From: Histidinibacterium lentulum
Lineage (GTDB): Bacteria > Pseudomonadota > Alphaproteobacteria > Rhodobacterales > Rhodobacteraceae
Direction of reading: 5' to 3'
Assembly (NCBI RefSeq): GCF_003789055.1
Contig: NZ_ML119090.1
Span: 62,001-126,000, forward strand
DNA length: 64,000 bases
Positions 1 to 64,000 of the stretch are shown here, one piece after another. The translations under genes were made by a program, and so were the position numbers. Position 1 is the stretch's first letter. Each line of letters begins with the position of its first letter. Below the pieces are notes generated by a model. The model was not told the DNA's origin, did not search any database, and was given only the letters and a program-made list of their open reading frames with translations.

Positions 1-693
1 GAGTTCGAGCGAGCAGGGGCAGGTCGAGGAATAGACGTAGTCGAGATGGATCATCTTGCGGCGCACGCCGGCCCGTTCGACGAGCTCCAGCGCGATGTCG
101 TAATACTGGAACCCCTCGAGCCCGGACCGCAGGCTGCGCAGTTTCGCGGGGAAGCGGAAGCGCATCTGGATCCGGGCGTCGAGGCTGTCGAGATCGGTCT
201 TGTAGTCGTCGAGCGCGGCCTCGATCACCTCGAAGGAGAAGGTGCGCTCGGCATGGCGGTAGAAGGTGCGCATGATCCGCGACATGTTGATGCCCTTCTT
301 GTCGGCATCGAGGCTGACGGTGCCGGTGACGCCGGTCTCGAGCGTCAGCATCGCGCCGTCGCGGGTGCGATAACGGATCGGCAGGCGGAAGTTCGAGATG
401 CCGACATGCTGGATCTGCGCCGCCTCGCCGCGGATCAGGGAGGCCGGGCCGTTCTGCAGGTCCGGCAGGGTCGCGCGATAGGCGTGATCCGCCTGGAAGC
501 CTTCCGGATAGTCGCGGGACAGTTCCGGGTAAGATGCCGCGGCCGGTCCGCTCCGAAGGGATGCAAGGCGCGGGTCGAGGTCGGCGAGCTCTTCGGCGGA
601 GGCCGTTTCGGCCCAGTTTCGCAGGAGTTCGAGCGCGGTCTCGACCTCCGCGCGTGACGGATCGCGTTCAATCAGCGGCGTGAGAATGTTCAT
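1..693 (-). CDS. folE2: GTP cyclohydrolase FolE2 (type IB), 3' end cut by window
   Basis: Converts GTP to 7,8-dihydroneopterin triphosphate, the first step of folate (and queuosine-type) biosynthesis, as the cation-flexible alternative to FolE. The 231 visible residues start at an ATG at 693 and run off the window. The family signature KGINMSR lies in the middle and the CPCSLEL motif, with the active-site cysteine, sits at the very end of the visible part; about 130 C-terminal residues are missing. It lies 84 nt downstream of metZ on the same strand, so it may be co-transcribed. FolE2 is often zinc-regulated through Zur, but I see no convincing Zur palindrome in the short gap. Family assignment is firm. 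Confidence 0.93.
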   Translation of the reverse strand, partial: MNILTPLIERDPSRAEVETALELLRNWAETASAEELADLDPRLASLRSGPAAASYPELSRDYPEGFQADHAYRATLPDLQNGPASLIRGEAAQIQHVGISNFRLPIRYRTRDGAMLTLETGVTGTVSLDADKKGINMSRIMRTFYRHAERTFSFEVIEAALDDYKTDLDSLDARIQMRFRFPAKLRSLRSGLEGFQYYDIALELVERAGVRRKMIHLDYVYSSTCPCSLEL

Positions 694-777
694 GTGTCTG
701 TCCCCGGTCCCAGTCAGAGGAGGCCGACATATGGGCCGCCGGGGAACAAATTCCACAAACGCGCGTCTCTTTCCGCC

Positions 778-2001
778 TCAGCCGGGCGGGAGGGCCTGCC
801 GCAGATCGGCCAGAAGGTCCTCCGGAGCCTCGAGGCCCACGGAAAGACGGATCATTCCCGGCGTGATGCCCAGCGCCGCCTTCGTCTCGTCCGGCAGGCG
901 CTGATGCGTGGTCGTCGCAGGATGGGTCACGATCGACTTCGCGTCGCCGAGGTTGTTGGAAATCGTCCAGAGTTGCAGGGCGTTGAGCGTCTCGAACGCC
1001 GCCTCCTTCGACCCCGTGTCGATGGCCAGCACGGTGCCCCCCTGGCCGTTCTGCGCCAGCGTGAGAAGGTGCTGAGGATGACCGGGCAGACCGGGATAGA
1101 TCACCCTCGACAGGGCGGAATGGCCGCTCAGCGCCTCGGCAAGTGCCAGGGCCGAGGCCGCCTGTGCGCGCACGCGCAGATCCATCGTCTCGAGGCCCTT
1201 GAGCAGCATCCAGGCCGTGAAAGGCGAGAGCGATCCGCCGGTGTGCTTCATGTAAGGCTCGACCGTCTTTCGCACGAACTCGCGCGTGCCGAGGATCACC
1301 CCGCCGAGTGCCCTGCCCTGTCCGTCCATGTGCTTGGTCGCCGAATAGATCACCACGTCGGCGCCCTGGGAGATGGCGCGGCTGAAGATCGGGGTGGCGA
1401 AGACATTGTCGACCAACACAAGCGCGCCGGCGGCATGGGCGAGTTCGGAGACGGCGGCGATGTCGATGACCTCGAGCGTGGGATTCGAGACGCTCTCGAA
1501 GAAGACGGCGCGGGTGCCCGGGCGGATCGCCGCGCGCCAGGCGTCGAGATCGGTGCCGTCGACGAAGGTCACCTCCACGCCGAAGCGCGTCAGCACCTCC
1601 TCGAGGACATAGAGACAGGAGCCGAACAGCGCGCGGGAGGACACGACATGGTCGCCCGCCTTCAGCATCGACATCAGCGCGCCGCTGACCGCCGCCATGC
1701 CGGAGGCGGTGGCGAAGGCGTCCTCGGCGCCCTCGAGCGCCGCGATGCGCTCTTCGAACATGCGCACGGTGGGATTGCCGTAGCGGGCATAGATGAACTC
1801 GTCCGGGCCGGCCTGCTGGAACCGTGCCTCCGCCGCCTCGGCGGTGTCGTAGACGAATCCCTGGGTGAGGAAGATCGCCTCGCTCACCTCGCCGTACTGG
1901 CTGCGTCGGACCCCGGCATGAACCGCCGTCGTGCGTTTCGACAGCGGACGGGCCGGGGCGGTTCCGGGCGCCTCCCCGGGCTTTTTCGACAGATCGGTCA
2001 T
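778..2001 (-). CDS. metZ: O-succinylhomoserine sulfhydrylase MetZ
   Basis: PLP enzyme of the Cys/Met metabolism family that forms homocysteine from O-succinylhomoserine and sulfide in methionine biosynthesis. The 407-residue length is normal. The PLP-binding lysine is in the SATKHMDGQGR motif (about K223), with the cofactor-contacting aspartate in VLVDNVFATP (about D198). The GQGR context and overall sequence favour sulfhydrylase over cystathionine gamma-synthase. A SAM-II riboswitch lies in its leader on the same strand, which independently supports a methionine role. folE2 follows downstream. Confidence 0.93.
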   Translation of the reverse strand: MTDLSKKPGEAPGTAPARPLSKRTTAVHAGVRRSQYGEVSEAIFLTQGFVYDTAEAAEARFQQAGPDEFIYARYGNPTVRMFEERIAALEGAEDAFATASGMAAVSGALMSMLKAGDHVVSSRALFGSCLYVLEEVLTRFGVEVTFVDGTDLDAWRAAIRPGTRAVFFESVSNPTLEVIDIAAVSELAHAAGALVLVDNVFATPIFSRAISQGADVVIYSATKHMDGQGRALGGVILGTREFVRKTVEPYMKHTGGSLSPFTAWMLLKGLETMDLRVRAQAASALALAEALSGHSALSRVIYPGLPGHPQHLLTLAQNGQGGTVLAIDTGSKEAAFETLNALQLWTISNNLGDAKSIVTHPATTTHQRLPDETKAALGITPGMIRLSVGLEAPEDLLADLRQALPPG

Positions 2002-2068
2002 GGGCCTTTCACTCCGTCCCGACGCCGGGCCAGGTCTCGGGTCCGACGCCCGTGCGGGGGCGGCCCGT

Positions 2069-2147
2069 TTCCTTTTAGCGGTCTGTTTTCAGGCGGGCGT
2101 CCTGCCCCCGTCGTGGCCCGCAATCCGGTCCAAATCGCCACGCGAGG
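2069..2147 (-). ncRNA. SAM-II riboswitch in the metZ leader
   Basis: On the minus strand, the P1 arms CGTGGC (2143-2138) and GCCACG (2118-2113) enclose GATTTGGACCGGATTGC, which matches the SAM-II core (GAUUU..ACCG.AUUGC). About 35 nt further on is GACCGCTAAAAGG, the conserved GCUAAA pseudoknot strand that ends at the Shine-Dalgarno-like region. The element ends about 68 nt before the metZ start codon. SAM-II elements are known before metA, metX and metZ in alphaproteobacteria and shut off translation when SAM is bound. Recognised by eye from the consensus; no covariance search was run. Confidence 0.85.
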
Positions 2148-2271
2148 TCCAGCTAGGCCATGGGGGCCGTCGCGGTCAAGCGCCGCCTTCCGTCACGGCG
2201 CTGTAACGGCGACGACACCCGTATGTCGCAAGGCTGTGCGAAGTCCCTGCACAACATCTTGTGGGGCAGGG

Positions 2272-3162
2272 ATGGGACTTCTACCGGTCAACAGCGGCGC
2301 GCTGCCGGATGCCGGCAGGTTGCGGTCGGCACTCGAGGGACTGCCTCGCGGTGCGCCGGTTGTCGTGATGATCCATGGATTCAAGTTCGACCCCGACTCC
2401 GAGGCGCATGACCCCCATGCGCACATCCTGTCGCTCCGGCCGAGGCGGGACTGCTGGAAAGCCGTGTCCTGGCCACGGCATCTCGGCCTCTCGGGGAAGG
2501 CCGGGCTTGCGATCGGGTTCGGCTGGCCTGCGCGCGGGTCGATCTGGCGTGCATGGGCCGAAGCGGGCCGCGCCGGTCGCAGGTTGTCGCAGCTCGTGGA
2601 ACGGCTGCGCGAGGTGGCGCCGGACAGGCCGGTGCATCTCATCGGCCATTCCCTCGGCGCCCGGGTCGCGCTGGCCGCGCTGCCGGGCCTTCCGGCGGGC
2701 GCGGTAGGGCGACTGATCCTGATCAGTGCCGCGGTATTCCGCGCCGAGACGATGCGGGTCCTGAAGACACCGGCGGGGCGGGCGGCGGAGATCGTCAACG
2801 TCACGGGACGCGAGAACCTCGTCTTCGACCTCTTGCTGAGGGCCGCCCTGCCCCATCGAGGCCCGACCCTTGGCCGCGGCGGCCCGGGCGGCACGCGCTG
2901 GCTCGATCTGAAGCTCGACCGGGTGGAGACCCTGGCAGGGCTCCGCGATCTGGGCTTCCGCATTCGTCCGGCGGGCGTGCGCATCTGCCACTGGTCCGGA
3001 TACCTGCGGCCGGGCGTCTTTTCGCTCTATCGCGCGCTCGTGCTGAAGCCGGAGCGAACGCCGCTTGCCGTTCTGCACCTGCGCACGGTAGGCCGCCAGG
3101 AAGACGAGGGACGCCGGTCCGGGGCCGCCCGGTCGAGGCTGGTCCTGTCGCGCGCTTCTTAA
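2272..3162 (+). CDS. Alpha/beta-hydrolase fold protein
   Basis: A 296-residue putative serine hydrolase. VVVMIHGFKFDP near residue 30 is the oxyanion-hole HG segment, and LIGHSLGARVAL is the nucleophile elbow G-H-S-L-G. A histidine in ICHWSG near residue 240 could complete the triad. No signal peptide. The ATG at 2272 was chosen because the reading frame upstream of it is only the antisense of metZ. It is transcribed divergently from metZ across a 270-nt gap that holds the SAM-II riboswitch. Substrate unknown; the architecture resembles small lipases/esterases. Confidence 0.8.
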   Translation: MGLLPVNSGALPDAGRLRSALEGLPRGAPVVVMIHGFKFDPDSEAHDPHAHILSLRPRRDCWKAVSWPRHLGLSGKAGLAIGFGWPARGSIWRAWAEAGRAGRRLSQLVERLREVAPDRPVHLIGHSLGARVALAALPGLPAGAVGRLILISAAVFRAETMRVLKTPAGRAAEIVNVTGRENLVFDLLLRAALPHRGPTLGRGGPGGTRWLDLKLDRVETLAGLRDLGFRIRPAGVRICHWSGYLRPGVFSLYRALVLKPERTPLAVLHLRTVGRQEDEGRRSGAARSRLVLSRAS

Positions 3163-3220
3163 GGGGACCTTCACCCTCCGACGTTAGACCCGAGCGGGTC
3201 ATCGGCAGGAAAGGCAGGGC

Positions 3221-3547
3221 ATGAAGTACCGCGAACACCGGACCCTCTGCGACTGCGCCGTGACCGTCGTCCACCGCGGCCGACGCATCATGGCCGACCT
3301 GCGGAACGTCTCCGAGCGGGGCGCGAGGCTGCGCGGCCTGAGCGGGGTGTCGCCCGGGACACGCCTGACGCTCGACCTTCATGTGTCGCAGCCGCGCGCC
3401 TCGGTGGCCTGGACGAGAGGAGACCTGACCGGCATCCGATTCGACCGCCCGCTGACCCGATCCGAGCTGATGCGCCTGCGCGGCACGACGGAAGCGGCGC
3501 TTGTCCGCCACGCGACCGCCGGTCCCGCCCGGTTCCGCGAGTTGTAG
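3221..3547 (+). CDS. PilZ domain protein
   Basis: A single-domain protein of 108 residues. The N-terminal arginine cluster (YREHR) and the downstream NVSERGARL segment match the PilZ pattern (an RxxxR-type arginine motif followed by D/NxSxxG), which binds cyclic di-GMP. The arginine motif is spaced RxxR rather than the classical RxxxR, so c-di-GMP binding is probable but not certain. It lies 58 nt after the hydrolase and 57 nt before the ABC exporter on the same strand. A PilZ protein this size usually acts as a stand-alone adaptor in motility or polysaccharide control. Confidence 0.75.
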   Translation: MKYREHRTLCDCAVTVVHRGRRIMADLRNVSERGARLRGLSGVSPGTRLTLDLHVSQPRASVAWTRGDLTGIRFDRPLTRSELMRLRGTTEAALVRHATAGPARFREL

Positions 3548-3604
3548 CGGGGCCACCGGCTGCCGCGCTTGCATCCGCACCCGGCAGGCCCTTATCTGCC
3601 CGCC

Positions 3605-5395
3605 ATGTCAGCCGCCGGCCCTCGCAGCGAAACGAAGAGCGGGCCGCTCTTCGCGTGGCTCTGGCGGGGCTATCTGCGCCGTCATGCCTGGTGGCTGCTG
3701 CTTGCCCTGGCGATCATGGCGCTCGAGGGCAGCACGCTCGGGTTCTTCAGCCTGATGGTCCAGCCGATGTTCGACGAAGTGCTCGTCGGCGGTGATACCG
3801 GGGCGCTCTGGCGCGTGGGCTTCATCATCTGCGGCATCTTCGTTCTTCGGGGCCTCGCGGCGATGGCACACAAGGTGCTGCTCACGCGGATCGCTCAGAA
3901 CACAGCCGCAGAACTGCGCGCCGACCTGCTCGGCCACCTCATGCGGCTCGACAGCCGGTTTCACCAGGGCCGCAGCCCGGGCGAGCTGATCGAGCGGTGT
4001 CAGGGTGACGTCGCCGCGATCAACGCGGTCTGGGCGACGATCATCACCGGCGTGGGCCGCGACCTCGTAGCGCTGATCTGGCTCTTCGGCGTGGCGATCT
4101 CCATCGACTGGCGCTGGACGGCGGTGACGCTGATCGCGGCGCCGCTGCTCGTGTTCCCCTCCTACCTCGTGCAGACAAGGGTGCGCCGCGTCTCGCGCCG
4201 GGCGCGGGAGCTGGCGAGCCGGATGTCGACGCGACTTGACGAGGTGTTTCACGGGATCACGCCGATCAAGCTGAACCGGCTCGAGGGCTACCAGGCGCGC
4301 CGCGATGCCGCCCTCGTGCGCAAGCGCGTGGATGCGGAGGTGCATACCGCGGCCTGGCAGGCGGCCATCCCCGGGCTGCTCGACCTGATGTCGGGCCTCG
4401 GGTTCCTCGCCGTGATGCTCTACGGCGGGTCGGAGATCATCGCGGGCGAGAAGACGGTGGGCCAGTTCATGGCCTTCTTCACCGCCATCGGCCTTGCCTT
4501 CGATCCCCTGCGCCGGCTGGGCCAGCTGTCGGGGAAATGGCAGACTGCCGCGGCCTCGATCGAGCGCATTCACGCGCTCTTCGCCGAGAAGCCGACCGTG
4601 CTGTCGCCTTCGCGCCCCGAGACGCCGCCCCAAGGCGCGCCCGAGCTGCGGCTGGAAGGGGTGGGTTTTGGCTATGGCGGCGATCTGCCGGTGCTGCGGG
4701 ACGTCTCGTTTGTCGCCGAGGCGGGCAAGACGACGGCTCTCGTGGGCGCCTCGGGGGCGGGCAAATCGACGATCTTTCATGTATTGACGCGGCTTGCCGA
4801 TCCGCAGTCGGGGCAGGTGCTCATCGGCGGGGTGGAGGCGCGGTCGCTGTCGCTGAGCGATCTTCGCGGGCTCTTTTCCGTGGTAAGCCAGGATGCCGCT
4901 CTCTTCGATGAGACCTTGCGGGAGAACATCCTTCTGGGCCGGGACGTGCCCGAGCACCGGCTGGCGGAGGTGCTGGAGGCGGCCCATGTGGCGGATTTCC
5001 TGCCACAGCTCGATGACGGTCTCGACAGCCCGGCGGGCCCGCGCGGCTCGAACCTGTCGGGCGGGCAGCGGCAGCGTGTCGCCATCGCCCGCGCCCTGTT
5101 GCGGGACACGCCGATCCTGCTTCTCGACGAGGCCACCTCGGCGCTCGACACGAAATCCGAGCAGATCGTTCAGGAGGCGCTGGAGCGGCTGTCGAAGGGC
5201 CGCACGACGCTGGTGATCGCGCACCGGCTCTCGACCGTGCGCGCCGCCGACAAGATCGTCGTGTTGGACCGGGGCCGGGTCGACGATGAAGGTCGCCACG
5301 ACGAGCTTCTTGCGCGCGGCGGTCTCTATGCCGATCTCTATCGCATGCAGTTCCGCACCGAAGACGACATTTCCCAGGCCGGGGAGGCCCGATGA
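3605..5395 (+). CDS. ABC exporter, fused permease and ATPase (MsbA/lipid type)
   Basis: A 596-residue half-transporter. Six membrane segments occupy roughly residues 20-310, followed by a nucleotide-binding domain with Walker A GASGAGKST (about residue 380), the signature LSGGQRQR (about residue 484), Walker B LLLDEATSALD and the H-loop IAHRLST. Organisation and length fit MsbA-like lipid or drug exporters. The ATG at 3605 is preferred over a TTG 36 nt upstream because it gives the usual short cytoplasmic N-terminus. Its stop overlaps the ygfZ start (ATGA), indicating translational coupling. Confidence 0.87.
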   Translation: MSAAGPRSETKSGPLFAWLWRGYLRRHAWWLLLALAIMALEGSTLGFFSLMVQPMFDEVLVGGDTGALWRVGFIICGIFVLRGLAAMAHKVLLTRIAQNTAAELRADLLGHLMRLDSRFHQGRSPGELIERCQGDVAAINAVWATIITGVGRDLVALIWLFGVAISIDWRWTAVTLIAAPLLVFPSYLVQTRVRRVSRRARELASRMSTRLDEVFHGITPIKLNRLEGYQARRDAALVRKRVDAEVHTAAWQAAIPGLLDLMSGLGFLAVMLYGGSEIIAGEKTVGQFMAFFTAIGLAFDPLRRLGQLSGKWQTAAASIERIHALFAEKPTVLSPSRPETPPQGAPELRLEGVGFGYGGDLPVLRDVSFVAEAGKTTALVGASGAGKSTIFHVLTRLADPQSGQVLIGGVEARSLSLSDLRGLFSVVSQDAALFDETLRENILLGRDVPEHRLAEVLEAAHVADFLPQLDDGLDSPAGPRGSNLSGGQRQRVAIARALLRDTPILLLDEATSALDTKSEQIVQEALERLSKGRTTLVIAHRLSTVRAADKIVVLDRGRVDDEGRHDELLARGGLYADLYRMQFRTEDDISQAGEAR

Positions 5396-6141
5396 CAGAC
5401 CGCCTCGTGATCGCCGTGAGCGGCGCCGACCGTCTGAAATTTCTGGACGGTCTGGTGACAAATGCCCTGCCCTCTCCGGGCGACGGGCTGCGCTATGCTG
5501 CCTTGCTGACACCTCAGGGCAAGTACATCGCCGATTTCTTCATGATGGCAGAGGACGAGCGGATCCTGCTCGACGCGCCGGCCGCGATCGCGCCCGCGCT
5601 TGCGCAGCGATTGGGCATGTACAAGCTGCGGGCCGACGTGACGATCGAGGACAGCGGCCTGAAGGTCTCGCGCGGCACGGGGGAGGCACCGGAGGGCGCG
5701 CTTCCCGATCCGAGGCACCCGGCGATGGGATGGCGGCTTTACGGCACGACGGAGGGCGACGACGGCAGCGACTGGGACGCGATCCGCGTCGAGGCGATGG
5801 TGCCCGAAGCGGGGGCGGAGCTGACGGGGGACAGCTATCCCCTCGAGATGGGGCTCGACAGGCTCCACGGGGTGGATTTCCGCAAGGGCTGCTATGTCGG
5901 CCAGGAGGTGACCGCGCGGATGCGGCACAAGACCGAGCTGAAGAAGGGCCTGGCCCGGCTGCGCCTGTCCGGACCGGCCACGGCGGGAGCCGAGATCCTT
6001 GCGGGGGAGAAGCCCGCTGGAACACTGCATACGGTTTCGGGGAACCGCGGCCTGGCGTGGCTGCGATACGATCGCGCCACGGGGCCGATGCTGGCCGGCG
6101 GCGTTGCGGCCGAACTCGACGCCACGCTTCTGGACGCTTGA
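5392..6141 (+). CDS. ygfZ: Folate-binding YgfZ/GcvT-like protein (Fe-S cluster repair)
   Basis: A 249-residue member of the COG0354 (YgfZ/CAF17) family, which uses tetrahydrofolate and helps maintain certain Fe-S enzymes. The diagnostic motif KGCYVGQE (residues 165-172) with its conserved cysteine is intact. The start codon overlaps the stop of the upstream ABC exporter by 4 nt. No membrane segments. About 245 nt of non-coding sequence follows before the next gene. Confidence 0.88.
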   Translation: MTDRLVIAVSGADRLKFLDGLVTNALPSPGDGLRYAALLTPQGKYIADFFMMAEDERILLDAPAAIAPALAQRLGMYKLRADVTIEDSGLKVSRGTGEAPEGALPDPRHPAMGWRLYGTTEGDDGSDWDAIRVEAMVPEAGAELTGDSYPLEMGLDRLHGVDFRKGCYVGQEVTARMRHKTELKKGLARLRLSGPATAGAEILAGEKPAGTLHTVSGNRGLAWLRYDRATGPMLAGGVAAELDATLLDA

Positions 6142-6273
6142 CCGAGTGTCGGGGAACCGTGTTCCCGCGTGCAGCGTTTGGTTGCGTGGCGGCAGAACAA
6201 GCCTACATGCACACAACGGAGGGACGTCAGAGCCCACAACATCAGGATCAAGCACGGCCTCGGCGCCGGGAGA

Positions 6274-6294
6274 GCCATGCGCTAAACGCATGGC
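6274..6294. promoter_or_regulatory. Inverted repeat upstream of the small conserved gene
   Basis: A perfect 8-bp inverted repeat, GCCATGCG (6274-6281) and CGCATGGC (6287-6294), around a CTAAA loop. It lies in the 246-nt intergenic stretch between ygfZ and the gene at 6388, about 95 nt before the latter's start. There is no T-tract, so it is more likely an operator or a 5'-leader hairpin than a terminator. The rest of this gap shows no gene. Confidence 0.4.
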
Positions 6295-6387
6295 AGGCAT
6301 TCCGTAAACGAAAGCCCGAATCGAGTGCAAAAATGCATATTCCCCGGACGCCGATATCACAAGATCAAGAACAACGAAGGACGCGAG

Positions 6388-6714
6388 ATGACCAATTTCG
6401 TTGATGGCACCGCTTTCAACAACGAGCAGGGAAACCGGGCGCGCAAGCTGTTCGCCGCGGTTGTCCTTGCCGCGCTCGACGATGCCATCGCCGACGACAA
6501 GAAGTATGGCAATGGCCCCGAGCAGATCGCCCGGTGGGCTCGGTCCCGCGACGGTCGCGAAGTGCTGACCTGCGCCGGGATCGATCCCAACGAGCGCGTC
6601 GTGAAGGGCCTGATGGATTTCGTGGCCAAGGGTGTGCGGACCTCCGTCGCCCTGTCGCGCGAGGAAAGCGAACGCCGCAACGCGGCTGAGGCGCTGGCCC
6701 GCGCGGCCGCCTGA
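6388..6714 (+). CDS. Small conserved Rhodobacteraceae protein of unknown function
   Basis: A 108-residue soluble protein with no signal peptide or membrane segment. It is predicted to be mostly helical (FAAVVLAALDDAIADDKKYG, then a charged alanine-rich tail). The ATG at 6388 has a purine-rich GAAGGA about 8 nt upstream and is preferred over a start 63 nt earlier. It resembles a protein that I recall as near-universal and highly conserved in Rhodobacteraceae (possibly catalogued as DUF6280; from memory). The central segment with WARSRDGREVL and CAGIDPNERVVKGL is the most distinctive. It is flanked by its own leader and a strong terminator, so it is probably a stand-alone, well-expressed gene. 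Function unknown. Confidence 0.75.
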   Translation: MTNFVDGTAFNNEQGNRARKLFAAVVLAALDDAIADDKKYGNGPEQIARWARSRDGREVLTCAGIDPNERVVKGLMDFVAKGVRTSVALSREESERRNAAEALARAAA

Positions 6715-6735
6715 CGCTGCACGGATCCCCGACTG

Positions 6736-6765
6736 ACGCGGCTCCCGAGAGGGGGCCGCGTTTTT
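6736..6765 (+). terminator. Rho-independent terminator after the small conserved gene
   Basis: Perfect 7-bp arms ACGCGGC (6736-6742) and GCCGCGT (6755-6761) with a 12-nt loop, followed by a run of five T. It sits 21 nt after the upstream stop codon and before cobQ. Confidence 0.85.
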
Positions 6766-6793
6766 CGTCTGCCACGGCGTGCGGAGGCCGGTC

Positions 6794-8251
6794 TTGACGC
6801 GGGCGCTGATGATCCAGGGCGCGGGCTCCAACGTGGGCAAGTCCGTTGTCGTGGCCGGTCTCTGCCGTGCGGCGCGCAGGCGTGGCTTCGACGTGGCGCC
6901 CTTCAAGCCGCAGAACATGTCGAACAACGCAGCCGTCACCGAGGACGGCGGCGAGATCGGCCGCGCGCAGGCCCTGCAGGCCCGCGCCGCCGGTCTGGCA
7001 CCGCGCATCGACATGAACCCCGTGCTGCTGAAGCCCGAGACCGACACCGGCGCGCAGGTGGTGGTGCAGGGACGGCGCGAGGCGACGGTCAGGGCGCGCG
7101 ACTACGGGCGGATGAAGGCCGGGCTCATGCCGCGGGTGCTGGAGAGCTTTTGCAGGCTGGCGATGGGGCGCGATCTGGTCGTCGTGGAGGGCGCGGGCAG
7201 CCCGGCGGAGGTGAACCTGCGCGCGGGCGACATCGCCAACATGGGCTTTGCCGAGGCGGCGGGAGTCCCGGTCATCCTGATCGGCGACATCGACCGGGGC
7301 GGCGTGATCGCGCAACTCGTGGGCACCCATGTGGTTCTGCCGGAAAGCGACCGCGCCCGGATCAAGGGCTTTGCCATCAACAAGTTCCGGGGCGATCCGA
7401 CACTCTTTGCCGAGGGCATGACGGAGATCGCGCGGCACACCGGCTGGCGGGGCCTCGGCATCCTGCCCTGGTTCGCGGACGCCTGGAGGCTTCCGGCCGA
7501 AGATGTGATGGACCTGCGGGCGACGCCCTCGGAGGGGACGCTGAAGATCGCGGTCCCGCGGCTGAACCGGATCGCCAATTTCGACGACCTCGATCCCCTG
7601 GCCGTCGAACCCGGCGTGAAGCTCGAGATCGTCGAGGCGGGGAGGCCGCTGCCCGGGGATGCGGCGCTGGTCCTGATCCCCGGCTCTAAATCGACGATGG
7701 CCGATCTTGCCCACTTCCGCGCGCAGGGCTGGGATATCGACCTTGCCGCCCATGTGCGGCGCGGCGGGCATGTGCTGGGGCTCTGCGGCGGCTACCAGAT
7801 GCTGGGGCGGCGCATTTCCGATCCCGAGGGGCTGGAGGGGTCGGAGCGCGAGTGCCGGGGCCTGGGCCTTCTGGATATCGAGACGCGGATGCAGCCCGCA
7901 AAGCGCGTCACGCTGACCGAGGCGCGGCACCGGGCGACGGGCCTGCCGGTGTCAGGCTACGAGATTCACCTGGGCGCCACGTCCGGGCCCGATTGCGCCC
8001 GCGCGTGGCTGGAGGTGGAGGGCCGGCCCGAGGGGGCGGCCTCGGCGGACGGGCGGGTGATGGGCTGCTACCTGCACGGGCTCTTTGCCGCCGACGGGTT
8101 CCGCAGGGCCTTTCTGGACATGCTGGGGCTGAGGGCCGACTCCCGCGACTACGAGGCCGGGGTGGAGGCGACGCTCGATGCGCTTGCCGATCACCTCGAG
8201 CGGCATCTCGATCTCGATGCGCTTTTCGCGCTGGCGGAGCCTTTGGCGTAA
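6794..8251 (+). CDS. cobQ: Cobyric acid synthase CobQ
   Basis: ATP- and glutamine-dependent amidation of adenosylcobyrinic acid a,c-diamide at four side-chain carboxylates in cobalamin biosynthesis. The N-terminal dethiobiotin-synthetase-like ATPase starts with [12 protein letters not shown]. The C-terminal type 1 glutamine amidotransferase has its cysteine in [11 protein letters not shown] (about residue 330) and a conserved histidine in [11 protein letters not shown] at 6794 gives the family's usual N-terminus (M-T-R-A-L-M-I-Q-G); an ATG at 6809 is the alternative. The gene stands alone between a terminator and convergent hyuB; no other cobalamin genes are in view. Confidence 0.92.
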
Positions 8252-8258
8252 GGCCGCG

Positions 8259-9857
8259 CTACTCTTCGTAACCGGCCGCGCGGTCCCGGGCGATGGCCTC
8301 GGCGGGGCGTTCCTCTGGTGGGCCGTATCCGCCCCCACCCGGCAGGAGCAGGCGCAGGCGCGCGCCGCGCGGCACCTGCTGGCGTCCCTTGGGGGAGAGC
8401 GGCGTGCCGTCGGCCAGCATGACCGCGCCCGGCGCGCCGTCCGCGCCGCCCTCCCGCCCGCGGGCGGGGTGGTCGACCCTGTCGAACATCGCATTGATCC
8501 AGAGGTCATGGCCGTCCCGCGCGGCGATCTCGATCACCTGGCCGAGGCCGCCGCGGGTCCTGCCCGCGCCGCCCGAGCCGGGGCGCAGCTCCTTCTTCCA
8601 GACGGTGATCGGGCCGACATGTTCCGTCGCCTCCACGCTCATGGTCGACACGCCCGAGGGGAAGGCCGTGGCGGAGAGACCGTCGCTGCCGGGACGCGCG
8701 CCCGTCCCCCCCGAGTTGAACATCAGGATCTCGGCGGCGGGCGCGCCATCGGGCGTGCGGACCGAGAGCTGGATGTTCCAGAGCGCCGAGGCGCCCTCGG
8801 CGGGCACCCGTCCGGGCAGGGCCCCATGGAGCGCGCCGAGGACCACGTCGGGGACGAGATGGCCCATGACATGGCGCACCGAGACCGGGGCGGGAGGCTC
8901 TGCGGCGAGGATGGAACCCGAGGGGGCCCTCACACGGAAGGGCGCGAGGGAGCCTGCGTTGTTCGGCACCTCCGGCGCGATGGCGCATTTCAGGGCATAG
9001 GCGGCATAGGCGCGGGTATACACCTCGGGGCAATTCACGCCCCGCGCGCTGGCGGGCGAGGTTCCGGCGAAATCGGCGAGGATTTCGTCTTCGGCCACGG
9101 TCAGTGTGACGGCCATGCGCACCGGCGCCTCCGCCCCGTCGACCCACATCTCATTGGCAAAGGCGCCGGGAGGGACATCGGCGATGGCCGCGCGGGTGGC
9201 GGCGGCGCTGCGCTCGAGGATGAAGTCGGAGAGGGCCGCGAGGTCATCGGTGGCGAATTCGTCGAGCATTGCCATCAGCCGCCGCTCCCCCGCCGCGTTG
9301 CTGGCGGCGAGGGAGAACATGTCGCCCACTGTCTGATCTGGGGTGCGGACGTTTGTGCGGACGATGTCGAGCAAAAGGCGGGACACCTCGCCCGCATCGG
9401 CGAAACGGCAGACGGGAAGGCGCAGGCCTTCCTCGAAGACATCCCGCCCGTCGGGGCCGAAGCCGCGCCCGCCGATGTCGACGACATGGGCGGTAGAGGC
9501 GAAATAGCCGATCAGCCGTCCACGTCGGAACACCGGGGTGACCATGGTCACGTCATGCAGGTGGCCGGTGCCCATCCAGGGATCGTTGGTGATGTAGACA
9601 TCGCCGGGCCGCATCGTCGCCGTCCCGATGATCCGGGCGAAGTGACCGACACTCTCGGCCATGGCGTTGACGTGGCCCGGCGTGCCGGTGACAGCCTGGG
9701 CGATCATGCGCGCCTCCGCGTCGAAGAGCCCGGCGGAAAGGTCGCCCGCCTCGCGGACGGAGGTGGAGAAGGCGGTACGGATGAGGGTCTGGGCCTGTTC
9801 CTCGACCACGGCGATCAGACGGTCCCACATGATCTGCAGGTCGATGGAGCGGGTCAT
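8259..9857 (-). CDS. hyuB: Hydantoinase B/oxoprolinase family protein
   Basis: The 532-residue beta subunit of an ATP-dependent N-methylhydantoinase/5-oxoprolinase/acetone-carboxylase-like enzyme. The conserved GDVYITNDPWMGTGHL segment near residue 90 and GGTGARPGSDG near residue 390 are typical of HyuB. The start overlaps the 3' end of hyuA by 4 nt (ATGA), so the subunits are co-translated. The substrate cannot be told from sequence. It is convergent with cobQ, 7 nt apart. Confidence 0.88.
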   Translation of the reverse strand: MTRSIDLQIMWDRLIAVVEEQAQTLIRTAFSTSVREAGDLSAGLFDAEARMIAQAVTGTPGHVNAMAESVGHFARIIGTATMRPGDVYITNDPWMGTGHLHDVTMVTPVFRRGRLIGYFASTAHVVDIGGRGFGPDGRDVFEEGLRLPVCRFADAGEVSRLLLDIVRTNVRTPDQTVGDMFSLAASNAAGERRLMAMLDEFATDDLAALSDFILERSAAATRAAIADVPPGAFANEMWVDGAEAPVRMAVTLTVAEDEILADFAGTSPASARGVNCPEVYTRAYAAYALKCAIAPEVPNNAGSLAPFRVRAPSGSILAAEPPAPVSVRHVMGHLVPDVVLGALHGALPGRVPAEGASALWNIQLSVRTPDGAPAAEILMFNSGGTGARPGSDGLSATAFPSGVSTMSVEATEHVGPITVWKKELRPGSGGAGRTRGGLGQVIEIAARDGHDLWINAMFDRVDHPARGREGGADGAPGAVMLADGTPLSPKGRQQVPRGARLRLLLPGGGGYGPPEERPAEAIARDRAAGYEE

Positions 9858-11935
9858 GGCCGGGCCTCCTTGCGGATCAGCAGCAGGCTACCGCAGGGCT
9901 GGCCCACGGCGCGGAAGCCCGCGCTGACGATGGTGGTGGTCTCGTCCTCGACGATGGCGGCGGGGCCGTCGATCGCCCTGCCGGGGCAGAGGGCGCTGCG
10001 CGGCAGGACGGCGGCCTGCTCCATCTCCCGGACGGCGGCCTCCCAGATCGGGCGGTGGCCGGCGGGGGGCGGTTCGTTGTGACCCGTCCTGTCGGTGGCC
10101 ACGGGCGGGGGCGGCGGCGCCGGGGTGGCGACGGTGAGCGCCCAGTTGGTGACCTCGACCGCGAGCCCGTCGATGCTGCGTCCGAAGAGCCCGCGATAGG
10201 CGGTCTCGAACGCCGCGCGCAGGGCCGGGCCGTCATCCGGGCCGAGGCGGACATCCGGGAGTGGCACGGGGATTTCCCAGCCCTGCCCGTGGTAGCGCAT
10301 GAAGGCCACGAGGCGGGCCTCTGCCGGGGTCCCCCCGGCCACCTCGGCGACGAAGGTCCGCGCCTCGGTCTCGAGTTCCGCGAGAGCCGCGTTCACGAGG
10401 GCGGCGTCGAGCGCCTCGAGCCGCTGGAAGAGCGCGCGAGCGGCCTCGAAACTGACGGGCGCGCGCAGAAAGCCGATGGCCGAGCCGACACCGGCACCGG
10501 GCGGCACCAGGGCCGCGTGGATGCCCAGCTTTTCGCAAAGGCGGCAGGCATGGAGCGGTGCGCCGCCGCCAAAGGCGATCATCACGGTTTCCTCGATGTC
10601 GCGGCCGTTCTCGACCGCGTGAACCCGGGCCGCGTTGGCCATAGTCTCGTCCACCGTCTCGGTCACGCCGTGCGCCGCATGGGTCACGGGCAGGTCGAGC
10701 GCGGCAGCAAGGGGGGCGAGCGCCGCCTCGGCCCTCTCGGGCAGAAGCGGTATGGCGCCCCCGGCGAAGGCCGCGGGGTCGATCCGGCCCAAGAGAAGGT
10801 TGGCGTCGGTCACGGCTGGTTCGGTTCCGCCGCGCCCGTAGCAGGCGGGACCGGGTTCCGACCCGGCGGAGCGCGGGCCGACGCGGATGCGGCGCATGGC
10901 ATCGACCGAGGCAAGGGAGCCGCCGCCCGCACCGATCTCGACCATCTCCACGACGGGCGTCTGGATCAGCATTCCCGAGCCTTTTTTGAAGCGGTAGCTG
11001 CGGGCGACCTCGAAGGTGGCGGCGGTCTTGGGACGGCCCTCGTCGATCAGGCAGATCTTCGCGGTGGTCCCGCCCATGTCGAAGGAGAGCGCCCGCGCGA
11101 TGCCATGGGCGGCCGCATGGCCGGCGGCGAAGACGGCGCCTCCGGCGGGGCCCGATTCCAGGAGGCGAACGGGCACGGCGCGGGCGGTCTCCACCGACAT
11201 GAGCCCGCCACCCGAATGCATGAGGACAAGAGGCGCGATGATGCCCGCCGCGCGCAGGCGCTCGGCGAGGCGACCGAGATAGGCCTCCACCCGGGGGCGG
11301 ACATAGGCATTGGCGCAGACGGTGTTGAACCGCGGCAGTTCCCGCATCTGGGGCGAGACCACGGAGGAGAGCGAGACGGGAAGGTCCGGTGCAAGAGCGG
11401 CGAAGACCTCGGCGACGAGGCGTTCGTGAGCGTCGCTCGCATAGGCGTGGAGGAACCCTACCGCGACGCTCTCGTAACCTGCCTCGATGATCCGCCGGGC
11501 GACTGCCTCCGCCTCGGCGCGGTCGAGGGGCAGGAGGACCGTGCCGTCCGGCGCAAGCCGTTCAGGCAGGGTGTAGCGGTCTTCGCGCGGCACCAGCGGC
11601 GACGGAAGTTCGAGGTTGAGGTCATATTGCTCGAAGCGGTTCTCCGAGCGCATCTCGATCACGTCACGAAAGCCCTCGGTGGTGACGAAGGCGGTTCGCG
11701 CGCCGCGGCGCTCGATCAGCGCGTTGGTCACAAGTGTGGTGCCGTGGATGACCTGGGCGATGTCGGAAAGGCCGAGGCCCGCCGCCTCCGCCGCCCGCGC
11801 GAGCCCGTCGAGCACTGCGGCCTCTGGGGCGGCGTAGTCGGTCAGAACCTTTGCGGTGACAAGGCCGCCCGGCGTTTCCAGCGCCACGTCGGTGAAGGTG
11901 CCGCCGATATCCACCCCCGCCCTGACCGCCGCCAT
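9854..11935 (-). CDS. hyuA: Hydantoinase A/oxoprolinase family protein
   Basis: The 693-residue ATP-binding alpha subunit partnering HyuB. The N-terminal phosphate-binding motif GVDIGGTFTD marks the ASKHA-type ATPase fold; a second glycine-rich motif, SFDMGGTTAKICL, occurs near residue 285. The ATG at 11935, preceded by GGGGAGAAG, places this motif at the N-terminus as in homologues. The pair opens lactam or hydantoin rings with ATP; specificity is unknown. A rhodanese gene diverges upstream. Confidence 0.89.
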   Translation of the reverse strand: MAAVRAGVDIGGTFTDVALETPGGLVTAKVLTDYAAPEAAVLDGLARAAEAAGLGLSDIAQVIHGTTLVTNALIERRGARTAFVTTEGFRDVIEMRSENRFEQYDLNLELPSPLVPREDRYTLPERLAPDGTVLLPLDRAEAEAVARRIIEAGYESVAVGFLHAYASDAHERLVAEVFAALAPDLPVSLSSVVSPQMRELPRFNTVCANAYVRPRVEAYLGRLAERLRAAGIIAPLVLMHSGGGLMSVETARAVPVRLLESGPAGGAVFAAGHAAAHGIARALSFDMGGTTAKICLIDEGRPKTAATFEVARSYRFKKGSGMLIQTPVVEMVEIGAGGGSLASVDAMRRIRVGPRSAGSEPGPACYGRGGTEPAVTDANLLLGRIDPAAFAGGAIPLLPERAEAALAPLAAALDLPVTHAAHGVTETVDETMANAARVHAVENGRDIEETVMIAFGGGAPLHACRLCEKLGIHAALVPPGAGVGSAIGFLRAPVSFEAARALFQRLEALDAALVNAALAELETEARTFVAEVAGGTPAEARLVAFMRYHGQGWEIPVPLPDVRLGPDDGPALRAAFETAYRGLFGRSIDGLAVEVTNWALTVATPAPPPPPVATDRTGHNEPPPAGHRPIWEAAVREMEQAAVLPRSALCPGRAIDGPAAIVEDETTTIVSAGFRAVGQPCGSLLLIRKEARP

Positions 11936-12017
11936 GCCGCTTCTCCCCAACGCGTTCCGATGCGACCCTTGCACCGGGCGCGGGGGCCGTCAAACTGCCG
12001 CGGCGAGAGGAGTTCCC

Positions 12018-12425
12018 ATGAGACGACTGACAAAGAGCGCCGCGCAGCTTGTGGCCGAGGCTCGCGCGCGGATCGACGAGGTGGAGACGGCCGACCTGAT
12101 CGCGCTTCTCGGCGATCCCGAGGTGGTGGTCGTGGACATCCGCGACATCCGGGAGCGCCAGCGCAGCGGCTGGATCCCGGGCAGCGTCCATGCCCCGCGC
12201 GGGATGGTCGAATTCTGGGTGGATCCCGAGAGCCCCTATTTCAAGGAGGTCTTCGGCCGCGAGGAGGCCCGTTACGTCTTTCACTGCGCCTCGGGCTGGC
12301 GATCGGCGCTGACCGTCGTGCAGTTGCAGGACATGGGGTTCCCGGCGGCACATCTGCGCGAGGGCTTCTCAACCTGGGAGGCGCAGGGCGGCCCGGTCGA
12401 ATGGCCGGACGACCAAGGCAGCTGA
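12018..12425 (+). CDS. Rhodanese-like domain protein
   Basis: A 135-residue single rhodanese domain. The likely catalytic cysteine lies in the loop HCASGWRSA, with the conserved VVVDIRDIRER strand before it and a C-terminal EGFSTWEAQGGPVE segment typical of the family. Probably a sulfurtransferase or sulfide/cyanide-handling protein in the cytoplasm. The ATG follows AGAGGAG. It is followed by 113 nt of AT-richer DNA that should carry the promoter of the iron-binding protein gene. Confidence 0.85.
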   Translation: MRRLTKSAAQLVAEARARIDEVETADLIALLGDPEVVVVDIRDIRERQRSGWIPGSVHAPRGMVEFWVDPESPYFKEVFGREEARYVFHCASGWRSALTVVQLQDMGFPAAHLREGFSTWEAQGGPVEWPDDQGS

Positions 12426-12538
12426 CACCTTTTCCGACAATTTCACTAGGAATGGCTTGACCGAATCTTCGGATCAGGTAGTTGAGCGTTTGTGTCGGAA
12501 TAAACCGGCCGATGGAACAACATTCCGGAGAGGTGTCC

Positions 12539-13570
12539 ATGACCCGTCCCTACTCGAGGCTGCTGACCGCGGGCGTTGCCGCGCTCGCCACGGCCCTGCC
12601 CGCCGCGCCCGTGCTCGCCCAGGAGCTCAACCTTTATTCGTCGCGGCACTACGACACCGACGAGCGGCTCTATTCGGACTTCGAGGAGCAGTACGGGATC
12701 ACCGTGAACCGCATCGAGGGCAATGCCGACGAGCTGATCGCGCGGATGGAAGCCGAGGGCGAGAACTCGCCGGCGGATGTCTTCCTGACCGTCGATACCG
12801 TGCGCCTTGCCCGCGCGGCCGACCTGGGCCTGCTCCAGTCCATCGAGAGCGAGGTGCTCGAGGCGCGCATTCCTGCCTATCTGCAGGACGACGACAACCA
12901 GTGGTTCGCCTTCTCGCAGCGCGCGCGCATCCTGTTCTACGACAAGGCCCGCATCGAGAACCCGCCGCAGACCTATCAGGATCTCGCGAATCCCGAGTAT
13001 GCCGGTGAGGTCTGCATCCGCTCCTCCACCAACGTCTACACCCAGAACATCACTGCGGCCCTGATCGCGCATCTCGGCCGTGACGCGGTGGCGGACTGGG
13101 CCGAGGGCGTCGTGGCCAACTTCGCCCGCTCGCCCCAGGGCGGCGACACCGACCAGCTCCGCGGCATTGCGTCGGGCGAATGCGGCGTGGCCATGTCGAA
13201 CACCTATTACTATGCCCGCGCACTGCGGACGGGTGACGAGCAGATGTCTCCCGAGCAGCTCGAAAACATCGGCTGGGTGTTCCCGAACCAGAACGACATC
13301 GGCGCCCACATGAACATCTCGGGCGGCGGCGTGGCGGCCCATGCCCCGAACCGCGAGAACGCGATCCTGTTCCTCGAGTATCTCACGTCTGAGTCGGCGC
13401 AGGAGTACTTCTCCGCGGGCAATGACGAATACCCGGGCGTTCCCGGCGTGGGCCTTGCCCCCTCCGTCGCGTCGCTGGGCATCTTCCGACCCGACACCAT
13501 CGCGCTCTCGGACATCGCCGACAACATCGACGCGGCGATCGAGGTCCTGAACGAGGCAGGCTGGGAATAA
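12539..13570 (+). CDS. Ferric iron ABC transporter, periplasmic binding protein (FbpA/FutA type)
   Basis: A 343-residue periplasmic binding protein. A Sec signal peptide ends near A27 (PVLAQE). The mature protein begins with the family's typical LNLYSSRHYDTDE. The consecutive tyrosines in SNTYYYAR (residues 223-225) are the expected ferric-ion ligands, together with Y33 and Y38. The ATG at 12539 follows GGAGAGG. It is convergent with its likely permease gene; no ATPase subunit is visible nearby. The upstream gap is expected to carry iron control, but I could not match a clear Iron-Rhodo box or Irr site. Confidence 0.9.
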   Translation: MTRPYSRLLTAGVAALATALPAAPVLAQELNLYSSRHYDTDERLYSDFEEQYGITVNRIEGNADELIARMEAEGENSPADVFLTVDTVRLARAADLGLLQSIESEVLEARIPAYLQDDDNQWFAFSQRARILFYDKARIENPPQTYQDLANPEYAGEVCIRSSTNVYTQNITAALIAHLGRDAVADWAEGVVANFARSPQGGDTDQLRGIASGECGVAMSNTYYYARALRTGDEQMSPEQLENIGWVFPNQNDIGAHMNISGGGVAAHAPNRENAILFLEYLTSESAQEYFSAGNDEYPGVPGVGLAPSVASLGIFRPDTIALSDIADNIDAAIEVLNEAGWE

Positions 13571-13596
13571 GGCAAAGTCCTGACCACCGGCAGGAA

Positions 13597-13627
13597 GGGC
13601 GCGGCCTCGGAGGCCGCGCCCTTTTTT
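13597..13627 (+). terminator. Strong terminator between convergent iron-transport genes
   Basis: Arms GGGCGCGGCCT (13597-13607) and AGGCCGCGCCC (13611-13621) with a CGG loop, then a run of T. It ends transcription of the binding-protein gene. No matching T-tract serves the opposite strand. Confidence 0.88.
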
Positions 13628-13657
13628 GTTGCGCAACGCGCTGCCGCGGTGCCTCCG

Positions 13658-15445
13658 TCAGGACGCGCGCGGGTCCGTCGGCGGTTCGTCGAGCATCTCG
13701 GCTGCCGGGGCCGGCGTCGCCCGGGGAATGTCGGGGGAATGACGCCCGAGGGCGCGGCAGACGAGGATCACCGGCAGAAGCCCCACGGCCACGATCACCA
13801 GGGAAGGGACCGCCGCACCCGCGAGCCTCTCGTCGGCCGCCAGCCGATGCGCCTGAACGGCCAGCGTGTCGAAATTGAACGGGCGCATGATGAGGGTCGC
13901 CGGCAACTCCTTCATCACGTCGACGAACACGATGAGCAGCGCGGTCAGCAGCGTCGGCCGAAGGATGGGAAGATGCACACGCCGCACCAGCCCGGCGGTT
14001 GAAACGCCGAGCGTCCTTGCCACCGCATCGGTGTTGCGGTGCACGGTCGCAAGGCCGCCGTCATAGGTGTTCAGCGCCGCGGCGAGGAAGCGGACCATGT
14101 AGGCCATCACCAGAAGCCAGATCGACCCGGTGAACAGCAGGCCCGTATCTATTCCGAACCGCGCCTCCATCACCCGGTCGATGGCGTTGTCGAAGGCCGC
14201 GAAGGGTACGAGCAGGCCAACGGCGATGACCCCTCCAGGCACGGCATAGCCGATCCGCCCGACATGTGCCGCACCTGCCGAGAGCGCTCCGGGCGCGATG
14301 CGATGATAAAGACCGAGGGCCACAGCCGCGGTCACCGTCACCACTGCGGCGGTCCCGGCAAGCGTCACCGAGTTGCGCAGGAATCCGAGGTAGCGGTCGG
14401 AGGTCAGGTCCTGCCCCGAGCCGATCCCCATCTCGAACAGAAGCCCAACCGGAAGCAGGAAGCCGAGCACCACGGGCACGGTGCAGAGCACCACGGCGCC
14501 CCAGCGATGCCAGCCGCGCAGGTCCGTCGGGGGCGCGACCTCGAAGCGCTTGCCCGCGCCATGATGGCGCGCCGACCCGCGCTGGATCCGCTCGAGCAAG
14601 GCCAGCATGAGGGCAAAGGCCAGGAGGCAAAGCGCCAGTTGTGCCGACGCGGCGCGATCCGCCATGCCGAACCAGCTCGTGTAGATGCCCGTGGCGAAGG
14701 TCTGCACCCCGAAGTAGGAGACCGTCCCGAAATCGGCGATCGTCTCCATGATGGCCAGCAGGACACCACCGGCGATCGCGGGCCGCGCCATGGGCAGAGA
14801 GACCCTGAGGAACGCGCCCCAGGCAGACTGACCGAGCGCCCGGGCTGCGAGAAAGGCCGTCGCCGACTGCTGCAGGAATGCCGCCCGCGCCAGGAGATAG
14901 ACGTAGGGATAGAGCACGAGGATCAGCATGACGGCGGCGCCTGCCGTGGATCTGACCTCTGGAAACCAGTAATCCCGCGGCCCCCAGCCCGTCGCCGCCC
15001 TCAGCGCAGACTGTACCGCGCCGGGGTGGTCGAGCAGATCCGTGTAGGCATAGCCGAGGACATAGGCGGGGAAGGCAAGAGGCAGGGCGAGCGCCACCTC
15101 GAAGAGCCGCACGCCCGGAAACCGGGTCATGGTCACGAGCCAAGCCGCCCCGGTTCCGAGCAACGCCGTGCCGAGAGCCACGAGGACCACCAGCTGAAGC
15201 GTGGTTGAGGTATAGCGCCAGAGCACGGTCTCGGCGAGGTGCCTCAGGGTGTCGGTCGTGCCGAGAGACGCGGCGATGGCCACGGCGACCATCGGCAGAA
15301 GGCAGAGGGCCGCCGCCGCGACGGCGATCGTCCGCAAGAGCACGTCCGAGCGCGCGGCGCGATGGCTGCGGACCGCTCCGGACCGCTGCTCTCCGCGCGG
15401 CGTGCCGGACCCCGGAGCAAGGCGATGGGCGGATGGCGTACTCAT
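13658..15445 (-). CDS. Ferric iron ABC transporter permease (FbpB type)
   Basis: A 595-residue double permease with about 12 membrane segments and two binding-protein-dependent transport modules. The N-terminal half contains the LPLAFPAYVLGYAYTDLL region and the C-terminal half a VPGGVIAVGLLVPF loop, as in FbpB. The tail after the last helix is proline-rich. It faces the binding-protein gene convergently, so the two are probably partners made from separate transcripts. It starts 4 nt after the stop of the Wzc-like gene on the same strand, so read-through from the EPS operon is possible. The FbpC ATPase is not in the window. Confidence 0.87.
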   Translation of the reverse strand: MSTPSAHRLAPGSGTPRGEQRSGAVRSHRAARSDVLLRTIAVAAAALCLLPMVAVAIAASLGTTDTLRHLAETVLWRYTSTTLQLVVLVALGTALLGTGAAWLVTMTRFPGVRLFEVALALPLAFPAYVLGYAYTDLLDHPGAVQSALRAATGWGPRDYWFPEVRSTAGAAVMLILVLYPYVYLLARAAFLQQSATAFLAARALGQSAWGAFLRVSLPMARPAIAGGVLLAIMETIADFGTVSYFGVQTFATGIYTSWFGMADRAASAQLALCLLAFALMLALLERIQRGSARHHGAGKRFEVAPPTDLRGWHRWGAVVLCTVPVVLGFLLPVGLLFEMGIGSGQDLTSDRYLGFLRNSVTLAGTAAVVTVTAAVALGLYHRIAPGALSAGAAHVGRIGYAVPGGVIAVGLLVPFAAFDNAIDRVMEARFGIDTGLLFTGSIWLLVMAYMVRFLAAALNTYDGGLATVHRNTDAVARTLGVSTAGLVRRVHLPILRPTLLTALLIVFVDVMKELPATLIMRPFNFDTLAVQAHRLAADERLAGAAVPSLVIVAVGLLPVILVCRALGRHSPDIPRATPAPAAEMLDEPPTDPRAS

Positions 15446-15449
15446 GGCC

Positions 15450-17633
15450 TCACTGCTGGTAGTACTTGTTTCCGTATCTTGCGTATGCGCCGTATTTTCC
15501 GCCGTATCCGTATCGTTTCATGCCGCGGGGGTCGATCTTGGTGAGGGCGGTTCCGGCGACGTGGAGGTTGACGGACCTCAGTTCGCGCAGGCCGTCGAGG
15601 ACCTGCGGGCGAGGGGTGCGGTCCCACTGGACGCAGTAGACGATGGCGTCGCAGGTCTGGCCGATCACCCGCGCGTCGGGGACCACCAGCACCGGCGGCG
15701 TGTCGATCACGATGTAGTCGTAACGCCCGCGCAGGGTCTCCAGAAGGTCCCGGAACCGCTGCGAGGCGAAGGCGTCCGCCGCGTTCACCGCCGATTTCTC
15801 GCCCATGATCACGTCCGCCCGGATCCCCGCCTCCGCCGCCGGCACCACCGCCGCCTCGAGCGCGGCCTCCCCCGACATCAGCGACAGAAGCCCGGGACGG
15901 CCGGTCTCGGGGAAATACTGCGAGAAGGTCCGCCGCCGCACGTCGCCCTCGAGCAGAAGCACCCGCTTGCCCTCGAGACCCCCGAGATTGTGCGCCACCG
16001 CGATCGCATCCGTCGTCTTGCCCTCCCCCGGAACCGAGGAGGTGAAGGCGATCACCTGCGGCGGCGTGTCGATGTTCGACATCAGGATCGAGGTCCGGAG
16101 GTTCCGGATCGCCTCGGTCGCCGCCGCGTTCGGCTTGTCGTTCAGATAGGGCACCAGCTGCCGCCGCCGCCGGATCGGGATCACCGGGATCTGCCCGATC
16201 ACCTCGAGCCCCGTCGCCGCCGAAAGCTCGTCCGAGGTCCGGAACCCGTTCCGCAGCGCCTCGCGCAGGAGCACGATCCCGCCCCCCAGCATCAGCCCCA
16301 GGATCAGGCTCAGCGCCAGCACCCGCGAGGCCCGCGGCTCCACGAGGCTGCCGCCCGTCGCCTCCGACAGCACCCGCGCATCCGCCTGCTGGATGCCCTG
16401 CTGGACGGTCGTCTCCCGCAGCCGCGTCAGGAAGGTCTCGTAGAGCGTCGAGACCGCGTCGCGCTCGCGCATCATCTGCTGCAGCCGGCCGATCTGTTCG
16501 GACTGCTCCGCGATGTCCCCGTCGAGACGCGCCGCGGTATCCTCGAGCGCCGCGAGGCTCGCCTGCGACCGCGCGAGATCCGAGCCCGCCCGCTCCGCGA
16601 TCTGGTCGTAGCGCGCGAGGAACGCGCCGTCCGCCGCCAGCACCTCCGCCGCCGGCCCGCGCTCCGCCAGCCGCTCCAGCGTCGGGTCCGACGCCGCCGC
16701 CAGCAGCGCCTCGAGATCGCCCGCCGTGCGCGCCGCCTCGAGCTCCGCCACCCGCGCGGCCGCCGCCGCCGCGTCCGCCCGCGCCAGGTCGAGCCGCCCC
16801 CGCGCCTCCCGCGCTTGGGTGTTGAGCGCCGCCAGACCCTCGGGGCTCACGAAATCCGCCTCCGCCCGCAGCGCCTCGATCGCGTCCTCCCGCTCCTGCA
16901 GCTCCGCCTCGAGCTCCACCAGGCGCTCCGACAGCCAGGTCACGGCACCTTCCGTCGCCTCCAGCTTCGAGCGGACCTGGTCCTCGAGATAGACCGCCGC
17001 AAGCGTGTTCGCGATCCGCGCCGACTTCCCCGCGTTCTCGGTCACCACCCGGATCGTGAACACGTAGGTCCCCCGCAGGATCGACGGCGAGATCGCCCCG
17101 CCCAGCGCCCCGATCGCGCGGTTGCGCGCCGCCTCGGGCGTGTCCGGCCCGGGCACCGGGATCGGCCGGCCCAGCACCTGCCGCGCAAGGTTCTTCAGAT
17201 CCTCCGTGGAAAACGCCGGCTCCGGCCGCAGCCGCGCGTTGAACTCGGCATCGGACGTCAGATCCAGCCGGTCCACCACCTGCCCGAGCAGCACCCGCGA
17301 CTTCAGCAGTTCGAGCTCGGTCTGCATCGCCTGGCTGTCCGACGAGACCCCGGAGACCACCTCCTGCAGGTCCACCACCTGCGCCCGGTCCACCTCCAGC
17401 GCCAGCGACGTGCTGGCGGCATATCTCGGCACCGCGAGCTCGTAGACGTAATAGCCCCCGATCAGCAGCGTCAGCGCCGCGCAGAGCCCGATCAGCCATT
17501 TGCCGCGCCAGAGCGTGCGCACGAGGCCCAGAAGGTCGATCTCGTCGTCCTCGGGCACCGGCGGCGCCGCCATCTGCGGCTGCACCGGTCCCCTGGCCTG
17601 CGCCCCGTAGCGCCTGTCCGATACCTCGTTCAA
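15450..17633 (-). CDS. Wzc-like polysaccharide co-polymerase and tyrosine autokinase
   Basis: About 727 residues. An N-terminal Wzz domain has a first membrane helix near residue 50 (LIGLCAALTLLIGGYYVYE), followed by a long periplasmic coiled-coil region, a second helix near residue 430, and a cytoplasmic BY-kinase domain. Walker A is SSVPGEGKTT (about residue 530), the A' motif is LLLEGDVRRR (slightly unusual, normally DADLRRP), and Walker B is VIDTPP. The last 20 residues form a tyrosine cluster (YGYGGKYGAYARYGNKYY), the autophosphorylation tail. It controls chain length and export of exopolysaccharide. The start is uncertain: a TTG at 17633 with GGGGA 6 nt upstream, a GTG at 17654, or an ATG at 17573. 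Confidence 0.9.
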   Translation of the reverse strand: MNEVSDRRYGAQARGPVQPQMAAPPVPEDDEIDLLGLVRTLWRGKWLIGLCAALTLLIGGYYVYELAVPRYAASTSLALEVDRAQVVDLQEVVSGVSSDSQAMQTELELLKSRVLLGQVVDRLDLTSDAEFNARLRPEPAFSTEDLKNLARQVLGRPIPVPGPDTPEAARNRAIGALGGAISPSILRGTYVFTIRVVTENAGKSARIANTLAAVYLEDQVRSKLEATEGAVTWLSERLVELEAELQEREDAIEALRAEADFVSPEGLAALNTQAREARGRLDLARADAAAAAARVAELEAARTAGDLEALLAAASDPTLERLAERGPAAEVLAADGAFLARYDQIAERAGSDLARSQASLAALEDTAARLDGDIAEQSEQIGRLQQMMRERDAVSTLYETFLTRLRETTVQQGIQQADARVLSEATGGSLVEPRASRVLALSLILGLMLGGGIVLLREALRNGFRTSDELSAATGLEVIGQIPVIPIRRRRQLVPYLNDKPNAAATEAIRNLRTSILMSNIDTPPQVIAFTSSVPGEGKTTDAIAVAHNLGGLEGKRVLLLEGDVRRRTFSQYFPETGRPGLLSLMSGEAALEAAVVPAAEAGIRADVIMGEKSAVNAADAFASQRFRDLLETLRGRYDYIVIDTPPVLVVPDARVIGQTCDAIVYCVQWDRTPRPQVLDGLRELRSVNLHVAGTALTKIDPRGMKRYGYGGKYGAYARYGNKYYQQ

Positions 17634-17730
17634 GACCTGTCCCCGGTGCAGCACCCCGGATCGCCCCCGGGGTCAGTCCGGTCTTGCACGAACGCCGCCA
17701 CGCTTCAAGAACGCCGCGCCCGGCGCCCGC

Positions 17731-18408
17731 TCACGTTCCCGCCCGCGTGAGCACCACCTTCAGCGTGCGCCACACGATCCATGCGTCCATCCGCAGGCTC
17801 GCATGCTGGATGTAGTAGAGATCCGCCGAGACCTTGCGCCGCGTCTCCCGGATGCTCGAGACATAGCCCACCTCGGTCTGCGCCAGACCCGAGATCCCCG
17901 GACGGATCATGTGACGCTGCCGGTAGCGCGGGATCGACGCCAGATAGGTCACGGCGTGGTCGTAGAAATCCGGCCGCGGCCCGATCAGGCTCATCTCGCC
18001 CGCGAGCACGTTCAGCACCTGCGGCAGCTCGTCGAGCCGCATCTTCCGCAGCACCCGCCCCAAGGGCGTGATCCGGTCCTCCTCCAGCGGATCGTCCGCC
18101 GCCCGCGTCACCGCCTCCGCGGGCCGCATCGTGCGGAACTTCAGCGCCATGAACGGCAGACATCCCCGCCCCATCCGCGGCTGGCGGAAGAACAGCGGTC
18201 CCGGGTTCCAGAACGGGTTCAGCGCCAGAAGCGCCAGCGCCACCACCCCGACCACCGGCGCAAGAACCGCCGACCCGACGATATCCGCCCCCCGACGAAT
18301 GTAGGGATACGCCCGACCCGTCACGCTGCACCCGTGACGAAACCCCCGAAACGAAGACGACGAAACAACAGAAAAATCGTCCCGAAAAGACGCATCAATA
18401 TAAGACAT
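17731..18408 (-). CDS. Undecaprenyl-phosphate sugar phosphotransferase (EPS initiating enzyme)
   Basis: A 225-residue bacterial sugar transferase of the WbaP/ExoY short type. It has one membrane helix near residue 35 (VLAPVVGVVALALLAL) and the catalytic block with KFRTM, LRKMRLDELPQ and SLIGPRPD. It transfers a sugar-1-phosphate to undecaprenyl phosphate to start repeat-unit assembly. The ATG at 18408 follows GGGGG. It lies 97 nt upstream of the Wzc-like gene and is divergent from the polymerase gene. Confidence 0.92.
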   Translation of the reverse strand: MSYIDASFRDDFSVVSSSSFRGFRHGCSVTGRAYPYIRRGADIVGSAVLAPVVGVVALALLALNPFWNPGPLFFRQPRMGRGCLPFMALKFRTMRPAEAVTRAADDPLEEDRITPLGRVLRKMRLDELPQVLNVLAGEMSLIGPRPDFYDHAVTYLASIPRYRQRHMIRPGISGLAQTEVGYVSSIRETRRKVSADLYYIQHASLRMDAWIVWRTLKVVLTRAGT

Positions 18409-18609
18409 GAAAAACCCCCGGGGGCACAAAACCCCTTGTCGTGGTGCCCTGACGACGGTCAGGCGACGAGTGCTCTCTTAATCAGACGACTCTAACGTTT
18501 TGTTAACAATATCTTCAGAAAGTTACCAAGGGAAAAGCGGCAGCCGGGGAACCGGGTGCGCCGATTGGCACTCCGACCGCCTGATGCCGGAAAAGGAGGC
18601 ACCTCTTCG
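18409..18609. promoter_or_regulatory. Divergent promoter region of the EPS cluster
   Basis: A 200-nt gap between the sugar transferase (minus) and the polymerase (plus). Its middle part, about 18475-18530, is clearly AT-richer than its surroundings and includes TTAATCAG, GTTTTGTTAACAATATC and AGAAAGTTACC. It probably holds the promoters for both arms of the cluster; exact -35/-10 boxes are not assigned. AAGGAGG at about 18593 is the ribosome binding site of the plus-strand gene. Confidence 0.5.
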
Positions 18610-19926
18610 ATGACCTTCGCCGAAAAGGGCGTGCCATCGGCCGCCGGACCCGGCGGTGATTCCCTGCGCGGCGCGATCTGCGAGTGCACGACGATCCGGC
18701 CGAGGACGGAGCCGATCAAGGCCGTGGTTCTCTTCGGAACGGGCGTCGCCGTCATCGCGAACGTGCCGATTCCCGCCGGCGCCGGACTTCGACTGCTCGA
18801 TCTGGTCTGCCTCATGGCCGCGGCCGGAGTGGTGGCGCGACTGCTGACCTGTCGCGTCGCTCCCCTCGTGCTCTGGGCCTTGGTCCTTGCCGGCGCACTC
18901 CTCCCGGCCGTTCTGACCGGGCTCATGTCCGGCGACCTTGCCCATGCGGTCTCCGCGCTGCGGCTGGTTCTGTCGATTCTCTGCGGATTGATGCTGGCGG
19001 ACATGACACGGAACGGAGGCGCACCGGCCTTCTGCGCCGGGGCGGCAGTCGGAGGCCTTGCCGTTGCCGCCCTTGCCCTTGCACAGCTTTACTCGGCCGC
19101 TCCCTTGCTCGATGCCCTCAGTCCGCCAGACACCGTCCTGTGGTGGTATGGAGACCGCTTGCGGGCCACGGGCATCTGGAGCCATCCGAACGAGCTTGGA
19201 CAGGTGCAGGCGCTCGGCGTGACCTATGCGCTCTGTCTGGCTCTGGCTCTCCGACATTCGGGAGGACAGCTCTGCGCCGTCGCCATGGCCTTCGGCATCG
19301 TGGGGCTGACCTTTGCGGCGACTCAGACGCGGGCGTTTCTGGCGGTCTCGGCCGTCCTGACACTGCTGGCCCTGGCGCGACTTGCGGCCTCCAGCGGGAC
19401 CGGCGGACGGCTGGCCATCGCGGGACTGGCCGTCTCCGCCTCCTGCGCGGTGGCCGTGGCCTTCGGCGAAAGGTTCTCCGAGGTGACGGCAGGGGGGCAG
19501 ACGCTGGGCGACAACCTCGCCGGGAGGTTCATGAGCTGGGTTGAGGCGGCCGACCTCATGGTCGCGGCGCCGTGGGGATACGGCTTCGAAGGCCGGCTCG
19601 ACGCCATAGCGGAGGCCTCCGGCGCGCTCTCGGCTGCACATAACGCGTTTCTGAGCCTCGGGCTGACCTATGGCGCGCCGGTCGCCCTCGCGGCCTTCTG
19701 CGCCACGTTGTGGGTCGCGACGGCACCGGTTCTGACAGGACGGCGCTCGCCGTACGCGCTGACGGGAATCGCGCTGCTCACGCTCTTTCTGGCGGAGGAC
19801 AGCCTGTTCTCCGGTTCGATGCAGGTCGCCTTGTCGCTGGCGGTCTTCAGCCTGCTTGGCGCAGTGCCGGGACGGGTCGCGACACGACGGTCTCCGGCAT
19901 CGGATAGGCCTCCACGAGCCCCCTGA
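18610..19926 (+). CDS. O-antigen ligase/polymerase-like membrane protein (Wzy type)
   Basis: A 438-residue protein with about ten predicted membrane helices. The Wzy_C-type periplasmic loop features are present: a WSHPNELGQ segment near residue 190 and AAHNAFLSLGLTYG near residue 345. It polymerises lipid-linked repeats or ligates polysaccharide chains. The ATG at 18610 follows AAGGAGG by 10 nt. Its last 80 nt overlap the 3' end of the opposing sulfotransferase gene. Confidence 0.85.
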   Translation: MTFAEKGVPSAAGPGGDSLRGAICECTTIRPRTEPIKAVVLFGTGVAVIANVPIPAGAGLRLLDLVCLMAAAGVVARLLTCRVAPLVLWALVLAGALLPAVLTGLMSGDLAHAVSALRLVLSILCGLMLADMTRNGGAPAFCAGAAVGGLAVAALALAQLYSAAPLLDALSPPDTVLWWYGDRLRATGIWSHPNELGQVQALGVTYALCLALALRHSGGQLCAVAMAFGIVGLTFAATQTRAFLAVSAVLTLLALARLAASSGTGGRLAIAGLAVSASCAVAVAFGERFSEVTAGGQTLGDNLAGRFMSWVEAADLMVAAPWGYGFEGRLDAIAEASGALSAAHNAFLSLGLTYGAPVALAAFCATLWVATAPVLTGRRSPYALTGIALLTLFLAEDSLFSGSMQVALSLAVFSLLGAVPGRVATRRSPASDRPPRAP

Positions 19927-20815
19927 CCTCCGGCAGGTGGCGCCAGGCCTCTCCGGCCTGTTCCGCGACATGGGCGGTATCCGTGAAGTAGAGCCGCTTG
20001 AGGCCCCGGCGCCAGGAAAGCGGCAGGCACAGCGGCACGAGACGCTCGAGGTGCCGCTTCGCTCCCGTAAGGTAGAGCGCGCGATCGAGGGCGGGCCGCC
20101 GCGCCGTCTGGCCGGACGCGTTTTCCATGGGCAGGCTGAGCGCACCCGAAGGGTGTTCGATGCCGAGGAAGCGGAGAAGGTCCGACAGGTTTCGATCCGG
20201 GTCCGAGACCAGGTCCTCGAACCGGTAGACGCCAAGCTGCGCCGCAGGAAACAGCGCGCGGTACCGGGCCAGCATCGGTGCGTAGTCGGTCTGCGCGAGG
20301 TACATGCGGCAGTTGGAGAACCGCGCAGCGGATCCCAGGGCGATCTCCTCGCACAGGCAGGCCTCGAGCGAGCGACGTTCGACCCCCGTGCGCCAGTCCA
20401 TGAGGTAATGCGACAGTATCCGCGCGGCGGGCTCGCGCAGCAGGACGAGGATGCGGGCGTCGGGCGCATAGGCGTGGATCGCCCGGGCCGCTACCCGGGA
20501 CGGCAGATAGCGCGTGCTGCATTCTCCGCGAAGCTGCGCCTTTTCGGTGCCGTCGAACAGCCGTTCGTAGTCCGCGCGGCGGGGGACAGGATGGAGATGG
20601 AGCGGCGGACGAATGTCGGCGGCAAGGTAGCGGTCCAGCCGCAGGCGGGTCTGACGGTGTTGCTCTGCCGCCGTCTCCGCGTTGATGTCGGGGCAGAAAT
20701 GGCAGGGTTCCTTGATCGGGGAGAGGGCGACCCCTGGCAGCCCTGCGAGGAACCGGGCCAGAGAGGTCGTGCCCGCCTTGGCGGCGCCGATCAGGAAGAG
20801 GTTCGGCCTAGGCAT
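19847..20815 (-). CDS. Sulfotransferase family protein
   Basis: A 322-residue PAPS-dependent sulfotransferase. The 5'-phosphosulfate loop GAAKAGTTSL is at residues 8-17, and the 3'-phosphate region has LREPAARILSHY near residue 115. In an EPS cluster it most likely sulfates the polysaccharide. The start at 20815 places the PAPS loop at the usual N-terminal position. It overlaps the upstream glycosyltransferase by 8 nt and its 3' end runs 80 nt into the convergent polymerase gene. Confidence 0.87.
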   Translation of the reverse strand: MPRPNLFLIGAAKAGTTSLARFLAGLPGVALSPIKEPCHFCPDINAETAAEQHRQTRLRLDRYLAADIRPPLHLHPVPRRADYERLFDGTEKAQLRGECSTRYLPSRVAARAIHAYAPDARILVLLREPAARILSHYLMDWRTGVERRSLEACLCEEIALGSAARFSNCRMYLAQTDYAPMLARYRALFPAAQLGVYRFEDLVSDPDRNLSDLLRFLGIEHPSGALSLPMENASGQTARRPALDRALYLTGAKRHLERLVPLCLPLSWRRGLKRLYFTDTAHVAEQAGEAWRHLPEVRGLVEAYPMPETVVSRPVPALRQAG

Positions 20816-21965
20816 GGGGGACGCCGGCAAGCATGGACGCGAGGATGGCCTCGACCCTGTCGATCGGGTCGGCGGCGGGTCCGCGGGGGTCCGCCCGCAT
20901 CGGTCCATCGGCAAGTGCCGCGGTCATGGCACGGGCGAGAGCACCCGGGACATCCGGATCGTAGAGGAGGTGCGGGGGCCGTCCACGGAGGATCTCGGTA
21001 TTGCCGCCCCGGTCGGAGGCGATGATCCGGAGGCCCCGGCGAAGACCTTCGGTCAGGACGAGGGCCTGCGGTTCGTGCCAGCGGGATGGCAGGACCAGGC
21101 AGTCCATGCGCCCGTAGGCGCGGTTCGGCGGGACCCGGCCGAGCCAGGTCACGTCGTCCGACAGGGCGAGCCGCGCCTCAAGCGCGGGCTCCCCCCGACC
21201 TGCAACGACCAGGTTCGCGCGGGCCTTCGGAAGCCTCTCGAACGCAGCGAGAAGGTCAGGCAGTCCTTTGACCTCGGTCAGCGCGCCCACGAAGCCGAAG
21301 GCAAAGGGTCCGGAGGTCTTGGGCGTGAAATCCGCGAGCGGGCCCCTGTCCTGGTTGTGGACGACCGACCAGGAGGCGTGCGGAAAGAGGCCCTGCTCCC
21401 GGTAGCGCCGCGCGACGAAGTCGCTGACGGCGATGACGTGACCGACAGCTCCGGCCGCGCGACGCCATGGCGCTGTCAGGAGGCGGCATCCGGCGCAGGG
21501 AGAGGCGCAATTGAGGCCCTTACGGTACATCGTCGTCCGCGGGCAGATCAGACCGTAATCGTGCAGGTGGAGGGCGAGCGGAAGGGACCGGGTGGCGCAG
21601 ACGCGGAACAGCTGCGGCAGGAAGGCGCTCGCGTTGTGGGCGCAGACGACATCCGGGCGGAGACCCGCGACCAGCCGGTCGAGCGCCTCGGCCGACACCC
21701 CCCCGTGCGCGTTCCGGACATGCCAGAGCAGCTTGCGGCGTCGTGTGAGAGGAAGCGGCCCGGGACCCGGCCTCGGGCTTTGCGCGAAGGCGAGGCGATG
21801 GACCGTGAGGTTGCCGTCGCGCTGTGCGGTTCCTGTGTCGCCAAGGGAGAGCACGTCCACGGCATGACCGCGCAGGGCGAGCCCGTGGGCGATGTCGGCG
21901 CAGACCCGTTCCGCCCCGGAGCCGGGATCGGGTGCGAAGCTCTGGGAGACGAAGAGAACCCGCAT
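20808..21965 (-). CDS. Glycosyltransferase family 4 protein
   Basis: A 385-residue GT-B glycosyltransferase. The N-terminus MRVLFVSQSFAPDPGSGAE is the typical acceptor-side start; the C-terminal donor site has VLPSRWHEPQALVLTEGL (E-x7-E type). A CAGC-containing insertion near residue 150 (CASPCAGCR) resembles a metal-binding or structural cysteine loop seen in some GT4 enzymes. It overlaps the sulfotransferase by 8 nt and lies 3 nt after the flippase, all in one minus-strand operon. Confidence 0.87.
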   Translation of the reverse strand: MRVLFVSQSFAPDPGSGAERVCADIAHGLALRGHAVDVLSLGDTGTAQRDGNLTVHRLAFAQSPRPGPGPLPLTRRRKLLWHVRNAHGGVSAEALDRLVAGLRPDVVCAHNASAFLPQLFRVCATRSLPLALHLHDYGLICPRTTMYRKGLNCASPCAGCRLLTAPWRRAAGAVGHVIAVSDFVARRYREQGLFPHASWSVVHNQDRGPLADFTPKTSGPFAFGFVGALTEVKGLPDLLAAFERLPKARANLVVAGRGEPALEARLALSDDVTWLGRVPPNRAYGRMDCLVLPSRWHEPQALVLTEGLRRGLRIIASDRGGNTEILRGRPPHLLYDPDVPGALARAMTAALADGPMRADPRGPAADPIDRVEAILASMLAGVPHA

Positions 21966-21968
21966 CGC

Positions 21969-23309
21969 TCAGGCGCCCTCGGCGGGGTGCGGCTCGGCCT
22001 GCATCGTCGGCAGAACGAGGGCGGGCAGGCCTGAAACGAGATCCAGGCGGCGTCTCAGGCAGAGCCAGAGCGCCGCGTTCATCGCCCAGCATCCGGCTGC
22101 GGCGGCTGCGGCGGCCTGGACAGGGGTCGCACAGAACAGGAGGACAAGCAGAAAGCCTGCCGCGGAAAGGACGGCAATGCGACTGCGCGCGGTCTCCTGT
22201 CCGTAGAGGTTAAGCAACAGGGCCGCGGGTCCGAAGACGGCCCAACTGGCCTGGCCGAAGAGCAGGATCATCAGCACGGGCCATGCCGCAGCAAATTCCG
22301 GACCATGGAGGTCGAGGACGGCGGCCCCAAGGAGCGCCACCGCACCGATGCCGGCGCCCCCGGCAATGGCGAAGAGCAGGCTGGCCCGCCGGGTGACCCG
22401 CTGACGCTCGGCCGCGTGGGCGCAGGCGAGATCCGGCGCGAGCGCGGTGCGCGCCGCGTCGGTCAGGAAGAGACCCGGTTGGGCGACGCGCTCGGCCACG
22501 AGATAGAGGGCCGCGGCCTCGAGACCGGCGGAGACTCCGAGCGCCAGCCCTGCCCCGCGCTGCAGGACGAGAAGCGCCGCATCCCCCGGCCAGACCGCCA
22601 GCGCGACACGCGCATGGCCGAACGTGGCCGGACGAAGAGTCGAAAGCCGCAGGCCGCGCAAGGCGAGCGACTGCTGAAGAAGGGCGGCGCAGAGTGCCGC
22701 GAGATAGCAGGTCAGCGCCGTCACCGCCGTCAGAAGGCCCGCTGCGGCGAGCAATCCGCAGGCGAGGCATGGCAGGAGCGTCCGGTAGAGCGACTGACCG
22801 ACGAGGGCCGGACCGAGCCGGCCCGCGGCGCGCAGCAGATCGCGATGAACCGCCATGAGGCCCGTCGCCGCGACGGAAAGCACCGTCAGCACGGCGATGT
22901 CGAACCGGGATGTCACCGGAGTCGCCACGCCAGAGGCCCAGGCGCCAAGGAGGCCGGCCCCGACCAGCCCGGAAACCGTCAGGCAGACGAGTGTCGCTTC
23001 GCCCCGGAGCCTTCGGATGTCGTCGGTAGCGCCCTGGCGCAGGCCGACCGACGCGAAACGCAGAACCACGAGATCGTATCCGGCCGCCACCAGTGGACCG
23101 GCGAGCAGCGAGAGCCCTATGGCAAGGAGCACGAGCCCCGCATCCGCCATACTGAGCGTCCGCGTCAACAACATCCCGAAAGCCAGCCAGGCAAGCATGC
23201 CCGCGATCCTGAGGGCGAGGGCCATGGAGACGGACCGGATCATCGCAGGCAGCGAGCGTTGCGGAACTGTCGGGGTCCGCGCCCGGTGCGGCGACGGGCC
23301 GTTAGCCAC
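21969..23309 (-). CDS. Polysaccharide flippase (Wzx/MOP family)
   Basis: A 446-residue membrane protein with about 12 helices and no soluble domain, matching lipid-linked oligosaccharide flippases of the MOP superfamily. It would move the undecaprenyl-linked repeat to the periplasm for the polymerase at 18610. The start is uncertain: a GTG at 23309 lies only 2 nt after AGGAGG, while the ATG at 23243 lacks a clear ribosome binding site. First gene of the minus-strand arm and divergent from the beta-helix gene (47 nt). Confidence 0.83.
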   Translation of the reverse strand: MANGPSPHRARTPTVPQRSLPAMIRSVSMALALRIAGMLAWLAFGMLLTRTLSMADAGLVLLAIGLSLLAGPLVAAGYDLVVLRFASVGLRQGATDDIRRLRGEATLVCLTVSGLVGAGLLGAWASGVATPVTSRFDIAVLTVLSVAATGLMAVHRDLLRAAGRLGPALVGQSLYRTLLPCLACGLLAAAGLLTAVTALTCYLAALCAALLQQSLALRGLRLSTLRPATFGHARVALAVWPGDAALLVLQRGAGLALGVSAGLEAAALYLVAERVAQPGLFLTDAARTALAPDLACAHAAERQRVTRRASLLFAIAGGAGIGAVALLGAAVLDLHGPEFAAAWPVLMILLFGQASWAVFGPAALLLNLYGQETARSRIAVLSAAGFLLVLLFCATPVQAAAAAAAGCWAMNAALWLCLRRRLDLVSGLPALVLPTMQAEPHPAEGA

Positions 23310-23356
23310 GGCCTCCTATCCAGCGCCGAACCTCGTCCAGCTTCGGAGCCCATGCC

Positions 23357-25324
23357 ATGGCCACCCGCATACCCGCCCTGCCGATGACCGGAACCGAGCT
23401 CAAGATCGCTCTCGACGGTCTGCGCTCTGACCCCGTGCTGAGCTATCCCTCGCTCGAGGCGATGATCGCCGATGGCGACCTCTCCCCAGGGGATCAGTGC
23501 CTGACGCCCCGGGGCCGGTTCGGGATCGAGGGGCCGGCCGGCCCGGCAGCGAACGGCAGGACGGTGCTCGAGCTTGCGGGCATTGCCGGGCGCGCGGTCC
23601 TGGGTGTCTCGGAGCCGCTCGAGAATCCGGCGGAGTTGCTCGCCGACACCCGGCCGGCCGCATACTTCGTGACCGGCGACCAGATCCGGACACGGGACGG
23701 GTTTTCCTACAGGGTGCTCGATGCCGCAGCCCCCAATGCACATCTCGCGACCGCAGGCGGCCTGAAGCTGATGGTCGAGCCGATGCCAGGTCAGATGGGC
23801 TTTGCCGCAGCGGCCTTCGGCGTCGACGACACCGGAACCGACAGCGCTGTGGCCGAAGCCAATGCCATCGCTCTCCAGGCGGCCATCGACGCCGCTCACG
23901 CCACAGGGTTCGGACAGGTGTTCCTCGGCCGGTCCACCTACATCACGAGCCTCGCGCTGCACCCGGGTGTCGTGCTGGTGGGCGGCGCGCATACGGCGGA
24001 TATCGCGGACTATTCCGCATTCGGCGGAAGTTTCGCGGCGACCGGATCCTACCTGATCCAGAAGGCCGGAACCAATGCACCGGCCATTCACCACGACTAC
24101 GCCGACCATGACGGCGACGGCCTGCTCGACGGCTCGCTCGACAAGGCGCGCGCGCTGGGGCTGCGGCGGGTGACCATCACCGCCGAGGTTCCGGAAAGCT
24201 GGTCGGAGACCACCCATCCCGTGGGGCTTCGCCTCCGGAATTGCGCCTTCGTGGTGTGCGAGCAGGTCTTCGTCCAGAATTTCCGCCGCAACATCGACCT
24301 GCAGGACTGCTACGACAGCACCTTCGTCGATCTGCGCTCCGGCCCCTGCGAACGCGGACTGCGGATCGGGAATCGGGGAGACGTGGACAATTCCAACAAC
24401 CTCAAGTTCCTCCATGCACGGATCGAAAGCTGGACCCGCTGCGGGATAGAGATCCTGTCCGGCGGCAACGGCGGGTTCCAGAACAACAAGATCGATTTCA
24501 TCTCGCTGAAGAACGAGGGCCATCCCGGCGTCGCGGCGGACTGCGGTCTCCGGATCGACGGGAATGTCGAGGTGCGGTTTCTCGGCGGCTATACCTCGAT
24601 CATCCGGAACAGCGCGCCGCCGGCGAGCTTTCGTCTGGTGGATGTGACCACCGAGGCGGCGGAGGTGGTGAACCTCCAATTCCTGAACTTCGGTCTCGAC
24701 ACGAACGGCTACGAGGGGACCATCGACAGCCTCGTGTCCGTGGCGCCCGGTGCGCGGGCGATCCAGGCACTGGATCTCGATTGCGCACTGAGCGTGTCGG
24801 CGGGCACCACGTTCGGGCGCGGGCTGATCGCCCTTGCGCCCGGCAACTACAAGGGCGTGGGCGTGAAGGTGCGCAGCCTCTTCAACCCCGACGGGCATCC
24901 GGTGTTCTGGGGACTGGCGAACCTGCCGACGGGGCAAAGCAGGATCAGCCTGCCCGACCAAAGCCTGTCGCGGGCACTGACCGTGAGGTCCGACAGCGAT
25001 CCGGTATCCTTCTACCTTGCGCGCGCATCGACCGGCTCGACGTGGGAGTTCCGGGTCAAGGGCGACGGGTCTTTGGGCGTCTTTCTCAACAACGCCGAGG
25101 TCGCGACCTATCTGGTGAACGGCAATCTCGCCCTCGGGCAGCAGTCTCTCGCGGTGGCCACGGCGGTGGGCCTCAGGACCCAGGGGGCGGCGCCCGCGAC
25201 CATCGGTGGCGGGATGACCCTTGCCGTGGCGAATGGCACGACCTGGGATCCCGCGGCGCAGGGGGCGGGACCTTACCTCGCGGTCTGGACGGGCAGCGTA
25301 TGGAAGGCGGTGGCCTACACCTGA
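23357..25324 (+). CDS. Right-handed beta-helix protein resembling a phage tail spike or polysaccharide lyase
   Basis: A 655-residue protein without signal peptide or membrane segment. The N-terminal 140 residues end in a segment of the type found near the N-terminus of tail-spike proteins (YFVTGDQIRTRDGFSYRVLD...TAGGLKLMV). Residues ~150-480 show pectate-lyase-superfamily features: AFGVDDTGTDS, ALQAAIDAAHATG, then beta-helix rungs rich in N and G (LRLRNCAFVVCEQVFVQNF, NNKIDFISLKNEG). The C-terminus is a small beta-rich domain ending WTGSVWKAVAYT. It sits inside the EPS cluster on its own short transcript. It may trim or modify the polymer, or be a domesticated phage depolymerase. The fold call is sound; activity is inference. 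Confidence 0.75.
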   Translation: MATRIPALPMTGTELKIALDGLRSDPVLSYPSLEAMIADGDLSPGDQCLTPRGRFGIEGPAGPAANGRTVLELAGIAGRAVLGVSEPLENPAELLADTRPAAYFVTGDQIRTRDGFSYRVLDAAAPNAHLATAGGLKLMVEPMPGQMGFAAAAFGVDDTGTDSAVAEANAIALQAAIDAAHATGFGQVFLGRSTYITSLALHPGVVLVGGAHTADIADYSAFGGSFAATGSYLIQKAGTNAPAIHHDYADHDGDGLLDGSLDKARALGLRRVTITAEVPESWSETTHPVGLRLRNCAFVVCEQVFVQNFRRNIDLQDCYDSTFVDLRSGPCERGLRIGNRGDVDNSNNLKFLHARIESWTRCGIEILSGGNGGFQNNKIDFISLKNEGHPGVAADCGLRIDGNVEVRFLGGYTSIIRNSAPPASFRLVDVTTEAAEVVNLQFLNFGLDTNGYEGTIDSLVSVAPGARAIQALDLDCALSVSAGTTFGRGLIALAPGNYKGVGVKVRSLFNPDGHPVFWGLANLPTGQSRISLPDQSLSRALTVRSDSDPVSFYLARASTGSTWEFRVKGDGSLGVFLNNAEVATYLVNGNLALGQQSLAVATAVGLRTQGAAPATIGGGMTLAVANGTTWDPAAQGAGPYLAVWTGSVWKAVAYT

Positions 25325-25337
25325 TGCGGCATCGAGG

Positions 25338-26489
25338 TCAGGCGCCATTTGCCTCTGCCTCCGCGATGGCGGCGAGCAGCCTGTCGGCGGCGCGGGTCCA
25401 GGTGAAGCCCGCCGCGCGTGCCCTGCCCCGCGCCCGGAGATCGCGCCGGAGATCGGCATCCGTTTCGATCCGGTCCATCGCCTGCCGCCAGTCCGAAGGC
25501 CGCGACGGATCGGCATGGAGCGCGGCGCCTCCGCAGACCTCGGGCACGGCGCCCGCGGTCGTGGCGATCACGGGTGTGCCGCAGGACATCGCCTCCAGGG
25601 GGGGAAGGCCGAACCCCTCGGCAAGCGAGGGGAAAAGGAGCGCGAGGGCGTTGGCATAGAGCGCCTTGAGTTCGGGGTCGGTGACCCGGCCGAGGTGGCG
25701 GTGGCCCCCCGAATGCGGCGATGCGCCGAAGACCCGGGGCATGGCGCCGCCGGTCGTGACCAAGGGCAATGCCGCTGCTCCACGGGCGTCAGCGACGGAG
25801 GCGATCATCGCGATGTTCTTGTAGGCGGCAGCGCTGCCGACGGCGAGAAAGTAGCCGCGCGGGCGCAGACCGTGTCGGTCGAGGACGGAGTGGTCGGCGA
25901 CGATGCGGTCCATGTGATCGGCGCCGTTGGGCACGACCCTAGCCTTCCCCCGAGGCACGAGGCCCGTTGCCTCTAGGCTGTGGCGACTGTGGTCCGACAC
26001 GGTGAGGACGATCGCGGCCCGGCGTGACAGACGGGGCTGGAGAGACAGATAAAGCGCGCGGAAGGCGCGGCTGTAGCTGCCCGGCACCGTCGCCACATGG
26101 GCATCGTGCAGCATGACGACCTGCCGGACGCCGAAAAGCGGCCCGGTGTTGCACAGGTTGAGGCACCAGCGTCCGCCTGCAAGGCCCGGAAGGCTTATCT
26201 GCTCCCATGCATGGCCCCGAAGAGGTCCGCGCGAGATCGCAGGACCCAGGAGTTGCCCGGACCGCTCGCCGAGGGCTTCGCGCGGGAGGGCCATGGTCAG
26301 GCGAATATCCGGCCGCGCCGCGAGGGCCCGTGCAAGTTCGGCCGCGACGCGGTCCACACCCGTGCCGGGACGTGTCAGGAACCTGCCGTTCAGCACCAGC
26401 TCGCGCGGAGGCACGTCGTGGGCCGGGGCCCTGCCCCTGACCCTGTCAACCGGTGCGCACAGCGCCGCAGTATTCCCGTCAGCCGCCAT
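25338..26489 (-). CDS. Glycosyltransferase family 4 protein
   Basis: A 383-residue GT-B enzyme. The donor-binding block FPSLAEGFGLPPLEAMSCG is the standard GT4 E-x7-E motif. The N-terminal NGRFLTRPGTGVDRVAAEL is characteristic of the mannosyltransferase-like subgroup. Probably adds a sugar to the EPS repeat. It is convergent with the beta-helix gene (13-nt gap). Confidence 0.88.
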   Translation of the reverse strand: MAADGNTAALCAPVDRVRGRAPAHDVPPRELVLNGRFLTRPGTGVDRVAAELARALAARPDIRLTMALPREALGERSGQLLGPAISRGPLRGHAWEQISLPGLAGGRWCLNLCNTGPLFGVRQVVMLHDAHVATVPGSYSRAFRALYLSLQPRLSRRAAIVLTVSDHSRHSLEATGLVPRGKARVVPNGADHMDRIVADHSVLDRHGLRPRGYFLAVGSAAAYKNIAMIASVADARGAAALPLVTTGGAMPRVFGASPHSGGHRHLGRVTDPELKALYANALALLFPSLAEGFGLPPLEAMSCGTPVIATTAGAVPEVCGGAALHADPSRPSDWRQAMDRIETDADLRRDLRARGRARAAGFTWTRAADRLLAAIAEAEANGA

Positions 26490-26557
26490 GGCGTCAGGGT
26501 TAACGCGCCTTTGCCTAACAAACCGTTACCAGGGCCGGCCCGCCGGCCGGCGACAGG

Positions 26558-27340
26558 TCACGCGGTCTCGAGGTGCTGATCCGGCTCCTTGGCCCCGGTC
26601 ATGTAGGCCACGGCATCGGACATGTTGTGGGACTTGGGGTCGATCACGCAGAGTCGGCTGCCGAGGCGGTGGACATGGATTCGGTCCGCCACCTCGAAGA
26701 CGTGGGGCATGTTGTGACTGATCAGGATGATCGGGATCCCCCGCGATCGCACGTCCTGGATGAGGTCGAGCACCTTGCGACTTTCCTTGACGCCCAATGC
26801 GGCGGTCGGCTCGTCGAGGATGATGACCTTCGAGCCGAAGGCCGCGGCGCGCGCCACAGCGACTCCCTGTCGCTGCCCACCCGAGAGCGTCTCGACCGCC
26901 TGATTGATGTTCTGGATCGTCATGAGGCCGAGATCGTTCAGCTTGTCCCGGGCAAGGCGCTCCATCTCCTTGCGGTCGAGCTGTTTCAGCAGCTTGCCGC
27001 GCCAGCCGGGTTTGCGGATTTCGCGGCCCATGAACATGTTGTCCGCGATCGAGAGCGCCGGCGACATGGCAAGGGTCTGGTAGACCGTCTCGATCCCGTG
27101 CCGCCGGGCCTCGATGGGCGACGGCAGCTGGATCGGCTTGCCTTCGAGCCAGATCTCGCCCGCGTCCGGCTGGATCGCGCCGGAGAGCGCCTTGATCAGC
27201 GTCGACTTCCCCGCGCCGTTGTCTCCGATCACGGCGAGAACCTCGCCGGGGTAGAGATCGAAATCGCAGCGGTTGAGGGCGACGACCTTGCCGTAGCGCT
27301 TGACGAGGTTGCGCGCCTTGAGGATGGGCTCCGTGCTCAT
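26558..27340 (-). CDS. frcA: Fructose-type sugar ABC transporter ATPase FrcA
   Basis: A 260-residue single-NBD ATPase, as in Frc systems (unlike the double-length RbsA). Walker A is GDNGAGKST, the signature LSGGQRQG, and Walker B VIILDEPTAALG; the H-loop LISHNMPH follows. The start at 27340 overlaps the permease gene by 4 nt. Third gene of the frcBCA operon. Confidence 0.9.
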   Translation of the reverse strand: MSTEPILKARNLVKRYGKVVALNRCDFDLYPGEVLAVIGDNGAGKSTLIKALSGAIQPDAGEIWLEGKPIQLPSPIEARRHGIETVYQTLAMSPALSIADNMFMGREIRKPGWRGKLLKQLDRKEMERLARDKLNDLGLMTIQNINQAVETLSGGQRQGVAVARAAAFGSKVIILDEPTAALGVKESRKVLDLIQDVRSRGIPIILISHNMPHVFEVADRIHVHRLGSRLCVIDPKSHNMSDAVAYMTGAKEPDQHLETA

Positions 27341-28401
27341 GCCGTCACCTTTCTGATCCACTGGTCCACCGCCACGGCGCCGATGATGAGCGCGCCAATG
27401 AGGAGGTAGGTCCATTGCGCGTTGGCCCCGGCCATCCGCAGGCCCAGCTCGAACACGCCCACGATCAGCGCGCCGAAGAAGGCGCCCCAGATCGAGCCGC
27501 GCCCGCCAAAGAGGGAGATGCCGCCGATCACCACGGCGGTGATCGACTGGATGTTGCCCACCACGCCGGTGGATGCCGAGGGCGAGACCGAGCCGAAGCG
27601 GCCGATCATGATCCAGCCCGCGATGCCGCAGATGAAGCCCGCGAGCATGTAGACAGACATGATCGTCCGATGACGGTTCACCCCCGCCAGTTCCGCCGCC
27701 TCGGGATCGTCGCCGACGGCATAGACATGGCGCCCCCAGGCGGTGGAGCGGAGCATGTACGCCAGCACGATGACCATCACGACCATGGTCACGACGCCCA
27801 TGGTGATGATCGCGCCGCCAAGCTCGAACCGGATGCCCATGAACTGCAGCAGCGCCGCCTCGTCGCGGATGTCCTGACTTCGGATCGTTTCGTTCTGCGA
27901 GTAGAGATAGTTGGCCGCGAGCACGATCTGCCACATGCCCAGCGTCACGATGAAAGGCGGAAGCTTCACCTTGCTGACGAGCCAGCCGCTTATCGCACCG
28001 ATGCCGGTGCCGATGGCCAGGCCCGCCGCCACCGCGACCGCAGGCGGCAAGCCGTAGCGGAAGGTGAACTGGCCCATGATGACCGAGCTGAACACCGCCA
28101 TGGCGCCGACGGAGAGGTCGATGCCCGCGGTCAGGATGATGAGCGATTGCGCAAGCGCGAGGATGCCCACGATCTGCACCTGCTGCAGGATCAGCGTCAG
28201 CGTTCCGGGTGAGAAGAAGCGTTCGCCCAGCACGATGGCGAAGATGCCGATGGCGACCATCAGCACGATCAGCGGCACCAGCGCCGGCGTCGCGTGCAGG
28301 GCATGGTGGAAGCGGCCGAAGAGCCCCTTTTCCTCGTCGTCGAATGTCGCGACGTCGCTCGATGCGCCTTTCGAGGCGCTTTCGTAGTCGGATGCGCTCA
28401 T
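27337..28401 (-). CDS. frcC: Fructose-type sugar ABC transporter permease FrcC
   Basis: A 354-residue permease of the carbohydrate-uptake-2 type with about ten helices. The landmark ILTAGIDLSVGAM is present, as is AVGDDPEAAELAGVN, the coupling region. A charged 40-residue cytoplasmic N-terminus precedes the first helix, as in FrcC. It overlaps frcA by 4 nt. Confidence 0.9.
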   Translation of the reverse strand: MSASDYESASKGASSDVATFDDEEKGLFGRFHHALHATPALVPLIVLMVAIGIFAIVLGERFFSPGTLTLILQQVQIVGILALAQSLIILTAGIDLSVGAMAVFSSVIMGQFTFRYGLPPAVAVAAGLAIGTGIGAISGWLVSKVKLPPFIVTLGMWQIVLAANYLYSQNETIRSQDIRDEAALLQFMGIRFELGGAIITMGVVTMVVMVIVLAYMLRSTAWGRHVYAVGDDPEAAELAGVNRHRTIMSVYMLAGFICGIAGWIMIGRFGSVSPSASTGVVGNIQSITAVVIGGISLFGGRGSIWGAFFGALIVGVFELGLRMAGANAQWTYLLIGALIIGAVAVDQWIRKVTA

Positions 28402-28444
28402 GGTCTCTCCTCCCGCGGGGCGGCTGGCCCCGGGCGTGAACGGT

Positions 28445-28470
28445 CGGGGGCGGACAAGCGCCCGCCCCCG
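28445..28470 (-). repeat. Stem-loop between frcB and frcC
   Basis: Arms CGGGGGCGG (28445-28453) and CCGCCCCCG (28462-28470) with an 8-nt loop, 28 nt downstream of the frcB stop and before frcC. Hairpins here commonly protect the binding-protein mRNA and lower expression of the downstream permease. No T-tract, so it is not a full terminator. Confidence 0.55.
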
Positions 28471-28497
28471 CCGGTTTCGGTCAGTCTAGCGGGGGCA

Positions 28498-29520
28498 TCA
28501 GCCCCAGCAAAGCGCCAGGCCTTCCTCAACGGAGATCGACTCCACGCCATCGGCGGGCTGGTCGGTCACCAGTGCCACGCCCGTGTCGAAGAACTCCTTG
28601 CCCTCGGTGGGCTCGGGCAGCGTGCCGTCGGCGGCGAACTGGGCGATCGCCTCGATGCCGAGTGCCGCCATGAGCAGCGGGTACTGCTGGCTGGTGGCGC
28701 CGATGACGCCCTCGGACACGTTCTGCACGCCGGGGCAGCCGCCGTCGACGGAGACGATCATGACGTCGTCCTGTCGCCCGATGGCGGAGAGCGCCTCATA
28801 GGCGCCGGCCGCTGCGGGTTCGTTGATCGTGTAGACGACGTTGATGTCGGGATCGATGGCGAGGCAGTTCTCCATCGCCCTGCGGCCGCCTTCCTCGTTG
28901 CCGGCGGTAACCTCGTTGCAGATGATCCGCTCGTCCGTCTCGTCGCCCCACATGGACGGATCGACCACGTCGATGCCGAAGCCGGTCAGGAAGCCCTGGT
29001 CGCGCAGCACGCCCACGGAGGGCTGGCTGATGGCGAGGTCGAGCATGGCGATCTTTGCGTTGGCCGCCTCGTCGCCCAGCGTGGCCGCGGCCCACTGGCC
29101 GATCAGTTCGCCGGCGAGGAAGTTGTCGGTGGCGAAGGTCATGTCCGCCGCGTCGGCGGGCTGAAGCGGCGTGTCGAGCGCTATGACCAGAATGCCCGCG
29201 TCCCGTGCCTGTTGCACCGGATCGACGATCGCTGCCGTGTCGGAGGCGGTGATCAGGATGCCGTTGGCACCGTTGGCGATGCAGGCCTCGATGGCCTGGA
29301 CCTGGCTTTCATGGTCGCCGTCGACTTGACCGGCATAGGTGTTGAGCTCGATGCCCAGCTCCTCGGCCTTCGCCTGGGCGCCTTCGCGCATCTTGACGAA
29401 GAAGGGGTTGGTCTCGGTCTTGGTGATCAGGCAGGCGGAGACATCGCCATCCTGCGCGAAGGCTGCGGTGCCCGCCGTCGACGCAAGCGCGATCGCGCTG
29501 CCCATGAGCAGTTTCTTCAT
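28498..29520 (-). CDS. frcB: Fructose-type sugar ABC transporter binding protein FrcB
   Basis: A 340-residue periplasmic sugar-binding protein. A signal peptide ends near A22 (GTAAFAQD), followed by the class I fold with [15 protein letters not shown] at the N-terminus and [21 protein letters not shown]. It is preceded by GGGAGG and transcribed divergently from the ROK regulator. The sugar (fructose, possibly also mannose or ribose) is inferred from similarity to FrcB and from the ROK partner. Confidence 0.9.
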
Positions 29521-29626
29521 TGTGTATCCTCCCTTGGCGTGACCCCGCTCCTCTGCCGGGCCCGCTTGTCCCGCCTCTCATGGCGGATACCCGGATGAAG
29601 CCTCGATAGGCGGAGGATGTCAATAT

Positions 29627-29645
29627 ATAAATCAACTTGATTTAT
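29627..29645. promoter_or_regulatory. Perfect 19-bp palindrome, probable ROK operator
   Basis: ATAAATCAA (29627-29635), one central base, TTGATTTAT (29637-29645). It lies midway in the 166-nt AT-rich gap between divergent frcB and the ROK regulator gene. A TTGACA box on the minus strand starts 4 nt beyond it toward frcB. ROK repressors bind AT-rich palindromes of this size; binding here should control both directions. Confidence 0.75.
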
Positions 29646-29686
29646 GTAATCGGAGGCGTCTAGCCTGACATGGGGAGGACAGAATC

Positions 29687-30877
29687 GTGCCGAATGGACC
29701 GACGGCGACGGACGGGGCGGCCTGGCTCGCCGATGCCGCGACGCCCCAGGGAGTGCGCGACCACAACGAGCGCCTCGTGCTCTCCACCGTGCGGGATTTC
29801 GGCCCGCTCGCAAGCTCGGATGTGGCACGCCGCACGGCCCTGTCGGCCCAGACCGCCTCTGTGATCACCCGTGCGCTGGAGGCGGAGGGTCTCCTGCACA
29901 GGGGCGAACCCGTGCGGGGACGTGTCGGCAAGCCGTCGACACCTCTCGCGATCTCGCCCGATGGCGCTTTCGCCCTGGGGCTGAGGGTGGGCCGGCGGAT
30001 GGCGGATCTCGTGCTGATCAATCTCGGTGGAGACGTTCTGGGGACGCGGTCCGAGGAATATGCCTATCCCACCCCGGCCAGAATCACGGATTTCCTCGGC
30101 CGCGCCATCGCCCCGATCTGCGCCGGCCTGACGCCCGCGCAGAGCGCGCGGATCGTGGGCCTCGGGATCGGCTCGCCGTTCGAGTTGTGGAACTGGCTGG
30201 ACCTCGTCGGCGCCCCGAAGGAGGAGATGCTCGCCTGGAAGGGCTTTTCCTACGCGGCGGCGCTCGCCCCGATCACCCCCCTGCCCGTCCATGTCGGCAA
30301 TGATGCGACGCTCGCCTGTTTCGGGGAACTGGTCTTCGGCGCCCATTCGGACCTCGCGAACTTCGGCTACTTCTATATCGGCGCCTTTGCGGGCGGCGGC
30401 CTCGTGCTGAACCGTCGCATCGTCTCCGGGCCCTCCGGGAATGCGGGCGCCATGGGTCCGATCATGGTCCGAGGCCCCCGGGACCCTGCGAACCAGCTTC
30501 TGCACCACGCCTCGATCTCGGTGCTCGAGGCGATGCTGGCCGAGGCCGGCCAGCCCGCGGCCCCTGTGCGCATGGCCGATTCGGACTGGGGCGACATAGG
30601 GCCGGTGCTCGATGCCTGGATCGACCGCACGGCGGAGGCGCTCGCCACCGCGAGCCTGTCGCTGGTCGCGATCATCGACATGCCGGCGGTGGTGATCGAC
30701 GGGAGGTTTCCCGAACACATCCGGGCGCGCATCGTCGAGCGGACGACAGAGCGCCTCGATGCCGCGGACCCGAGCGGCATCGCCATCCCCGAGGTGCGGG
30801 CGGGCGGTCTCGGCACCCGGGCCGGCGCGATGGGCGCGGGCTATCGACCGATCCAGGAGCGCTATTTCGAGGTCTAG
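29687..30877 (+). CDS. ROK family transcriptional repressor of the fructose transporter
   Basis: A 396-residue regulator. The N-terminal winged helix (residues ~20-80, NERLVLSTVRDFGPLASSDVARRTALSAQTASVITRALE) is followed by a ROK sugar-kinase-like domain beginning near residue 85. HVGNDATLACFGEL is the conserved ND segment; the kinase catalytic and zinc-binding HxC motifs are not evident, consistent with a pure sensor. The GTG start at 29687 follows GGGGAGGAC. Divergent from frcBCA, with a perfect palindrome between. Confidence 0.87.
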   Translation: MPNGPTATDGAAWLADAATPQGVRDHNERLVLSTVRDFGPLASSDVARRTALSAQTASVITRALEAEGLLHRGEPVRGRVGKPSTPLAISPDGAFALGLRVGRRMADLVLINLGGDVLGTRSEEYAYPTPARITDFLGRAIAPICAGLTPAQSARIVGLGIGSPFELWNWLDLVGAPKEEMLAWKGFSYAAALAPITPLPVHVGNDATLACFGELVFGAHSDLANFGYFYIGAFAGGGLVLNRRIVSGPSGNAGAMGPIMVRGPRDPANQLLHHASISVLEAMLAEAGQPAAPVRMADSDWGDIGPVLDAWIDRTAEALATASLSLVAIIDMPAVVIDGRFPEHIRARIVERTTERLDAADPSGIAIPEVRAGGLGTRAGAMGAGYRPIQERYFEV

Positions 30878-32913
30878 GCCGGCTGGCGCAGGCCCTGCCG
30901 CTGGACATCGGCCAGATGGGCCAGCGTCGTCACCCCCGCGGCCTCGAGCACGGGAACCATGCGCAGGAACACCTCCGCCGTGGCCAGCGCGTCGCCAAGG
31001 GCCGTGTGCCGCAGCTTTTCGTCGATGGCGACGCCGAACCGGGCCGCCAGCGCGTCGAGCGTATGGTCCGAGGCATGGGGATAGAGCGCCGCGGAGAGGA
31101 GCCCGGTGCAGAGTGCGGGGGTCTCGGGTCTCCAGCCGATCAGGTCCGCCTTCGCCTCCAGCAGCGCCATGTCGAACGAGGCATGATGCGCGACGAGAAC
31201 CGAGCCTTCCGCGAAGCGGGCGAAGGCCCGTCCCGCCTCGGCCACTCCCGGCGCACCCCGGACGCGGGCGTCGTCGATCCCGTGGATCTTCGTCGAGGAC
31301 GGCGGGATCGGCCGGCCCGGATCGACGAGCGTGTCGAAGGTCTCCCCGCGCAGCAGGCGGCCGCCGAGCAGCCGGACGCCGGCGATCTGCACGATCTCGT
31401 CCCGAGCGGGATCAAGGCCCGTGGTCTCCGTGTCGAAGACGACGAAAGCCGCCTCCGACAGCGCCCTCTCGCCCAGCGGCCCCGAAAAGGCGGGGAGGTC
31501 GAAGGCATAGAAGTCGCGATGGATCGCGGGCGCGGCGGGGGGCTCGGGCCTGTGGGCGGCGGCGAGCGGCAGGACGATGCGTGCTCCCTCTGCGCCCGTC
31601 TCCGTCCAGATCTCGGTGCGATGCGCGGACAGCGCGTCCCGCCCCGAGTAGCCGCCATAGGCCGGAGACAGCGGCGCCTTGACCCACTGCTCGAGCGCGC
31701 CCTGAGAGATCGGCGCGCCGGCCCAGCTCAGCACGAGGCTGATCTCCCGCCCTGCCGGTTCGGCTGAAAGGCGCAAGCTGCGCACGCCCTCGCGGCCACC
31801 TGTCTCCTGCACCACCCGGCTCAGGAGTTCCGTGATGGCGTAGCCGTCGCAGGAGAGGACCGCGTCGCTGGGGGTCACCTCGAACGGCACCATGAGCCGG
31901 GCCTCGAGCGCATCGAAGATGTCGGAGACAGCCACCTCGGCGATCGGCCAGGGGCGCGCTGTGGCGACATCGGCAGCGGCGGGCCCGTTCAGGACAGCGA
32001 ACAGCCGTTTCAGTTCGTCGCGCATGGCCGCGTTCATCCGGTCGCGATCCGCCGCAGGCAGGTCGTCGCCCTCTGCGAGCACGTCGAGCATCGCGCCGAT
32101 GGCGGCGGTGGGTCGGCGCGCCGACTCCACCGTTTCCGCCAAGAGATGCTCGAGCGCGCCGTGGGTGCGCAGCTCCTCCGTGGCGTCGTGGAAGGTCAGG
32201 ACGTGGCCCACGCGCGCCTCGGCCATGACCACGGGACAGACGGAGCCCACCAGCAGACGCTCTCCGTCGTGGGTGGCGGCCAGGAAGGTCTCGGTACGCG
32301 GCTGGCCCCTCGCGGAATGCGCGGCGCATCGGGCGATGGATTCGCTGACCGGATCGAGGCGCAGGAAGGCGGAGAGCGGCCGGTCGAGGCCGAGCGGGCC
32401 GAGAAGATCGGTCGCCACGCGGTTGTAGAGGCGAATGCGCAGGTCCGGAGACACGACCACGACCCCCTCGGACAGATCCCGGAGCAGCGCCTCGAACAGC
32501 GCCGTGTCCCGCGCCATGCGGGCGGTCTTTTCCGCGACCGCGCGTTCCTGGCTGGTCCGGGCCTCCTCGAGCGCCTCGTGGATCGCCTGCGCGGCGGGGG
32601 CAAGGGCGCCGAGATAGCGCGCGTCATGGGCCTCGATGCCGACCGGCACGTCGGTCTGGGCTCGGGTGTGGAGATCGGCGGCCAAGCCGAGGATGGGCCG
32701 GGCGACATTGGCGTCGAAGAGAAGGCCGATCCACGCGGCGAGTCCCATCAGGCCGAAGCCGCCGACCAGCCCTGCGATGACATAGCCGTCCACCGGCCCG
32801 CTCGCCCGCGCCTGCCCCAGCAAGAGCCCGCCCGCAAAGATGGCGACACCGCCGATCGCGAGCGCGGCGAAGAAGAGCGCGAACCGGATGCGAAGGCCCA
32901 GCCGTTCCCCCAT
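30874..32913 (-). CDS. Membrane sensor-kinase remnant fused to a DnaQ-type 3'-5' exonuclease
   Basis: A 679-residue fusion. Two membrane helices (about 10-30 and 42-64), a HAMP-like linker, a PAS region (~145-240), then a segment where DHp and HATPase domains would lie. The DHp phospho-histidine is absent (SARRPTAAIG in place of an H-box) and the ATP-binding N, G1 and G2 boxes are not recognisable. Residues ~505-665 are an intact DEDDh exonuclease: FDTETTGLDP (Exo I), AHHASFDMALL (Exo II) and HTALGDA (Exo III). It lies 4 nt after a response-regulator gene and overlaps the ROK gene convergently by 4 nt. This order is familiar from Vibrio- and Rhodobacter-type acetate loci (from memory). Confidence 0.85.
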   Translation of the reverse strand: MGERLGLRIRFALFFAALAIGGVAIFAGGLLLGQARASGPVDGYVIAGLVGGFGLMGLAAWIGLLFDANVARPILGLAADLHTRAQTDVPVGIEAHDARYLGALAPAAQAIHEALEEARTSQERAVAEKTARMARDTALFEALLRDLSEGVVVVSPDLRIRLYNRVATDLLGPLGLDRPLSAFLRLDPVSESIARCAAHSARGQPRTETFLAATHDGERLLVGSVCPVVMAEARVGHVLTFHDATEELRTHGALEHLLAETVESARRPTAAIGAMLDVLAEGDDLPAADRDRMNAAMRDELKRLFAVLNGPAAADVATARPWPIAEVAVSDIFDALEARLMVPFEVTPSDAVLSCDGYAITELLSRVVQETGGREGVRSLRLSAEPAGREISLVLSWAGAPISQGALEQWVKAPLSPAYGGYSGRDALSAHRTEIWTETGAEGARIVLPLAAAHRPEPPAAPAIHRDFYAFDLPAFSGPLGERALSEAAFVVFDTETTGLDPARDEIVQIAGVRLLGGRLLRGETFDTLVDPGRPIPPSSTKIHGIDDARVRGAPGVAEAGRAFARFAEGSVLVAHHASFDMALLEAKADLIGWRPETPALCTGLLSAALYPHASDHTLDALAARFGVAIDEKLRHTALGDALATAEVFLRMVPVLEAAGVTTLAHLADVQRQGLRQPA

Positions 32914-32917
32914 CGCC

Positions 32918-33289
32918 TCAGCTCTCGAGCAGGTGGGCGATTTCGTCGGTCAGTTCGCGCGTGTCGAAGGGCTTGGTGAAAAAGGCGTCCGCGCCGAGGG
33001 CAAGCCCCTTGCGCCGCTCCACTTCGCCGCCGCGCGCGGTCATCATCAGCACCTTGACGCCGCGCAGACGTTCCGATTGGCGGATGTGCTGGCAGATCTC
33101 GTAGCCCGATTTCTCGGGCAGCATGACGTCGAGCACCACGAGATCCGGCGGCGCGGCCTCCAGCGCCTCGAGCGCCGCGTCCCCGGAGGCCACGCGCGTC
33201 AGCCCGAACCCCTTGCGCCCGATCAGGAATTCCAGCGCCAGGGCGATGTTGTCCTCGTCCTCGACCAGCAGAACCTGTTTGCGGTCCAT
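32918..33289 (-). CDS. Single-domain response regulator
   Basis: A 123-residue CheY-like receiver. The acidic pair is in VEDEDN, the phospho-acceptor aspartate in LVVLDVMLPEKSG, the conserved threonine in MMTARGG and the lysine in FFTKPFD. No output domain. The ATG at 33289 follows AGGGAG by 6 nt; two codons upstream are alternatives. It is sandwiched between a small membrane protein and the kinase-exonuclease fusion, with which it probably works. Confidence 0.88.
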   Translation of the reverse strand: MDRKQVLLVEDEDNIALALEFLIGRKGFGLTRVASGDAALEALEAAPPDLVVLDVMLPEKSGYEICQHIRQSERLRGVKVLMMTARGGEVERRKGLALGADAFFTKPFDTRELTDEIAHLLES

Positions 33290-33300
33290 CGGCATCTCCC

Positions 33301-33813
33301 TCAACTCGGCTCGTCACAGATCGAACGGATCAGCGGATCGTCGGGGTCCATCGCACTCCAGGCGGCGGTGGCGGGGTCCGCAAGACCCGCTTCCGTGACC
33401 ACGGCGCGGGCGGGGGCCTCGCAGCGGACGAGTTGCGCCACCCGCTGCGGCGGCTGCCAGCGCGCGAAGAGGTAGAGGTCGACGAGCCAGGTGCCCGGTG
33501 CCGCCTCGTTGCTGCGCGCGGTCGCGGCGTCCACCGCCATAAGCCGGGTCGTGCGCGGCCAGATGTAGCTCCAGGGCTGCCACCAGGACCGGGCCTCGAC
33601 GGTCTCCACCACCGCGACGCCCTCGGGCAGGCTGGCGGCGGTGCGGGCGCCCCAGCTGTATTCCATGCCGATGGTGAAGGCGAGCATCGCCGCCCCGGCG
33701 GCCGCCGGTATGGCCCAGCGCGGCAGACGGCCTTTCGTCACGAGGTTGATCAGCAGCACCACACCGGCCGCGCCCAGACCCGCCACGAAGGTCGCGATGA
33801 GTTCGAGAAACAT
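33301..33813 (-). CDS. Conserved membrane-anchored protein of unknown function
   Basis: A 170-residue protein with two N-terminal helices (about residues 5-25 and 33-50) and a periplasmic domain of about 115 residues containing a tryptophan-rich stretch (SWWQPWSYIWP) and a C-terminal region with two cysteines. It fits exactly between the DUF294 protein (3-nt gap) and the response regulator, so it belongs to the same operon. I do not recognise a named domain. Confidence 0.75.
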   Translation of the reverse strand: MFLELIATFVAGLGAAGVVLLINLVTKGRLPRWAIPAAAGAAMLAFTIGMEYSWGARTAASLPEGVAVVETVEARSWWQPWSYIWPRTTRLMAVDAATARSNEAAPGTWLVDLYLFARWQPPQRVAQLVRCEAPARAVVTEAGLADPATAAWSAMDPDDPLIRSICDEPS

Positions 33814-33816
33814 GCC

Positions 33817-35661
33817 CTATCCCATCAGGCTCGCGCCGTGACCCACGGCGGCTTGCATCGTCTTGACCACCATGAAGGCGTCCCTGAGGTGGCTGCGCTC
33901 GAGGTCGGACATCCGGCCTGGAGCCATGAAGTTGTCGGGCCGTTCGCCGGCCGCGATCTGAGCCGCCTGGTGGCGCAGGCGCGTCTCCGCGATCAGGTCG
34001 TAGGCATCGACGAGATCCCGCGCCCCGGTGGCGGAGACGATGCCCGCCTCCCCCGCCGCGATAATCCGCTCGCGGGTGTTGACCGCCTCGATCCCGCCGC
34101 GCAGGGCGTAGACGCGGGCGAGATCCACCACCGGCACCACGCCCGCCATCTTCAGATCCACCGTGTTCTTGTGCTCGCCCGAGCGGATCGTGGCCAGGCC
34201 GCGAAAGAGGCCCAGGGGCGGCGTGTGCTTGAGGCTGTTGGCGATCATGTGGCCGACGAAGATCGAGTTCTTGCGTGCCATGTCCAGCGTTTCACGCTGC
34301 AGACCGTGGAACAGCTCCATCTCGCCCGAGATTGGGCGCAGGTCGAACATGACCGAGGCCAGCATCTGCGCCTCGGTGTCGGGCTCGGCGATCCAGTTCT
34401 GGAAATACCGGCGCCAAACCCGGCGGGGCTGCCGCCAGCGGTCGGTCGTCGCCATCATCTCGCCGGGGCAGTAGACGAAGCCGATCTCGTCGAGACCGTC
34501 AGAGACGAATGCGGCCAGATCCCGGAAGTAGGCGTCGTGCGCGGGCTCGAAGGCATCGTCGAGGATCAGGCAGTTGTCCTGGTCCGACACGCCGGTCTGT
34601 TCGCGCCGGCCCTGGCTGCCACAGGCGGCCCAGAGATAGGGCACCGGCGGCGGGCCCAGCCGGTCCTCGGCCAGCACCAGCAGGCGGCGGGTGGCGGCAT
34701 CCGTGAGGTCGGTGATCCGGCGGGTGATCGCGGCGGGCTTGGCACCTGCCGAGACGAGGTGCGACAGAAGCTCCGGCAGTCGGGTCATGACCCGGGCCAT
34801 GTCGGAGGCCGCATCCGCGGCGACGATCTCGGCGACCATGTGGCTTGCCGTTGCGGCCTGACGGCGGAAGAGGTCCGTCTTGCCGATCATTCCTACGATG
34901 CGCCCGCGCCGGTCGGACACGGGCAGATGGTTGATCCGGTGGCTGGCCATCTCAACCAGCGCGTCGAGCCCCGTGGCATCGGGCGAGACGGTGCGGACCT
35001 TGCGGGTCATGACGTCGGCCACCGGAATGGAGCCGGTGAGGCCCTCTGCGAGGACCTTGTTCGTGAGGTCGTGGACCGTGACGATCCCGGCCAGCCCCTC
35101 GTCCTCCATCACCAGTACGGAGCTGATGACCCGGTCGCGCATGATGCGGGCGACCTCGGTCACGGTGGTGCCGGCCGAGCAGGTCACCGGCGACTTCGCC
35201 ATCATGTCGGAGACGGAAAGCGCCGTGAGGCCGGTGGCATAGGGGCCGTCGTCGCTGCCCGGCTCTGTCGGCACGGCGCGGCCGAACCAGCGGGCGAACT
35301 CTCCCTCCTCGGACATCAGGCGCAGAAAATCCGCGGCCGGGATGTGGTGCAGCACCAGCGGCCCCGCCGCCCGCGCGGTCAGCATCGCCTTGCCATCCCG
35401 GAGGAGACCGCGCTCGCCCATGACATCGCCCGCGGCGCGGTAGGTGACGACCTCGTCCGAGACGGTGGAGATCGCCACGGTGCCCGCCTCGATGATGTAG
35501 AGCCCGCTCAGGGGCGTCCCCTCCTCGAAGACGAGGGCGCCGTCGCCGAACTCTTCCCGGGACATCGACGCCGCGAGACGGGCGCGCTCGGCCGGGGACA
35601 GCAGATCGAAGGGCGCGGTCCGGCCGAGAAGGTCGAGGGGGGGCACGAGGTCGTCGGGCAT
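33817..35661 (-). CDS. cNMP-binding/CBS/DUF294 nucleotidyltransferase-like regulator
   Basis: A 614-residue signalling protein. In order: a cyclic-nucleotide-binding-like domain (residues ~15-125), two CBS motifs (~150-275; each with an adenine-nucleotide-type loop such as VLVMEDEGLAGIVT), a DUF294 nucleotidyltransferase domain with GSQGRREQTGVSDQDN (about residue 385), and its C-terminal helical domain. It resembles GlnD/DUF294 proteins next to acetate symporters. Probably senses adenylate status (CBS) and controls uptake. First gene of the four-gene minus-strand operon; the ATG at 35661 puts the cNMP domain at the N-terminus. Confidence 0.85.
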   Translation of the reverse strand: MPDDLVPPLDLLGRTAPFDLLSPAERARLAASMSREEFGDGALVFEEGTPLSGLYIIEAGTVAISTVSDEVVTYRAAGDVMGERGLLRDGKAMLTARAAGPLVLHHIPAADFLRLMSEEGEFARWFGRAVPTEPGSDDGPYATGLTALSVSDMMAKSPVTCSAGTTVTEVARIMRDRVISSVLVMEDEGLAGIVTVHDLTNKVLAEGLTGSIPVADVMTRKVRTVSPDATGLDALVEMASHRINHLPVSDRRGRIVGMIGKTDLFRRQAATASHMVAEIVAADAASDMARVMTRLPELLSHLVSAGAKPAAITRRITDLTDAATRRLLVLAEDRLGPPPVPYLWAACGSQGRREQTGVSDQDNCLILDDAFEPAHDAYFRDLAAFVSDGLDEIGFVYCPGEMMATTDRWRQPRRVWRRYFQNWIAEPDTEAQMLASVMFDLRPISGEMELFHGLQRETLDMARKNSIFVGHMIANSLKHTPPLGLFRGLATIRSGEHKNTVDLKMAGVVPVVDLARVYALRGGIEAVNTRERIIAAGEAGIVSATGARDLVDAYDLIAETRLRHQAAQIAAGERPDNFMAPGRMSDLERSHLRDAFMVVKTMQAAVGHGASLMG

Positions 35662-35737
35662 GACGGGGTGAATTCCGGTTGCGGAAAAAGGACCTAAGAG
35701 AGCCGCCCTGTTCGGGAAATGTCCGGGGCGGGAAACC

Positions 35738-35761
35738 GGGGGGCGCCGTTGGGCGCCCCCC
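35738..35761 (-). terminator. Strong hairpin after the symporter gene
   Basis: Arms GGGGGGCGCC (35738-35747) and GGCGCCCCCC (35752-35761), 12 nt beyond the symporter stop. On the minus strand only a short T-run follows (GGTTTCCC), so it is either a leaky terminator or an mRNA-stabilising hairpin ahead of the DUF294 gene. Confidence 0.55.
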
Positions 35762-35773
35762 GGGCGTTCAGGA

Positions 35774-37567
35774 TCAGTGGCCGGCCTGGGCAGCCCCGGC
35801 GCCACGCGGCACCCGGACGCTTTCCACCAGGTCCTTGATCTCCTGCGGCGGCTCCTCGGTGGCCATGCTCACCGCGTAGGCGACGGCAAAGTTCACCAGC
35901 GCGCCGATCGGGCCGAAGTGCGTCGGCGGGATGCCGAAGAGGTACTGGTCCGCCGTCAGGAACGCCGTGCCGGGGATGAAGAAGACCCCGAGGTAGGCGA
36001 ACAGGTAGCCGCAGGTCACCAAGAGACCGGCCATCATCCCCCAGGTCGCCCCGGCCGCGTTGATGCGCTTGGAGAAGATCCCCATCATCAGCGCCGGGAA
36101 CAGCGTCGCCGCGGCGAGGCCGAAGGCCAGCGCCACCACCTGGGCTGCAAAGCCCGGCGGATTCAGCCCGAGATAGGTCGCCAGCACGATCGCGCCCGCC
36201 ATCGAGATCCGCGCGGCCAGAAGCTCGCTCTTCTCGCTGATGGCAGGGTTGATGACCGACTTGATCAGGTCGTGGCTGATCGCCGAGGAGATCGCCAGCA
36301 AGAGACCCGCCGCCGTGGACAGCGCCGCCGCGATGCCGCCTGCGGCGATCAGCGCGATGACCCAGCCCGGAAGGTTGGCGATCTCGGGGTTGGCGAGCAC
36401 GAGGATGTCGCGGTTGAAGTTGGTCAGCTCGTTGCCTTCCCAACCGTTTTCCGCCGCGACAGCCGCCATGTCAGGGTTGGCGTCGTTGTAGTACTGGATC
36501 AGGCCGTCGCCGTTCTTGTCTTCCCAGCCCAGAAGGCCGGTCGCCTGCCACGTCAGCATCCAGTTGTAGTCGGGATCGGTCTCGATGGTCTCGACCGACA
36601 CCGCCGCGCCGTCCGTCCCGTTGGGCCAGAACTGCTCGGTGATGTTGAGCCGCGCCATTGCGCCCACGGCCGGGGCCGTGACGTAGAGGAGCGCGATGAA
36701 GACCAGCGCCCAGCCCGCGGACCACCGCGCGTCCGCCACCTTCGGCACCGTGAAGAAGCGGATGATGACATGCGGCAGACCCGCGGTGCCGATCATCAGC
36801 GACAGGGTGAAGAGCGCCATCAGCCAGGGCGTCGAGCCGGTGGTATAGGCCGAGAAGCCCAGATCGACCAGCAATTGGTCCAGCGTGACCAGCAGGTAAT
36901 CGCCCTGCCCGCCCGTGCCTTCCGCCATGGTCGAGAAGAGGCCGAGGCTCGGGATCGCGTTGCCGGTCAGTTGCAGCGAAATGAACACCGCCGGGATCGT
37001 GTAGGCGATGATCAGCACGACGTACTGCGCGACCTGGGTGTAGGTGATCCCCTTCATCCCGCCGAGAACGGCATAGACGAAAACGACCGCCGACGCGATG
37101 ATCAGACCCCAGAACTGGTCAAGCTCCAGAAACCGCGAGAACGCGACGCCGGCGCCGGTCATCTGGCCGATGACGTAGGTGACCGAGATCACGATCAGGC
37201 AGATGACGCCCACCACGCGCGCCTTGGTCGAATAGAACCGGTCGCCGATGAACTCGGGCACTGTGAACTTGCCGAACTTGCGAAGGTAGGGGGCGAGGAG
37301 CATCGCCATCAGCACGTAGCCGCCGGTCCAGCCCATCAGGAAGCTCGAGTTGTTGTACCCGACGAAGGCGATGAGGCCCGCCATCGAGATGAACGAGGCG
37401 GCCGACATCCAGTCGGCGGCAGTCGCCATGCCGTTGACGACGGGGTTCACGCCCCGGCCCGCGGCATAGAATTCGGAGGTCGATCCGGCGCGCGCCCAGA
37501 TCGCGATCGCAAAGTAGAGCGCGAACGAGAGCCCTACCACGATGATGTTGAGAACTGTCTGATCCAT
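35774..37567 (-). CDS. Sodium:solute symporter, VC_2705-type (acetate or small carboxylate uptake)
   Basis: A 597-residue SSS-family transporter with about 13 helices. The sodium-site region AADWMSAASFISMAGLIAF and the substrate-site segment GGMKGITYTQVAQY are intact. A large periplasmic loop between residues ~300 and 400 (DKNGDGLIQYYN) is typical of this subfamily and contains an EF-hand-like DKNGDG. It works with the small DUF4212 subunit encoded 13 nt upstream. Position next to acs and adk supports acetate uptake. Confidence 0.88.
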   Translation of the reverse strand: MDQTVLNIIVVGLSFALYFAIAIWARAGSTSEFYAAGRGVNPVVNGMATAADWMSAASFISMAGLIAFVGYNNSSFLMGWTGGYVLMAMLLAPYLRKFGKFTVPEFIGDRFYSTKARVVGVICLIVISVTYVIGQMTGAGVAFSRFLELDQFWGLIIASAVVFVYAVLGGMKGITYTQVAQYVVLIIAYTIPAVFISLQLTGNAIPSLGLFSTMAEGTGGQGDYLLVTLDQLLVDLGFSAYTTGSTPWLMALFTLSLMIGTAGLPHVIIRFFTVPKVADARWSAGWALVFIALLYVTAPAVGAMARLNITEQFWPNGTDGAAVSVETIETDPDYNWMLTWQATGLLGWEDKNGDGLIQYYNDANPDMAAVAAENGWEGNELTNFNRDILVLANPEIANLPGWVIALIAAGGIAAALSTAAGLLLAISSAISHDLIKSVINPAISEKSELLAARISMAGAIVLATYLGLNPPGFAAQVVALAFGLAAATLFPALMMGIFSKRINAAGATWGMMAGLLVTCGYLFAYLGVFFIPGTAFLTADQYLFGIPPTHFGPIGALVNFAVAYAVSMATEEPPQEIKDLVESVRVPRGAGAAQAGH

Positions 37568-37580
37568 GGGTGTCGCTACC

Positions 37581-37859
37581 TTATTCCTCGACGCCGAACT
37601 TGCGGTCGAGACGGTTCATCTGCCAGGCGTAGTTGAAGATCAGCACCAGGAAGACGAGGATGCTGCCCTGCTGCGCGAACCAGAACCCGAGGTCCGTGCC
37701 GCCGAACTGGATCCCGCTCACGAGCGGCCGCAGCAGGATCCCGAAGCCGAAGGAGCTAAGCGCCCAGATGGCGAGGCTCCAGTAGATGAGCCGCAGGTTC
37801 GCGCTCCAGTATTCCTTGTCCCGGGCCCCTGTCGAGGTCCCGTGGGTTTGGTCCGTCAT
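37581..37859 (-). CDS. DUF4212 small symporter subunit
   Basis: A 92-residue protein with two membrane helices and the family hallmark (YWSANLRLI...FWFAQQGSILVFLVLIFNYAWQMNRLD). It is the constant small partner of VC_2705-type symporters. The ATG at 37859 has GGGAGGAG 9 nt upstream and is preferred to a start 36 nt earlier. Confidence 0.88.
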   Translation of the reverse strand: MTDQTHGTSTGARDKEYWSANLRLIYWSLAIWALSSFGFGILLRPLVSGIQFGGTDLGFWFAQQGSILVFLVLIFNYAWQMNRLDRKFGVEE

Positions 37860-37971
37860 GGGTCGAAACTCCTCCCGTAGTAGATTGGTGATCACGCCGC
37901 CCGTGCCCGGCCGCGTGCCGATGGATTGCCGGTGCCCGGCCCTCGCGGGCCGCCACCCCGGCAGGGGGTCG

Positions 37972-38658
37972 TCACGCCGTCGCGGGATCCACGATGGCGG
38001 TCAGGCTTTCGGACACGGCGTCGATGGGGGCCATGGCATCGACCCCCGTCAGGACGCCCTTCGCGTCGTAATGGGCGATGAGCGGCGCGGTCTGGGCGTG
38101 GTAGGCCCGGAGCCGCTGCGCCACCGTCTCGGCGTTGTCGTCGGGACGGCGCCGGAAGTCGCTGCTGCCGCAGTTGTCGCAGATATCCTCGGCGGCAGGC
38201 CGCTTGAACCGGTCGTGATAGCCCTCGCCGCAACTCGCGCAGGTGAACCGGCCCGAGACCCGTTCGACCATTGCCGCGTCGTCGACCTCGAGGCTGATCG
38301 CCGCGGTGATGGCGCCGCCCGCCTCGGCCAGCAGCGCGTCGAGCGCTTCGGCCTGGGCCGCGGTGCGGGGAAATCCGTCGAAGATGACGCCGGCGCGGCA
38401 GTCGTCGCGGGCCATCCGGTCGCGCAGGATCGCGATGACGATCTCGTCCGAGACGAGATCGCCGCGCTCCATCACGGCTTTCGCGGCGAGGCCCGCCTCC
38501 GTGCCCTGGGCCACCGCCGCCCGCAGGAGGTCGCCGGTGGAGAGCTGCACGAGACCGAACCGTTCCTCGAGCCGGCGGGCCTGGGTGCCCTTCCCGGCGC
38601 CGGGAGGGCCGAGAAGGACGAGGTTCGTGGCCGCGGCAGGGGGACGTGCGCCGTCCAT
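37972..38658 (-). CDS. adk: Adenylate kinase with zinc-type LID
   Basis: A 228-residue adenylate kinase. The P-loop is GPPGAGKGT (residues 17-25), the NMP site includes STGDLLRAAV and FDGFPRT, and the long LID carries two CxxC pairs (CASC and CDNC) for zinc. It starts 3 nt after the acs stop codon, so AMP released by acetate activation is handled by a co-transcribed kinase. Probably a second, dedicated copy, since the housekeeping adk is usually in the ribosomal protein cluster. Confidence 0.9.
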   Translation of the reverse strand: MDGARPPAAATNLVLLGPPGAGKGTQARRLEERFGLVQLSTGDLLRAAVAQGTEAGLAAKAVMERGDLVSDEIVIAILRDRMARDDCRAGVIFDGFPRTAAQAEALDALLAEAGGAITAAISLEVDDAAMVERVSGRFTCASCGEGYHDRFKRPAAEDICDNCGSSDFRRRPDDNAETVAQRLRAYHAQTAPLIAHYDAKGVLTGVDAMAPIDAVSESLTAIVDPATA

Positions 38659-38661
38659 GGC

Positions 38662-40629
<1,968 letters not shown>

Positions 40630-40957
40630 GGCTCCTCCTCCGAGCATGGCGCCAGGCGGGGCGGCGAAGGCCGGGCCGCGAGCACCAAATTGTAAAGAGG
40701 TCATAACGTGGGCGTGTAAACCGGTAACTTTCTTTATGAGAAGACAGGGAAAATCTGTTAATTTCTTGACGGAGACACCGAGAGGCTTCGTCAAGAACTT
40801 TTCGTTAGCGCCGAAATGCCTTGCCGTTTCTGCTGCTCCGGCCGGTTGCCGGGTTCCCCTCCTCCGGAGGACCCGGCAAGGCTGCCTGCGGTTCGCGGCA
40901 GGTTCGCGGCAGGTCGCCGGGCGCATTCACGCGCCAAGGGGTCCGATTCGTCGCGAC
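40630..40957. promoter_or_regulatory. acs upstream region with a 9-bp inverted repeat
   Basis: A 328-nt gap without a convincing gene. The stretch 40680-40815 is AT-richer than the surroundings and should hold the acs promoter. It contains a perfect inverted repeat, TTCTTGACG (40763-40771) and CGTCAAGAA (40789-40797), 17 nt apart, whose left arm includes a TTGACG -35-like box on the plus strand. The remaining 150 nt toward the amidohydrolase stop is GC-rich with no recognisable feature. Confidence 0.5.
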
Positions 40958-42187
40958 TCAGGGCGCGGAGGGATCGAATCGGGTCAGGAAGGTCTCGAGC
41001 GCGGCCACGGCCGCACCGAGGTCATCGGGCTCGGCATGTTCCTCGGGCCGATGACTGACCCCGTCGCGGCATCGAACGAAGAGCATCGCCACGGGACAGA
41101 AATCGGCCATGGCCGAGGCGTCATGGGTGGCTCCGGACGGAAGACGCAGCCCCTGCCCGCCCGTGGCGGCAACGGCCTCGCCCAGCGCGGCGGACAGGTG
41201 AGGGTCGCAGGGTTGGGCGGGCTGGGCATAGGTGCGCGCGGCCTCCACGCGCAGACCATGGCTGCGGGCGATCTCCCCGGCGACCCGGTGCAGTTCCTCC
41301 CCGGCGGCTTCGCGGAGGGCATCCTCGGGCGCGCGGAATTCGGCGGTGAGGCGGACGCGATCGGGAACGGCGTTGACCACCCCGGGATGGACCTCAAGTG
41401 CGCCCACGGTGCCGCGCAGCCCCGCTCGCTGTGCAGCGATGCGGCGCACGGCGAGAACGAGTTCGGCGGCGCCGACCAGCGCGTCACGGCGTCCCTCCAT
41501 GGGCAGGGTGCCGGCATGGCCGGTCTCGCCCGAGAGCGTGATCGCGTGACGCTCGATCCCGCTGATGGCGGTGACGATGCCCAGCGCCTCTCCGGCGCGT
41601 TCGAGAACCGGACCCTGCTCGATATGGGTCTCGATGAAGCCCAGCGCCGAGGCGCGCTGCTGGGCGATCAGGGGGATGCGGTCGGGGTTCAGGCCGAAGC
41701 CGCGGAGCGCCGCCTCAACGGTGACACCGTCGCGGTCGGCAAGATCCAGGGCCGCGGCGTTGGCGGTCCCGGCCAGGGCCCGGGACCCGAGAAGCGCCGT
41801 GGGAAAGCGCACACCCTCCTCGTCGGCGAAGGCGAGGAGTTCGACGGCGAAAAGCAGTCTGATCCCGCGGGCGGAGAGGCGTTCGAGGGCGAGGAGCGGC
41901 AGCACGATGCCGGCGATCCCGTCGAAGGCGCCGCCTTCGCGGACGGAATCCTGGTGCGAGCCCATGTAGAGCGTGGAAGCGCCGGCAGGCCCCTCGAGGC
42001 GGCCCACGAGGGTGCCCGCATCGTCGAGCGTCACGGCGAGGCCCGCCTCCTCCATCCAGCCGGACAGGAGGTCGAGCGCGGCGCGATGCTCCGGCGTGAA
42101 GGGCAGTCGGGTCACACCGGGGCCGGGTTCGGAGGCCTGCGAGAGAAGATCGAGGCGGCGGGCGGCCTCGGCGCCCGCGTCAGTCAA
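40958..42187 (-). CDS. M20 family amidohydrolase (allantoate amidohydrolase/N-carbamoyl-amino-acid hydrolase type)
   Basis: A 409-residue zinc hydrolase. The metal-binding motifs are GSHQDSV (about residue 78), GAFDGIAG, EEGVRFP and HIEQGPVLE, the hydantoinase/carbamoylase subgroup signature, with a C-terminal SGATHDAS segment. It cleaves N-carbamoyl or ureido groups. A TTG at 42187 is chosen because it overlaps the upstream DUF1028 stop (TTGACTGA); no ATG is available near the conserved N-terminus. Confidence 0.87.
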   Translation of the reverse strand: MTDAGAEAARRLDLLSQASEPGPGVTRLPFTPEHRAALDLLSGWMEEAGLAVTLDDAGTLVGRLEGPAGASTLYMGSHQDSVREGGAFDGIAGIVLPLLALERLSARGIRLLFAVELLAFADEEGVRFPTALLGSRALAGTANAAALDLADRDGVTVEAALRGFGLNPDRIPLIAQQRASALGFIETHIEQGPVLERAGEALGIVTAISGIERHAITLSGETGHAGTLPMEGRRDALVGAAELVLAVRRIAAQRAGLRGTVGALEVHPGVVNAVPDRVRLTAEFRAPEDALREAAGEELHRVAGEIARSHGLRVEAARTYAQPAQPCDPHLSAALGEAVAATGGQGLRLPSGATHDASAMADFCPVAMLFVRCRDGVSHRPEEHAEPDDLGAAVAALETFLTRFDPSAP

Positions 42188-42845
42188 GGCCCCGCTCCGG
42201 ATCGGCGGGATGGGGCACCTGCGCGGCCCAGGCGGCATAGTCGCCCCTGGTCGCGCGGCGGTGGAGGGCCTCGAGCGCGCCGATGGGATCGCTCTCGTGA
42301 TGGTCGATCCGCAGGGTCAGGGGGGCGGCGTCGGGCCGGAGCACGAGGAGCGCGGCCGACAGCAGCCCGCGCGAATCGCTGCCGGCAGCCTCGGCGGCGC
42401 GGAGGGCGGCGAGGAGACGCTCGGCCATGGTCCCGCCGGCGGACAGGTAGCCGTCGGCGAGGTGCCGGACGACGGCCTCGGACGCGAGCATGTTGCCCGA
42501 GGCGATGCCCCCCGGAAAGGCGTGGTGGCCCATGGCGGGAGTGTTCCGGGCTCCGGTGAAGGCAGCGGTGCGGCCGGCGCTGTCGAGGGCCGCCATCTGC
42601 CGCCACTCGCGCCCCCGATCCGCGCTGGTCAGGCCGGCCACGACCTCGGGCGCGGACTGGCCAGCCCGCATGAGCGTGAGCGCCTCCTCGCCCCAGGAGA
42701 CGGAGGGCGCGGCCCCCTGGCTGGCCGAGAGGCCGGCGCCCCAGCGGCCGCGCAGGACCCAGCCGCCGACGCAGAGCGAGCCCGTGGCTGCAGCGGCCCC
42801 AAGGGCGCCGGTTTCGTCATCCTGCACGAGAATCGAGTAGGTCAT
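42180..42845 (-). CDS. DUF1028 family protein
   Basis: A 221-residue Ntn-hydrolase-like protein of unknown reaction. The N-terminus MTYSILVQDDETGALGAAAATGS and the GLSASQGAA and GNMLAS motifs are typical of the family. DUF1028 genes are often next to peptide or amino-acid catabolic operons. It is co-transcribed with the amidohydrolase (8-nt overlap) and divergent from the peptide transporter, suggesting a processing role on the imported compound. Confidence 0.87.
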   Translation of the reverse strand: MTYSILVQDDETGALGAAAATGSLCVGGWVLRGRWGAGLSASQGAAPSVSWGEEALTLMRAGQSAPEVVAGLTSADRGREWRQMAALDSAGRTAAFTGARNTPAMGHHAFPGGIASGNMLASEAVVRHLADGYLSAGGTMAERLLAALRAAEAAGSDSRGLLSAALLVLRPDAAPLTLRIDHHESDPIGALEALHRRATRGDYAAWAAQVPHPADPERGLD

Positions 42846-42869
42846 GGTCGAGGTCTTCCTTTTGCGCCC

Positions 42870-42916
42870 CAGATTTATCATAAAAAATTGACGGCGCAAT
42901 TTATCACGATAATCTG
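42870..42916. promoter_or_regulatory. Divergent control region with repeated TTTATCA elements
   Basis: Between DUF1028 and the binding protein gene. TTTATCA occurs at 42874-42880 and again at 42900-42906, 26 bp apart. The second is part of the palindrome TTATC-AC-GATAA (42901-42912). A TTGACG box (42888-42893) followed by GATAAT lies across it, so a bound regulator would block the plus-strand promoter. The FadR-type regulator encoded at 48463 is the obvious candidate. Confidence 0.5.
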
Positions 42917-42947
42917 GCTGCACTGTCCAACCTGGGAGACCTGAAAC

Positions 42948-44525
42948 ATGACCCTTGTGACCTGGACGCGACGCGGCCTCGCCGCCGCCGCGACCGGCGC
43001 GCTGATGACGCTGGGCCTGCCCGGCGGCGTCGCCGCCCAGACCCCGCCCGGCGTGCTGATCGTTGGGCAGATCGCGGAACCGAAGGCGCTCGACCCGGCC
43101 GCGGTGACGGCCGTCAACGACTTCCGCATCCTCGTGAACCTCTACGAGGGCCTTGTGCGCTACGCGCCCGGTACCCTGGAGGTGGAGCCCCATCTCGCCA
43201 CGGACTGGGAGATCAGCGAGGACGGCACCGAATACACCTTCACCCTGCGCGAGGGCGTGGCCTTCCACGACGGCACGCCCTTCAACGCCGAGGCGGTGGT
43301 GTTCAACTTCGAGCGGATGCTGGACGAGGATCACCCCTATGCCGACACCGGCCCGTTCCCGCTGGCCTTCTTCTTCGGCGCGGTCGAGAGCGTCGAGGCG
43401 GTGGACCCGCAGACGGTGACTTTCACGCTCAACGAGCCCTTCGCGCCGTTCCTGTCGAACCTCGCCTATCCCACGGGCCTGCTCGTCTCACCCTCGGCGG
43501 TGATGGAGAGCGGCGCGGACTTCGGCCGCAACCCGGTGGGCACCGGCCCCTTCCGTTTCGTCGAGTGGCGCTCGAACGAGGCCGTGGTGGTGGAGCGCAA
43601 CCCAGACTACTGGGGGGATCCCGCGGGGCTCGAGGCGGTCGTCTTCCGCCCGATCACCGACGCCAACACCCGCACCGCCGAAATGCTCGCGGGCGGGATC
43701 GACATGATGGTCGAGGTGCCGCCCACGGCGCTGTCGGAATTCCGGACCGAGGCCTACACGATCCACGAGCAGGCGGGGCCCCATGTCTGGTTCCTGATCC
43801 TGAACCTGCGCGAAGGTCCCTTCGCCGAGCAGCTTGTCCGCCAGGCAGCGAACTACGCCATCGACAAGGAGGCGATCGTCAACGACGTGCTCGAGGGCAC
43901 CGCCGAGGTCGCCGCGGGCCCGACACCGCCCGCCTTCGCCTGGGCCTACAACGCCGATCTCGACCCCTATCCGCACGACCCGGAGCGGGCGCGCGAACTG
44001 CTGGCCGAAGCGGGCGTCGAGAACCCGGAGGTGACCTTCTACGTCACCGAAGGCGGCTCGGGCATGCTCGATCCCGTCGCCATGGGCACGGCGATCCAGG
44101 CCGATCTGGCCGAAGTCGGCTTTGACGTCACCATCGAGACCTATGAGTGGAACACCTTCCTCGGCGAGGTGAACCCGGGCCTCGAGGGCAAGGCGGACAT
44201 GGCGCAGATGGCGTGGATGACCAACGATCCCGACACACTGCCCTATCTCGCGCTCCGGACGGAGGCCATGCCGGACCAGGGCGGCTTCAACTCGGGCTAC
44301 TATTCCAACCCCGAGGTGGACGCGCTTCTCGAGGAGGCGCGGACGGCGACCGACCAGGACCGCCGGGCCGAGCTCTATCGCGAGATGCAGGCCATCGTGC
44401 AGGAAGACGCGCCCTGGGTCTTCGTCGCGAACTGGAAGCAGAACGCGGTGACGTCGGACCGGGTCGAGAATTTCTCGCTGGAGCCGTCGTTCCTCCTGAT
44501 GCTCGAGGACGTGACCAAGGAGTGA
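42948..44525 (+). CDS. Peptide/nickel-type ABC transporter binding protein
   Basis: A 525-residue family 5 solute-binding protein. A signal peptide ends near A31 (GGVAAQT). The mature region carries the family pattern KALDPAAVTAVNDFRILVNLYEGLVRY and PHLATDWEIS. It is likely to deliver a di- or oligopeptide or a ureido compound to the permeases encoded downstream. It follows the repeat-bearing control region and is the first gene of a five- or six-gene plus-strand operon. Confidence 0.9.
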   Translation: MTLVTWTRRGLAAAATGALMTLGLPGGVAAQTPPGVLIVGQIAEPKALDPAAVTAVNDFRILVNLYEGLVRYAPGTLEVEPHLATDWEISEDGTEYTFTLREGVAFHDGTPFNAEAVVFNFERMLDEDHPYADTGPFPLAFFFGAVESVEAVDPQTVTFTLNEPFAPFLSNLAYPTGLLVSPSAVMESGADFGRNPVGTGPFRFVEWRSNEAVVVERNPDYWGDPAGLEAVVFRPITDANTRTAEMLAGGIDMMVEVPPTALSEFRTEAYTIHEQAGPHVWFLILNLREGPFAEQLVRQAANYAIDKEAIVNDVLEGTAEVAAGPTPPAFAWAYNADLDPYPHDPERARELLAEAGVENPEVTFYVTEGGSGMLDPVAMGTAIQADLAEVGFDVTIETYEWNTFLGEVNPGLEGKADMAQMAWMTNDPDTLPYLALRTEAMPDQGGFNSGYYSNPEVDALLEEARTATDQDRRAELYREMQAIVQEDAPWVFVANWKQNAVTSDRVENFSLEPSFLLMLEDVTKE

Positions 44526-44531
44526 GGGGTT

Positions 44532-44581
44532 TCGCCCCGGCTGCGCCGGGGCGACCCGCCGGGGAGGGCGCTGCCCTCCCC
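44532..44581. repeat. Paired GC-rich hairpins between transporter genes
   Basis: TCGCCCCGGC-TGC-GCCGGGGCGA (44532-44554) is followed by a second hairpin, GGGGAGGGC-GCT-GCCCTCCCC (44561-44581). The first is the reverse-complement match of the hairpin at 59679-59701, flanks included, so it belongs to a dispersed intergenic repeat. It lies just after the binding-protein stop, where it could stabilise that part of the mRNA. Confidence 0.6.
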
Positions 44582-44710
44582 GGACCCCACCCGGGATACT
44601 TCCGGCCAGAAAAATGGGGGGCGGGGCGCGTTCGGGGCGATCCTGCGCCGAGGGACCGACGGGGCCGGGTACGTCCCGATCCATGAGGCTGCGGCTCCCG
44701 GGAGGACCAG

Positions 44711-45654
<944 letters not shown>

Positions 45655-45658
<4 letters not shown>

Positions 45659-47541
45659 GCCGGTTCCTGAAGCTGCTGTTCCGCAACCGTCTTGCCGGGC
45701 TGGGCGCGGTGGTGCTGGGCGCGATCGTGCTATTGGTGCTGATCACGCCGCTGCTGCCGCTGCAGCCGCCCAACGTCACCGATACCGCGAATCGGTTCCT
45801 GCCGCCCTTTTCCGAGGGGCACCTGCTGGGCACCGACCATCTCGGGCGGGACCTGCTGTCGCGGCTTCTCTACGGCACGCGGCTGTCGCTGGCCGTGGGT
45901 GTGGCGGCGGCCGTGATCGCGGCGACGCTGGGCTCGGCCATCGGGATCGTCGCGGGCTTCTACGGCGGGCGGGTGGACAACGTCATCATGCGCGGCGTCG
46001 ACATGCTGATGGCCTTTCCCTACATCCTGCTCGCGCTCGCCATCGTGGCGGCGCTGGGGCCGGGGCTGCTGAATGCACTGATCGCGGTGGCGGCCGTGAA
46101 CGTGCCCTTCTTCGCGCGCAACATCCGCGGCGTGACCGTGGGCCTCGCGCATCGGGAGTTCGTGGATGCCGCACGGCTCGCGGGGATGTCGAACGCGCGG
46201 ATCATCCTCGTCGAGGTGCTGCCCAACGTCCTGCCGGTCATCGTGATCGCCATGTCCACCACGGTGGGCTGGATGATCCTCGAGACGGCGGGTCTGTCCT
46301 TCCTCGGCCTCGGTTCGCAGCCGCCGGTGGCGGATCTCGGCTCCATGCTGGGGGAGGCGCGGTCGGCGCTGATCACCAATCCGCATACCTCCATCGTGCC
46401 GGGGGTGATGATCTTTCTCATCGTGATGAGCGTGAACCTCCTGGGCGACGGGGTACGGGACGCGCTCGACCCGCGGCTGAGGTCGGGCGCGCTGGCGCGG
46501 CCGAAGGCGGTGACGGACGTGCGGCGCGAGGGAGCGGTGCCGCAGACGCCGCAGAAGGGGCTTCTGGACCTGCAGGAGCTTCAGACGCAGTTCCATGCGG
46601 GCGGGCGGGTGTTCCGCGCGGTGGGGGGGGTGAGTCTCCATGTGAAGCCGGGCGAATGCCTCGGGATCATCGGCGAGTCGGGGTCGGGCAAGTCGGTCAC
46701 GGCGCTGTCGGTGATGGGGCTCGTGGCCTCGCCGCCCGGTGTCATCACCGGGGGCGCGGTGCGCTATGACGGGACGGACCTGCTGTCGGAGCCCTACGAG
46801 GGGCTGCGGCGCCGCCGGGGGCGGAACGTGGCCTATATCTTTCAGGACCCGCAGGCGACGCTGCATCCGCTCTACCGCGTGGGGGACCAGCTTTCGGAGG
46901 CGATCCTGTCGCACCACGCGGTGTCCCGGGCCGAGGCGGAGAAACGCTGCCTCGAGCTGATGCGCGCCGTGCGCATTCCGAACCCCGGGAGCCGGATGCG
47001 GGCCTATCCGCACGAGCTTTCGGGGGGCATGCGCCAGCGCATCGGGATCGCCATGGCCATGGCGAACGATCCGGACGTGATCATCGCGGACGAGCCGACC
47101 ACCGCGCTCGACGTGACGGTGCAGGCGCAGATCCTCGCGCTGCTCGACGACCTGAGGCGCGAGCGGGGACTGGCCATCGTCTTCATCACGCACGATTTCG
47201 GCGTGGTGGCGCAGCTTTGTGACCGGGTGGCGGTGATGTATGCGGGCCGGATCGTGGAGGAGGGACGGACGGACGACGTGCTCGCCCTGCCTCGCCATCC
47301 CTATACCAGCCGGCTCATCGACTGCGTGCCGGAGCTGGGCGGCGGCAAGCGGCGGCTGGAGGCGATCCCGGGCCTTCCGCCCATGGTGGACGACCTGCCG
47401 CCGGGCTGCGCCTTTGCCCCGCGCTGTCACAAGGCGCGGGCGGAGTGCACGGCGGGCGAGGTCGATCTGGGCGTGACGGGCGACCGGGCGGTGCGCTGTC
47501 TCTATCCCGAGGATGCGCCGAAGCGGGAGGTGGCGGAATGA
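45655..47541 (+). CDS. Fused DppC permease and DppD ATPase
   Basis: A 628-residue protein that joins two usually separate subunits. Residues 1-275 are a DppC-type permease ([16 protein letters not shown] and [17 protein letters not shown]). After a linker of about 40 residues comes an ATPase domain with [16 protein letters not shown] and [11 protein letters not shown], ending in the oligopeptide/dipeptide-type C-terminal region with [10 protein letters not shown]. The join is in frame with no stop. Such permease-ATPase fusions are a recognised minority architecture. It overlaps both neighbours by 4 nt. Confidence 0.9.
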
Positions 47542-48494
47542 TCGCCCTGAGAGCCACGGACCTGTCGAAAACCTTCACCCCGCCGAAGCCGCTCTTCGGC
47601 GCGGCGCCGCCCGGCGTGCGGGCGGTGAGGCCCATGACGCTCGAGGTGGCGCAGGGGGAGACGCTGGGGATCGTGGGCGAGTCGGGCTGCGGCAAGTCCA
47701 CCCTTGCGCGGATGCTGGTGGGACTGCTGCCGCCCAGCACCGGGGAGATCGAGATCGCGGGCGAGAAGCTGGGCGTGGCGGGCCCCGCCGTCTTCGGCAA
47801 GCGCATCCAGTATGTCTTCCAGGACCCGATCAGCAGCCTGAACCCGAGAAAGACCATTCGCGACATACTCGAAACGCCCCTGAAGCGGCTATACGGGATG
47901 GGCCGGGAAGAGCGGCGCAAGCGGATCGCGGAAATCCTGGCATCCGTGAACCTGCGCGAGAGCTTTCTGGACCGCTACCCGCACGAATTCTCCGGCGGGC
48001 AGGCGCAGCGCATCGGCATCGCGCGGGCGCTGGCCGCAAGTCCCCGGATCATCGTGCTCGACGAGCCCGTCTCGGCGCTCGATGTCAGCGTGCAGGCGCA
48101 GGTGCTGAACCTTCTGGCCGATCTCAAGACCGAGTTCGGGCTGACCTATCTCTTCATTTCCCACGATCTGGCGGTGGTCGAGGCGGTGAGCGACCGGGTC
48201 GTGGTGCTGTATTTCGGCGCCGTCGTGGAAATCGGTCCGGCGGAGCGGATTTTCAGCGCGCCGAAACACCCCTACACTCGGCTTCTAGCCGACAGCGCGC
48301 CGGTCGTGGGCCGGACGCTGACGGCGCCCGAACAGAAGGGGACAGAGCTTCCCGACCCGCTGAACCCGCCGCCGGGCTGCGCCTTTGCCGGACGCTGCCC
48401 GCGCGCCACCGACCTCTGCCGGAGCGAGGACCCGGCCCTGACCGACCACGGAGACCACCAGCTTGCCGCCTGTCACCACCCGCTCGAAGACTGA
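47538..48494 (+). CDS. Peptide ABC transporter ATPase (DppF type)
   Basis: A 318-residue second ATPase of the system. Walker A is GESGCGKST, the signature FSGGQAQR (one change from LSGGQ), and Walker B IIVLDEPVSALD; the C-terminal cysteine-containing motif CAFAGRCPRA is present. It overlaps the fused permease-ATPase by 4 nt and the regulator's start by 32 nt. Confidence 0.91.
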   Translation: MIALRATDLSKTFTPPKPLFGAAPPGVRAVRPMTLEVAQGETLGIVGESGCGKSTLARMLVGLLPPSTGEIEIAGEKLGVAGPAVFGKRIQYVFQDPISSLNPRKTIRDILETPLKRLYGMGREERRKRIAEILASVNLRESFLDRYPHEFSGGQAQRIGIARALAASPRIIVLDEPVSALDVSVQAQVLNLLADLKTEFGLTYLFISHDLAVVEAVSDRVVVLYFGAVVEIGPAERIFSAPKHPYTRLLADSAPVVGRTLTAPEQKGTELPDPLNPPPGCAFAGRCPRATDLCRSEDPALTDHGDHQLAACHHPLED

Positions 48495-49227
48495 AGTCCG
48501 GCCTTCCCGGCCGATGCAGGTGGCGGAGGCGCTCAAGGACATGGTCGTCACCGAGGGATGGCAGCCGGGCGACCGTCTGCCCGGCGAGGCCGAGCTGATG
48601 GAGCGGTTCGGCATGGCCAAGGGCACCATCCGCGAGGCGATGCGCCTCCTTGAGGCGCAGGGGCTGGTGAAGTCCCGCACCGGCCCGGGGGGCGGCAGTT
48701 TCGTCCACGAGGTCAGCCGCGAACGGGCCAAGGCCCTTCTCGGGAACTACTTCTATTTCAAGAGCCTGACGATCGACGACATCTACCGCCTGCGCCGCGC
48801 GCTGGAGCCGGAACTGGCCGCCGATCTGGCCGGACGGCTGACCGCGGAGACGCTGGCCCGGCTCGAGGCCAATATCGCGGAATACGACCACCCGGCCGAC
48901 AGCCCGGAGGAGGAGCGGGAGCAGCATGTGGCCTCGCTCCGGTTCCATGCCATCCTGGCGGAACAGTCGGACAATCCGCTCCTGGGGTTCATCATGGATT
49001 TCATGGTGAACCTGCTCAGCGACCTCACGGTCTACCGTGCGCTCTATGCGCCGCCGAACCGGGAACTTTGGGAGAAGGGGCGGGATTATCAGCTGCGCCT
49101 GATCGAGGCCCTGAAGGAAGGCGACGCGAGGGCGGCGCGCGCGATCATGCGCGCCCATATGGACACCGCCTGGCGGCTGATGCGGGGGCAGGAGGCCCAG
49201 ATGCAGAAGAGGTTCATCCGGGGATGA
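48463..49227 (+). CDS. FadR-subfamily GntR transcriptional regulator
   Basis: A 254-residue regulator. The N-terminal winged helix has EALKDMVVTEGWQPGDRLPGEAELMERFGMAKGTIREAMRLL; a helical FCD ligand domain follows, with D and H metal-type ligands (LRFHAIL). It encodes the likely sensor for the peptide/ureido locus. The TTG at 48463, with GGAGA 8 nt upstream, makes it overlap dppF; an ATG at 48514 is the alternative. Confidence 0.87.
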   Translation: MPPVTTRSKTEVRPSRPMQVAEALKDMVVTEGWQPGDRLPGEAELMERFGMAKGTIREAMRLLEAQGLVKSRTGPGGGSFVHEVSRERAKALLGNYFYFKSLTIDDIYRLRRALEPELAADLAGRLTAETLARLEANIAEYDHPADSPEEEREQHVASLRFHAILAEQSDNPLLGFIMDFMVNLLSDLTVYRALYAPPNRELWEKGRDYQLRLIEALKEGDARAARAIMRAHMDTAWRLMRGQEAQMQKRFIRG

Positions 49228-50141
49228 AACTTCGGGCCGTGGCGCGTTGGGGCGCGCTGGTGCTGGCCGGGCTGGCGCTGGTCGCGGCGGTGCACCTCTG
49301 GCGCAATTCGCAGTCCATGACCCTGCCGGAGAAGCCTCGTGGCGCCCTGCGCGTGGCCTCGCTGAACGTCCATTACATCGTGCTGGGCGCCACAGAAGGA
49401 CGGTGGTCCCGCACCGACTGGGAAAGGCGGCGCGCGCCGCTGGTCGAGACGGTGGCAGCACTCGAGGCCGATATCGTCGCGCTTCAGGAGGCGGAAAGTT
49501 TCGGCGGCGGCTCGATGAGCTCCGTGAGCCTCCATGTAGAGGCCCTGCGCGAGGGCCTGCCGGGCTACGCCGTCGCGGCCTTCGGCGATCCTGCGGTGTT
49601 CCCCTCGACCCAGCCCATCCTCTACGACCCCGACCGGCTGGAGCTGCTGGACGAGGGCTGGTTCTTCTTTTCGGAAACCCCCGGGATGATCTATTCGCGC
49701 ACCTTCAATGGCAGCTTTCCCGCCTTCGCCTCCACCGCCACCTTCCGCAATCTCGAGAACGGCGCGGCCTTCCAACTCGTGAACGTCCATTTCGACTGGT
49801 CGTCCTGGGAGAACCGCCGCCCCTCGGCCGAGTTGACGGCGGCGCGCATCTCCGAGACCCTCGCCACGGGCCTCCCCGTGATCCTCGCGGGCGACCTCAA
49901 CGCGCGCCACGGCGCGCTGACCATGGCGATCCTTGAGGACGCGGGCCTGGACTTCCCAGACGTGCCGGGGGGCACCGTTCATTTCGATCGCGGGCTCGCC
50001 CTCTTCGGGGCGATCGACCATATCGGCCTATCCGGGGGCATCCTGCCGGCCGGCGATCCCGTGGTCTGGCGCGAGAAACCGGGCTCGGCCTGGCCCGCGG
50101 ACCACTGGCCCGTGGTGCTCGACGTCATGCTGCCGGACTGA
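49224..50141 (+). CDS. Endonuclease/exonuclease/phosphatase (EEP) fold protein, membrane-anchored or exported
   Basis: A 305-residue protein. One N-terminal helix (residues 7-25) serves as a signal anchor, so the catalytic domain is probably outside the cytoplasm. EEP motifs are present: SLNVHY, VALQEAE, AGDLNARH and the C-terminal DHIGL and ADHWPVV. Members cleave phosphodiesters in nucleic acids or lipids, so this one could act on extracellular DNA or phospholipids. It overlaps the GntR gene by 4 nt. Confidence 0.83.
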   Translation: MKLRAVARWGALVLAGLALVAAVHLWRNSQSMTLPEKPRGALRVASLNVHYIVLGATEGRWSRTDWERRRAPLVETVAALEADIVALQEAESFGGGSMSSVSLHVEALREGLPGYAVAAFGDPAVFPSTQPILYDPDRLELLDEGWFFFSETPGMIYSRTFNGSFPAFASTATFRNLENGAAFQLVNVHFDWSSWENRRPSAELTAARISETLATGLPVILAGDLNARHGALTMAILEDAGLDFPDVPGGTVHFDRGLALFGAIDHIGLSGGILPAGDPVVWREKPGSAWPADHWPVVLDVMLPD

Positions 50142-50186
50142 CCGCGACAGCCTGCCCGCAGGTTGCGGTTGATCGGGCAGCGCGCG

Positions 50187-50201
50187 GAACAATATAAGAA
50201 C
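50187..50201. promoter_or_regulatory. LexA (SOS) box, GAAC-N7-GAAC, overlapping the promoter
   Basis: GAAC (50187-50190), seven bases AATATAA, GAAC (50198-50201). This is the alphaproteobacterial LexA site written in reverse (GTTC-N7-GTTC). It overlaps a -10-like TATAAG that lies 18 nt after TTGATC and ends 3 nt before the ATG at 50205. The position is ideal for repression of the two-gene repair operon that follows. Confidence 0.8.
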
Positions 50202-50204
50202 ATC

Positions 50205-51440
50205 ATGGCCCGACTCGACCTGACCCGAAAACTCGCGATCCTCTCCGACGCCGCGCGGTACGACGCGTCCTGCGCCTCCTCCGGCACGTCCCGGCGCGAC
50301 AGCCGCGACGGCAAGGGACTCGGCTCCACCGAGGGCTCGGGCATCTGCCATGCCTATGCGCCGGACGGGCGCTGCATCAGCCTCCTGAAGATCCTGATGA
50401 CGAACTTCTGCATCTACGACTGCGCCTATTGCGTGAACCGCGTGTCCTCGAACGTGCCCCGAGCGCGCTTCACCGTGGACGAGGTCGTGACGCTGACGCT
50501 CGAATTCTACCGGCGGAACTACATCGAGGGGCTGTTCCTGTCCTCGGGCATCATCCGCTCCCCGGACGCCACCATGGCCGACATGGTGGAGATCGCCCGC
50601 CGCCTGCGGGTGGAGGAGAATTTCCGCGGCTACATCCATCTCAAGACCATCCCCGACGCCGCGCCCGAGCTGATCGAGGAGGCAGGGCTTCACGCGGATC
50701 GTCTCTCCATCAACGTGGAGCTTCCCACCGACGCGAGCGTGCGCGCCTATGCACCGGAAAAGGACCCGGGCACGATCCGCAAGGCGATGGGCGAGGTACG
50801 GGGGCATCGCGAGGCGCGCAAGGAGCCAAGCTTCTCCGGCAAGCGCCCGCCGAAGTTCGCGCCCGCGGGCCAGTCCACGCAGATGATCGTGGGCGCCGAC
50901 GGCGCGACCGATGCCACGATCCTCGGCAACGCGACGCGGCTCTACGGGGACTACCGGCTGAAGCGGGTCTATTACTCCGCCTTCTCGCCGATCCCCGACG
51001 CCTCGGCGAAGCTGCCGCTGGTGCAGCCGCCGCTGGTGCGGGAACACAGGCTCTATCAGGCGGACTGGCTGCTGAGGTTCTACGGGTTCCGGGTGGAGGA
51101 GATCACCGCCGCGCGCACGGACGGCAACCTCGACCTCGACCTCGATCCGAAACTCGCCTGGGCGCTGGAGAACCGGCACCTCTTCCCCGTCGATCCCCAG
51201 CGGGCGGAGCGGGAAATGCTGCTGCGCGTGCCGGGCTTCGGTACGAAGACCGTCAACCGCATCCTGACGACCCGCCGCCATCGGACCCTGCGCTACGACG
51301 ACCTTGCCCGCATGGGCGCCGCCATGAAGAAGGCGGCGCCTTTCGTCACCCTGCGCGACTGGACCCCAGGCGCGCTGACCGACAGCGCCGCCCTGCGCGC
51401 GCGCTTCGCGCCGAAACCGCAGCAACTGCAGCTCCTCTGA
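50205..51440 (+). CDS. Putative DNA modification/repair radical SAM protein
   Basis: A 411-residue protein. The radical SAM cluster is CIYDCAYC (C69, C73, C76), within a TIM-barrel-like region; a C-terminal helix-hairpin-helix (RVPGFGTKTVNRIL, about residue 341) suggests DNA binding. This is the family usually annotated as a putative DNA modification/repair radical SAM protein and found beside UdgX. The ATG at 50205, directly behind the LexA box, gives the family's usual N-terminus. It is followed by udgX with a 1-nt overlap (TGATG). The reaction is unknown. Confidence 0.88.
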   Translation: MARLDLTRKLAILSDAARYDASCASSGTSRRDSRDGKGLGSTEGSGICHAYAPDGRCISLLKILMTNFCIYDCAYCVNRVSSNVPRARFTVDEVVTLTLEFYRRNYIEGLFLSSGIIRSPDATMADMVEIARRLRVEENFRGYIHLKTIPDAAPELIEEAGLHADRLSINVELPTDASVRAYAPEKDPGTIRKAMGEVRGHREARKEPSFSGKRPPKFAPAGQSTQMIVGADGATDATILGNATRLYGDYRLKRVYYSAFSPIPDASAKLPLVQPPLVREHRLYQADWLLRFYGFRVEEITAARTDGNLDLDLDPKLAWALENRHLFPVDPQRAEREMLLRVPGFGTKTVNRILTTRRHRTLRYDDLARMGAAMKKAAPFVTLRDWTPGALTDSAALRARFAPKPQQLQLL

Positions 51441-52858
51441 TGCATCAGGTCACCCTGCCCGTCCTCGGCACCGCCGCCGCCTGGCGCGAGGCCGCCCGCG
51501 CCGCTCTCGGTCACCGCATCCCGCCCGAGCGCATCGACTGGCGGTTCGGCAATGCCGACGCCGGGCTCTTCGAGGGCGCGCCCCTGCCCCCCGGCGACAA
51601 GCCGGTGAAGGTCTCGAAGGCCTTCGTCGAGCTCGCCGATACCGTCGTCTGGCACCGCGATCCGGAACGGTTCGCGCGGCTCTACCGGATGCTCTGGCGG
51701 CTGCGGACCATGCCCGGCCTGCTCTCCGATCCGGCCGATCCGGAGGTGGCCAAACTCCGGACGATGGAAAAGAACGTCCGCCGCTGCATGCACAAGATGA
51801 AGGCCTTCGTCCGCTTCCGCGACCTGCGCCGGGACGGCCCGCGCCGCAGCTTCGCTGCCTGGTTCGAGCCGACACACCACAGCCTCGAGCCCACCGCGCC
51901 CTTCTTTGCCCGCCGCTTCGCCGACATGGACTGGATGATCGCCACGCCCGAGGTCACGGCGGTCTTCGAGGATGGCCGCCTGAGCTTCCGCGAGGGCGCC
52001 CCCCGCCCCGACCTGCCGGAGGACGCGACGGAGGACCTCTGGGGCACCTATTTCCGCAACATCTTCAACCCTACCCGGGTCAAGGTGCAGGCAATGACCT
52101 CCGAGATGCCGCGAAAATACTGGAAAAACATGCCCGAGGCGCGGCACATCCCCGATCTTCTCGCCACCGCCGAGGCCCGCGTGCGCGAGATGGCCGAGGC
52201 GGCTCCGACTCTGCCGCCCCTGCGGTCGGAGCGGATCCGGGAACGGCTCGCGGCCCCCCGCGTTCAGGCGAGGATGACCTTCGAGGAGCTTCACGCCCGC
52301 GCCGCCGAGGAGAACGCCCAGGACCTGCCGGGTTACGGCCGCCTCGTGATGGGCGAGGGCCCGCCGGACGCCCGGCTCATGGTGGTGGGCGAACAGCCCG
52401 GCGACGTCGAGGACCGCATCGGCCGCCCCTTCGTCGGCCCCGCGGGCCAGATGTTCGACGCCTGCGCCGCCGCCGCCGGCATGGATCGTGGCACTGTCTA
52501 CGTCACCAACGCGGTCAAGCGCTTCAAGTACGAGATGCGCGGCAAGCGCCGCCTCCACCAGAGCCCCTCGGCCGGCGATATCGAGCACGCCCGCTGGTGG
52601 CTCACCCGCGAGATCGAGCTGATCCGCCCCCGGCTGATCCTCGCCCTCGGCGGGACCGCAGCCGAGACGCTGACGGGCGCCCGCAAGAACCTGCTGAAGC
52701 GGCGCGGCACAGTGGAGGACACCGCGGCGGGACCGGTCTTCGTCTCCGTCCATCCTGCCTTCATCCTGCGGCTTCCCGATGCCGCCGCGAAGGAGTGCGA
52801 GCGGCTTCGGTTCACCGCCGATCTCGCCGCCGCACGGGAGATGGCAGAGGGCGACTAG
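51440..52858 (+). CDS. udgX: DUF4130-UdgX fusion, uracil-DNA crosslinking protein
   Basis: A 472-residue two-domain protein. Residues ~1-245 are DUF4130. Residues ~280-472 are UdgX, a UDG-superfamily member that excises uracil and stays covalently bound to the abasic site through a histidine. Motif GEQPGDVED is at 318-326, the R-loop KRRLH at 369-373 (H373 is the expected crosslinking residue) and the HPA motif at 438-440. The cysteines that normally hold the 4Fe-4S cluster are not where I expect them: the protein has only C116, C342 and C453, and the aligned position in ARWWL has A instead of C. Its stop codon lies in a CTAG used as an IS target. Confidence 0.88.
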   Translation: MHQVTLPVLGTAAAWREAARAALGHRIPPERIDWRFGNADAGLFEGAPLPPGDKPVKVSKAFVELADTVVWHRDPERFARLYRMLWRLRTMPGLLSDPADPEVAKLRTMEKNVRRCMHKMKAFVRFRDLRRDGPRRSFAAWFEPTHHSLEPTAPFFARRFADMDWMIATPEVTAVFEDGRLSFREGAPRPDLPEDATEDLWGTYFRNIFNPTRVKVQAMTSEMPRKYWKNMPEARHIPDLLATAEARVREMAEAAPTLPPLRSERIRERLAAPRVQARMTFEELHARAAEENAQDLPGYGRLVMGEGPPDARLMVVGEQPGDVEDRIGRPFVGPAGQMFDACAAAAGMDRGTVYVTNAVKRFKYEMRGKRRLHQSPSAGDIEHARWWLTREIELIRPRLILALGGTAAETLTGARKNLLKRRGTVEDTAAGPVFVSVHPAFILRLPDAAAKECERLRFTADLAAAREMAEGD

Positions 52859-53460
52859 GACACCGACACATAAACCCGCACCCAGATGCGTGTCGCTGCC
52901 AGTTTGACGAGGGCGAGGAAGTTGGCGTCGTGTTTCTCGTATCGGGTACCGATGGCTCTGTAGTGTTTGAGCTTCGAGAAGAACCGCTCGATCCGATTTT
53001 GGCGTCTGTAGTCCTCCCGATCCAGCGGCGGCGGGTCAGTCCGGCGGGGGATCGGGCGGATGACGGCCCGGGCGCCGAAGTCGGCGAGGTGTCGCGCAGG
53101 CGGTTGCTGTCGTAGGCTGGCATCCGCCAGCAAGGTCTGGCCCGGTCCGAGGGTGCCGAACATATCGTCGACCGAGCGCCCGTCATGGGCCTGCCCGGCG
53201 GTGAGCTTCAGCGTGATCGGCAGGCCCTTCGCATCGGTGACTGCGTGGATCATCGTCGTCCGGCCGCCCCGCGAGCGCCCCATGCAGACGGCTCGAAGGT
53301 CAGCCAGACCGGCGGTGCCGGCGGGCGCGCCGCCACCCTTTTCGCGTTGGCACCGTGCTGGTGGACACGGATGGACGAGCTGTCTACCGACTGCTCCGAT
53401 CCCTCGTAAGCCGCTGAGACTGCGTCGAATATCCGATCCCAAACCCCTAGGCGAGCCCAC
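52855..53460 (-). CDS. IS5-family transposase, second frame (catalytic part)
   Basis: Real coding starts where the first frame shifts, near 53340. It then reads GRSRGGRTTMIHAVTDAKG, LLAD (second catalytic aspartate), and NRIERFFSKLK (the E of DDE in a Y-R-E-K context). Between about 53092 and 53118 roughly eight codons are out of frame: the expected AYDSNRLRD lies in another frame, as if one base was gained near 53118 and one lost near 53091. It is probably inactive or impaired. The last few codons run across the left CTAG. Confidence 0.7.
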   Translation of the reverse strand: MGSPRGLGSDIRRSLSGLRGIGAVGRQLVHPCPPARCQREKGGGAPAGTAGLADLRAVCMGRSRGGRTTMIHAVTDAKGLPITLKLTAGQAHDGRSVDDMFGTLGPGQTLLADASLRQQPPARHLADFGARAVIRPIPRRTDPPPLDREDYRRQNRIERFFSKLKHYRAIGTRYEKHDANFLALVKLAATRIWVRVYVSVS

Positions 53461-53727
53461 CGCACGAAGCGGATGTAGCAGGTCGTATAGGGGCCGTAGC
53501 GCTCGGGGATATCGGCCCAGGGCGACCCGGTCCTCAGGCGCCAGTAAATGCCGTTCAACACCCGCCGGTCATCGACCCGCGGCACCCCGCGCGGCTTGTT
53601 CGGCAGAAGCGGTTCGATGATCGACCACTCGAAGTCGGTCAGCTCGTAGCGACGATGGGACATGCTGCTCTCCTCTTTGCAGGAAGTGAATCAGCAACCC
53701 GATCCACCAGATGCCGGGACTGAACAC
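52859..53727 (-). mobile_element. IS5-family (IS427-like) insertion sequence
   Basis: An element of about 869 bp, flanked on both sides by CTAG (52855-52858 and 53728-53731), consistent with target duplication at CTAG. The transposase is encoded in two overlapping frames on the minus strand, as in the IS427 group. The right end reads GGTGTTCAGTCCCGGCATC going inward; the left end GACACCGACACATAAACC is only weakly complementary, so the terminal repeats are degenerate or the true ends differ by a few bases. Confidence 0.75.
53250..53663 (-). CDS. IS5-family transposase, first frame
   Basis: The N-terminal part with the family DUF4096-like region (YELTDFEWSIIEPLLP, NGIYWRLRTGSPWADIPERYG) and the first catalytic aspartate in QSVDSSSIRVHQH (D94). 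Coding continues in the second frame through a -1 shift at the slippery sequence GCGAAAAGGG near 53336-53345; the remaining residues of this frame are out-of-frame tail. Starts behind AGGAGAG. Confidence 0.8.
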   Translation of the reverse strand: MSHRRYELTDFEWSIIEPLLPNKPRGVPRVDDRRVLNGIYWRLRTGSPWADIPERYGPYTTCYIRFVRWARLGVWDRIFDAVSAAYEGSEQSVDSSSIRVHQHGANAKRVAARPPAPPVWLTFEPSAWGARGAAGRR

Positions 53728-53731
53728 CTAG

Positions 53732-54013
53732 ACCGCCGCTGCCCTTCCCCGCCCTGCCCGTTTATCTCCTTGGCCGGCACTAATCACGGGGGAGGTGTAC
53801 CCTCCTGATCCGACAAGGTCTCACGGGCACTAAAGCCCCAACGCCCGAGGGAGGTCAGTTCGTCGTAACGCCAAGGGGTCAGTTCCTGATGTCGCTGGAA
53901 AGGGCTCAGGGCTGCCCCGATCAAACTAGGCCATTCCTATACGCCCGTTAAACCTCGGCCTGCGAGTATCCGGTCATCCGCAAGCGCGGAAATCATGCAA
54001 CACGGAGACTTTC
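53732..54013. other. Intergenic region after the IS element
   Basis: About 280 nt without a gene. It contains GGTCAGTTC twice (53853-53861 and 53877-53885), 24 nt apart, which could be a relic of another transposon end. A GTTAAACC stretch near 53948 faintly resembles the recombinase leader repeats described at 55116 and 56870. GGAGA just before 54014 is the ribosome binding site of the small gene. Confidence 0.35.
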
Positions 54014-54253
54014 ATGGACGACGATCTACCCCTTGGCACCCAGGCCAGACACAAGTTCGCATTGGCGCTGGAAGCCTACCGCATTCTCGGACGCGACCCG
54101 GACCTTCAGACGAACGTCATCGATATCCTGAGCGACCTGCTGCATACGCTGCACCGTCATCAGATCGATTTCGAAGAGGTGCTCTGGTCCGCTCGGATGC
54201 ACTTCGAGGAAGAGTGCCAGATGGACGCCGACGGAGGGCCGGACGGGCTCTGA
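54014..54253 (+). CDS. Small orphan protein, 79 residues
   Basis: An acidic, helical, soluble protein (two helices, FALALEAYRILG and VIDILSDLLHTLHRH, then an acidic tail). Ribosome binding site GGAGA 6 nt before the ATG. No known domain. It lies between the IS element and a decayed recombinase, so it is probably cargo of a small mobile island. It is the only plus-strand gene in the patch. Confidence 0.65.
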   Translation: MDDDLPLGTQARHKFALALEAYRILGRDPDLQTNVIDILSDLLHTLHRHQIDFEEVLWSARMHFEEECQMDADGGPDGL

Positions 54254-54446
54254 GCATCGAGGTCGTCCACGCAAGGGTCTGCGAACAGGAGGAGCGCCGG
54301 CGGCCACCCGCGCCTGCTTCATCGCCGGGTATCGAGCGTCGCTCGGAAGAGGCATCCTCCGTTCGGCGGACGCGGCGGGATCGAGATCGGCGCGTGACGC
54401 TCCAGCACCTTCGTGGCTCTTCGCGAATCCGCCATGCCGTCAACGT

Positions 54447-55118
54447 TCAAGGCGGCCTGCGACCCTGTCCGTGCCGCGTCGCATCCCGGCGGGGGCGGGG
54501 CTGCCGTGGCGCCTCGACCTCGAGGAGGGCCTCGGCTCGCCGACCGGGACGTCCCGGGCCGCGGGTGCCGTAGCGGCTCTGGGAGCGTATGCCGAGATGG
54601 CCGAATGCGCGCGCGATCTCGTCCGGTTCGAAGCGACCGGAGGCTCGCATGTCGGTCGCGACGGCATGACGAAAGACATTCGGCGTGATCGCTGCGTCGA
54701 GTGTCGGAAAGGCGGCCTTGCCGATCCGTCGGACGATCTTGCCGAGTGCGACGACGGCGCGGCGGCGGCGTGCCGCGGGATGCAGCCAGTGGTCCGGCGA
54801 CGCCTCGGCGGCGCGCCCGATGTCCAGAGGGACCGGCGGTCCTCGGTCGGATCCAGCGGGGCGAGAGCTTACTTCCCTGATGTGCCGGTGCAGCCAGAGG
54901 GCCTCCGGTGCCACGCAGTCGAGCGTCAGCATCCGCCACGGCTGCCAGCGGTCCGCTTCCAAGGCCGTGTCTAGGTCCGACGGCTGCATGACCGGGAGTT
55001 CAGCCGCCTGCGCGTCCCTCGGTCGGAAGACCTTGCTTCCGCCGATACGACAGCGGAGCCGCTGTTACGACAGCGGAGCCGCTGTTGCGCGCCCTCAGAG
55101 CCGTGATCTGGTGGTCAT
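54447..55118 (-). pseudogene. Decayed tyrosine recombinase, C-terminal catalytic part intact
   Basis: The intact-looking frame 54989-54447 encodes a tyrosine-recombinase C-terminus: ITPNVFRHAVATDM (R-H box, with N where the first H is usual) and ARAFGHLGIRSQSRYG (GH and nucleophile Y). The likely original start is an ATG at 55118, in a leader shared with the second recombinase, but that frame stops after 7 codons. Between 54990 and 55118 there is a perfect 20-bp tandem duplication. So this is a shortened, frameshifted gene whose N-terminal and core-binding domains are lost. Confidence 0.65.
55047..55086. repeat. 20-bp palindromic unit in tandem duplicate
   Basis: ACGACAGCGGAGCCGCTGTT occurs twice head to tail (55047-55066, 55067-55086). 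Each copy contains the inverted repeat ACAGCGG-AG-CCGCTGT. It lies in the 5' part of the decayed recombinase and may explain its frameshift. Confidence 0.85.
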
Positions 55119-55187
55119 GGTCCTGTCTCCGTCTGTCATGACGCAGCAGTCTACAGGTTCATGGTTTAGCCGCGGTTCAGCCTGACG
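55116..55187. repeat. Recombinase leader repeat, copy A
   Basis: About 72 bp that align with 56870-56940 with only one short gap. Shared blocks: CTGTCTCC, TCTACAGG, CATGGTT and CCGCGGTTCAGC. The first three bases are the complement of the start codon, so the repeat is the minus-strand 5' leader of the decayed recombinase. Confidence 0.7.
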
Positions 55188-55379
55188 GCCCTGCGGGACC
55201 GGCGACGTGTGCGGGTGCTTCAAAAACCGCGGCTGGGTGCGACCCGGCCGCCCGACAACGGCCTTGACACGGCTCCGCCTGCTGGTCGCTCCGGCGCATC
55301 AGGCCGGTCTCACCCGGTCGTCCGCGCAGGGCGTTCGGACGCCGATCCGGGACCAGGTCCTTTCCCCATCGACGCAGGC
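55188..55379. other. Intergenic stretch without recognised gene
   Basis: Together with the decayed recombinase 5' end, 54990-55379 holds only the tandem repeat and leader copy A. Between 55188 and 55379 I see no gene, hairpin with T-tract, or clear promoter on either strand. Confidence 0.4.
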
Positions 55380-55712
55380 TCAAGGGAACGAGAGCGCATC
55401 CCTGGGTCGGAGCAACTCGAGCAGCACCACAAGCTCGTCGTGTGTCGCGCCCGCCTTGCGCGCGACAAGCTCTTCGAGCTTGTCCGCGACATCCGGCGCA
55501 GCCCACACGAGCGCCCCTTCGACGATGTCGAGGACCTCGCCGCCGACCTGCTCCGGCGGATCTTCCGCGAAGAGCTCCGGCTCGGCGCGCGCCATGTCCT
55601 TGCGACACTGAAGTTCCGCGTCGGTTCTGTCTTCTGCCCAGCCAGCCCAGCCATATTGGCCAGCATCCCGGTACTGAAACTCCCATTCCATCAGGATCGA
55701 GTAGATGTTCAT
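55380..55712 (-). CDS. Small orphan protein, 110 residues
   Basis: An acidic, soluble protein starting MNIYSILMEWEFQYRDAGQYG, with aromatic residues at the N-terminus and an acidic helical middle (DVADKLEELVARKAGATHDEL). Ribosome binding site AAGAAGGAAT 7 nt before the ATG at 55712 decides the start. No known domain. It sits between the two recombinase genes and is probably island cargo. Its base composition near the start is lower in GC than that of its neighbours, in line with transfer. Confidence 0.68.
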   Translation of the reverse strand: MNIYSILMEWEFQYRDAGQYGWAGWAEDRTDAELQCRKDMARAEPELFAEDPPEQVGGEVLDIVEGALVWAAPDVADKLEELVARKAGATHDELVVLLELLRPRDALSFP

Positions 55713-55846
55713 GATAGATTCCTTCTTTGTAAAATAGTGTTCTTCGTCAGAGCGTTGGTCGGGCCCTGCCTGGCGTCGTGTCCTGTTCGACATGCGGTTG
55801 GGCCGGATCCCCGCGGCCGATGGCATGCTGCAAAGGCGTTGACCCG

Positions 55847-56872
55847 TCACGTGTCCCTTAGCGGCCGATAAGACTTCTCCACGCGCACTTCCTCGGGTGA
55901 CCGGGACACGTGACGAAGGAGTTCTGGCGTAAAGTCGAAGGGGAACTCCGGCACCGTCACGCGGCCTGCTCGTGCAATTTCGTTGAGGAGTTTCGGTCTG
56001 TCGGGATAACCGCCAGCGCCGTCGCATCCGAACAGCGTGTGGCATTCAGGTCGATCGCCTTGCTCACGGCTGCGCCACGACCTCCAGATCGGAGGGCCGT
56101 TAATGATGACGTGTTCGTATAGCCAGCCCGAAGAACTCGTCCGCGGTTCGATCTGGCTTACGCGACCCGAGCGTGGATGTGTCGCCGCGGACCACCGCGG
56201 GAACGCGACCGTGAGTTCGCGCGCCTCGGCCCTGATCGCGATCTGCCCGGTGAGATCCTCGATGCGACATCCCGTGCCGAGCATCAGCGCGATCGCGACG
56301 CAGATCGGCTCGTCCTTCTCTTGGGCAGCCATCACCGCGCGCCAGAAAGCATCCGCGAGGAACAAGAACCTGTTCTTACGCCGTGCGATGCACCGAACCC
56401 AGTCCAACCGTCCTTCCCGCGTGTCGCTGCCGGGTTCGCGCAGAAGGGTCCGACCGAACACCCCGAGCACCGGATCCACGGGTCGTCGCGGCCGCTGGTC
56501 GAGGAGGAAGCGGGTACTCCGCGCGAGCATGACTGCGTCGTCGATAGAAAGAGCCGTTCCGCCACTGTCGAGCCACCTCGCTGCGAGACACCGAACCTTA
56601 TGGCGCGCGTGTTTCAGGAGCGCCACGCGAAGCGCCTCACGATCGTCGACAATGGACCGCCGAGGCGGATCGCTCTCCTGGAAGGCTTCGTAGATGTCTC
56701 TCGATCCGTTTCGAACGACGACCGTTGCGATCAGGCGACGGTCTTCCTTCGTCACCTCACTGCCGATCTCGTCGCGGAGATCGAGGCTTTCGGCATAATC
56801 AAGTGCCGCCGCGATGGAGGCTGGTGCCAGCATCGACCGATCGACGGGAGCGAGGGCGGGGTTGTGTATCAT
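55847..56872 (-). CDS. Tyrosine-recombinase-like protein lacking the C-terminal catalytic end
   Basis: A 341-residue protein. ICVAIALMLGTGCRIEDLTGQ (near residue 200) matches the first catalytic arginine box of tyrosine recombinases, and DFTPELLRHVSRSP near residue 320 matches the R-H box. It ends about 18 residues later, whereas a complete enzyme needs some 40-60 more for the GH/W and nucleophile-tyrosine motifs. The ATG at 56872 follows GGAGACAG. It is likely non-catalytic or a pseudogene; it may be the N-terminal counterpart of the remnant at 54447. Confidence 0.62.
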   Translation of the reverse strand: MIHNPALAPVDRSMLAPASIAAALDYAESLDLRDEIGSEVTKEDRRLIATVVVRNGSRDIYEAFQESDPPRRSIVDDREALRVALLKHARHKVRCLAARWLDSGGTALSIDDAVMLARSTRFLLDQRPRRPVDPVLGVFGRTLLREPGSDTREGRLDWVRCIARRKNRFLFLADAFWRAVMAAQEKDEPICVAIALMLGTGCRIEDLTGQIAIRAEARELTVAFPRWSAATHPRSGRVSQIEPRTSSSGWLYEHVIINGPPIWRSWRSREQGDRPECHTLFGCDGAGGYPDRPKLLNEIARAGRVTVPEFPFDFTPELLRHVSRSPEEVRVEKSYRPLRDT

Positions 56873-56940
56873 GGAACTGTCTCCTTCGTGATGGAGCAAT
56901 CTACAGGCCCATGGTTAAACCGCGGTTCAGCTTCACGACC
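56870..56940. repeat. Recombinase leader repeat, copy B
   Basis: The counterpart of copy A at 55116-55187, in the same orientation and ending at the recombinase start codon. It contains the perfect 10-bp palindrome AACCGCGGTT (about 56917-56926). A candidate operator or recombination site of the recombinases. Confidence 0.7.
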
Positions 56941-57278
56941 GGAGCCGCGAAGGCGTGGATCACGTGGTCGTGCCCCCATCTCACCGAACACCCCGGCAGT
57001 TGCGGTTTGAGCAGCAATTTTTCTGAGTCAGACATGTGCCGAGATCAAACACCTAGCATGGTGTGGTCCAAGTGCTCTGACCCCCAAACCGCACCATGGA
57101 TACAAACGTGGGCTGCCACCTTGGCTGGATGTAAAGAATTGGGTTTTTGCCTTGACTATATCCCGGGGGAGTCCGGCGCAGCCGGACGGGGGCAGCGCCC
57201 CCTCCCGCCCGGGGCCGCCCGGGGGGCGGCGCCGGGCTCAGGGCAGCGCGCCGAAGGCGCACCGCAACCTTGCCCCGC
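56941..57278. other. Intergenic region with relic IS end and hairpins
   Basis: About 340 nt without a gene. AACACCTAG at 57048-57056 with inward sequence GGTGTTTGATCTCGGCAC resembles the right end of the IS at 53727, suggesting a relic or solo IS end. It is followed by an inverted repeat, CATGGTGTGG (57057-57066) and CCGCACCATG (57089-57098). From 57171 come hairpins GTCCGGC-GCA-GCCGGAC (57171-57187) and GGGGGC-AGC-GCCCCC (57188-57202), of the same dispersed type as at 44532 and 59679. Confidence 0.5.
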
Positions 57279-58376
57279 TCAGGTGTTGAAGAGGAAATGC
57301 AGGACGTCCCCGTCCTTCACCGTGTAGGCCTTGCCCTCGGCCCGCATCTTTCCTGCATCCTTCGCCGCCTGCTCGCCGCCCAGGGTGACGAAATCCTCGT
57401 AGGCGATGGTCTCGGCGCGGATGAAGCCCTTCTCGAAATCGCCGTGGATCACGCCGGCCGCCTGCGGCGCGAGCGTGCCCGCCGGGATCGTCCAGGCCCG
57501 TGCCTCCTTGGGACCCACGGTGAAATAGGTCTGCAGGTGCAGAAGCGCGTAGCCCGCGCGGATCAGCCGGTCGAGGCCGGGCTCCTCGAGCCCCATCTCC
57601 GAGAGGAACATCTCTTGCTCCTCGGGTTCGAGCTGGCTGATCTCCTCCTCGATCCGGGCGGAGATCACGACGTGGGAGTTGCCCTCGGCCGCGGCCATCT
57701 CGGCCACCCGGGCCGATTGCGCGTTGCCTGCGCCTGCCGCCTCCTCCTCGACGTTGCAGACGTAGAGCACCGGCTTCGTCGTCAGAAGCTGCAGCATCCG
57801 CCAGGCCTTCGCGTCCTCGGCCTCGACCTCCACCACCCGCGCCGGACGGCCCTCCTCAAGCACCGCCCGGGCGGCGTTCAGAAGCCGCTCCTGCTGGACC
57901 GCCTCCTTGTCGCCGCCGCGCACCTTGCGGACGATGTTCTGCAGCCGCTTCTCGATGCTCTCCAGATCGGCCAGCATCAGCTCCGTCTCGATGGTCGCGG
58001 CATCCGCGACCGGGTCCACGCGGCCCTCCACATGGGTCACGTCGCCGTCCTCGAAACAGCGCAGGACATGGGCGATGGCGTCCACCTCGCGGATGTTGGC
58101 GAGGAACTGGTTGCCGAGCCCCTCGCCCTTCGAGGCGCCCTTCACAAGCCCCGCGATGTCGACGAAGGTCATCCGCGTCGGGATCACCTGTTTCGACTTC
58201 GCGATCGCGGCCAGCCGGTCGAGCCGCGCATCGGGCACGGCGACCTCGCCCACGTTGGGCTCGATGGTGCAGAACGGAAAGTTCGCCGCCTGCGCCGCGG
58301 CGGTGCGCGTCAGCGCGTTGAACAGCGTCGACTTGCCCACGTTGGGCAGGCCCACGATCCCCATGCGAAAGCCCAT
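57279..58376 (-). CDS. ychF: Redox-regulated ATPase YchF
   Basis: A 365-residue Obg-family P-loop protein that prefers ATP. G1 is GLPNVGKST (residues 9-17), G3 is DIAGLVKGAS, and G4 is degenerate (VCNVEEE), as usual for YchF. A coiled-coil region and a C-terminal TGS domain (YFTVGPKEARAW) follow. It associates with ribosomes. The gene is monocistronic here, bounded by hairpin repeats downstream. Confidence 0.94.
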   Translation of the reverse strand: MGFRMGIVGLPNVGKSTLFNALTRTAAAQAANFPFCTIEPNVGEVAVPDARLDRLAAIAKSKQVIPTRMTFVDIAGLVKGASKGEGLGNQFLANIREVDAIAHVLRCFEDGDVTHVEGRVDPVADAATIETELMLADLESIEKRLQNIVRKVRGGDKEAVQQERLLNAARAVLEEGRPARVVEVEAEDAKAWRMLQLLTTKPVLYVCNVEEEAAGAGNAQSARVAEMAAAEGNSHVVISARIEEEISQLEPEEQEMFLSEMGLEEPGLDRLIRAGYALLHLQTYFTVGPKEARAWTIPAGTLAPQAAGVIHGDFEKGFIRAETIAYEDFVTLGGEQAAKDAGKMRAEGKAYTVKDGDVLHFLFNT

Positions 58377-58496
58377 GCGCCTCTCCCGGTGCTCAAGACG
58401 CGCCTCGCTTACGGGCGCGGCGGGCCGGGTGCAAGGCCGGTTGACCCGGGGCGCCGGCGCGCCACCCTCAGGCCGGGACAGCTACAGGAGTGACCC

Positions 58497-59165
58497 ATGC
58501 CCGATCTCGCCATCGTCATCGGCGCAGGCCCCGGCCTCGGCGCCGCGATCACGCGCCGCTTCGCGCAAGGCGGCTGCGCCGTTGCGCCCGTGGCCCGGGA
58601 TGCAGGCCGCCTCGAGGCGCTTTGCGCGGAGATCGAGGCCGCGGGCGGTACCGCCCGCCCCTTCGCCGCCGACAGCGCCGATTTCGACAGCCTCCGCGCC
58701 GCCATCGCCGGGGCGAGCGCCTGGGCCGGCCCACCCGCGGCGCTGATCTACAACGTCAGCCGCTTTCTGGCCGTGGGGCCGCTCGACCTCGAGCCCGAGA
58801 CGCTGGACTCGGAGTTGCGCATCTCCGCCACGGCGGCGCTGGCCGCGACGCAGGCCGTGGCGCCCGCGATGCAGGCGGCGGGCCGCGGCACGGTGCTCTG
58901 GACCGGGGGCGGGACGGCGCTCCGGCCCCAGGGCGGGTCGGGCTCGCCTTCGCTGACCTCAGGGAAATCCGCCATGCGGGGCCTCGCCCTGGCCTCTGCC
59001 AAGGCGCTTCACGGGGCCGGGATCAACTTCCGCACGATCACCATCAACGGGGCCATCAAGGAGGGCACGCCCTTCGCGCCCGACCTCATCGCCGAGGCCT
59101 TCTGGGCCGCCTTCGATGCCCCGCGCGAGGCCTGGGTGGCCGAGGAGACCTTCGACGGCGGCTGA
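58497..59165 (+). CDS. SDR-fold protein without the catalytic tyrosine
   Basis: A 222-residue Rossmann protein. The nucleotide motif is GAGPGLG (residues 9-15). The active-site tyrosine of YxxxK is replaced by leucine (L153-T-S-G-K157), and the usual catalytic serine strand reads VLWTGGG. So it may bind NAD(P)H but is unlikely to be a classical dehydrogenase. Annotations of relatives as SDR oxidoreductases should be read with that in mind. Divergent from ychF, followed 63 nt later by a VOC protein. Confidence 0.8.
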   Translation: MPDLAIVIGAGPGLGAAITRRFAQGGCAVAPVARDAGRLEALCAEIEAAGGTARPFAADSADFDSLRAAIAGASAWAGPPAALIYNVSRFLAVGPLDLEPETLDSELRISATAALAATQAVAPAMQAAGRGTVLWTGGGTALRPQGGSGSPSLTSGKSAMRGLALASAKALHGAGINFRTITINGAIKEGTPFAPDLIAEAFWAAFDAPREAWVAEETFDGG

Positions 59166-59228
59166 ACCGCTTGGCGGGGCGGCAGAGTCGTGAGACGATC
59201 CGCGCGACCCTGCCAGAGGACCCCGGCC

Positions 59229-59645
59229 ATGCAGCCCATCCCCTACCTCTTCTTCAAGGACACCTGCCGCGAGGCGTTCGAGGCCTATGGCCGGATCTTC
59301 GGCGCGGAGCCCGAGATCATGTCCTTCGCCGACATGCCCGTCGACGAGGCCGGGGCCATGCCGGGCATGCCCGCGGAGGCCGTGATGCACGCGGCCCTCC
59401 AGGTGGGCGAGGGCTGGATCTACGGCAGCGACGACCCTTCGGGCCAGTCCCCTGCCATGGCCGGCTGCAACGTCCACGTGGAATTCGCCACCGAGGAGGA
59501 AACGCGCCGCGCCTGGGACCTGCTGGCCGAGGGCGGAGAGATCCGCATGACGCTGGAGCCGAGCTTCTGGGCACCGCTCTTCGGCGCGCTCACCGACAGG
59601 TACGGAACCCGCTGGATGATCGGCCAGGCCCCGGCGGAGGGCTGA
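59229..59645 (+). CDS. VOC superfamily protein (PhnB-like)
   Basis: A 138-residue protein with PhnB/glyoxalase-like paired beta-alpha-beta-beta-beta units: [24 protein letters not shown] at the N-terminus and [20 protein letters not shown] at the end. Function in this subgroup is unknown. Followed by a hairpin repeat and then trpA. Confidence 0.83.
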
Positions 59646-59678
59646 GGCGCAGGGCCGCGCGCCGCAGGCGCGCGCGGA

Positions 59679-59701
59679 TCGCCCCGGCGCAGCCGGGGCG
59701 A
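59679..59701. repeat. GC-rich hairpin of the dispersed type
   Basis: TCGCCCCGGC-GCA-GCCGGGGCGA, the inverted-orientation match (with flank AAACCC) of the hairpin at 44532-44554. It lies between the VOC gene and trpA, after another hairpin formed by GCGCGC-type arms at about 59658-59674. Confidence 0.65.
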
Positions 59702-59781
59702 AACCCGGACGCGCAACCCTGCCCTTGCACTCCGCCCGGCGATGGGGGACATCTCCCGCCGCAGCGGCGAGGGGACCAGCC

Positions 59782-60573
59782 ATGACACGCATCGACGCCA
59801 CGTTCGCGCGGCTCAGGGCCGAGGGGCGCAAGGGCTTCGTGGCCTACATCATGGCAGGCGACCCGGACCCCGAGACCTCCCTCGCGGTGCTCAAGGGCCT
59901 GCCTGGTGCGGGTGTCGACGTGATCGAACTCGGCGTGCCCTTCACCGATCCCATGGCGGACGGCCCGACGATCCAGCTTGCCGGGCAGCGCGCGCTCGAG
60001 GGCGGGCAGACCCTGAGAAAGACCCTCGACATGGTCCGCGCCCTGCGCGCCGAGGACGACAGGACGCCCGTGGTGCTGATGGGCTATTACAACCCGATCT
60101 ACATCATGGGGGTGGAGACGTTCCTCGCCGAGGCTGGGGAGGCGGGCGTCGACGGGCTCATCGTGGTCGACCTGCCGCCGGAGGAGGATCCCGAACTCTG
60201 CATTCCGGCGCAGAAGGCGGGGCTCAATTTCATCCGCCTCGCCACGCCCACGACCGACGACCGGCGCCTGCCGACCGTCCTGCAGAACACCTCGGGCTTC
60301 GTCTACTACGTCTCGATCACCGGCATCACCGGGGCCGCCGCAGCCCAGGCCGCGGATGTCGGCCCCGAGGTGGCGCGGATCAAGGCGCAGACCGACCTGC
60401 CGGTGATCGTCGGGTTCGGCATCCGCACGCCCGAGGCGGCGGAGGCCATCGCAGGCGTCGCGGACGGCGCCGTCGTGGGCTCGGCCATCGTGGAGCGGAT
60501 CGCGGCGGGCGACAGCCCCGAGGAAGTGCTCGCCTTCGTGAAGACCCTCGCCGACGGCGCGCACCGGGCCTGA
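59782..60573 (+). CDS. trpA: Tryptophan synthase alpha subunit
   Basis: A 263-residue TIM-barrel enzyme that cleaves indole-3-glycerol phosphate to indole and glyceraldehyde 3-phosphate. Catalytic E49 ([11 protein letters not shown]) and D60 (PMADGP) are at the standard positions, and the phosphate-binding FGIRTPE and GSAIVERI segments are intact. trpB is not adjacent upstream. The ATG at 59782 gives the usual N-terminus. Confidence 0.95.
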
Positions 60574-60618
60574 GCCGAGCGGACGCGAGACCGCCTGTCA
60601 GGGAGAAAGAGCGGCGGC

Positions 60619-61317
60619 TCAGCGGCGGCGGAAGGTCAGGTAATGAGGCACCCGCCCCTCGCGCAGGGCTTTTTCCTCGTAGCGGGTGGAGATCCAGTCC
60701 GCCCAGGGCTCCCGCCAGTCCGCGGACTTTTCCGCCAGCCACTCGAACCCCGCCTTCGGCACCTCCTCCAGCGTCTGGCGGACGTAGTCGGGAATGTCCG
60801 TCGCGACGCGAAACTCCGCCCCCGGCTTCAGCACCCGCCGGAGGGGGCCAAGGAACTGCGGCGTCACGAACCGACGCTTCCAGTGCTTCTTCTTCGGCCA
60901 GGGGTCCGGGTAGAGCAGGAAAGCCTTTTCGACACTCCCCTCAGGCAGCACGTCGAAGAGATCGCGCACGTCGCCCGGATGCACGGCGAGGTTCTCAATC
61001 CCCGCCGCCCGGATCTTGCCCAGAAGCATCGCCACGCCGTTGATGTAGGGCTCGCAGCCGATGATCCCGACGCCCGGGGTGCGCTGTGCCTGGTGGACCA
61101 TGTGCTCGCCGCCGCCAAAGCCGATCTCGAGCCAGACCGGCCGCCCGCCGAACCGGGCGCCAAGGTCGAGCGGATGGCGTTCGGGGTTGACGTCCCAATC
61201 CACGGCCCCTGGCGACAGCGCGGCGAGATCCTCCTCAATATAGGCCTCCTGGGAGGCTCGCAGCCCCTTGCCCTTGGTGCGCCCGTAGAAATTACGCCAG
61301 GGTTTCGCATCCGCCAT
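60619..61317 (-). CDS. trmB: tRNA (guanine-46-N7)-methyltransferase
   Basis: A 232-residue class I methyltransferase. The SAM motif is LEIGFGGGEH, the tRNA-methylation signature YPDPWPKKKHWKRR is intact, and the C-terminus has STRYEEKALREG. The ATG at 61317 was chosen because the longer frame upstream is antisense to fabI. Convergent with trpA. Confidence 0.94.
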   Translation of the reverse strand: MADAKPWRNFYGRTKGKGLRASQEAYIEEDLAALSPGAVDWDVNPERHPLDLGARFGGRPVWLEIGFGGGEHMVHQAQRTPGVGIIGCEPYINGVAMLLGKIRAAGIENLAVHPGDVRDLFDVLPEGSVEKAFLLYPDPWPKKKHWKRRFVTPQFLGPLRRVLKPGAEFRVATDIPDYVRQTLEEVPKAGFEWLAEKSADWREPWADWISTRYEEKALREGRVPHYLTFRRR

Positions 61318-61352
61318 GCCGTCAGCCCCTTGCCGCGCTGCCTGCGGCGGTC

Positions 61353-62162
61353 TCAGGTCGCGTCCGCCGGGTTCGGCATCGTCTCGGGCCGGGGCATGCC
61401 CAGCACATGATAGCCGCCGTCCACATGCACGATCTCGCCCGTGGTGCAGGCGCCCGCATCCGAGCAGAGCCAGACCGCCGTACCGCCAACCGCCGAGAGG
61501 GTTGCATTGGCGCGCAAGGGCGCGTTGGTCTCGGCATGCTTGAAGGTCCGGCGCGCGCCGGTGACGGCGGCACCCGCGAGCGTCTTCATCGGGCCGGGGC
61601 TGATCGCGTTCACGCGGATGCCGCGCGGGCCGAGGTCGTTGGCGAGATAGCGCGTCGCCGCCTCCAGCGCCGCCTTGGCCACGCCCATCACGTTGTAGAA
61701 CGGTATCACCGACCGCGAGCCCATGTAGGTCAGCGTCACGAGGCTGCCGCCTTCGGGCATCAGGTCCGAGGCGCGGCGCGCCACGTCGATGAAGCTGTAG
61801 CAGGAAATGTTGAGCGAGTTGAGGAAGTTGTCCCTGCTCGTATCGGCGAAGCGGCCGGCAAGCTCGGTCTTGTCGGAATAGGCGATGGCATGGACGAGGA
61901 AGTCGATGGTCCCCCACTGCGCCTTCAGCTCGGCGAAGGCCGCGTCGAGCGAGGCATCGCTGGTCACGTCGGCCTCGATGATCAGCTCCTTGCCGATGGA
62001 GGTCACCAGCGGCTCCACCCGGCGGCGCAGCTGGTCGCCCTGGTAGGTGAAGGCGAGATCCGCCCCCGCCTCGTTCAGCGACTTCGCGATGCCCCAGGCA
62101 ATGGAGCGTTCGTTGGCGACACCCATGATGAGACCGCGCTTGCCAGCCATTGAAATGGTCAT
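61353..62162 (-). CDS. fabI: Enoyl-ACP reductase FabI
   Basis: A 269-residue NADH-dependent reductase completing each fatty-acid elongation cycle. GVANERSIAWGIA is the divergent-SDR cofactor motif; the catalytic tyrosine and lysine are in FYNVMGVAKAALE. The start is probably the ATG at 62162, with an ATG at 62150 as alternative. It follows fabB with a 4-nt gap in the fabA-fabB-fabI operon. This is the triclosan-sensitive type. Confidence 0.94.
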   Translation of the reverse strand: MTISMAGKRGLIMGVANERSIAWGIAKSLNEAGADLAFTYQGDQLRRRVEPLVTSIGKELIIEADVTSDASLDAAFAELKAQWGTIDFLVHAIAYSDKTELAGRFADTSRDNFLNSLNISCYSFIDVARRASDLMPEGGSLVTLTYMGSRSVIPFYNVMGVAKAALEAATRYLANDLGPRGIRVNAISPGPMKTLAGAAVTGARRTFKHAETNAPLRANATLSAVGGTAVWLCSDAGACTTGEIVHVDGGYHVLGMPRPETMPNPADAT

Positions 62163-62166
62163 GGGG

Positions 62167-63396
62167 CTAGTCCCGCAGTTTCGAGAGGAGCATCGACCCG
62201 TTCGTGCCGCCAAAGCCGAAGCTGTTGGTCATGACCGTGTCGAGGCCCGCGTTCTCGACCGTCTCGGTGGCGATCACGCCGGGCGCCAGCACAGGGTCCA
62301 GCGTTTCCACGTTGATCGAGGGCGCGATGAAATCGTCGCGGAGCATCAGCAGGCAATAGATCGCCTCCTGCGCGCCCGTGGCGCCCTGGCTGTGGCCGGT
62401 CATCGACTTGGTGGAACTGATCGGCGGCGTGCTGCCCTCACCGAAGACGCGGCGCACCGCCTCCACCTCGCCCACGTCGCCCACGGGCGTCGAAGTGCCA
62501 TGGGCGTTGATGTAGCTGACCTTGCGATCGTCGGGCAGGGATTTCAGCGCGCCGCGCATGGCCCGCTCTCCGCCCTCGCCCGACGGCGCCACCATGTCGT
62601 GACCGTCCGACGTGGCGGAGAAGCCCGTGACCTCGGCATAGATCGTGGCGCCGCGGGCCTTGGCCCGCTCGTAATCCTCGAGCACCACCATGCCGCCGCC
62701 TCCCGCGATCACGAACCCGTCCCGATCCGCGTCGAAGGCCCGGGAAGCGCGTTCGGGCGTGTCGTTGAACTTCGACGACATGGCGCCCATTGCGTCGAAG
62801 AGGCAGGAGAGCGTCCAGTCGAGCTCCTCGCCGCCGCCCGCGAACATCACGTCCTGCGCGCCGAGCGCGATCTGCTGGGCGGCCATGCCGATGCAGTGCA
62901 GCGAGGTCGAGCAGGCGGAGGTGATGGAGAAGTTCATCCCCTTGATCTTGCTGGCCGTGGCGAGGTTTGCGGAGACCGTGGAGGACATGCATTTCGGGAC
63001 CGCGAAGGGCCCGATGCGCTTGGTTCCGCCCGATTTCAGCACCGTCTGGTGGGCGGTGAGCATGGCGGAGGTCGAGGGCCCGCCGGATCCCGCGATCAGA
63101 CCGGTCATCGGATGGCTGACCTCGGCCTCGGTCAGACCGGCATCGGCGATGGCCTGCTGCATCGACAGGTAGGCATAGGCCGCGCCCGGTCCCATGAAGC
63201 GCAGGGTGCGCTTGTCGACATGCTCGGCGGGATCGAGCTTCAGCGTGCCGGCGATGCGGCTGCGAAACCCGTGCTCTTCCATCTCGGGTACCGCCTCGAC
63301 GCCCGACTTCCCGACCCTGAGCGCGGCTGCGACCTCTTCGGCGGAATTGCCGATGGGCGAAACGATCCCGAGCCCGGTGACGACGACTCGTCTCAT
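62167..63396 (-). CDS. fabB: 3-oxoacyl-ACP synthase I FabB
   Basis: A 409-residue condensing enzyme required for unsaturated fatty-acid elongation. The catalytic cysteine is C162 (SACSTSLH), and the two histidines are in [11 protein letters not shown] and GHSQGATG. The partner fabA, 51 nt upstream, supports FabB rather than FabF. Confidence 0.95.
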
Positions 63397-63447
63397 CTGC
63401 GAACCTCCGGTTCGACGCGGCGCATGGGCAACTCCCTTGGCTTGAGG

Positions 63448-63957
63448 TCAGCTCTCGGACAGAGCCACCTTCATGTCCTTGACCTGATAGATCATCTCGC
63501 CGTCGGCATGGACTGTTCCGTCCGCCACGCCCATGGTCAGGCGCCGGGTCTGCACGGCCTTTGTGAAATCCACGCGGTAGGTGAGCATCCTGCGGTCGGG
63601 CCGGACCATGCCCGTCAGCTTCACCTCGCCCACGCCGAGGGCATAGCCCCTGCCCGGCCAGCCCCGCCAGCCCAGGTTGAAGCCGGTGAGCTGCCACAGG
63701 CCATCGAGGCCGAGACAGCCCGGCATGATCGGGTTGCCCGGGAAATGGCACTCGAAGAACCACAGGTCCGGCGTGATGTCGAACTCGGCCGTGACATGGC
63801 CCTTGCCGTGCTCTCCGCCATCGCCCGAGATGTCCGTGATCCGGTCCATCATCAGCATGGGCGGCAGCGGCAACTGGGCGTTGCCGGGTCCGAACAGCTC
63901 ACCGCGGGCGCAGGCGAGAAGCGCCTCCTTGTCGAAGCTGGTCGGGTAGTCGGCCAT
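63448..63957 (-). CDS. fabA: 3-hydroxydecanoyl-ACP dehydratase/isomerase FabA
   Basis: A 169-residue hot-dog enzyme that introduces the cis double bond at the 10-carbon stage. The catalytic histidine is in [14 protein letters not shown], with the partner aspartate in [10 protein letters not shown]. First gene of fabA-fabB-fabI. In Rhodobacteraceae an irr iron regulator often lies divergently upstream; only 43 nt of that side are visible. Confidence 0.95.
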
Positions 63958-64000
63958 GCGCAGATAGCTCCCCAGGGCGGTGCCGTGATCTCGGCTGCGG

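Follow-up and report, generated by a model that had tools for sequence, protein, structure and literature searches.

A radical SAM-DUF4130 gene pair with an optional UdgX domain in Histidinibacterium lentulum, very likely under LexA control

The stretch analysed here, the window, comprises 64,000 nucleotides of the Histidinibacterium lentulum contig NZ_ML119090.1 and contains two adjacent genes of interest on the forward strand. The first (50205..51440, 411 residues plus stop) encodes a radical SAM protein of family TIGR03916 (rSAM_link_UDG), characterized by a score of 575.9 bits against a cut-off of 343.5. The cysteines of its CX3CX2C radical SAM motif (C69, C73 and C76; 50409..50432, + strand) are invariant in 42 aligned sequences. 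A helix-hairpin-helix-like region near the C-terminus (51177..51344, + strand) resembles ComEA and RuvA weakly in sequence (E 0.019 to 0.23), and the protein has only weak sequence matches in the PDB, the best at E 0.019. No reaction for this radical SAM family was found in the open-access literature. Pairing with TIGR03915 is part of the TIGR03916 family description, and the window carries the two families in adjacent genes. We take TIGR03916 to be equivalent to the COG4277 of PMC8565304.

The stop codon of the radical SAM gene (TGA, 51438-51440) shares one nucleotide with the ATG of the second gene (51440-51442), the junction reading TGATG. This is the 1-nt overlap described in the original prediction, which also correctly identified the second gene (51440..52858, + strand, 472 residues plus stop) as a DUF4130-UdgX fusion, since both profiles exceed their curated cut-offs within one ORF. 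The DUF4130 (TIGR03915) domain spans 51467..52141 (203.3 bits, cut-off 112.25) and the UdgX (TIGR03914) domain spans 52148..52831 (266.2 bits, cut-off 189.95), both on the + strand. A phmmer search of DUF4130 against the PDB gave no match at E 10. Alignment placed UdgX motif A, GEQPG (residue 317), at 52388..52402 and the R-loop KRRLH (residues 369-373), with the cross-linking His position, at 52544..52558, both on the + strand.

Upstream of the radical SAM gene lies an exact LexA box of the GAAC-N7-GAAC type, GAACAATATAAGAAC (50187..50201, + strand), separated from the ATG at 50205 by 3 nt (ATC). A -10-like TATAAG (50193..50198, + strand) sits wholly inside the box, following a -35-like TTGATC (50169..50174, + strand) after an 18-nt spacer; in 96 sites of relatives, the majority bases at the same offset likewise spell TTG. 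The perfect box 3 nt before the start codon and its overlap with TATAAG were thus read correctly at the outset. A generic sigma-70 scan called no promoter in this upstream region, and an in-frame TTG 42 nt upstream is an alternative start for the gene.

Taken alone, the motif is weak evidence and near chance, because the window contains 3 exact matches against 1.16 expected, and 9 of 100 shuffled windows contained three or more. Together with the negative sigma-70 scan, these counts are the points that speak for a rival reading, in which the motif arose by chance or serves a different regulator. Genome-wide, there are 112 exact sites (58 + 54) versus 38 for the backward pattern. Surrounding sequence was examined for 100 of the 112 (97 plus the 3 in the window) and for the lexA site, and, as a point against the site, a matrix built from relatives' sites ranked the window box 9th of 101 genome sites. 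The recA and lexA genes of the same genome, identified by profile, have exact sites 51 bp and 70 bp from their predicted starts, respectively. The genome scan suggested for calibration therefore returned the same operator type at both genes, which argues against chance or a different regulator. Exact sites also lie upstream of uvrA, uvrB and uvrD, named by eye from their proteins. Among 91 distinct classified sites (loci L001-L092, the window's own sites left out), 20 are intergenic by gene prediction and have a predicted start no more than 200 bp away; several of the 20 precede ordinary metabolic genes. Another exact site in this genome precedes the gene of a second radical SAM protein, read by eye.

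To place the box in a wider context, we scored upstream regions of relatives for an exact match within -120..+15 of the start, leaving out L127 to L129, which are fragments or score weakly. TIGR03916 exceeded its cut-off 26 times in 149 genomes of the family, 18 times in 289 of the class and 84 times in 398 of the phylum; the genome_contigs set comprised the best 80 of 593 confirmed TIGR03916 loci. The site was present in 25 of 26 family loci, and the comparison across family relatives proposed earlier found it kept in 24 of 25 when the window was set aside. It was likewise present in 16 of 17 class loci and in 75 of the best 80 genome_contigs loci, while the reversed pattern occurred 0, 0 and 2 times in the three sets. 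Seven loci thus lack the site, and three of them (L226, L228 and L237) are not Alphaproteobacteria. With repeats, the window and non-alphaproteobacterial loci removed and L240-L263 added, 136 of 140 distinct alphaproteobacterial upstreams had the exact site, a count that includes loci from the best 80 of 593. The site was missing in L124, L131, L173 and L193, the last two of which contain one-base variants. The loci share descent and are thus not independent trials, so the yardstick is the frequency in control segments of the same loci, 20 of 6026. Judged by this conservation, the position of the box ahead of the radical SAM gene is not a product of chance.

Outside the Alphaproteobacteria, the operon carries other operators. 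We searched the region -160..+15 in 29 proteobacterial genomes with TIGR03916 over its cut-off. A strict CTGT-N8-ACAG site was found in 19 of the 29, compared to 4 of 725 background segments, and a near-match CTGTA..CCAG in five more (L273, L276, L277, L282 and L284). Three genomes of a single family instead contain the palindrome GTCTCA-N5-TGAGAC, exact in L268 and L291 and one base off in L280; the exact form is also found in the Xanthomonas loci L226 and L237. The remaining two loci, L287 and L292, contained none of the operator patterns tried. Each of the three genomes of that family has three exact copies of the palindrome, two of which precede uvrA (112 bp; gene read by eye) and a DEAD/H helicase gene (51 bp) in all of them. 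The third occurrence precedes the radical SAM operon in G515 and G792, and in G709 has no gene called nearby. A looser form of the pattern has nine matches in G709, of which two fall within genes and some lie near genes with no evident repair role. The GTCTCA palindrome was not found in print in the open-access literature. The upstream regions read from Acinetobacter, Bacteroides and Fusobacterium contained no clear operator.

The replacement of the box by the CTGT-N8-ACAG type in non-alphaproteobacterial genomes, together with its presence in nearly all alphaproteobacterial upstreams, leads us to reject a chance match or another regulator as highly improbable. The same two observations support control of the operon by LexA, which we consider very likely. 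Conserved control by unrelated operators ties the radical SAM-DUF4130 pair to the DNA-damage response.

The close spacing of box and start codon recurs in relatives. A sequence logo from 96 GAAC-oriented sites with at most 6 nt between box and start shows TTG at -18 to -16 (59-70% per base), followed after 17 nt by TATNAT, a majority sequence at +5 to +10 and thus inside the box. The TATAAG of the window, with its 18-nt spacer, sits one base later than in this logo. Most often the ATG is found at +17, 2 nt past the box (57 of 136 sites). The gap from box to start is at most 6 nt in 101 of 136 loci and longer in 35. Of the 101 close-spaced loci, 48 offer a further in-frame start upstream and 53 do not, and a Shine-Dalgarno-like tetramer is present in 8. 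Transcription starting some 7 bases past the -10 element would land on the ATG, which predicts a leaderless mRNA; from the spacing we consider such a start probable. A leaderless layout for this operon was not found in print in the open-access literature. With the -10 element inside the box and the start codon next to it, LexA bound there would presumably block RNA polymerase directly.

We then asked which genes go together. Among the 398 phylum genomes, TIGR03916 was over its cut-off in 84, TIGR03915 in 87 and TIGR03914 in 78. DUF4130 accompanies the radical SAM gene in 84 of 84 genomes and occurs without it in 3, whereas UdgX is over its cut-off in 63 of the 84 and occurs in 15 genomes without the radical SAM gene. 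The other 21 genomes include at least one diverged copy that the family cut-off hides, a UDG domain below cut-off and fused in frame in G786. Since the partner present in all 84 genomes is DUF4130, we regard it as the constant one and UdgX as an add-on. The radical SAM-DUF4130 pair is thus quite probably the functional core, and DUF4130, not UdgX, is the partner to purify with the radical SAM enzyme.

Operons without UdgX retain their operators. Genomes lacking UdgX over the cut-off account for 12 of the 19 strict CTGT-N8-ACAG operons (G786 included) and all 5 near-match operons, and the 3 palindrome operons are all in genomes with UdgX over the cut-off. In 11 alphaproteobacterial loci the second gene is complete but the sequence around the locus gave no UdgX hit; the LexA box is present in 10 of them and missing from L131. 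Two genomes of this group, G181 and G407, encode UdgX at another place. By BLAST, 142 of 175 second genes were called fused, five of them (L130, L167, L175, L193 and L245) without a UDG core in the alignment, and four of these five have the box. A Bacteroides plasmid carries the radical SAM gene and a TIGR03915 gene whose annotation shows no UdgX.

These distributions weaken the original proposal that the radical SAM protein acts on UdgX-DNA adducts. In that scheme, UdgX traps uracil-containing DNA covalently and the radical SAM enzyme releases or processes the adduct, both proteins being SOS-induced. The frequent fusion, the 63 genomes with both genes and the conserved cross-linking residues of UdgX are in its favor. 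However, with UdgX over its cut-off missing from a quarter of the radical SAM genomes and DUF4130 from none, with LexA boxes or other operators kept where UdgX is missing, and with UdgX also encoded apart from the radical SAM gene, action on UdgX adducts is unlikely as the general function of the radical SAM family, and we judge this scheme quite improbable. An adduct-processing role may apply where UdgX is fused.

The UdgX domain of the window departs from the prototype. Its motif B, HPAFILR, is a variant of HPS(S/A)(L/V)(L/V)R, the commonest form of which is HPSYLLR (63 of 127 aligned rows). Four presumed Fe-S ligand positions, which we assigned by alignment and by analogy with family 4 UDGs, lie within 52310..52591 (+ strand). 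Of 142 aligned rows, 122 have C, C, H and C at these positions; the window protein has E291, Q294, R361 and A384 instead, and we call it a UdgX-type variant without Fe-S ligands. The window protein belongs to a clade of nine sequences (SH-aLRT 100) in which all four aligned ligand positions are lost, while the active-site H, E, Q and N are kept, cross-linking residues included. The fold and active-site residues of the window UdgX are predicted to be intact, in a structure-model comparison spanning residues 277-472 of the fusion protein. It differs from Mycobacterium smegmatis UdgX (PDB 6ajo and 6iod) in its fusion to DUF4130, its motif B and its lack of the presumed C, C, H, C ligands. PMC10359453 describes a 4Fe-4S cluster as a property of the prototype UdgX, one that does not belong to its R-loop signature, and calls the physiological role of UdgX largely unknown. 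A UdgX without Fe-S ligands was not found in print in the open-access literature. This lineage offers a natural test of the role of the cluster, and such a protein might serve as a cross-linking tool that needs no cluster.

The predicted integrity of the UdgX fold and active site would also fit a role in uracil base-excision, coping with misincorporation by SOS error-prone polymerases, with the radical SAM protein and DUF4130 as helpers of UdgX. PMC8565304 reads the COG4277-COG1573 system as uracil base-excision repair of such misincorporated bases. Against this, UdgX is a dispensable module and not the core, and according to PMC10359453 it captures DNA by a covalent bond instead of turning over. 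We consider this explanation unlikely.

The reading we prefer, to which we give an even chance, is that the locus is a self-contained SOS cassette whose radical SAM-DUF4130 component is a DNA-lesion repair enzyme, with UdgX as an optional covalent anchor. LexA would occupy the box, which holds the -10 element and stops just before the start codon. On DNA damage, RecA would trigger LexA cleavage, allowing synthesis of a leaderless mRNA, and stop-start coupling at TGATG would ensure translation of the second gene. The radical SAM protein, with its helix-hairpin-helix-like tail, and DUF4130 would jointly repair a damaged DNA base or sugar directly by radical chemistry, much as spore photoproduct lyase does, and UdgX would tether the complex covalently at uracil or abasic sites as these appear. 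From family membership and gene context we tentatively assign the pair a reaction in which a DNA lesion is repaired directly; the anchoring role of UdgX is put forward with similar reserve. It is more speculative still that a two-component, SOS-induced radical DNA-lesion repair enzyme exists across the Proteobacteria, with a host-specific operator and with UdgX as a detachable anchor that works without an iron-sulfur cluster in one Rhodobacterales clade.

The pair might instead modify DNA bases or aid mutagenesis. DUF4130 is a predicted mutagenesis-related enzyme in PMC3765255, which ties it to SplB-like radical SAM proteins and to UDGs that might modify thymines, and the family name itself refers to DNA modification/repair. 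However, five annotated plasmid neighborhoods from Alpha- and Betaproteobacteria contain no modification context or methylase partner, and we regard base modification or mutagenesis as rather unlikely. The flanking genes differ among these five plasmids and only the radical SAM and UdgX genes are common to them, so neighboring genes were rejected as further operon members.

Part of this picture is in print. PMC8565304 predicts that two Bacteroidetes SOS motifs govern COG1573-COG4277, and cites SOS control of the same genes in Verrucomicrobia (Erill 2016) and, among Alphaproteobacteria, in Caulobacter (da Rocha 2008). The LexA-control half of our reading is therefore not new. The Bacteroidetes operon has the same gene pair and SOS-type control, and the direct repeat GTTC-N7-GTTC, the type of the window box, is the alphaproteobacterial motif. 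The account in PMC8565304 differs in that, within the available text, DUF4130 is not separated and neither a leaderless-type promoter nor a UdgX free of Fe-S ligands appears. The same source describes SOS control of SplB-type radical SAM repair proteins in several species. SplB and other SOS-linked proteins of this kind are likewise radical SAM proteins of DNA repair; compared by sequence family, however, SplB is COG1533 and the window protein COG4277. As far as the open-access literature shows, the operator replacement in other classes, the promoter layout, the constant DUF4130 partner and the Fe-S-free clade are new here. A gene with this radical SAM annotation is reported to be up in desiccated Acinetobacter (PMC13130816).

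Two other origins were considered and rejected. Neither protein matched PADLOC at E 0.1, which speaks against a defence system, and PHROG matches were weak only, which speaks against a phage origin. Viral collections held one relative in IMG/VR and ten phage-collection records. In one of these records (L306) the operon is surrounded by host housekeeping genes, and another, the gut contig L307, has no annotated genes. By eye, L307 contains a sequence like the CGAAC-N4-GTTCG box, a motif given in PMC9578287, with one mismatch.

The palindrome GTCTCA-N5-TGAGAC occurs in three exact copies in each of three Xanthomonad-type genomes. It lies upstream of a uvrA-like gene and of a DEAD/H-helicase gene in all three, and upstream of the radical SAM operon as an exact match in two and with a one-base difference in the third. 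Palindromes of this type precede the radical SAM gene at loci L226 and L237 (Xanthomonas) and L268, L280 and L291 (one family outside the Alphaproteobacteria); further loci with the palindrome are L293, L297 and L298-L301. GTCTCA-N5-TGAGAC is perhaps a separate type of DNA-damage operator.

The radical SAM gene was also found in 158 plasmid-collection records, ranging from about 60 kb to megaplasmids; a few among the 40 listed resemble chromosomes filed as plasmids. In five plasmid neighborhoods from Alpha- and Betaproteobacteria, the UdgX partner was its only constant neighbor, with variable flanks. In the window, transposase ORFs on the minus strand (52855-53663; IS5-like by eye) adjoin the DUF4130-UdgX gene at its 3' end, with a 4-nt overlap across its stop codon.

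Elsewhere in the H. lentulum genome, the gene for a second radical SAM protein, PA0069-like by eye and possibly a further SOS radical enzyme, is preceded by a LexA-like site (L017:1501) 13 bp away. Another LexA-like site, GAACAATTAAAGAAC (L075:701; G000:C7:11854), ranked third of the 101 scored genome sites. It is located close upstream of an ORF resembling a C5-cytosine DNA methylase, which adjoins a phage-terminase-like ORF (both by eye).
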